From: Saccharofermentans sp. | GTDB lineage: Bacteria > Bacillota > Clostridia > Saccharofermentanales > Saccharofermentanaceae | DNA: 32,489 nt | Reading direction: 5' to 3' | NCBI GenBank assembly: GCA_016292155.1 | Contig: JAEFBC010000021.1 | Span: 1 to 32,489 of the forward strand | In this document: positions 1-32,489 of the stretch, one piece after another | Layout of the letters: each line of letters starts with the position of its first letter | How positions within the stretch are numbered: the first letter of the stretch is position 1 | The notes under the pieces: model-generated | What the model was told of the DNA's origin: nothing | The model's input: only the letters and a program-made list of their open reading frames with translations | Databases searched by the model: none | Translations under genes and position numbers: made by a program

Positions 1-386
1 CTATTGCATTTGCGATCATTGCAGTGATCCTGATCATGGTCTCCACAGTGTTAATTATGTGCCAGATCCAAAAGGATATTCCCTATAACGGAAGCAACAT
101 AACACTCGACGAGCATGACAACGGGTATTACATTCACTATCACGGTACCGGAGCAATCCTGTATAGTGCCGGAAGCGTAATTGACGGCGAATGGGAAATC
201 TCTTTCTCACAGACGGCTTTTGACAGGATCATCTGGCCCTTATACCGTCACGGAGACTATGAGGTAAGGTTTTGCGAAAAAGGCAAGATTACAAAGCTTA
301 CCACGCCGGATGGAGTTGTGATCTGGGAAGCAAACGAGCAGCAGATGCAGGCCCATGAGGAGTGGCTTAGGTCGCATGAGAATTAA
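1..386 (+). CDS. hypothetical membrane-anchored protein, probably truncated at window start
   Basis: Frame stays open to base 1 upstream of the listed GTG at 24; hydrophobic N-terminus (IAFAIIAVILIMVSTVLIM) then a soluble domain. Confidence 0.6.
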   Translation, partial: IAFAIIAVILIMVSTVLIMCQIQKDIPYNGSNITLDEHDNGYYIHYHGTGAILYSAGSVIDGEWEISFSQTAFDRIIWPLYRHGDYEVRFCEKGKITKLTTPDGVVIWEANEQQMQAHEEWLRSHEN

Positions 387-413
387 CGCCAAATAACAAG
401 TGGTTGAAAAGCA

Positions 414-448
414 ACAAAAAAGCGGTGTCTCACTTTTGGAGACACCGC
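414..448 (-). terminator. intrinsic terminator, possibly bidirectional between convergent genes
   Basis: Perfect 10-bp stem GCGGTGTCTC(422-431)/GAGACACCGC(439-448); A-run at 416-421 reads as a T-run on the minus strand. Confidence 0.75.
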
Positions 449-465
449 CGTTTGTTTGTGTGAAT

Positions 466-879
466 TTAGAAAATGTCCTTCTCGCCAAACAGTTCTTCTT
501 CCGGATTGGCTTGCTCTGTATTCGAAAACGACGGATAGAACGGGACGTTTGTGCCGCAGTACATGCATCTGCCGAGCATCGGGGAGTTGGTTGATTTCTT
601 GACGGGCTTGCCGCATTTCGGGCAGGGCTTGGACTGGGGCTGGGCGGAGATGAGGCCCTTCTTCTCCTGTCTTTCCTTCATGATCTCTTCGATCTTTGCG
701 TCAAAGAGCTTGGGGTCGACGCCCTGTTCAACCATGACTCTGTATATTGCTTCGAGCTTGATCTCCAGGTCGGTGACCTGACAGTTCATATCGCCGATAC
801 GTATATTGGCATCAGCCAGACCTTCGCTCGAACGGTCATTGATAACGGTTACGTTCTCATTAGTGTTGCGGTAATACAT
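466..879 (-). CDS. small zinc-ribbon protein
   Basis: CPKCGKPV...GRCMYCG ribbon. Start moved to ATG at 879 (MYYRNTNENV) because GGAGGTG lies just upstream; the listed ORF start at 924 has no such SD. Confidence 0.75.
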   Translation of the reverse strand: MYYRNTNENVTVINDRSSEGLADANIRIGDMNCQVTDLEIKLEAIYRVMVEQGVDPKLFDAKIEEIMKERQEKKGLISAQPQSKPCPKCGKPVKKSTNSPMLGRCMYCGTNVPFYPSFSNTEQANPEEELFGEKDIF

Positions 880-938
880 ATTGCTGCACCTCCAGCTAAA
901 AAATCCCTTATTCATTTTTGCCAATGGCTTACCATATA

Positions 939-947
939 ATTATAACA
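939..947 (-). promoter_or_regulatory. extended -10 promoter element (TGTTATAAT on minus)
   Basis: Matches TGNTAYAAT, 60 nt upstream of the CDS at 879. Confidence 0.5.
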
Positions 948-1021
948 TGCGGCAGGTTACAGCAAGCATGCTTCAATATAATTCTATCGAAAGCCTCATA
1001 ATTCACCTGCTAATGCAGCCG

Positions 1022-1030
1022 TGATATAAT
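1022..1030 (+). promoter_or_regulatory. extended -10 promoter element TGATATAAT
   Basis: Matches TGNTAYAAT, 57 nt upstream of the CDS at 1087. Confidence 0.5.
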
Positions 1031-1086
1031 ATTCTTTAAGGGATGGCATTACACATAGATTTTATTCAGCGCGGGCCGCTTTTTCT

Positions 1087-2475
1087 ATGAGCATGAATTA
1101 CGAAGACATCAATATCAACGGTACCAGTTCGGCGAAGTGTCCGAACTGCGGCGCGAGCATATTTTTCAACGAGAAGCTGGGAAAGCTGGTCTGCGCAATG
1201 TGCGGCGGGCTTTTCGATCCTGAGAGCATGAAGTCTGCCGGCAGGATCGAGAACCGTGATACTGATGCTGCAGGCGAGGCAGAAGATAACAAACAGGAAT
1301 TCGTCTGCGATTCCTGCGGTGCTGCCGTGGTCACCGACTACAATACCGCTGCGACATTCTGCGCATTCTGCGGATCGCCCACGCTCATCAACAGGCGCCT
1401 TTCCAAATGCTTCAGGCCGGATAAGCTCATTCCGTTTAAGATAAGCAAGGAAGAAGCCATAGAGAATTACCTTAAGTGGGCCAAGACCCAGAAGAACGTC
1501 CCGAAGAAATTTACATCCAAATCCGTGCTGTCGAAGATCACGGGTTACTATATCCCATTCTGGCTTATCGATGCCGACTGCATATCGGAGGTAAGCGGCA
1601 CCGGACAGAAATACCAGGGAGAGAACATTGAGAATTTCCAGATCGACAGGACGCTCGTATATAACGTAAGGCGCGTGCCTTTTGACGGCTGCAGGAAGAT
1701 CCCCAACACGCTTATGGAGGCTATCGAGCCTTTCGAATATAAAGAGATAAAAGACTATAACGATATGTATCTGCCGGGCTTTTTCGCGCAGCGCTACGAC
1801 CTGTCTGCTCTGGACATGATGGACATCATAAAGATACGTCTGGACAGCTACGCTGAGGGCATCGTAAAGCATTTTTCTGCCAAAGAATACGACAGCTTCA
1901 AGGCGGTCGGCGTCCATGGCTCTTATTCGGATAACTACAAGCAGATCTATGCGCTGATGCCTGTATGGTTCCTAAATATCGAATACGAAGGTTCCACATA
2001 TGGTATCGCAGTTAACGGCCAGACCGGCAAAGCCTCAGGCTCTCTTCCCATCAGCAGGAAGAAGGTTTATTCGCATGCGATAGGTGGATCTGCCCTTGAT
2101 ATCCTGAAATATCTGGGTCTGACACTCCTGATCTCATTCCTTGCAGATGCTGCGGTCATGTTCCTCACAGGAGGAAGTGCATCCGACTGGTTCTATTACG
2201 GAATGCTGGGCGTTCTCTGGCTCGTGCTGAGCCTTACGGGCCTTCTCATAATCGTTCCTATAGTTAAAAAGAAATTCTCGGACAGCCGTTTCTACGGATC
2301 CGTGACCATTGATAAGGCACCGAACATCGAAGAATATATCGATCTGAAGAACCAGTTCAAGATGGAAACAAGGGATACGTTCATCTATATGTCCAGGAAA
2401 ATTGACGACGACAACCTCAAGAAATTTGCAGGCAGCTCCCTGTCGGAAAGGTTCCTGAATAACATTTTCAAGTGA
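1087..2475 (+). CDS. TFIIB-type zinc-ribbon-containing membrane protein
   Basis: Two CxxC...CxxC ribbons (CPNCGAS...CAMCGG; CDSCGAA...CAFCGS), large middle domain, two C-terminal hydrophobic helices. Confidence 0.85.
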   Translation: MSMNYEDININGTSSAKCPNCGASIFFNEKLGKLVCAMCGGLFDPESMKSAGRIENRDTDAAGEAEDNKQEFVCDSCGAAVVTDYNTAATFCAFCGSPTLINRRLSKCFRPDKLIPFKISKEEAIENYLKWAKTQKNVPKKFTSKSVLSKITGYYIPFWLIDADCISEVSGTGQKYQGENIENFQIDRTLVYNVRRVPFDGCRKIPNTLMEAIEPFEYKEIKDYNDMYLPGFFAQRYDLSALDMMDIIKIRLDSYAEGIVKHFSAKEYDSFKAVGVHGSYSDNYKQIYALMPVWFLNIEYEGSTYGIAVNGQTGKASGSLPISRKKVYSHAIGGSALDILKYLGLTLLISFLADAAVMFLTGGSASDWFYYGMLGVLWLVLSLTGLLIIVPIVKKKFSDSRFYGSVTIDKAPNIEEYIDLKNQFKMETRDTFIYMSRKIDDDNLKKFAGSSLSERFLNNIFK

Positions 2476-2487
2476 TTTAAATTTTTC

Positions 2488-2540
2488 TTGACAGCTCTGG
2501 TTTACAAGAGTAAACTAACATTGGTTTACAACAATAAACC
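2488..2540 (+). promoter_or_regulatory. promoter with two tandem palindromic operator-like sites
   Basis: TTGACA (2488-2493), 17-bp spacer, TAAACT (2511-2516); GGTTTACAAGAGTAAACT (2499-2516) and GGTTTACAACAATAAACC (2523-2540). Confidence 0.6.
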
Positions 2541-2572
2541 GATGGAGATACTGTATTTGTAAGGGGGAGCTT

Positions 2573-4408
2573 ATGTTAAAGAAAATAATATCGGTCTTAT
2601 TGACCATAACCATAATTTCAGGATTTGTTCTTACCGGCAGAGAAGTTAATGCTGCTGAAGTCGACTACATGAATGTAACTGTCGACCAGATCCTCAAGAT
2701 GAAGGACAAGCCGGACGAACTCGAGGCTGTTCACGGATTTAGCGTCTCATCAGAAAAGAACAGCAAGAAGATCGAAGAAGCGGTCGGGCTTCTTACGCAG
2801 TGCCCGAATATCGAGTCCCTGTACATCTGCGTAAACGGGCTTAAGCTGGATAAGGAATTCTTCAACAATCTCAAGAGTTCAAGATATCTCTACATTAGCC
2901 TGCAGTGGTGTGAAGTCAACCTCGAAGGCATAAAGAATCCGGATATACAGAAGTTTTATCTTACACAGAATAAAGTTGAACATTATGAGGATGTTGTAAA
3001 TCTCGAGAGTCTCGAGACTTTGGTAGTTGAGAGCGTTGAGGGGTTCTGCCAGGCCGACTACAGAAAGCTCGAAAACCTGGAATACCTGGGAATTATAGCA
3101 CAGCGCATTGAAGACTATCAGGAGTTCTTCCAGCATTGCGGAGACCTCGAAGAACTGAGCCTCAAATGCTGCAACATGAGAAACAGCGACATCAGATATC
3201 TGACAGCTTATCTGAAGGGTATCGAGATCCTTGACCTCTATGGCACATATGTTGATGACATCTCATTTCTAAAGGAGCTTCCGTATTTAAGATATATCAA
3301 TCTCCCTTCAGGCGTTGATAATCTGGATGTTCTTTATGAAATAGACGATCTGGAGTGTGTTACTTTCGACTGTTACACAGAACTTTTCGTTGATGAAAAG
3401 CTGATAAAGCATTGGGAAGACAATAATATCAACTACACAAATTTCAAGAAGGACACTCCTGAGAAAGTTAAAAAGATCATGGAGTCTCTGAAGATTCCCG
3501 AGAATGCCACCGATAAGGAAAAGATCGAGAAGGTAACAGAATACGTATTGCTTAACATGAAGTACGGATATAACGACAGTGCTAATTTCAGCGGCACATC
3601 ATTAGATGAGTGCATTGAGTTCAAGAACGGCGTATGCCATGAATATGCAACCATCGAATATACCTTACTGAAGTGTGCCGGAGTTGATGCATATCTGATC
3701 AACGGTTATGCAAGGGATTATTACGGTACTCCTCCGATGGCTCATGCATGGGTCGAGGTCTGTGTTGACGGTGAGTGGTACGGAATCGACCCGACATGGA
3801 TCGACAACGAAGGCCAGAATCCGACCACTGCAAAGTACAAGAAGAATATGTGGACACCGTTCTACATGCAGCCTACAAAGGTTGACGACTGGAACGCATG
3901 GCCCAAGAACGGCGATTTCTCGAAGTGTATGGAAAAATACTTCGCTATGTATCACAGAACCATGAACGATCCTATGGATACGCTTCCTCAGGGCAGGAAA
4001 ACACCTGAACCGGAATACAAGACATATAAGATCACGTTTAAGAACGAAGACGGCTCCGAGCTGCAGACAGGCGATGTCACATTCGGCGAATCACCTTCTT
4101 ATACAGGCAATATGCCGGCTAAGGCTGAAACAGAACTCTACACATATTCTTTCGACGGCTGGACCGATGGAACGAATACTTACAGTGTAAATGATAAGCT
4201 TCCTATCGCATTGGAAAATGCCACATTCACTGCAAAGTACACACAGACCGCAAAGCCCGTTGAAGCACCGGAAATAGCCGAAGAAGCCGAGCCTCAGGAA
4301 AAGAAGATCACTCCAGCGATCTTTGTCTATGCCGGAGTAGTCCTTCTTGCAGGAGCAGGTGCAGTTGCTGTAATCTTAACGGGGAAGAATAAAAAGAAAG
4401 AGAACTAA
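2573..4408 (+). CDS. secreted or cell-surface leucine-rich-repeat protein with transglutaminase-like domain, InlB-type repeat and C-terminal TM anchor
   Basis: Signal peptide; LRR-like repeats; Cys-His-Asp triad in GVCHEYA / MAHAWVEV / GIDPTW; YKITFKNEDGSELQTGDVTFG...YSFDGWTD repeat; terminal TM plus KNKKKEN. Confidence 0.85.
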   Translation: MLKKIISVLLTITIISGFVLTGREVNAAEVDYMNVTVDQILKMKDKPDELEAVHGFSVSSEKNSKKIEEAVGLLTQCPNIESLYICVNGLKLDKEFFNNLKSSRYLYISLQWCEVNLEGIKNPDIQKFYLTQNKVEHYEDVVNLESLETLVVESVEGFCQADYRKLENLEYLGIIAQRIEDYQEFFQHCGDLEELSLKCCNMRNSDIRYLTAYLKGIEILDLYGTYVDDISFLKELPYLRYINLPSGVDNLDVLYEIDDLECVTFDCYTELFVDEKLIKHWEDNNINYTNFKKDTPEKVKKIMESLKIPENATDKEKIEKVTEYVLLNMKYGYNDSANFSGTSLDECIEFKNGVCHEYATIEYTLLKCAGVDAYLINGYARDYYGTPPMAHAWVEVCVDGEWYGIDPTWIDNEGQNPTTAKYKKNMWTPFYMQPTKVDDWNAWPKNGDFSKCMEKYFAMYHRTMNDPMDTLPQGRKTPEPEYKTYKITFKNEDGSELQTGDVTFGESPSYTGNMPAKAETELYTYSFDGWTDGTNTYSVNDKLPIALENATFTAKYTQTAKPVEAPEIAEEAEPQEKKITPAIFVYAGVVLLAGAGAVAVILTGKNKKKEN

Positions 4409-4418
4409 GCAGCTGTCT

Positions 4419-5120
4419 ATGATCCTCATCTTCGATTATTTTGAGACGCTCCTTAACAGCAGGAGCATCGATTTTAACCGCGGTCTTAAAGTGTTCTGGG
4501 AAGATTACTATCAGGATAAATGCACCTTTGAAGACATAAAGGAATACGGTGAGGAATTGTTCCGCGTGCTTCTCGAAAAGCACAAGGAAGGCGAAGAATA
4601 CCCGTTTGTAAAAGAAGAACTGCCGCTCTTTGCGGAAAAGTACGGCGGCAGCAAGCTGGATATGAGCGTTGCCGAAGAAGCGGATTTCCTGATGCGCTGC
4701 AACGACTTTGAAGTCGACCCTGCAATGAGCCGTTTCCTTGATGCATGCAGCGGAAGGAACATTCCCATGTATGTCTTATCAAACAGCGGTTTCAGGGGCG
4801 GAGCGCTGATGGAGGTACTTATGAGATTTGGCATTGGAAAGCATTTTAAAAAGCTCTGGTCCAGTGCTGATTTTGGAAGGATAAAGCCCTGCAGGGAGTT
4901 TTTCGAGCTCGCTATAAAAACAGCACTTGAAGAGAATCCTTCAGAATCACGCGGGAACATTATCTTTATCGGCGATATGTATGATTCAGACGTAATTGGC
5001 GCGCACAATGCCGGGATAAAGGCGGCGTGGCTCAATAAAAATGGCGGAAGCGATACAGAGAGACTTGCGGCATTTAACCTCACGTCAGCAGAACAGTTAT
5101 TCAATATTCTGGAAGACTGA
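4419..5120 (+). CDS. HAD family hydrolase
   Basis: N-terminal FDYFETL motif I, YVLSNSG motif II, and FIGDMYDSDVIGAHNAGIKAAWLN motif IV. Confidence 0.85.
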   Translation: MILIFDYFETLLNSRSIDFNRGLKVFWEDYYQDKCTFEDIKEYGEELFRVLLEKHKEGEEYPFVKEELPLFAEKYGGSKLDMSVAEEADFLMRCNDFEVDPAMSRFLDACSGRNIPMYVLSNSGFRGGALMEVLMRFGIGKHFKKLWSSADFGRIKPCREFFELAIKTALEENPSESRGNIIFIGDMYDSDVIGAHNAGIKAAWLNKNGGSDTERLAAFNLTSAEQLFNILED

Positions 5121-5163
5121 GCGCAGAATCTGCCTAAGGGACAAGTATTGAACAGTGAAAGAC

Positions 5164-5200
5164 AAACCTGTTTGAGATAAGCCTCGGACAGGTTTTTCTT
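5164..5200 (+). terminator. intrinsic terminator after HAD gene
   Basis: AAACCTGT(5164-5171)/ACAGGTTT(5188-5195) stem with inner GAG/CTC pairing, followed by a T-rich tract. Confidence 0.7.
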
Positions 5201-5235
5201 TTGTGCGGACGTGGTACAATCTTCCAAGTGATAAT

Positions 5236-6597
5236 ATGAGTAAATACGCTTCGCGCTATGAGATGATGACAAAACAGCCTGTACCGAGCCTTATCATTAA
5301 GCTCGGTGTTCCGACCATGATCAGTATGTTCGTTACGACGATCTACAACATGGCGGATTCTTATTTTGTCGGTCAGATAAATACTTCCGCAAGCGGCGCC
5401 ACAGGCGTCGTTATGGGTCTTATGGCCATCCTTCAGGCAGTCGGCTTCATGTTCGGACACGGAAGCGGAAGCATCATCAGCAGGAAGCTCGGACAGAAAG
5501 ATATTGAGAGCGCGCGCAGGTTTTCAGCGACAGGCTTTTATTCTGCGGTTTTTATGGGCTTTTTCTTCCTGATTTTCGGCAGCTTATTCCTCACGCCGTT
5601 AATGAAACTTCTGGGCAGCACGCCGACGATCCTGCCTTATGCGAAAACATACGCTATCTGCATCCTCTGCGCTGCTCCCGCACTTGTATCGAGCTGCGTA
5701 ATGAACAATATCCTAAGATACGAAGGCCGCGCTTTCTTTGCCATGATCGGCCTTACTTCGGGCGGTCTGCTTAACATCTTCCTCGATGCGCTTTTCATGC
5801 AGAAGCTGGGCATGGGTATTTTTGGCGCAGGCCTTGCGACTGCGATCTCGCAGTACGTCTCATGGATCCTGCTCCTTACGATGTTCCTTCTGAAAAAGAC
5901 CCAGACGTCACTTGCTTTCAAGTACGTCAAGTTCAACGTATCAACTCTCGGAGACATAATAACCACGGGCCTTCCAAGCCTTGCCCGCCAGGGACTTGCA
6001 AGCATCTCCACGATGCTCCTTAATAACGCAGCAGGCGTGTACGGCGATGCCGCTATCGCTGCAATGAGCATAGCAAACAGGGTCACGATGTTTATCTTCA
6101 GCGCAGTACTCGGTATAGGCCAGGGCTTTCAGCCTATTGCGGGATTCAACTTCGGCGCGAAGAAATATTCCCGCGTCCGTCAGGGCTTCTTCTTTACGCT
6201 GTTATTCGGAACGCTTCTCCTTGCCACCGCATCTTTATCAGTGCTTTACAATGCCGGCGAATGCATAAGGATCTTCAGAGACGATCCGGAAGTAATCGCC
6301 ATCGGCATCCCGGCTCTGCAGGCGCAGTGCATAGCGCTTCTTTTCGTGCCCTTCCAGGTATGCAACAACATGATGTTCCAGAGCATCGGCTACAAGTTCA
6401 ACGCGACGTTCCTGTCGTCCCTGCGCAACGGCCTGTATTTTATTCCGGTCATCCTTTTGTTCAGCTATGCCTGGGGCCTTACCGGAATCCAGCTCTCGCA
6501 GGCCGTAGCAGATGTCATGACGAGCCTTACATGCATACCTTTTACAGTTGCATTCTTTACCAAGCTGCCGAAGGAGGAACCTGAGGATGGACTTTAA
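5236..6597 (+). CDS. MATE family efflux transporter
   Basis: About 12 hydrophobic helices and MATE-like segments (PSLIIKLGVPTMISMFVTTIYNMADSYFVGQI). Start placed at MSKYASRYE rather than the listed 5203. Confidence 0.88.
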   Translation: MSKYASRYEMMTKQPVPSLIIKLGVPTMISMFVTTIYNMADSYFVGQINTSASGATGVVMGLMAILQAVGFMFGHGSGSIISRKLGQKDIESARRFSATGFYSAVFMGFFFLIFGSLFLTPLMKLLGSTPTILPYAKTYAICILCAAPALVSSCVMNNILRYEGRAFFAMIGLTSGGLLNIFLDALFMQKLGMGIFGAGLATAISQYVSWILLLTMFLLKKTQTSLAFKYVKFNVSTLGDIITTGLPSLARQGLASISTMLLNNAAGVYGDAAIAAMSIANRVTMFIFSAVLGIGQGFQPIAGFNFGAKKYSRVRQGFFFTLLFGTLLLATASLSVLYNAGECIRIFRDDPEVIAIGIPALQAQCIALLFVPFQVCNNMMFQSIGYKFNATFLSSLRNGLYFIPVILLFSYAWGLTGIQLSQAVADVMTSLTCIPFTVAFFTKLPKEEPEDGL

Positions 6598-6796
6598 CCA
6601 ACTGATCAAGCGCATTAATGAATTAAGCAGAAAATCCAAGACTGAAGGCCTTACGCCGGTTGAGAAAGAGGAGCAGACAAAGCTTAGAAATGAATACCGT
6701 GCACTGGTCATAGGAAACCTGTCTTCACAGCTGGAAGGCTTGAAAATAAAGCATCCTGACGGTTCCATTACTGATGTGAAAAAACAACAAGGTTGA
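6587..6796 (+). CDS. DUF896 / YnzC family small protein
   Basis: INELSRKSKTEGLTPVEKEEQTKLRNEYRALVIGNL is the DUF896 signature; AAGGAGG SD upstream; overlaps the MATE stop by 11 nt. Confidence 0.9.
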   Translation: MDFNQLIKRINELSRKSKTEGLTPVEKEEQTKLRNEYRALVIGNLSSQLEGLKIKHPDGSITDVKKQQG

Positions 6797-6839
6797 CACT
6801 TTTATCCCTTTAAAATGCCGCATTTAGATTTTTCATGCT

Positions 6840-6848
6840 TGTTATAAT
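6840..6848 (+). promoter_or_regulatory. extended -10 promoter element TGTTATAAT
   Basis: 39 nt upstream of the CDS at 6887. Confidence 0.5.
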
Positions 6849-6886
6849 ACCCCCATTATCTTTAGGAAAGATGGTGGATAAAAGGT

Positions 6887-7843
6887 ATGAAAAAATTAAC
6901 TATGATTACTACGACAGCATTGTGTATGGCAATGCTTACGGCCTGCAGTACTTCTAATGGGACTGTAACTTCTTCTGAGGTGCCGTCGTCTTCTGAGACT
7001 ACTACAGAAGCGGTAGCTCCCGATGAGAATAAGATGGTTTCTCCTTCTGAAGGACAACCGGAATTTAACACTCAGGATTATGAGGCGCAGTTAGATCTCA
7101 TTGCATCTAATTACGATTCATTGGATGAGAAATATCCTTATAACGAGGAAGAACACCCCGTGTATTTTGCGGTAATGGATTTTAATCACAACGGCAGACT
7201 GGAATTCATTATCACAAGCGCCCAGGGTTCCGGATTATTTTCCTATACACAGTTCTATGAAGTATCTGAGGACCGTTCCAAGCTGGTAAAGGTGGAGAAC
7301 GCTGCTTTCTCGAGCGAGATGCAGGATGCTACGAGCGACTTTACTCTTAATGCTACAAATACCGCTCATTCCGCGGTGTACGACTGCTACAAGAAAGATG
7401 GAGAGTATTTCTATATGCTCCAGGATTTCACCCCGTCAGGATGGCAGGAAATGAGTCTGTGGTTCTCATCTTATTGCTTCAGAGACAAGATCAAATGCGA
7501 TACGATCGGAGGCAGCAGCGTCTTAGCCGAAACGGGCTCAAAGGAGGTTAAAGTATGGCTGAAGGATTCAGCTGACAAGCTTTTTACAGACGGTGAGCAG
7601 TACGAGAAGGCATTGAATGCATACTGGGAAGGATACGAGAAACAGAAGAACTGCGAAGTAAGGTGGGTACCTTTTGGTGAGAAGTCACTCTTTGCAGATG
7701 GACTCAAGGAATCGCTCAAAGGATTTGATCCCAATTCTGATAAGCAGTCCGAATTGTATCTTGATTACAAAGCATTCTATGAAAAATACTACGAAAAGGA
7801 CTATGTATTCGTAATTCAGGATAAACAGGAAGTTTACGGCTAA
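6887..7843 (+). CDS. putative lipoprotein of unknown function
   Basis: Signal peptide with lipobox LTAC followed by an S/T-rich linker. Confidence 0.8.
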   Translation: MKKLTMITTTALCMAMLTACSTSNGTVTSSEVPSSSETTTEAVAPDENKMVSPSEGQPEFNTQDYEAQLDLIASNYDSLDEKYPYNEEEHPVYFAVMDFNHNGRLEFIITSAQGSGLFSYTQFYEVSEDRSKLVKVENAAFSSEMQDATSDFTLNATNTAHSAVYDCYKKDGEYFYMLQDFTPSGWQEMSLWFSSYCFRDKIKCDTIGGSSVLAETGSKEVKVWLKDSADKLFTDGEQYEKALNAYWEGYEKQKNCEVRWVPFGEKSLFADGLKESLKGFDPNSDKQSELYLDYKAFYEKYYEKDYVFVIQDKQEVYG

Positions 7844-7885
7844 TGTTAAAATAAGCGAAAGCCAATGTTTTGAAGGAGCCCGAAG

Positions 7886-8713
7886 ATGGTAGATATAGGA
7901 AACTTTACGTCCGCATCTTTTGAGAACTTCGATATTGATCTGGTTCAAAATGAAGTAGGCGGCGGCACGGTTTCCATCGAGCAGATCGACGAGGCAATTG
8001 GAAACAACCCGGATGCCGGATCTATCGTCATCTCCGGCTTAAAGCAGGACACTTTCGAGTATTTCATTAAGCAATACGGCAAGCAGTTTAACGCGATCTC
8101 TTTTTGGAAAAACAAAATGGTTGAGGACTTATCTCCGCTTGGAACTCTAAGCGGAATTAAGTTCATCAACTGGTTTTTCAATCAGAGATCCGTTTCTTTA
8201 TGGGACATGAGCGGGAATAAGTCTCTGAAAGGCCTTGGCATATATGACTTTTCCAGATTGCATGACATCAGCGAGATAAGGACCGCGCCTGATCTGGAAT
8301 TCTTCGGGCTCGGAGATATTGTCTGGGCAGGCATGGTAATTGATTCCTTAAGACCTGTTGCGAACTCTACGGTCAGGCATTTCGAGTGGTGCGGAAAGAC
8401 CGTTTCCGACCACGATTACAAATGTCTTGCAAACGGAAATATCGGTGTCTTGGACATAAGTCCTGCGAGATTTACGATGGACGAACTGACCGATCTGCTG
8501 GTACTGTTTCCGGAGACCCTTTCCGGCAGCATCACGATCCCCTACGTTACCGGAAGTGTCACGACTAAAGACGGGTGCACAACATATAACTATCTTTGTA
8601 AAAACAAAAAGGTCTGCGTTGCCGGAAAAGACGATGAAAGATTTCAGAAATACCTTAAGGATTTCGATGCCTTACTGAAGGAGAAACGAAGCAAGGTTAA
8701 AGATTCCGTTTGA
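7886..8713 (+). CDS. hypothetical protein, LRR-like solenoid
   Basis: Long ORF with AAGGAGCC SD; repeating L/I-rich strands (LSPLGTLSGIKFINWFF, SLKGLGIYDFSRLHDISEI). Confidence 0.7.
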   Translation: MVDIGNFTSASFENFDIDLVQNEVGGGTVSIEQIDEAIGNNPDAGSIVISGLKQDTFEYFIKQYGKQFNAISFWKNKMVEDLSPLGTLSGIKFINWFFNQRSVSLWDMSGNKSLKGLGIYDFSRLHDISEIRTAPDLEFFGLGDIVWAGMVIDSLRPVANSTVRHFEWCGKTVSDHDYKCLANGNIGVLDISPARFTMDELTDLLVLFPETLSGSITIPYVTGSVTTKDGCTTYNYLCKNKKVCVAGKDDERFQKYLKDFDALLKEKRSKVKDSV

Positions 8714-8865
8714 ACATCATGCCCCCGTGACATGATATTGAGAAGCTCTCCGGAATGCGTCTGTTATGCGCATTCAGGTGCCTGAGACATAGCAAAATAC
8801 GGCATTTCCCGACAAACGTGTCCGGCACTTAGGACAGCCAGGTGATATAAATCACGGTTTTGAGA

Positions 8866-8874
8866 TGCTATAAT
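8866..8874 (+). promoter_or_regulatory. extended -10 promoter element TGCTATAAT
   Basis: Matches TGNTAYAAT but lies 184 nt upstream of the CDS at 9058. Confidence 0.5.
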
Positions 8875-9057
8875 ATAAAAGTCAATTGAAAATCATTTGA
8901 TAATTGGAACCAAACGTGCGCACCGTTTTCCAGGCGGCGAACGCGCTGAAATATATATAGAACGGAATACTATTACAGATCTTTAGACAGTGGTGATCAT
9001 GATCCTAATTTAGATTCTTTAGCACATAAAGCTAAATCTCGAAAAGGAGTAAAGCCA

Positions 9058-9495
9058 ATGAATAATGACAGTAGAGAACAGCAGGTAGACCAGCTGTTAA
9101 GAGGCGTCTACAGAATGTGTGTTAACAGGGACAATTGCGACGGTTGTCCGTTCTATATCACCAAGTGTACATTTGAAGAACCCAAGCCCAGGACATGGTT
9201 TGACGAAGAGACCATTACTATCCAGACGGCTCCTGATATCGCGAGTGTTCCTGAAGAGCCTGCTGCACCTGTCGTTCCCGCTGCTCCTGTAGTTCCGATT
9301 GCTGAGGAAGTGGCCGAGAAGCCTGCTGAGAAGGAGTCAGAAGGCACGTGGATCGTGAGCACGACGATGGGCACGGCATTCACGAAGTATGTCTTTATCT
9401 GCTCCAAGTGCGGATACAGGAAAGAGTCATTTTTCTCGATCACACCCATTACTTACTGCCCTGAATGTGAGAAGCGCAAGGCCGGTCTGCTTTAA
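9058..9495 (+). CDS. hypothetical protein with Cys cluster, Pro/Ala/Val-rich linker and C-terminal zinc ribbon
   Basis: CVNRDNCDGCPFYITKC at N-terminus; CSKCGY...YCPECEK ribbon at C-terminus; AAAAGGAGT SD. Confidence 0.75.
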   Translation: MNNDSREQQVDQLLRGVYRMCVNRDNCDGCPFYITKCTFEEPKPRTWFDEETITIQTAPDIASVPEEPAAPVVPAAPVVPIAEEVAEKPAEKESEGTWIVSTTMGTAFTKYVFICSKCGYRKESFFSITPITYCPECEKRKAGLL

Positions 9496-9571
9496 TTGAC
9501 AAACCGGCGGTTAGAAAATACAATCGATTTATTGAATATTATTCTTCAAAAGCCTGAAGGGGGTTCACACC

Positions 9572-10480
9572 ATGAGCACGATTGAAAAGACTTTTAACGA
9601 CGGCGAGATCATCATCAAAGAAGGCGACACAGGCAACACATTCTTCCAGCTTTTGGCAGGCAAGGCTGCAGTTTACAAGAACTACGGCAAGGCTGATGAA
9701 GTTCAGATCGCTGTTTTCGAACCCGGACAGTATTTTGGCGAGATGGCCGTAATCGAGAACTACCCCAGAAGCGCTACAGTCGTTGCTTTGGGCGAAGCTC
9801 AGGTCGACGAGATCGCAGCAGAAGAACTCAATGAATACTTCACACAGAATCCTGAGAAGATCCTTGCCATCATGGAGATTTTCGGCAGCAGGATCAAGAA
9901 GATGACTGAAGATGCAAACGAAGCCAAGAAGGCTTTGGACGATGCAAGAAGAACAAATTCCAAGGACAAGTATTTGAGCTTCTTCGCTCAGATGGCTCAG
10001 CAGTCGATCTACCTCACATCCAAGAATTTCAGACTTGAGCGTCCGAGCGCAGAAGAGCTCCGTGAGGCTTCAAGACTTGTTTCCAGCCAGAGCACAGGCG
10101 ACGGCGAGACATACAACTACGGAACGATCATCTTCAAGGAAGGCGACGTCGGCAAGTGCATGTATATCCTCCACAGCGGCAGCGTCGGCATCTACAGCAA
10201 GTACGGTGCAGTTGATGAATTGAAGCTCCAGGAAGTTGAGCCTGTTGCATGCTTCGGCGAGATGGAAATGCTCTCAGGCGAGGCTCGTGACACCACAGCC
10301 GTTGCAGAAGTTGGCGACACAAGAGTCGAGATCATCCGCGCAGAAGATCTCCCCGGCCTTTTCAAGACAGCTCCTGCCAAGATCGACATGATCCTGAAGA
10401 ACCTCTCATACCGTTTGAGAAGCATCACATACGATTACTTCAAGGCCTGCAAGGAGATCTACGATTCCGCAAACGGCTGA
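9572..10480 (+). CDS. tandem cyclic-nucleotide-binding (CNB) domain protein
   Basis: Two phosphate-binding-cassette-like motifs: FGEMAVIENYPRSATVVA and FGEMEMLSGEARDTTAVA; AAGGGGG SD. Confidence 0.88.
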   Translation: MSTIEKTFNDGEIIIKEGDTGNTFFQLLAGKAAVYKNYGKADEVQIAVFEPGQYFGEMAVIENYPRSATVVALGEAQVDEIAAEELNEYFTQNPEKILAIMEIFGSRIKKMTEDANEAKKALDDARRTNSKDKYLSFFAQMAQQSIYLTSKNFRLERPSAEELREASRLVSSQSTGDGETYNYGTIIFKEGDVGKCMYILHSGSVGIYSKYGAVDELKLQEVEPVACFGEMEMLSGEARDTTAVAEVGDTRVEIIRAEDLPGLFKTAPAKIDMILKNLSYRLRSITYDYFKACKEIYDSANG

Positions 10481-10506
10481 TATCTGCATTAAGTGAAAAT
10501 ATTAAT

Positions 10507-10537
10507 GGCGGTGTCTTTCGAAGGCACCGCCTTTTTT
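10507..10537 (+). terminator. intrinsic terminator after CNB gene
   Basis: GGCGGTGTCTT-TCG-AAGGCACCGCC (one G.T pair) followed by TTTTTT. Confidence 0.9.
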
Positions 10538-10550
10538 GTTATGTGAAAGT

Positions 10551-10587
10551 GTATCTGAAACGGGGTATTTTTCGAGGTTTCAGATAC
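10551..10587. repeat. inverted repeat
   Basis: GTATCTGAAAC(10551-10561)/GTTTCAGATAC(10577-10587), perfect 11-bp arms. Confidence 0.8.
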
Positions 10588-10621
10588 AGTTGCTCTGAGG
10601 ACGCTTGTGCAAAAACTGAAG

Positions 10622-10712
10622 TGTATAATTATTGCCCCAAAAAAAGCCCAATAATTATACAAAAACGGCTTTTTGTATAATTTTAGCCCCATTTTTGCAT
10701 CAATAATTTTAC
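10622..10712. repeat. two-unit tandem stem-loop array, 52-nt period
   Basis: TGTATAATTATTGCCCCA(10622) and TGTATAATTTTAGCCCCA(10674); CAATAATTATAC(10649) and CAATAATTTTAC(10701), same +27 offset in each unit. Confidence 0.8.
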
Positions 10713-10833
10713 AGCGGGAGTCGGGCCATGAAGCGACTTGTAATTTTCCTTCAAAAAATTGTTTTGCATCCCAATTTTTCAAATAACAGGTACCAGTTTA
10801 AGCGCCAAGGCGTCCTGTCTGCCGAATAAATAA

Positions 10834-10885
10834 GTGCCGGTTCTTTCGCTGACGGAAAACAGTAAAAGTCAGCAAAGACCGGCAC
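10834..10885 (-). terminator. long hairpin, probable terminator of the CDS ending at 10923
   Basis: GTGCCGGTTCTTTCGCTGAC(10834-10853)/GTCAGCAAAGACCGGCAC(10868-10885): about 18 bp with two single-nt bulges. Confidence 0.65.
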
Positions 10886-10922
10886 GTATGTCAAAAGGGT
10901 TTCTATTCCTATTTTCTTATCT

Positions 10923-11588
10923 TCAAACCTCTGCGTCAGCGAGGTCCTTCTGCTCTGACATTGCCTTGTTTGTAACTATCGTGAAGCTTCCTACAAAGCA
11001 GATGGCGAAGCAGATTCCGAGTGCCAGATTCCTGAATGCAAGGCCCCAGAGGATGATCATTGCAATGAACAAAGCTGTTTTTGTTACTGTGATCCCAAGG
11101 ATCTTCTTTGTTGCAACTCTGGAGATGAGCTTATCCTCATACTCAGCTTCCTTTGCCTGGCCTGAACCGACAGAGCTTCTTAAATGTTCGATCATGGAGT
11201 GGTCGAAATATGCCATTTCTTTCTCGAGGCCTTCTGCGAAAAATCTTCTGCCCTCAACGAACTTATCTGTTGATTCTTCGAACCAGCGCTCAAGGCCCTT
11301 CTTTGTTGAAGGCTCGCCTGCGATCCTTCTGATCTCTGACAAACCGATGATGTACTTTTTCTTGTCGATCTTCTTTGTCATGAAGAAGATCTCTGACTGG
11401 GGCAGATCCTTGATGGTCTTGCCGTCAGCGGTAACGAAGCTCTGCTTTGCTTCTGTGAGCATGTTGCTCAGTACTTCATATGAGAGAACACTTCTTAAGC
11501 TCTCGTGGATCTGGATCCTGCCGTCTGCGACTCTCTTGAGCCAGAACTTTGAAAGTGTGTTGATATCTGTGCCTTTTACGTATTCCAT
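10923..11588 (-). CDS. hypothetical protein with C-terminal transmembrane helices
   Basis: Start placed at MEYVKGTDIN (GCGAGGA SD upstream) rather than 11744; two C-terminal hydrophobic segments. Confidence 0.7.
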   Translation of the reverse strand: MEYVKGTDINTLSKFWLKRVADGRIQIHESLRSVLSYEVLSNMLTEAKQSFVTADGKTIKDLPQSEIFFMTKKIDKKKYIIGLSEIRRIAGEPSTKKGLERWFEESTDKFVEGRRFFAEGLEKEMAYFDHSMIEHLRSSVGSGQAKEAEYEDKLISRVATKKILGITVTKTALFIAMIILWGLAFRNLALGICFAICFVGSFTIVTNKAMSEQKDLADAEV

Positions 11589-11724
11589 AACTGTTTTCCT
11601 CGCTTTTCGTTTTGGTTTTGCTTTTGACAGCGTAATAGTAACAGGCAAACGGGCGTCAAAACGGAAAGTGTCACGAATGGCACTTTTATTGTCGTGAATG
11701 GAACAGATTTGTCGTAAAAGAACC

Positions 11725-12477
11725 TTACAAGGGCTTTTCCGCACTCAATCCGTAGTACGCGCGGTAGAGGATTATCCGGCCGCCAATTGTGTTCTCCGCG
11801 ATGTATTTGTCGAGCAGGTCCTCATCCAGAGGCGCGCCTTCGATCGCCACGCCGTCAAGTATCGGAACGGCCTCCAGAAAGTTCTTGAACGATTCCCTGT
11901 CCTTGAAATATTCGCGCGTGTGGATTGGCACGAGCTCTGCGTGCGCAAAACCAGCTTTCAGCACATTCTCATAGTCGGTGATCGAGACCGGCACGGGATC
12001 TTCATAGCCCTGGCCGCCGCCCATTATGAGCTTTAAGTTCCAGCAGTCGTACTTGTCGACGCCCCTGATGAGAAGGTGCCCTCCGGGCTTCAAGCACTTT
12101 AAGATCCGGGAAGGATCGGTGCAGGTGTGGCGCGCAACGACGATGTCGAAATGCTCATCCGGCACATCCATGTTGAGATTGTCCATGACCTTGAAAGAGA
12201 TGTTTTTGCGGCCGCTCTTTGCGAGATTTGCGCGCGCGGTTTCCACCATGGCAGGGGAGTAGTCCGTGCCTAGTATCTCTTTGCAGTCAGGGAAGAACTC
12301 TAAGATCTTCTCGCCGCCTGCGGTGCCGAGATCCAGGATGTGTGAATCCGGCGTGGCGAACGAACGAAGCAGACCGTAAAGATCCCAGTCTGTCAGGCAC
12401 TCCTCGTGAATTCCATACTCATCGAAACTCCAATGAGCCATCTTCTCGAAATATTCAAAATCGCTATCGTGAGACAT
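11725..12477 (-). CDS. class I SAM-dependent methyltransferase
   Basis: ILDLGTAGGEKILEF motif I, GTDYSPAMVETARANLA, HFDIVVARHTCTDPSRILKCLKPGGHLLIRG; AAAGGAGG SD. Confidence 0.9.
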   Translation of the reverse strand: MSHDSDFEYFEKMAHWSFDEYGIHEECLTDWDLYGLLRSFATPDSHILDLGTAGGEKILEFFPDCKEILGTDYSPAMVETARANLAKSGRKNISFKVMDNLNMDVPDEHFDIVVARHTCTDPSRILKCLKPGGHLLIRGVDKYDCWNLKLIMGGGQGYEDPVPVSITDYENVLKAGFAHAELVPIHTREYFKDRESFKNFLEAVPILDGVAIEGAPLDEDLLDKYIAENTIGGRIILYRAYYGLSAEKPL

Positions 12478-12640
12478 AAAAAAGAACCTCCTTTCACGAA
12501 CAGCAAAACCTGCGGGGCAATGCCCCGTCCTACTTTGTCATTCATGATGAGATTCTAAGGTTCTTATCATTAGTAACCCCGCTCGATTATGAGCGTCGCG
12601 GCTGCAGAACGCGAATAACTAATTGATCTGCAACATATTT

Positions 12641-12649
12641 ATTATACCA
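12641..12649 (-). promoter_or_regulatory. extended -10 promoter element (TGGTATAAT on minus)
   Basis: Matches TGNTAYAAT; about 160 nt upstream of the methyltransferase start. Confidence 0.45.
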
Positions 12650-12688
12650 TGCCTGCAGCCGCCTTAAAAAGACCCTTTACAGCAAAAA

Positions 12689-12722
12689 GGTAATATGTTA
12701 CCATAATGCGTAATATATTACC
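12689..12722. promoter_or_regulatory. two tandem palindromes, candidate MarR operators
   Basis: GGTAATATGTTACC (12689-12702) and CGTAATATATTACC (12709-12722), centres 20 bp apart, upstream of the marR-type gene. Confidence 0.6.
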
Positions 12723-12786
12723 TATCGCAGAAGCAGAAGCAAAAGCAAATGCAGAAGCCGATGGTAAAGGAATAAGGAGAAGAAAT

Positions 12787-13260
12787 ATGAGTATTGAAGA
12801 TACGGTTAACAGCAACACTCTGGATTTCGAAGGGATCCCTTCCAGTTATTATCTTCTGGGACTTTTGAGCGCATTTGAGAACCGCTTCCAGGCGATGGCC
12901 GACAGCATGATGAAGGAGATCAGCTGGAAGCAGTTTTTCGCGATCATATGCATAAACATGTGTAAGGAAGCGCCGACGATAAGAGAACTGTCTGAGATAT
13001 TGGGCAGCTCGCACCAGAACGTAAAGCAGATCCTCTTAAAGCTCGAGAGCAAGGGCTTTATAGAGTTCAAAGAGGACGGGAATGACAAGAGAAAGCAGAG
13101 GATCGTCCTCACGAAGAAGTGCATGAGATTCTGCGAAAAGAATAACGGGATGAGCATGAAGGTCATGGAAAAGATGTTTGAAGGTATCCCGGAAAAAGAT
13201 CTCAAGACAACGATCAGGACGATCACGAAGATCGAGAAGAACCTCACGGAGACAGTGTAA
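12787..13260 (+). CDS. MarR family transcriptional regulator
   Basis: wHTH segment TIRELSEILGSSHQNVKQILLKLESKGFIEFKEDGNDKRKQRIVLT; start at MSIEDT with AAGGAGA SD. Confidence 0.85.
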   Translation: MSIEDTVNSNTLDFEGIPSSYYLLGLLSAFENRFQAMADSMMKEISWKQFFAIICINMCKEAPTIRELSEILGSSHQNVKQILLKLESKGFIEFKEDGNDKRKQRIVLTKKCMRFCEKNNGMSMKVMEKMFEGIPEKDLKTTIRTITKIEKNLTETV

Positions 13261-13788
13261 ATGAACGGAATAATCATATATAAATCAAAGTACGGCGCAG
13301 CGAAGAAGTATGCCGGATGGCTCTCTGAAGCGACCGGTTTCCCCTGCGTTTCCACCAAGGAAGCCGACATGGATAAGGTCGCATCCTGCGATGTTGTCAT
13401 CGTCGGAGGCGCAGTGTATGCATCAGGCATCTCATGCACATCCTTCCTTAAGAAGAACATAGGAAAACTTAAGGGCAAGAAGATCTTAGTCTATACATGT
13501 GCGGCTTCACCCTACAATAAGAAGTTTGTTGATGCATTGATAGATATGAACATGAAAGACGACCTGAAGGGCATTCCCGTTTACTACTGCAGGGGTGCGT
13601 TCGACTTGAAGAATATGTCATTTGCGGACAGGACGCTCTGCAAAATGCTCAGGAAAGCGGTCGCCAAGAAAGATCCGAAGGACTGGGAGCTCTGGGAAAG
13701 CGCACTTATGGAATGCAAGGAAGATGAGAGTTGTGACTGGACGGACAAGTCCTATTTGGAGCCTGTAATAGAGGCAATTAATAATTAG
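13261..13788 (+). CDS. flavodoxin-domain protein
   Basis: GIIIYKSKYGAAKKYAGWL FMN-binding start, VIVGGAVYASGI; ATG directly abuts the stop codon of the MarR gene. Confidence 0.85.
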   Translation: MNGIIIYKSKYGAAKKYAGWLSEATGFPCVSTKEADMDKVASCDVVIVGGAVYASGISCTSFLKKNIGKLKGKKILVYTCAASPYNKKFVDALIDMNMKDDLKGIPVYYCRGAFDLKNMSFADRTLCKMLRKAVAKKDPKDWELWESALMECKEDESCDWTDKSYLEPVIEAINN

Positions 13789-13821
13789 TCTTATTCTTGT
13801 AATGAAGTTGCCCTGAAATTC

Positions 13822-13830
13822 TGATACAAT
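13822..13830 (+). promoter_or_regulatory. extended -10 promoter element TGATACAAT
   Basis: 32 nt upstream of the CDS at 13862. Confidence 0.5.
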
Positions 13831-13861
13831 GCTAAAATCAGTAACTTAAATTGGTGGGCGC

Positions 13862-15349
13862 ATGCGATTAAAAGACTTATTAAGATTTAAGAACATTGTA
13901 ATTCAGTGTCACGACAATCCGGACGCGGATGCTATTGCATCAGGGTTTGCGTTGAAGTGGTTTTTCGAGAAGAACGGCAAAGATGTCAGATTTATCTACA
14001 GAGGCCGTAATGAGATCAAGAAGAGCAATCTTACGATCATGGTCAAGAAGCTCGAGATCCCGATCGAGTATGTGCCCTTTATCAGTACCGAAGAGACGCC
14101 TGACCTTCTGATCACGGTCGACTGCCAGTACGGTGAGAAGAATGTTACCATGACAGCGGCTAAGAAGGTTGCCATCATCGACCACCACAGAAAGCTGGTC
14201 GAGACTGACGATAAGCTCTCCAACATCAACAACGAACTCGGCAGCTGTTCCACAGTCGTGTGGAAGATGCTGAGGGAGGAAGGATACGATCCGAACGAGA
14301 ATAAGTATGTCGCAACAGCCCTTTACTACGGCCTTTACACCGACACGAACAGACTCTCGGAAGTATCGCACCCTATTGACCGGGACATGCTCGATTCCCT
14401 GAATTTCAACAAGGCTATCGTTACGGAGATGAGCAACTCCAACATCTCTTTGAACGAGCTCCAGATCACGGGAAAAGCGATCCTTAATTATGAATACTAC
14501 GAGAGCAATAAATATCTTGTAATCGAGGCAGAACCCTGCGATCCTTCGATCCTCGGTGTCATCAGTGACTTCGCTCTTGAGACAGAGGGAGTTGATGTCT
14601 GCGTCGCATATTACGTAAGCCCTTACGAAGTTAAATTCTCCGTAAGAAGCTGCTCCAAGGAAGTCTATGCCAACGAGCTCGCAGCATACCTTGCTGACGG
14701 AATGGGCGGCGGCGGCGGTCACATCCTGAAGGCCGGCGGCACCATCAAGCCCGAACTTCTCACAAAGCCCGCAAAGGAGCTCATCAGGGAAAGACTGGCT
14801 CTCTATTACGATACATATCTCGTTATCTATGCAAAGGATACGACGCTCGATACATCCAGGATGAGACGCTATTCCAAGATCCAGCAGACGATGGGCACTG
14901 TAAGGCTTGCAGATGTTTTCCCTGTCGGAACACATATCAATATCAGAACTTTGGAAGGCGACGTCGACACAGTTATCGACGAGGAAGCTTATCTCATGAT
15001 CGGTGTTGAAGGCGAGATCTATCCGATCTCCGAACAGAAGGTCAAGAGCAGCTATGAATTCACGAACTTCGTCTATACGAGAGATTTCGAATATGAGCCT
15101 AGGATCAGGAATTCCGGCACAGGCGAGATCAAGTACGTTCTTCCCTTTGCAAAGACAGTAAGGTCCCTCGGTACATCCATCATATTCGCAAAGCCTCTGG
15201 AGCAGCCTGTAAAGCTCTTCACGGCATGGACCGAGGACAAGTACTATTCAGGCAGAGTAGGCGATTATATCGCTGTCAGAGCCGACGACGAGCATGATAT
15301 CTACATCATCAACAAAGATATTATGGACAAGTCCTATAAGGCGTTCTGA
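13862..15349 (+). CDS. DHH family phosphoesterase (NrnA-like) with C-terminal extension
   Basis: CHDNPDADAIASG, IIDHHRK (DHH), DHHA1 GMGGGGGHILKAGG; extra ~170 aa ending YYSGRVGDYIAVRADDEHDIYIINKDIMDKSY. Confidence 0.88.
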   Translation: MRLKDLLRFKNIVIQCHDNPDADAIASGFALKWFFEKNGKDVRFIYRGRNEIKKSNLTIMVKKLEIPIEYVPFISTEETPDLLITVDCQYGEKNVTMTAAKKVAIIDHHRKLVETDDKLSNINNELGSCSTVVWKMLREEGYDPNENKYVATALYYGLYTDTNRLSEVSHPIDRDMLDSLNFNKAIVTEMSNSNISLNELQITGKAILNYEYYESNKYLVIEAEPCDPSILGVISDFALETEGVDVCVAYYVSPYEVKFSVRSCSKEVYANELAAYLADGMGGGGGHILKAGGTIKPELLTKPAKELIRERLALYYDTYLVIYAKDTTLDTSRMRRYSKIQQTMGTVRLADVFPVGTHINIRTLEGDVDTVIDEEAYLMIGVEGEIYPISEQKVKSSYEFTNFVYTRDFEYEPRIRNSGTGEIKYVLPFAKTVRSLGTSIIFAKPLEQPVKLFTAWTEDKYYSGRVGDYIAVRADDEHDIYIINKDIMDKSYKAF

Positions 15350-15377
15350 TCACGGATTAAAAATGCAGATAATTTAA

Positions 15378-15402
15378 GGGCCGTCTCTTTTAGAGGCGGC
15401 CC
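15378..15402. terminator. hairpin between convergent genes
   Basis: GGGCCGTCTC(15378-15387)/GAGGCGGCCC(15393-15402), one wobble pair; weak T-tracts. Confidence 0.6.
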
Positions 15403-15436
15403 TGATTGGTTAATTCATTACAGGTTACAGAAGTAC

Positions 15437-18400
15437 TTACAGTCCGTACTTGGATTTTGTTGCTTCATCGAGAGCAGCGTCGTTAAGTATCTTCTTACCC
15501 TTTTCGATCAGTTCTTCGACAGTGTAATGCTTAACATATCCCGGCTTGATGCTATAGGTGCTGAGATATGAGTATACATAATACCTTTCTGTTTCCTTGT
15601 GATAGCAATAGAACTGCTCAACGCATGCGATCTCAAACAGTGTTTCAGGGTCATAAACAAAGAGGAGATCTTCTGCCTGGATATAAAGCTCGGAGCCGTT
15701 ATTCTCGAACCATGCTTTGGTCCTTCTTTCATCCGTAAAATACTTCATCTCGCACTTCTTTATGAGGTCGCCGGTCTTGCTGTCATATTTAGAGATATAA
15801 CCGTCGCCGACTACGTAGAAAACATTGTCCTTGAAGATCGCGCAGTCTACATAGTCGCCGTTGCGTTCAATTGTATATTTCTCCTTCAGCTTGTTATCCG
15901 TTACAAGGATCGTGCCTCCGTCGGAGAATAATATCAGTGACTTGTCTTCGGATGTTGTAACATAAATATTCTTCGTATTGGAGAATTCCCAGTTATCCGG
16001 AATATCAATCGTATCGTAATCCATGGAAGACATGTCAACGACATAGATAGTATCTGTTATGAAAAGGAATGCTTTATCGAGACTCTTTATGTAAGTGCCG
16101 TTGAATTTTTTCGTATCAAAATCATCAGTCTTAAGTCCGGAGATCTTCAGTTCCTCTTTGTCTGAGCCGTCATAATTAAAGAACGTAAAGATTACAGAGT
16201 CAGATGAATAGTCTTTGCTGTAAGAGATGACCTTGCCAGAAGAGCAGATGTCACTGTACTGGAGATCCAGATTCATGAGAGTTACTTTCTCTTTTTTGGC
16301 ATCGACCATACAGACGTCATTTCCTAAAGTAATGTAGAACTTACCGTCAATGCATTCAACATTTAATTCGGAGGAGAAAACATCGACATCACGGAGATCT
16401 TCTGTATAAGCCAGCTTGCCTGACTTAAGATCGATTATGCTGACTATGAGATGTGTTATATACTTCTGATCTTCGTTATCGGTCTCTTCTGTAGTGATAG
16501 AAGCGGTAACAAGATAATTCCCGTCTGAATCAAATGCCTGGGACGTGGAACCGATCGAGAAGCCGGACGGAGCTTTTACAGCCGTCCATTCGTCATCCTG
16601 AAGGGAACGCTTATAGCATATGATATCCGTATCGTATTTTGAGACTAAGTAGACGTCATCTCCTATAGCGCCGGTACTGATGTTTTTGTTGTTCGTGGTG
16701 AAAGAATAAAATCTGTTATCTTTCTTGTTTGCAGAGTATATATATTCGCCGCTGCTTAATATGAATTCCGGCATTCCGTTCTCGTTAAAGTCTCCAGCAG
16801 CAACAACCGAACTGCCTGCTGAATACCTGTGCAGTTCTTTTCCGGTCTCAAGATCATAGATGCCGATCACATCACCAACGTAGAAGACAACTGCGCTGCG
16901 CGAAGGCAGATACATGATGCCGGGACCCTCTGACAGCTGTGTATATTCCAGATCCGTTGACCACGTCTGACCGGTCTTGACGTTATAGATGGTAAAAGTC
17001 TTGACCGCGGGTACGAGGTTACTGAGCCTGTTTGTGTACCGGAAAGATGTATTGACTAAGTCTTTGGTGCTGACCACACAGAGGTAATCGTTATCAACAA
17101 ACTTTATTTCGTGCACGAAATGAGCATCAATAGAAAAAGACTTGATATTTGATGTTGCAGTGTCAAAGATATTGATGTTGATATCATCAGTTGCAAAAGA
17201 TGACTCGGTATATGCAAAACGGCTGCAGTCAGGGGAAATGCCGAGATCTGAGACAGCAGATATGTATTTATTGTCGCTTACCGTATAAGACGTTTCTTCT
17301 TTGCCGTCTCTCGAAGAAAGTCTTACAACAGTAGCTCCGCCTGTATAAACGATGATATCTGTCGATGAGAAACTGATATAGCTGTCACTGAACGGTACAG
17401 AAGAAGAGGGCTTATTATATACCCACATCTGTTTTCCGGAGGGAAGGTTATAAGCCTCGATCGAAAAAGGATATGTGATGACTAACGTCTCGTTGTTGGG
17501 AATATCGATCCTTACAGGATTATTCCTGCATGTCAGCTCGAAAAGAAGTTCGCGGGTCTCAGTGTCCCAGCAATAAGCGGTTCCTGCCGAGTCAACTGCC
17601 GCAAGATAAGCCTGATCGGCAGACAGGATGCTCTTTTCAATTGAATATTTACACTTAAAGTTCCAGGCTGCCGTGAATTCCAGACTGCTGAGGGATTTAT
17701 ATGCTGCGGTTGCATCTGCGATCGCACGTACAGCAGGTGCGGTTACGGGCTTCTTGTCTCTCTTATTGGAAGGGAGGGATGCCAGTGCCAGCTGGATAGC
17801 ATCAGCTCTCTTGCCGTTCTCGAGAAGCTGCTCTGACTCGTTTGCAAGATAGACCGATCTGCTGCGCAGGGATTCCAGATAAGCATTGTTGATCTGTATC
17901 CTGCTGTAGAGCATGTATCCGCCGAAAGCGAGAACGCCTGCAAATGCTGCTGCAACTATAGCGGCAGCACGCTTCATCCTGTACTGTCTCGAGCGCCTCT
18001 GGAGCTCGTCGTATGAACATCCGAGAAGGCCTGCCGCAAGGCGGGGGAGCTCTTCCTTGTCCGCTCTGCTCAACGGCATTCTGTAATCGCAGGAGAGCGG
18101 TTCCACAGGCACATTTACCATGTGCGGGAAACCATTGGAATCAATGATCTCTTTCTCGATCGTGAGGAGCTCTTCAGGAATTACGTCCTGAGGTTCGCCG
18201 TCGCAGAGAACCGTGAAGATCTTATCTTTGGAGTGAGTCTTAAGGAAGGTCTGGATCTCTCTTTTGACCCACATTGATTCTTTAGTGTTGGTGGAGCAGA
18301 TAACGATCAGGTACTCGGATTTTTCGAGCGCGTTGGTAATCGTCTCAGTAAGGTCGCTCGTGATGGGGAGCTCGTCCTTGTCTCTGAAGATACGTGTGAT

Positions 18401-18535
18401 CTTCTTGTGCTCGATCTTGCCCTTAAGATTGTGGGGAACGTGGAAATGTTCAAGCTGTCTTTGGACATGTGAAGCGATCTTAATATCCAGCGGTGCGTGC
18501 TTGTACGAGATAAAAGCGTTGTAAAAATCTATCAT
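15437..18535 (-). CDS. TIR domain - transmembrane helix - helical linker - beta-propeller (WD40/PQQ-like) protein
   Basis: N-terminal FYNAFISYKHAPLD...SEYLIVICSTNTKESMWVKREI TIR; TM AAAIVAAAFAGVLAFGGYML; repeated blades (YCWDTETRELLFEL, SKYDSKTGDLIKKC); GGGAGAGG SD. Confidence 0.88.
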   Translation of the reverse strand: MIDFYNAFISYKHAPLDIKIASHVQRQLEHFHVPHNLKGKIEHKKITRIFRDKDELPITSDLTETITNALEKSEYLIVICSTNTKESMWVKREIQTFLKTHSKDKIFTVLCDGEPQDVIPEELLTIEKEIIDSNGFPHMVNVPVEPLSCDYRMPLSRADKEELPRLAAGLLGCSYDELQRRSRQYRMKRAAAIVAAAFAGVLAFGGYMLYSRIQINNAYLESLRSRSVYLANESEQLLENGKRADAIQLALASLPSNKRDKKPVTAPAVRAIADATAAYKSLSSLEFTAAWNFKCKYSIEKSILSADQAYLAAVDSAGTAYCWDTETRELLFELTCRNNPVRIDIPNNETLVITYPFSIEAYNLPSGKQMWVYNKPSSSVPFSDSYISFSSTDIIVYTGGATVVRLSSRDGKEETSYTVSDNKYISAVSDLGISPDCSRFAYTESSFATDDININIFDTATSNIKSFSIDAHFVHEIKFVDNDYLCVVSTKDLVNTSFRYTNRLSNLVPAVKTFTIYNVKTGQTWSTDLEYTQLSEGPGIMYLPSRSAVVFYVGDVIGIYDLETGKELHRYSAGSSVVAAGDFNENGMPEFILSSGEYIYSANKKDNRFYSFTTNNKNISTGAIGDDVYLVSKYDTDIICYKRSLQDDEWTAVKAPSGFSIGSTSQAFDSDGNYLVTASITTEETDNEDQKYITHLIVSIIDLKSGKLAYTEDLRDVDVFSSELNVECIDGKFYITLGNDVCMVDAKKEKVTLMNLDLQYSDICSSGKVISYSKDYSSDSVIFTFFNYDGSDKEELKISGLKTDDFDTKKFNGTYIKSLDKAFLFITDTIYVVDMSSMDYDTIDIPDNWEFSNTKNIYVTTSEDKSLILFSDGGTILVTDNKLKEKYTIERNGDYVDCAIFKDNVFYVVGDGYISKYDSKTGDLIKKCEMKYFTDERRTKAWFENNGSELYIQAEDLLFVYDPETLFEIACVEQFYCYHKETERYYVYSYLSTYSIKPGYVKHYTVEELIEKGKKILNDAALDEATKSKYGL

Positions 18536-18670
18536 GAAAGCCTCTCCCTTTTTCTTCCTTCAAGTAATAGTAACATAAAACTCTTTTGAGTACCTATATA
18601 CCCCTATTACAGACGGGCAGGGGAGAATGTTGCAGTTTTGGCGGCGTGTTTCCGGCCGTCACTATCTCAT

Positions 18671-18810
18671 TTGCCCGAAAAAATAGCCTTTAAGATAGAA
18701 AATCGCGATTTTCTATCTTTTTTGCCTTAAAAATGGCCGTTTGCGATAGAAAATCGCCTTTTTCTGTCATTTTCGCCACATAAAAAGGCCGTTTGCGATA
18801 GTGGAACGGT
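18671..18810. repeat. degenerate tandem repeat array, 51-52 nt period, with 28-bp perfect palindrome
   Basis: Units begin at 18671, 18722 and 18773; GGCCGTTTGCGATAG at 18735 and 18787; GATAGAAAATCGC at 18694 and 18745; palindrome AAGATAGAAAATCGCGATTTTCTATCTT 18692-18719. Confidence 0.85.
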
Positions 18811-21141
18811 TCACCCGGCGCGGCTTACGATCGTCACTGTGCCCTTCTCGCCGTCGACGGTAACAACATCGCCGGTCTTAAGCACCGTGGTCGCATTGGA
18901 GCACCCGACAACGGCGGGGATTCCGAACTCACGGGCGACGATCGCAGCGTGCGACAGGGGCGCGCCGATGTCGGTTACGATCGCGGACACCTTGTGGAAC
19001 GCGACGGTCCAGCCGATATTTGTGGCTCGGGTGACAAGGATCTCGCCTTCGTTAAGTTCGCCAATGCGCGATACATCGTTGATCACGCGGACTTTGCCGG
19101 TTACGATGCCTGCAGCGCCCGCAAAGCCTTTGACGTCGGCGGTGCTGTCTGTGCCGGAGGGGCGGCCGCTGACATAATAATCGTACCTTCTGGCAGGATC
19201 AGCCATCCATTTATCAGGATCGAACCTGCCGATGATGACGCCGGGGAAGCCCGGATAGGAGAGATATCCTGCAAAAGTCTCTTTGCGGGCAGGGATGTAT
19301 GAGACGGCCGTCTTGTCGCCCTTCAACAGCGCGAACATCTCCTTGTAGCCCAGCATGAAGATGTCTTCGCCGATGCCGTTAAGCTCGCCCGCCTTAAGGC
19401 AGTACTGTCTGAACACGCAGAAGATGCGGACGCCTTTGCTCCTTATGTCCTCGCGAAAAGCATTCGCACGGATAAATTTCCCTATCTCTTTGTCGATCCA
19501 CTTGCGCCTGGAAGGGTACTTCTCCTTGAATTCGGCGAGAGCCTCTTCGTATGAAGTCTTCTGGCGCTCCTGCATTGCGCGGAGGCTGGCGGCATTGGCA
19601 GCGCGGTCTTTAAGCAATGCATCGATGAATGACGGATCCTCGTAAGGTCTTGGCGCCATGAGTTCCATCTCGTCAGCAGACCTGTGGCCGCACTCGCGGA
19701 TGTAATCCTCGCGGGTCATCTTGCCTGATGCGACGTCTTCCAAAAGAAGCGTCGGCTTCATGCACTCGATAATGCCGAGCGAGCCGCCCAGCAGGCGGTT
19801 TGCCATGTCTTCGCCGGCGATCTCTGAGATCTTTTTGCGCAGTGAGAAAAGGGGCACCAGGGAAGTGCCGCTCTCGGCCAGGATCGAAGCCAGGCCGTCA
19901 TTTAACTTAGGCTGGAGAACCTCATCCCAGAATTCCATAAGCTCAGCGTTCGAACCGATAGTCTTTATCCGCCCGATGAGTTCCTCGGAAATGATATGAA
20001 GGTTAGCCACCATTTCATGCTTCTGCTTCTTTGTGAGCTTCGACTTTTCCTTAGGGAACAGAAGGTGCAGGAGGTTTTTTCTGAACGCCATTTTGTCAAA
20101 GGGCGAGACCGGTATCTCGCAGCCTTCGGGAATGCCGCCGACCAGGTCTTTTACGGTCTCATAAGCCTTCTCGCGGGATCTTCCGAAGCTCACCATGAGC
20201 GAGCACATGACAGATACGTTCATGTACGCCTGACCGCAGATGTTGTCAAGCCAGTCAGGGAGACCCAGGAACTCATTGATCTTCTCCAGCACGCTGAAGG
20301 TCATGGGGCTTACGGGCTTCATGAAGATCTCACCGACGTTGGTCTTGGTCAGGAATTTTGAGCCCGATCTCGTGCCGTTTACGTCGTAGTTTCTGGTGTA
20401 AAGCCTTGTAAGAGTCGTTATCGGGCGCGCCTGAAGGATATAGACTCTGCGCCCCTTTACGCACCATTCGATATCCATCGGAACGCCGTAGAAGAAGCGT
20501 ATTGCGAGGCTGTATTTCCGCAGCGTTTTTGCGAATGGTTCGAGCTCCGCGCCCCCTTCGTAGGAATATTCCAGAGCGCCTATCTTAAACACTTCGGCGT
20601 TTTCTGTGCCCGACACGAGCTTCTCGCCCTCTCCGTGGACGTAGTTGCCGATAATGTAATCGTCTCTGCCGGTCATGACATCGGAGGTGAATATGACGCC
20701 TGCAAAATCAGCCTTTACGAATTCCTGGATCACGACGCCGATGCCTTCGGAGGCGATGTCATTTTGCAATCTGTAGTTCTCAACGCGCGCGTTTTCAGCT
20801 GATGCGGCGACTGTGTTAACAGCGTCCCTGATTCCGGGGACCATCAGATCGGTCAATGTCTCATACTGTCCTGCAAATGAATTGCCCGCGCCGTCTTCGC
20901 CGATCGCGGAAGACCTGACCGCATAAGTTTTAAGGCGGTCCAGCTTCGCGATCACCGCACCAAGTTCCGCGTTTGCCTCATCTGTTATCCTGCCGCCCCG
21001 GAAAGCATCCGCGGTGATAACGTAGCCGGAAGGTATGTTCATCTTCAGGTTCTGCATCATGAGTGACAGCGACGAAGCTTTGCCGCCGCACTTTTCGAGC
21101 AGTGAAGAAGGGATGGATCTTAAGTCAAAAATGTATTTCAT
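18811..21141 (-). CDS. PPDK-N / PEP-utilizer mobile-domain protein, rifampin-phosphotransferase-like domain order
   Basis: ATP-binding YAVRSSAIGEDGAGNSFAGQYET, VYILQARPITTL; C-terminal swivelling His domain LSHAAIVAREFGIPAVVG...GDVVTVDGEKGTVTI; no C-terminal TIM barrel. Confidence 0.85.
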   Translation of the reverse strand: MKYIFDLRSIPSSLLEKCGGKASSLSLMMQNLKMNIPSGYVITADAFRGGRITDEANAELGAVIAKLDRLKTYAVRSSAIGEDGAGNSFAGQYETLTDLMVPGIRDAVNTVAASAENARVENYRLQNDIASEGIGVVIQEFVKADFAGVIFTSDVMTGRDDYIIGNYVHGEGEKLVSGTENAEVFKIGALEYSYEGGAELEPFAKTLRKYSLAIRFFYGVPMDIEWCVKGRRVYILQARPITTLTRLYTRNYDVNGTRSGSKFLTKTNVGEIFMKPVSPMTFSVLEKINEFLGLPDWLDNICGQAYMNVSVMCSLMVSFGRSREKAYETVKDLVGGIPEGCEIPVSPFDKMAFRKNLLHLLFPKEKSKLTKKQKHEMVANLHIISEELIGRIKTIGSNAELMEFWDEVLQPKLNDGLASILAESGTSLVPLFSLRKKISEIAGEDMANRLLGGSLGIIECMKPTLLLEDVASGKMTREDYIRECGHRSADEMELMAPRPYEDPSFIDALLKDRAANAASLRAMQERQKTSYEEALAEFKEKYPSRRKWIDKEIGKFIRANAFREDIRSKGVRIFCVFRQYCLKAGELNGIGEDIFMLGYKEMFALLKGDKTAVSYIPARKETFAGYLSYPGFPGVIIGRFDPDKWMADPARRYDYYVSGRPSGTDSTADVKGFAGAAGIVTGKVRVINDVSRIGELNEGEILVTRATNIGWTVAFHKVSAIVTDIGAPLSHAAIVAREFGIPAVVGCSNATTVLKTGDVVTVDGEKGTVTIVSRAG

Positions 21142-21713
21142 GCCAGCAGGAGGTCGATCCTCATATCGATATATTTCTTAAGTTCTTTGTCCTTGTCGAG
21201 ACTGATGCCGAAGTCGCGCTTCAGATCGTCCTTGCGGCAGATCATGAGCTGCATCGTGGAAGACAGTTCATATGCGATCAGGCGGCACTCCCGGTCGGTC
21301 TTCCTGCCGGCGTAGTGCTTCTTAACGTAAGGGAAGCTGAAGGATTCTTTAGACAGGTCGCGTTCGAAAAGCACGAATGGTGAGATCGCCTTCGTGAACT
21401 TGGGGTTCTCCACAAGACATTTAGCGACGATGAAATGAAGCTTCTTCAAAAGCTCCTTGGGAGAGATGTCCGACGCGATCAGTTCGGCGACGGGCTCTTC
21501 CTTCAGAAAATCCAGGTACTGCTTCTGGAAAGTCTGATAGATAAGGTTCTCGCGTGAGCCGAAGCAGTAGTTGATCATGGAGGGCTTAACGCCGGCGCGC
21601 TCTGCTATCTGGCGTGAAGTCACGTTGAGCGGATCGTCTGCTTCTTCCATCAGCGCGAATGTGGCGTCTATCAGTTTGTCCTTTGTAATGCCCAGTTTTA
21701 TGTCCTTTTGCAT
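21138..21713 (-). CDS. TetR family transcriptional regulator
   Basis: N-terminal HTH LIDATFALMEEADDPLNVTSRQIAERAGVKPSMINYCFGSRENLIYQTF; 4-nt ATGA overlap with downstream gene. Confidence 0.9.
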   Translation of the reverse strand: MQKDIKLGITKDKLIDATFALMEEADDPLNVTSRQIAERAGVKPSMINYCFGSRENLIYQTFQKQYLDFLKEEPVAELIASDISPKELLKKLHFIVAKCLVENPKFTKAISPFVLFERDLSKESFSFPYVKKHYAGRKTDRECRLIAYELSSTMQLMICRKDDLKRDFGISLDKDKELKKYIDMRIDLLLA

Positions 21714-21725
21714 GGTCTTACCTCA

Positions 21726-21747
21726 ATTATTGTACGCGTTCAATAAT
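21726..21747. promoter_or_regulatory. candidate TetR operator
   Basis: ATTATTGTACGCGTTCAATAAT, near-perfect 22-bp palindrome 12 bp upstream of the TetR start codon. Confidence 0.65.
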
Positions 21748-21781
21748 ACGATAGCACACGATATATGGATAATCAACAGAA

Positions 21782-21790
21782 TGATATAAT
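21782..21790 (+). promoter_or_regulatory. extended -10 promoter element TGATATAAT
   Basis: 41 nt upstream of the sortase gene. Confidence 0.5.
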
Positions 21791-21830
21791 CGAAAAATAC
21801 AGTTCGGGTTGTTTTCAAGAGGACAGATAA

Positions 21831-22628
21831 ATGAAGAAAAGGACTGTTTACATCATTACCGGTACGGCATTAGCTTTAGGAGCCGTATTTTGCATAGTTA
21901 AGCTTGCAATAATGCTGTATCAGCCCAAAGCAAGCCTCACAGCTACAATGGCAACCTCTGTTGACAGCGTTTCAACGGAAGAAAGCTCTGATGCAGAACC
22001 GGCCGATCCTTCTGATGCAACAGCAGATGTTTACGCATGTCCGGTGGATTTTGAGAAGCTGCAGGGCTATAACCCTGATATTTATGCATGGATCTGGATC
22101 TATAATACAAATATTGACTATCCTGTAGTTCAGTCTCCCGGCGATGACGGTTTTTATCTGACTCACAACAGTGACCGCGAGTATTCTTCCGCGGGATCGA
22201 TCTTCAGTGAACACGAATATAATTCCAAGGACTTTAATGACCCTGTAACCGTTCTTTACGGGCATCATATGAGGTCCGGCGAGATGTTCGGTAATCTGCA
22301 GAATTACTTCACGGACATTGGATTCTGGAATGCATTTCCGGTAATCCATATTTATTTGCCTGACAGAGAGCTCAGATATGCCGTGTTTGCGGCTGTTCCA
22401 TATAATGATGCTCACATGCTCCATTACAACGACTTTTCGAACGGTGAAGCATATAAGGATTTCTTCGAAAAGATCATGTCAACAAAAAGCACGGAAGCAA
22501 GATTCCATGAAGAGGATGCTCCGGAGAACGGCGAAAAGGTCATAGTCCTCTCTACATGCCTTAACGGTAACCGCAATAACAGGTTTGTAGTTTTCGGGAA
22601 ACTCATATATGACTCATCTGCGCAGTAG
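21831..22628 (+). CDS. class B sortase
   Basis: TM anchor; NTNIDYPVVQSPGDDGFYLTHN; catalytic His in LYGHHM, Cys in LSTCLNGNRNNRFVV with downstream Arg. Confidence 0.9.
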   Translation: MKKRTVYIITGTALALGAVFCIVKLAIMLYQPKASLTATMATSVDSVSTEESSDAEPADPSDATADVYACPVDFEKLQGYNPDIYAWIWIYNTNIDYPVVQSPGDDGFYLTHNSDREYSSAGSIFSEHEYNSKDFNDPVTVLYGHHMRSGEMFGNLQNYFTDIGFWNAFPVIHIYLPDRELRYAVFAAVPYNDAHMLHYNDFSNGEAYKDFFEKIMSTKSTEARFHEEDAPENGEKVIVLSTCLNGNRNNRFVVFGKLIYDSSAQ

Positions 22629-22680
22629 CTTTGTGCAAATTGCGACGGAAAATGCCGCTTTTTTGTTTACTAAGTGATTA

Positions 22681-22697
22681 CAAATCTTAAAGATTTG
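22681..22697. repeat. short perfect palindrome upstream of candidate sortase substrate
   Basis: CAAATCTT-A-AAGATTTG. Confidence 0.6.
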
Positions 22698-22756
22698 AAT
22701 CCTTTACTTGCTATTATAAAAACATATCATTCCTGAAGAAGTGAGGAGGCCGGATA

Positions 22757-23383
22757 GTGAAAAAGTTTATAGCTATGGTCACTGCTATTGTGGTTGTCAT
22801 GGGTTTAGGCGTTACCGTTTTAGCCGAACCGAATGATGATAATTATGATGATGATTATTATGAAGATGATTATTATGATGATGAGGAGACACAATCAGTT
22901 ACCTCAGCGTGTAAAGGTACATCACTGGATGATTCAATCATCGTTGAAGTATTTGATACAACCCTTACTTCTGAGCAGCAGGATAAGCTCTCAGCTTTTG
23001 TGACAGAAGATACTAATACTGCAGTTTACGATGTAAGAGCTTACTTAAAGTCAACTGGCGAAGAAATTACCCAGTTCCCTGACGGACTTATGGTTTCATT
23101 TACATTCAATGGGGATGATAAGATCGGGAGAGTATTGGTCTGGAACGGAGCCGGCTGGGATGATGCAGCTTTCTCCGGTAAAGTAGTTACGTTTTCTCAT
23201 CTATGCCCTGTAGCATTCTTAGTAAAAAAGGCTACTACGAACACAAATGACAATAAAGACAAGACTTCTGCACAGACCGGTTATGACGGAGTGGTCTACA
23301 TTGTTTCTGCAGCAGCACTCGCTGCCGGCGCAGCATTCTTCTTCAGCACAGCGAAAAAGAAGACTTCAAAAGAAGAGATATAA
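22757..23383 (+). CDS. secreted acidic D/Y-rich protein with C-terminal sorting-signal-like tail
   Basis: Signal peptide; NDDNYDDDYYEDDYYDDEE tract; C-terminus SAQTGYDG + hydrophobic stretch + KKK tail. Confidence 0.8.
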   Translation: MKKFIAMVTAIVVVMGLGVTVLAEPNDDNYDDDYYEDDYYDDEETQSVTSACKGTSLDDSIIVEVFDTTLTSEQQDKLSAFVTEDTNTAVYDVRAYLKSTGEEITQFPDGLMVSFTFNGDDKIGRVLVWNGAGWDDAAFSGKVVTFSHLCPVAFLVKKATTNTNDNKDKTSAQTGYDGVVYIVSAAALAAGAAFFFSTAKKKTSKEEI

Positions 23384-23413
23384 TTTTACAGCCAAATAAT
23401 TATTTCAGATCTT

Positions 23414-23439
23414 ATAGGGTGTCCTGACGGATACCCTAT
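23414..23439 (+). terminator. intrinsic terminator
   Basis: ATAGGGTGTC(23414-23423)/GATACCCTAT(23430-23439) then TTCTTTT. Confidence 0.75.
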
Positions 23440-23479
23440 TTCTTTTGCGTTATTCTTCAGCTTAACGGAGAGCCCTCAA

Positions 23480-23488
23480 TGTTATAAT
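23480..23488 (+). promoter_or_regulatory. extended -10 promoter element TGTTATAAT
   Basis: 31 nt upstream of the CDS at 23519. Confidence 0.5.
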
Positions 23489-23518
23489 TGCGGTAGCTTC
23501 TCAGATGGAGGAATTAAC

Positions 23519-23821
23519 ATGGTAAGACACGTAATCGTTTGGACGCTTAAGGACGAATATTCAGACCGCGAGAAGGCTGAGATCAAGGCCGGCATCAAGG
23601 CAGGACTTGAAGGCCTTACAGGCAAGATCCCCGGCCTTATTGAGATAAAGGTAAACACTGATAAGCTTGCAAGCTCCTCGGGTGATGCAATGCTCGATTC
23701 GCTTTTCGAGAGCGAAGAGGCATTGAAGAATTATTCATCCAATCCTCTTCACGTTGAGGTCGCAACCACTAAGGTAAGGCCGTTCGTTAAGGTCAGAAGC
23801 AGCTTTGATTACGAAGTTTAA
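23519..23821 (+). CDS. Dabb (stress-responsive A/B barrel) family protein
   Basis: MVRHVIVWTLKD...FESEEALKNYSSNPLHVEVATTKVRPFVKVRSSFDYEV. Confidence 0.88.
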   Translation: MVRHVIVWTLKDEYSDREKAEIKAGIKAGLEGLTGKIPGLIEIKVNTDKLASSSGDAMLDSLFESEEALKNYSSNPLHVEVATTKVRPFVKVRSSFDYEV

Positions 23822-23836
23822 AAGGTGGTAGAAACT

Positions 23837-24754
23837 ATGAATGACATCCTTATCGGCACTTGGGCGTGGGGCACAGGTTCAAATGGTTCTTCGATGGTCT
23901 TCGGAAACAAGCAGGATCCGGAAGTCTTAAAGCAGTCCTTTGAAGAGGCGGTAAAGCTGGGTTTCACAAAATGGGACACCGCTGCGGTCTATGGCATGGG
24001 CACATGCGAGAAGCTTCTGGGAACACTCATTAGCGGCCACGACGATATTTTCATCTCGACCAAGTTTTTCCCGCCGAAGAAATATAAACAGGGCGCGCTC
24101 ACGAAGTCTTTCAATGAGAGCATGGAGCGCCTTGGAAGGGATAACGCGGACCTTTTCTGGATCCACGTTCCGAATAATCTTGAAGCAAATATCCTGGAAG
24201 CAGTTCCGCTTATCAAGGAGGGCAAGATCAAGTCTTTAGGTACATCCAATGTGTCGCTCGACCACATCAAGAAGGCGCAGGAAGTGCTCGCCAACGAAGG
24301 TCTTAAGCTCGGTGCGGTTCAGAACCACTTCAGTCTTCTTAGAAACGACCAGCAGCCGATAATCGATTACTGCAACGCCAACGGCATCCGCTATTACGCA
24401 TATATGGTCTTAGAGCAGGGCGCACTGTCCGGACATTACAGCGCAGAGCACCATTTCCCGCTCTTTTCAATGAGAGGATTATCATTCCCCAAATCAAAGT
24501 TTAAGAAGATCGAAGGTCTTCTTAATGCGATGCGCGGCATAGCTGAAAAATACAATATCGACCCGTCACAGGTGCCGATCCTTTGGACCATCTCCAAAGG
24601 TGCAGTTCCGATCGTCGGAATCACAAAGCCTTCGCATGCCAAAAAGCTCGCAGAAGCTTCCGGCATCACGCTTACACCTGAAGAGCTGGCCCTGATCGAG
24701 AAAGAGGCTTCAGCAACGGGCTTAAGACAGCAGGGCACCTGGGAACCCCAGTAA
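23837..24754 (+). CDS. aldo/keto reductase
   Basis: GFTKWDTAAVYGMGTCEKLLG, ISTKFFPPKK, GKIKSLGTSNVSLDH, ILWTISKGAVPIVGITKPSH. Start set at ATG with AAAGGTGG SD. Confidence 0.9.
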   Translation: MNDILIGTWAWGTGSNGSSMVFGNKQDPEVLKQSFEEAVKLGFTKWDTAAVYGMGTCEKLLGTLISGHDDIFISTKFFPPKKYKQGALTKSFNESMERLGRDNADLFWIHVPNNLEANILEAVPLIKEGKIKSLGTSNVSLDHIKKAQEVLANEGLKLGAVQNHFSLLRNDQQPIIDYCNANGIRYYAYMVLEQGALSGHYSAEHHFPLFSMRGLSFPKSKFKKIEGLLNAMRGIAEKYNIDPSQVPILWTISKGAVPIVGITKPSHAKKLAEASGITLTPEELALIEKEASATGLRQQGTWEPQ

Positions 24755-24764
24755 CGGCTATATT

Positions 24765-24773
24765 TGATATAAT
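24765..24773 (+). promoter_or_regulatory. extended -10 promoter element TGATATAAT
   Basis: 32 nt upstream of the CDS at 24805. Confidence 0.5.
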
Positions 24774-24804
24774 TGGTTTATATTCCAAGAAAGGAAATAG
24801 GATT

Positions 24805-25212
24805 ATGGAAGGCATAGAAAAAGTACTCGCATTTTTGGACAAGGTAAAGACTTATTATCTCGCTACGGTTGAGGGCGATCAGCCGAGAGTAAGACCTTTT
24901 GGTACGGCTCTTATTTATGACGGCAAGCTCTACATTCAGACAGGCAAGGTTAAGCCCGTTTCAAAGCAGCTTGCAGCTAATCCGAAGGCTGAGATCTGCG
25001 CATTCGATTTCCAGACAGGCGCATGGCTCCGTGTAGCTGGCGAACTCATCAATGATGACAACCGCGATGTTAAGGTAGCAATGCTCGAGAAGATCCCTGA
25101 TCTTAAGTCTATGTACGATCCTGATGACGACAACACACAGGTTCTCTACTTCAAGAATGCTACAGCTACATTCAGCTCATTCACAGGTCCTCAGGAGACT
25201 ATTAACTTCTAA
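24805..25212 (+). CDS. pyridoxamine 5'-phosphate oxidase family protein
   Basis: YYLATVEGDQPRVRPFGTALIYDGKLYIQTGKVKPVSKQLAANPKAEICAFD split-barrel pattern. Confidence 0.88.
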   Translation: MEGIEKVLAFLDKVKTYYLATVEGDQPRVRPFGTALIYDGKLYIQTGKVKPVSKQLAANPKAEICAFDFQTGAWLRVAGELINDDNRDVKVAMLEKIPDLKSMYDPDDDNTQVLYFKNATATFSSFTGPQETINF

Positions 25213-25218
25213 GATCTT

Positions 25219-26043
25219 ATGATTCAAGATATCTTTCCGCACAAGCTGGATAATCATTTTTATCCGGCCCGAAAAGCAAGCGCCAACAGTTTTGTTATGG
25301 CCTTCAGACATCAGGACATCCTGGTTAAAGGCGAGGAATTCCCTCGTGTAAGCCAGATAAATGAAGAGTACCGTGAGAAGCTCATCTATCTTTTCGCGGT
25401 CGACGAAGATTACTACTTCTTCCTCGACGCACGTGACGAGAGCATGGCGCTCCCCGAAGGATTTGAATTCGTTAATGTCAGGTCATTCAGGCGCTCCGGA
25501 ACCGTCGAAAAGAAGAACGTGTTCCTCGCATTTACGGCGTTGCAGCTCGCCAACTGGTACCGCGGCAACAAGTACTGCGGCATCTGCGGTAAGGAGACCG
25601 GAATCGACGATAAGGAGCGTGCTCTCCGCTGTGAATGCGGCAACGTGATCTATCCCAGGATTGTGCCTGCAGTCATCGTGGGCATCACGAACGGCGACAA
25701 GATCCTTGTGACCAAGTATAAGACGGGCTTTGCGCATTTCGCGCTCGTCGCAGGATTTACAGAGATCGGTGAGACTTTGGAAGAGACCGTCGCACGTGAG
25801 GCGATGGAGGAGACCGGTCTTAAGGTCAAGAACATCCGCTACTATAAGTCACAGCCGTGGGGCATCGTCGACGATATCCTGGTAGGTTTCTACTGCGATG
25901 TCGACGGAGACGATACGATAAAGATGGACGAGGGCGAGCTCAAGGTCGCCGAATGGCGGACAAGAGAAGAGATCGAGCTACAGCCCGACGACTTCAGTCT
26001 TACAAACGAGATGATGAAGATGTTCAAAGAGGGGAATGCTTAA
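25219..26043 (+). CDS. nudC: NudC-like Nudix hydrolase (NAD(+) diphosphatase family)
   Basis: Zinc ribbon CGICGKE...CECGNVIYPRIVPAVIVGI; Nudix box GFTEIGETLEETVAREAMEETGL; SQPW segment. Confidence 0.82.
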   Translation: MIQDIFPHKLDNHFYPARKASANSFVMAFRHQDILVKGEEFPRVSQINEEYREKLIYLFAVDEDYYFFLDARDESMALPEGFEFVNVRSFRRSGTVEKKNVFLAFTALQLANWYRGNKYCGICGKETGIDDKERALRCECGNVIYPRIVPAVIVGITNGDKILVTKYKTGFAHFALVAGFTEIGETLEETVAREAMEETGLKVKNIRYYKSQPWGIVDDILVGFYCDVDGDDTIKMDEGELKVAEWRTREEIELQPDDFSLTNEMMKMFKEGNA

Positions 26044-26054
26044 TTCCCCTTTTT
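26026..26054. terminator. bidirectional terminator overlapping the nudC stop codon
   Basis: AGGGGAAT(26030-26037)-GCTTA-ATTCCCCT(26043-26050), extended by flanking A/T pairs. Confidence 0.7.
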
Positions 26055-26406
26055 AATCTGCAGAATTCAGGATCGACTCTATCTCACTGTCTATCGCTTC
26101 AACTTCAGGGGAATGACCTTCATTAGTCCAATGCTCGTAATCAACATGGACGTTGTTATAGATCTCCTTTTTGAAGATAGAGATGATCGTACCAACCTCG
26201 TTATAGATCTTGCCGTCTTCAGGATGTAAACGGTGGCGGCATTCAATCTCATAAACAGCGCCCATGCCAATGCTGGAATATCTGACAGTGCCGCCATCTA
26301 ACAGATCTTTTCTACGTGGGAAAAGCACAATGACAGCCAAAAGCAAAACAGCAACAATTACTGCTTTGGATATAGGTGATTTCTTTTTGTCTTTGTTCTT
26401 AGTCAT
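26053..26406 (-). CDS. hypothetical single-TM protein
   Basis: MTKNKDKKKSPISKAVIVAVLLLAVIVLF signal/TM anchor. Confidence 0.65.
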   Translation of the reverse strand: MTKNKDKKKSPISKAVIVAVLLLAVIVLFPRRKDLLDGGTVRYSSIGMGAVYEIECRHRLHPEDGKIYNEVGTIISIFKKEIYNNVHVDYEHWTNEGHSPEVEAIDSEIESILNSAD

Positions 26407-26419
26407 GATATAAAGGTTC

Positions 26420-27139
26420 TCACTTCATCTTGCCAGCTAAGGAATAAGCAATAATTATAAACAAAGCAATAACGATCCCTATAACCGGAATACACATTTT
26501 TGATTTCGAGAACCTGCACATAGAGATATATACTGCAGCAGCAATCAGGACAGAAGATACTAAACATCCACAGATTGAAGCCCATGGCAGAACAGGAGAT
26601 CCCTTTAGGACCTGAGTAATATTGGTTTCTGTTTCCGGTATTAATCGATTGGTTGTTAATGCGATAACTCCTTCATATCTGCCTTTAACATCAACTGTAA
26701 AAGCGGATGGCAATAAGCCATAAACAGGATGTGGAATATTCTCAATTTCCAGTTCAGATGCTTTACCGGAACAGATGTTAACAAACAAACTGTCAATTTC
26801 TTCTTTCGAAAGAACAACCTGATCATTCAAGGAATCTTTTAGAACAGTTTTATCTAAATCAACATAAGCCTGATGATCACTCGAAATTTCAACATTTCCG
26901 TCATACCTTCCAACAACGCGGACATCTTCAATTATTGACCATGAGAGATTATTGCTATCTGCTTCGCTAAATCCATTTACGCCTATCAAGCGTTTAGTAA
27001 GATGAACCTGAACATTGGGATGTTTATGATTTGAGTCTAGAGCAGGCAAAGTAAATATGATATTTACCGCTGTGAACCAGATGATAGTAAATAACAGTGT
27101 TGTAATAATGGTTTTTGCACTATGCTTTTTGTTTTTCAT
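26420..27139 (-). CDS. hypothetical membrane protein
   Basis: N-terminal TM and two C-terminal TM segments; 13 nt from the next gene; start assigned to MKNKKHSAK. Confidence 0.65.
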   Translation of the reverse strand: MKNKKHSAKTIITTLLFTIIWFTAVNIIFTLPALDSNHKHPNVQVHLTKRLIGVNGFSEADSNNLSWSIIEDVRVVGRYDGNVEISSDHQAYVDLDKTVLKDSLNDQVVLSKEEIDSLFVNICSGKASELEIENIPHPVYGLLPSAFTVDVKGRYEGVIALTTNRLIPETETNITQVLKGSPVLPWASICGCLVSSVLIAAAVYISMCRFSKSKMCIPVIGIVIALFIIIAYSLAGKMK

Positions 27140-27410
27140 ATTAATACACAAAAGGATTCTCTATATGGTGTCCGCATTAACAGCTGTGTTAATGCTATTC
27201 GGAATAATTGAAAAGATGATTGTTGAGAACACAATGCTTGCCAAAAGCCTGTGGCATCGTGAATCTCTCTTAAATACGTGCCTGACAGTATACCTTAAAA
27301 ACCCCAATTGAAATTATAGCATGAGCACAAACCGATATAAATTGGGCAGGAAAAGCGGCGTATAGAAAATAGTTCCTGTATTTTGTGCAATGTGAATACG
27401 GCTAAAAGCC

Positions 27411-28240
27411 TTATTTTCGAACAGCGCCAATAACCCAGCAGATCGCGAATGCAACGATGTCAGTAATAACGATCGTTGATCCGACGGGTGTGTCGAAGGG
27501 GATCGAGAGGATGATTCCCGTAAGCGCACAGACCACTGAGAGGATTGCCGAGAAGATCGTTACCGACTTGAAGCTCTTGAAGATCCTCATTGCGGAGAGC
27601 GCAGGGAAGATAACGAGTGCGGATACGAGGAGCGATCCTACGAGGTTCATTGCAAGTACGATGATGACCGCGATGATCGTGGCGATCAGGAGATTTAAAA
27701 GTCTTGTTTTTGTGCCGACTGCTTTTGCGAAGCTCTCATCGAATGTGACCGCGAAGAATCTGTTGTAGAAGAGCACGAAAAGGATCACTACAACGATCGA
27801 CAGAACGATGCTTAAGATAACCTCAGACTTAGTAAGCGTGAGGATTTTTGTGGAGCCGAAGAGCGAAGAGCAGACGTCGCCGGAGATATTGGACGAAGTC
27901 GGGAAAAGGTTCATCAGAAGATAACCGAACGCGAGCGCGCCGACGGAGATCATGGCGATGGCAGCGTCACCCTTGATCTTTGCGTTTTGGCCGGTCCAAA
28001 GAAGGAGGATCGCGCAGACGATCGTGATGGGGAGCGTTAGCATCATCTGGTCTGTAAGGCCTACTACGGCAGCGATCGCCATAGCGCCGAAAGCCACGTG
28101 TGACAAGCCGTCGCCGATATATGAGAATCTCTTCAGTACGAGGATGACGCCGAGCAGTGAAGAACAGAGTGCGACGAGCACGCCTACGATGAGTGCGTAT
28201 CTAACGAAAGGATAAGAGAGGGCTTCAATAAGGGTTTCCA

Positions 28241-28241
<1 letters not shown>
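27411..28241 (-). CDS. metal ABC transporter permease (ZnuB/MntB type)
   Basis: RYALIVGVLVALCSSLLGVILVLKRFSYIGDGLSHVAFGA. Confidence 0.9.
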
Positions 28242-28942
<701 letters not shown>

Positions 28943-29008
28943 TGATGCCTCTTCTTATTAATAGGGTACGGAAAAGTATTATAGGAGCGCGTGCTGGGAG
29001 TGTCAATA

Positions 29009-29029
29009 TGAAACTGATTATCAGTTTCA
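29009..29029. promoter_or_regulatory. candidate Fur-superfamily metalloregulator operator
   Basis: Perfect 10-1-10 palindrome TGAAACTGATTATCAGTTTCA 67 bp upstream of the ABC ATPase start. Confidence 0.6.
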
Positions 29030-29125
29030 CAAAATTTGCGTTTCCGGGCGCTCCGTCCGCCCCATTTGCAAAACAATACACTAACGATACACTAGACCTG
29101 TAACATACTCTTGACGGAGGTTCTC

Positions 29126-29794
29126 ATGTACAGAGTCTTGCTCGTTGAGGATGACAGCCAGATAAGGCAGGTCATAGGTGATTATTTCGGGAGGCGCGAC
29201 CGGATCGCGCTGGATTTTGCCGAGGACGGAAATCTGGGCCTTAGTAAGATCCTCAACGAAGAGTATGATCTCTTCCTTCTCGACATAATGATGCCCGGCC
29301 TTGACGGCTTTGAGCTCTGCAGGATCATAAGGAAGAGGTCGGATAAGCCGGTCGTTTTCCTCACCGGAAAAGTCAGGGAGGAAGACGTTCTTTACGGCTA
29401 CGAACTTGGTGCGGACGATTATATCGTGAAGCCTTTTTCGATAGCGGTCTTGTATAAAAAGCTCCTGGCGATCCTTGAGCGCGCAGGCACGGAACATGTG
29501 GAGCGCAAGATCTTAAGAAGCGGGCAGATAGAGCTCGATCCCCTGAAATTCGAAGTGCGCGTGGCAGGGGACGTGGTCGATCTTCCACCTAAGGAATATG
29601 CGATCTTGAAGTACATGATGGAGCACCCGAGCGTTGCAGTCACGAGAAAACTTCTGCTGGCAGTGGCCTGGGGCGGGGATGATTTTATCTCCGAGCGCGT
29701 TATCGACAACCGCGTCAAGAATCTCCGCAAAAAACTTCGCAAAGAAGGTGACCGTATCAAGACCCTTATCGGAGTCGGATACAGGTTCGATTAA
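29126..29794 (+). CDS. OmpR/PhoB-type response regulator
   Basis: VLLVEDD, LFLLDIMMPGLDG, FLTGK, ADDYIVKPF; C-terminal wHTH; start at MYRVLL with GACGGAGG SD. Confidence 0.93.
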   Translation: MYRVLLVEDDSQIRQVIGDYFGRRDRIALDFAEDGNLGLSKILNEEYDLFLLDIMMPGLDGFELCRIIRKRSDKPVVFLTGKVREEDVLYGYELGADDYIVKPFSIAVLYKKLLAILERAGTEHVERKILRSGQIELDPLKFEVRVAGDVVDLPPKEYAILKYMMEHPSVAVTRKLLLAVAWGGDDFISERVIDNRVKNLRKKLRKEGDRIKTLIGVGYRFD

Positions 29795-29871
29795 GGAGCG
29801 TCCTTAAAAAGCTTTTCGCTTATGAGGCGGGCACGAAGGGCGGCCGCAGGTAAACGGGGAGGAGTTACATC

Positions 29872-31584
29872 ATGAAAAGAAAGAATTATTTCCATTTTGC
29901 AGCCGGAAGAGTGATCACAAGCCTGCTCATAGGGGCTGTGCTCTATACTGCTGTTACGATGCATTTATCGAGCGTGTATCAGTCGTCTCTTGTAACAGGT
30001 TTTAATGACAGGGTGACGATGTATAAAAAGATGATCACCAACTATGATGAGGGCAGATACGGCAACGGTTTTTTGAGCATTGTTACTAATTTCTATTCGG
30101 CCGACTATATAAGGTTTGCCAAGGTCAGTGATGACGGAAGCATAGATACTTTTTTCGAGACAGATTATAACGTTATTCCGGTTGAAGACCACATGCATCA
30201 CTGGTACTACGTTACTGACGATCCGGAGCTTCTGGCCGAAGGAAAGAGGGTTGAAACGATCAGCCCTGCAAACGAAGACTGGGTGATCGAATATATAAAG
30301 TGTGATGAAGTACGGAAGATCTCAGAAGAAAGCAACTGGAACAGGGAATTGACCAATGGCTGGGATCTGTGCGCCATGACCGATAATTACTATGCAGACA
30401 AGCTGGTGTGTGTTTCATCAGAGTTCTGCGGAGCTTTAAGGTATGCTCAGCCGGATGTCAAATCGTATTACTATGATGAAGACGGGCTGCATATAGGAAA
30501 AGTCAAAGAATCCGGAGCTGACTATATATTTGGGGATATTTTTCCCGCTAAATGGGATTTTACGGATCCTTCCAAGAAAGATCTTTATGTGACCATCGAT
30601 CAAGAAGGGTTTGCGACAAGCCTTCTTATCTTCCCGGCTTTAAAGAAACCCGAAGTGTTTTTGAAGGATAATGCCGGCATCTTATCGGCTGCTGATCTGG
30701 ACAGTCTTATCCGTGAAGCTGACGCCGCCAGTGAAAAAGAAGACAGTGAATATACTGTTTACAGTTACGACAACTATAAAGGTAACGAACACCAGTACGT
30801 GATATTTAAGAAAGGCATTCCGAATACCAGAGGTGTCGTAGCAGTATTCAGCGTCGACGGTCAAAAATACCTGGCCGAATTCGTTATATCATGTGCACCG
30901 TTCGAGGAGTTTTACAGCCCGTTCCTGATCACTTCCGGCATCATTCTTCTGGTGATCTGCCTTGCGACAGCTCTTATCCTGGCGGTCAGGCCGTACAGCC
31001 AGTATAAGAAGGCATACGAGAACAACAACTTCAAGAACAATCTCATCGATTCTCTGGCGCACAACATGAAGACACCTTTGCAGATCCTGGGCGGCTACGC
31101 AGAGAACCTGAAGGATGTAGAGGCGGGCGAAGAGAAGGACCGTTACGCAGACCAGATCCTTGCCAAGACCGCTGAGATGAATAAGGACATCGAAGCGATC
31201 CTTAAGACCGCCGAGAAGTCTGACTTAAAGCTTAGCAAAGTATCAGTCAGATCCTGTGTGAAGGAGGCTGCGGAAAAGGTTGGCGCAGATCTCATCATCA
31301 GCGGCGACCGCGAGATAAAGATGGATAAGGATTACTTCTCCCAGGCCCTTTACTGCCTTATCGACAATGCTTACAGGTATAAGGCCGAAGGCGCCTCGAT
31401 CGACGTGAAGATCGATAAGAACGATATCGTGATCACGAATAAGACCGACAGCGATAAATTCACTCCGGGCACGGGCCTGGCACTTGCCGGAAGGATATTG
31501 GAGCAGCATAAGCTTGTGCTTGATACGAAGCTTTCTGACGGTACTTTCAGAGCCAGGATAGGAAAGAAAGCCAGCAGGAAATAA
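29872..31584 (+). CDS. sensor histidine kinase
   Basis: Two TMs flanking a large extracytoplasmic domain; SLAHNMKTPLQ H-box; LIDNAYRY N-box; PGTGLALAGRI G-box. Confidence 0.9.
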   Translation: MKRKNYFHFAAGRVITSLLIGAVLYTAVTMHLSSVYQSSLVTGFNDRVTMYKKMITNYDEGRYGNGFLSIVTNFYSADYIRFAKVSDDGSIDTFFETDYNVIPVEDHMHHWYYVTDDPELLAEGKRVETISPANEDWVIEYIKCDEVRKISEESNWNRELTNGWDLCAMTDNYYADKLVCVSSEFCGALRYAQPDVKSYYYDEDGLHIGKVKESGADYIFGDIFPAKWDFTDPSKKDLYVTIDQEGFATSLLIFPALKKPEVFLKDNAGILSAADLDSLIREADAASEKEDSEYTVYSYDNYKGNEHQYVIFKKGIPNTRGVVAVFSVDGQKYLAEFVISCAPFEEFYSPFLITSGIILLVICLATALILAVRPYSQYKKAYENNNFKNNLIDSLAHNMKTPLQILGGYAENLKDVEAGEEKDRYADQILAKTAEMNKDIEAILKTAEKSDLKLSKVSVRSCVKEAAEKVGADLIISGDREIKMDKDYFSQALYCLIDNAYRYKAEGASIDVKIDKNDIVITNKTDSDKFTPGTGLALAGRILEQHKLVLDTKLSDGTFRARIGKKASRK

Positions 31585-31629
31585 ATTCAGTATAAGATAG
31601 TAGGAAGCCCCCACTCAAAAGCTGTCCCG

Positions 31630-31638
31630 TGTTACAAT
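31630..31638 (+). promoter_or_regulatory. extended -10 promoter element TGTTACAAT
   Basis: 31 nt upstream of the CDS at 31669. Confidence 0.5.
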
Positions 31639-31668
31639 ATCAGGCAGCTTGCGCGTGGGGGTATATAT

Positions 31669-32316
31669 ATGAAAAAGGAACATGTCGGTCTTCTGATCCT
31701 TTCTATCATCGCTCTTTTCATGTTCGGGGCAATGATGTTCTTTCTGAAGGACCTGCTTTTCGGAGATGTAAAGGCGACCTATGAGGAAGCGATGTATAAC
31801 CCCGGTGCCTACAGCGAACAGTGGATCTCGCTGGATGTATACGGGTGCTTTGGCGAATACTGCGAAAAGACTGAGACCGAATACTTTATCCCGACAAAAC
31901 ACACGTACTACTATGTAATCTGGCTCGATGAAGGCAAGGTAATGCCTCTTTGTGTTTCCAAAAAGGCAGAAAAGGAATACCTGGACGCTTTGACAGATGC
32001 CACATACAGCTATTTATACGGCGAGACTCCAACGATCCAGATGGCGCCGCATACGTTTACCGGAACAGTCTCGGTACAGCAGTCAAAAGCGGGGTCATTT
32101 TATAAGGAATATCTCGACTCGATCGATGTTACTGCGGAAAACGAGTGGGAGATCAGCAACGTCCTTCTCGTATGCACCAGCACCAGAGCAAGCACATTCC
32201 TTCTGGTTGTCGTTATTATGCTGATTCCTATACTCGGTATCGTAGTCGTAGGCGTCGCAGCGGCTAAGAACAACCGCAAGAAGCAAAGGCCCGAGGAGCT
32301 GTATCTGCCGAGATAA
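31669..32316 (+). CDS. hypothetical two-TM membrane protein
   Basis: N-terminal TM, extracytoplasmic domain, C-terminal TM plus basic tail; GTGGGGG SD. Confidence 0.75.
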   Translation: MKKEHVGLLILSIIALFMFGAMMFFLKDLLFGDVKATYEEAMYNPGAYSEQWISLDVYGCFGEYCEKTETEYFIPTKHTYYYVIWLDEGKVMPLCVSKKAEKEYLDALTDATYSYLYGETPTIQMAPHTFTGTVSVQQSKAGSFYKEYLDSIDVTAENEWEISNVLLVCTSTRASTFLLVVVIMLIPILGIVVVGVAAAKNNRKKQRPEELYLPR

Positions 32317-32354
32317 ACAGGTCAGCGATAAAAAGATCAGATGTTCTTTCCGGC

Positions 32355-32489
32355 CTAATTTACCCTGTTTTCGAAAAAGTAATTTGCGATAGGAACGATG
32401 AGTCTCGCGTTGGGCTCGTTGAGGCTTATCCTGAAGATGGGCTTTTTCTCATCTCTTATATAGATTTCGGCATAATTTGCCGCATAGGA
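32355..32489 (-). CDS. C-terminal 44 aa of a CDS running off the window
   Basis: Open frame SYAANYAEIYIRDEKKPIFRISLNEPNARLIVPIANYFFENRVN*, continuous to the window edge. Confidence 0.45.
   Translation of the reverse strand, partial: SYAANYAEIYIRDEKKPIFRISLNEPNARLIVPIANYFFENRVN

Follow-up and report, generated by a model that had tools for sequence, protein, structure and literature searches.

A TIR receptor with a predicted beta-propeller ectodomain and its adjacent DHH/DHHA1 gene: a candidate two-gene signalling module in rumen and gut Clostridia

The window (the whole stretch of 32,489 nucleotides that was analysed) carries a gene for a predicted membrane receptor and, converging on it, a gene for a DHH/DHHA1 phosphodiesterase. 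The features of this locus are:

13862..15349, plus strand: DHH/DHHA1 phosphodiesterase gene, convergent with the TIR gene and 87 bp apart from it
15350..15436, no strand assigned: intergenic hairpin GGGCCGTCTC...GAGGCGGCCC, -25.6 kcal/mol, z -3.5
15437..18535, minus strand: TIR-TM-double-propeller receptor gene, 1032 aa, ATG at 18535
18146..18535, minus strand: TIR domain, residues 1-130, with the TIR_2 stretch at residues 18-120
18269-18271, minus strand: Trp89, within the TIR domain
18257-18259, minus strand: catalytic-position Glu93, within the TIR domain
17819..18013, minus strand: continuous predicted helix, residues 175-239, comprising the basic flank and the TM segment (residues ~190-211)
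17711..17809, minus strand: pre-propeller helices, residues 243-275 (AlphaFold2 model)
15530..17674, minus strand: tandem beta-propeller ectodomain, residues 288-1002, ~63 strands (Pfam, AlphaFold2, Foldseek)
15440..15520, minus strand: conserved C-terminal helices, residues 1006-1032 (alignment of relatives and model)
18536..18620, minus strand: receptor upstream region, similar in several relatives

The open reading frame at 15437-18535 is real, but its strand in the original prediction needs correction to minus. The intergenic hairpin is likely a terminator that serves both genes; it is not among the terminators listed by a simple terminator scan. By eye, the upstream region holds a -10-like element (TATGTTACTATTA) and a ribosome site (GGGAGAGG), the former not being among the promoters listed by a promoter scan. 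Also upstream of the TIR gene lie imperfect 51-nt units (18662-18801) with a perfect 28-nt palindrome at 18692-18719. A pattern search finds the 23-nt core in single copy in the own genome, and similar elements bearing GCGATAG are seen upstream of the TIR gene in the relatives L109, L111 and L113. Three other places in the window are of note. The protein encoded at 2573-4408 is predicted to be at the surface and combines leucine-rich repeats with a transglutaminase core; that at 9572-10480 has two cyclic-nucleotide-binding domains but nothing that obviously binds DNA; and at 18811-21713 lies a PEP-synthase-like protein with a TetR regulator, a neighbour of the TIR gene in just one clade.

Results obtained with Pfam, hydrophobicity analysis, AlphaFold2 and Foldseek bear out the layout that had been read from the letters, i.e. 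an N-terminal TIR domain, one TM segment and a propeller. Pfam reports TIR_2 (1.4e-9), ThsB_TIR (5.6e-9) and PQQ_2 (2e-13), each above cut-off. The AlphaFold2 model (mean pLDDT 89, based on 75 sequences) starts with a TIR-like alternation of strands and helices; profile, strand order and PDB profile matches all place this domain in the TIR family. It continues with one 65-residue helix (175-239) that spans the membrane segment, two linker helices (243-252 and 266-275, in agreement with the helical segment proposed after the TM), ~63 strands and two C-terminal helices. Near the end of the protein Y1030 is nearly invariant and G1031 invariant among relatives. The ectodomain of ~750 aa shows the repeated four-stranded blades of WD40/PQQ-like tandem propellers. 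Foldseek returns tandem WD40 proteins and Apaf-1 for the model (E 1e-16 to 1e-20), and the blade count of ~15-16 is an estimate because the whole-model TM-scores are low (0.2-0.3). Searching the PDB by sequence with the whole receptor gave nothing useful.

Hydrophobicity shows a single peak (2.01 at residue 200), with six K/R before it and three after. Such a peak (at least 1.3) is found at about residue 196 in 154/154 relatives, and K/R before the TM outnumber those after it in 148/154. This bias points inward and supports the basic flank and the TIR-in, propeller-out topology that had been proposed. From sequence and model we infer that the propellers lie outside and the TIR in the cytosol.

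Membership of known receptor classes was considered as well. The protein resembles Toll-like receptors in being single pass with the sensor outside and the TIR inside, but its order is inverted (TIR N-terminal) and propellers take the place of LRRs; it is therefore not of that class and represents a separate layout. STAND/NLR membership was rejected: no NTPase Pfam match lies between the TIR and the repeats, and residues 175-280 are modelled as helices only. SARM1 and plant TIR NADases such as ROQ1 have the WxxxE motif with a Glu at the catalytic position in common with the receptor, which lacks their ARM/SAM or NB-ARC/LRR parts and instead has a single TM and outside propellers.

The WVKREI motif is present as noted, and its Glu (E93) is invariant in 98/98 aligned relatives, together with S10, H13, D17, D52, S87, W89, F97 and G113. 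In a PDB profile alignment the family profile, which also matches AbTIR, TcpB and plant and TLR TIR entries, puts E93 on E86 of plant ROQ1, which we take to be the catalytic residue. However, TLR2 likewise carries a Glu at this position, so E93 by itself is no proof of activity. In addition, a published screen of 152 bacterial TIRs detected activity in only 28, although its authors note that false negatives are possible (PMC9092222). The NADase activity suggested in the original prediction is therefore plausible from the sequence, with a Glu at the catalytic position of WxxxE, but the case for it is weakened by these two observations.

The strongest functional clue is the adjacent DHH/DHHA1 gene, which did not figure in that prediction. 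Its product retains the DHH/DHHA1 motifs HDNPDADA, IDHH, GLYTDT and GGGGGH. The AlphaFold2 model (pLDDT 89.5) is without a membrane segment, and its best Foldseek matches are TM1595, Borrelia DhhP, GdpP, Rv2837c and NrnA (E 1e-13 to 1e-17); the best PDB folds are c-di-AMP/pApA phosphodiesterases. Whereas motifs and fold are common to DhhP, GdpP, NrnA and Rv2837c, the partner differs in its linkage to a TIR receptor and in an extra conserved C-terminal region of ~160 aa (residues ~335-495). Pfam gives no match for this region, which has many invariant residues (among them R362, E365, G366, D367, K451, F453, T454 and W456). An internal duplication seen there by eye finds no support from BLAST (E 0.21).

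In most genomes examined, including that of the window, RecJ and a DHH protein of 350-360 aa are encoded by separate genes, which rules out the paired DHH as sole housekeeping NrnA. A diadenylate cyclase is encoded in 14/14 genomes tested. G006 and G082 lack the paired DHH (G006 does have the TIR), yet both still encode RecJ, the cyclase and the DHH protein of 350-360 aa, and for this reason the paired DHH is best seen as an addition to the housekeeping set.

Clustering all neighbours against each other yields one common neighbour in 69 loci, namely the DHH/DHHA1 protein. A separate scan, with genomes partly the same as in the clustering, finds it in 61/80 named loci. Among 140 classifiable loci (154 distinct homologues) the DHH gene adjoins the TIR-propeller gene in 105, in three arrangements: 79 tail-to-tail (convergent), 24 with DHH followed by TIR and 2 with TIR followed by DHH. 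The remainder comprises 34 loci without DHH nearby, of which at least 13 belong to a shorter paralogue family, and one with DHH at 4 kb. The gap between the two genes has a median of 24 bp and they often overlap; 16 of the 24 tandem DHH-TIR pairs overlap or lie within 5 bp. The tree requires at least four switches among the three adjacent arrangements, and other neighbours of the TIR gene vary between clades. Layout, conservation and pairing are thus established by the analysis, as is the survival of the pairing through rearrangement.

Co-occurrence gives a similar picture: within the genus, DHH is found in 69/72 genomes with the TIR gene against 1/8 without it (p 3e-7), with p-values of 4e-23 for the class and 2e-14 outside the genus, all uncorrected for phylogeny and completeness. 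Members of this DHH subfamily in two further families adjoin a TIR gene in ~20/42 loci (mostly with 1.5 kb flanks) and have no TIR neighbour in ~22/42 flanked loci. Because it also occurs without a TIR neighbour, the subfamily has uses of its own. In three further genomes, which belong to these loci, the TIR protein beside the same DHH subfamily is an unrelated TIR-TM-DUF6273 receptor; it has a single TM and matches the TIR-propeller receptor in its S-x5-E spacing:

L284, 5325-7067: TIR-TM-DUF6273 gene beside DHH
L299, 2-1417: TIR-TM-DUF6273 gene beside DHH
L324, 63-1481: TIR-TM-DUF6273 gene beside DHH

The pairing therefore tracks the TIR-TM receptor layout and not the propeller. In the open-access papers searched we found no description of TIR with DHH or of a two-gene TIR-DHH pathway; TIR-WD40 proteins of these bacteria and the combination of DUF6273 and TIR were likewise not described there.

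Over 96 paired loci the median pairwise identity is 63% for the TIR, 60% for the DHH protein and 25% for the ectodomain. The signalling ends are under constraint and divergence is tolerated at the sensor end, the pattern expected of receptors. Together with topology and model this argues for an outside-sensing, inside-acting receptor, as had been proposed; the NAD-consuming part of that proposal is plausible at the level of sequence.

Homologues of the receptor are present in 77/85 genomes of the genus, well beyond chance, and in 47/49 of those that are at least 90% complete. The genus appears to be Saccharofermentans-like and largely of rumen origin, and named relatives carrying homologues are rumen and gut Clostridia (Saccharofermentans-like, Butyrivibrio and other Lachnospiraceae). 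No receptor paralogues were found in the own genome, which is 77% complete. The genus, like Butyrivibrio, also has a shorter (~820 aa) TIR-TM family (L059-L078; L325, 5977-8421), with no DHH neighbour in its classifiable loci. Protein WP_167562754.1 of Butyrivibrio plasmid pNP243 is related in its TIR region, with 33% identity across residues 5-331, but is ~815 aa long against 1032, with a shorter C-terminal part and no DHH neighbour.

Given these observations, the explanation we favour, with a probability of roughly 45%, is a two-gene transmembrane signalling module in which the TIR produces a nucleotide from NAD under the control of a ligand outside the cell, and the DHH protein either removes this nucleotide or responds to it. 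The receptor would be held in the membrane by its single helix, with the propellers outside the Gram-positive cell and the TIR in the cytosol. A ligand would bind the propellers and change their arrangement; given the fast evolution of the ectodomain, it is probably not the same in all species. Upon binding, the continuous helix 175-239 may bring TIRs together, and the assembled TIR would cleave NAD+ to an ADP-ribose-type nucleotide via Glu93. The DHH/DHHA1 protein would act on this nucleotide, most likely by degrading it as an off-switch, its conserved C-terminal region presumably recognising the substrate. A downstream effector was not found in the loci analysed, which counts against this explanation, as do the Glu of TLR2, the 34 loci with no DHH nearby, the presence of the TIR without such a DHH in G006, and the DHH subfamily members that have no TIR neighbour.

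There is a precedent for such an off-switch: in Sulfolobus, the membrane-associated DHH-DHHA1 nuclease MAD degrades cyclic oligoadenylates, the type III CRISPR signal, and so disposes of a second messenger of immunity (PMC7854544). The partner described here differs in being predicted without a membrane segment and in being linked to TIR, not CRISPR. A 2026 preprint reports that a phage glycosidase cleaves 2'/3'cADPR and states that 2'cADPR and 3'cADPR had until then lacked any known hydrolysing protein (PMC13232231). A DHH enzyme acting on a signal of this type would be new.

It might also be argued that the DHH protein serves as effector and not as off-switch: much as ThsA is activated by ThsB, its nuclease or phosphodiesterase would be turned on when the TIR product binds its C-terminal region. 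The pairing itself fits this reading, as do the many invariant residues of a region that has no Pfam match, as a sensor might have. We consider it rather unlikely, though the likeliest of the alternatives, in view of the DHH genes found without TIR in other contexts and of fold neighbours that are phosphodiesterases of small nucleotides. Lower still we place a TIR that serves as a non-enzymatic scaffold and recruits a cytosolic partner in the manner of Toll-like receptors. Such a role would agree with the S-x-W-C-x-x-E stretch common to TLR2 and with the majority of bacterial TIRs being without NADase activity in the screen mentioned above; yet Glu93 and Trp89 are fully conserved across very diverged members, and a nucleotide-enzyme partner suits an enzymatic TIR better.

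Most of what is known of bacterial TIR proteins concerns cytosolic components of phage defence, and anti-phage abortive infection of the Thoeris kind with an outside trigger was therefore weighed. The TIR is indeed related to ThsB: both have a TIR_2/ThsB-type domain with a Glu at the catalytic position and a nucleotide-linked partner gene, and a fast-evolving sensor domain would suit defence. Nevertheless we regard this as improbable. Where Thoeris has an effector gene beside the TIR gene, the recurrent neighbour here is DHH, and no ThsA or other Thoeris effector was seen among the window proteins scanned. We know of no TM or ectodomain in descriptions of ThsB, and the present sensor faces outward. 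Defence genes are patchy and lie in islands or mobile elements, whereas the receptor is near-core in its genus. The idea of a defence island raised in the original prediction likewise finds no support: gene surroundings vary and look like housekeeping genes, the receptor has no phage match, plasmid matches are partial with none near-complete, and PADLOC gives weak matches only. Least probable of all is a DHH protein that turns over c-di-AMP/pApA or nanoRNA alone beside a TIR gene that is merely its neighbour, for although its fold and the diadenylate cyclase encoded in every genome tested would permit this, the two genes have stayed adjacent through four or more rearrangements, an unrelated second family of TIR receptors shows the adjacency too, and G082 and G006 dispense with the paired-type DHH while retaining the cyclase.

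Returning to the two-gene module, a wider form of it would be a general, non-defence second-messenger pathway in Clostridia, with exchangeable outside sensors (propellers or DUF6273), TIR as the writer of a signal of the cyclic ADP-ribose type, and a bacterial DHH/DHHA1 protein dedicated to erasing or reading it. This extension is more doubtful than the module as such. If the proposal is true, it would suggest that rumen and gut Clostridia use nucleotides derived from NAD for ordinary signalling from outside to inside, and the DHH partner would become a specific candidate for the bacterial enzyme that deals with TIR signals. Being small, the pair lends itself to direct tests in vitro.

In three Lachnospiraceae loci (L280, L285 and L286) a DHH copy has, by eye, a LexA-like gene and a gene for a short protein with a single TM as neighbours, which suggests an SOS-linked role for that copy. 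One Lachnospiraceae genome (L292, 4875-9559) has a TIR-propeller gene beside DHH, split into two ORFs. Finally, Butyrivibrio-type genomes (L190, L296, L185 and L291) carry duplicated TIR-propeller genes, in tandem or divergent orientation.
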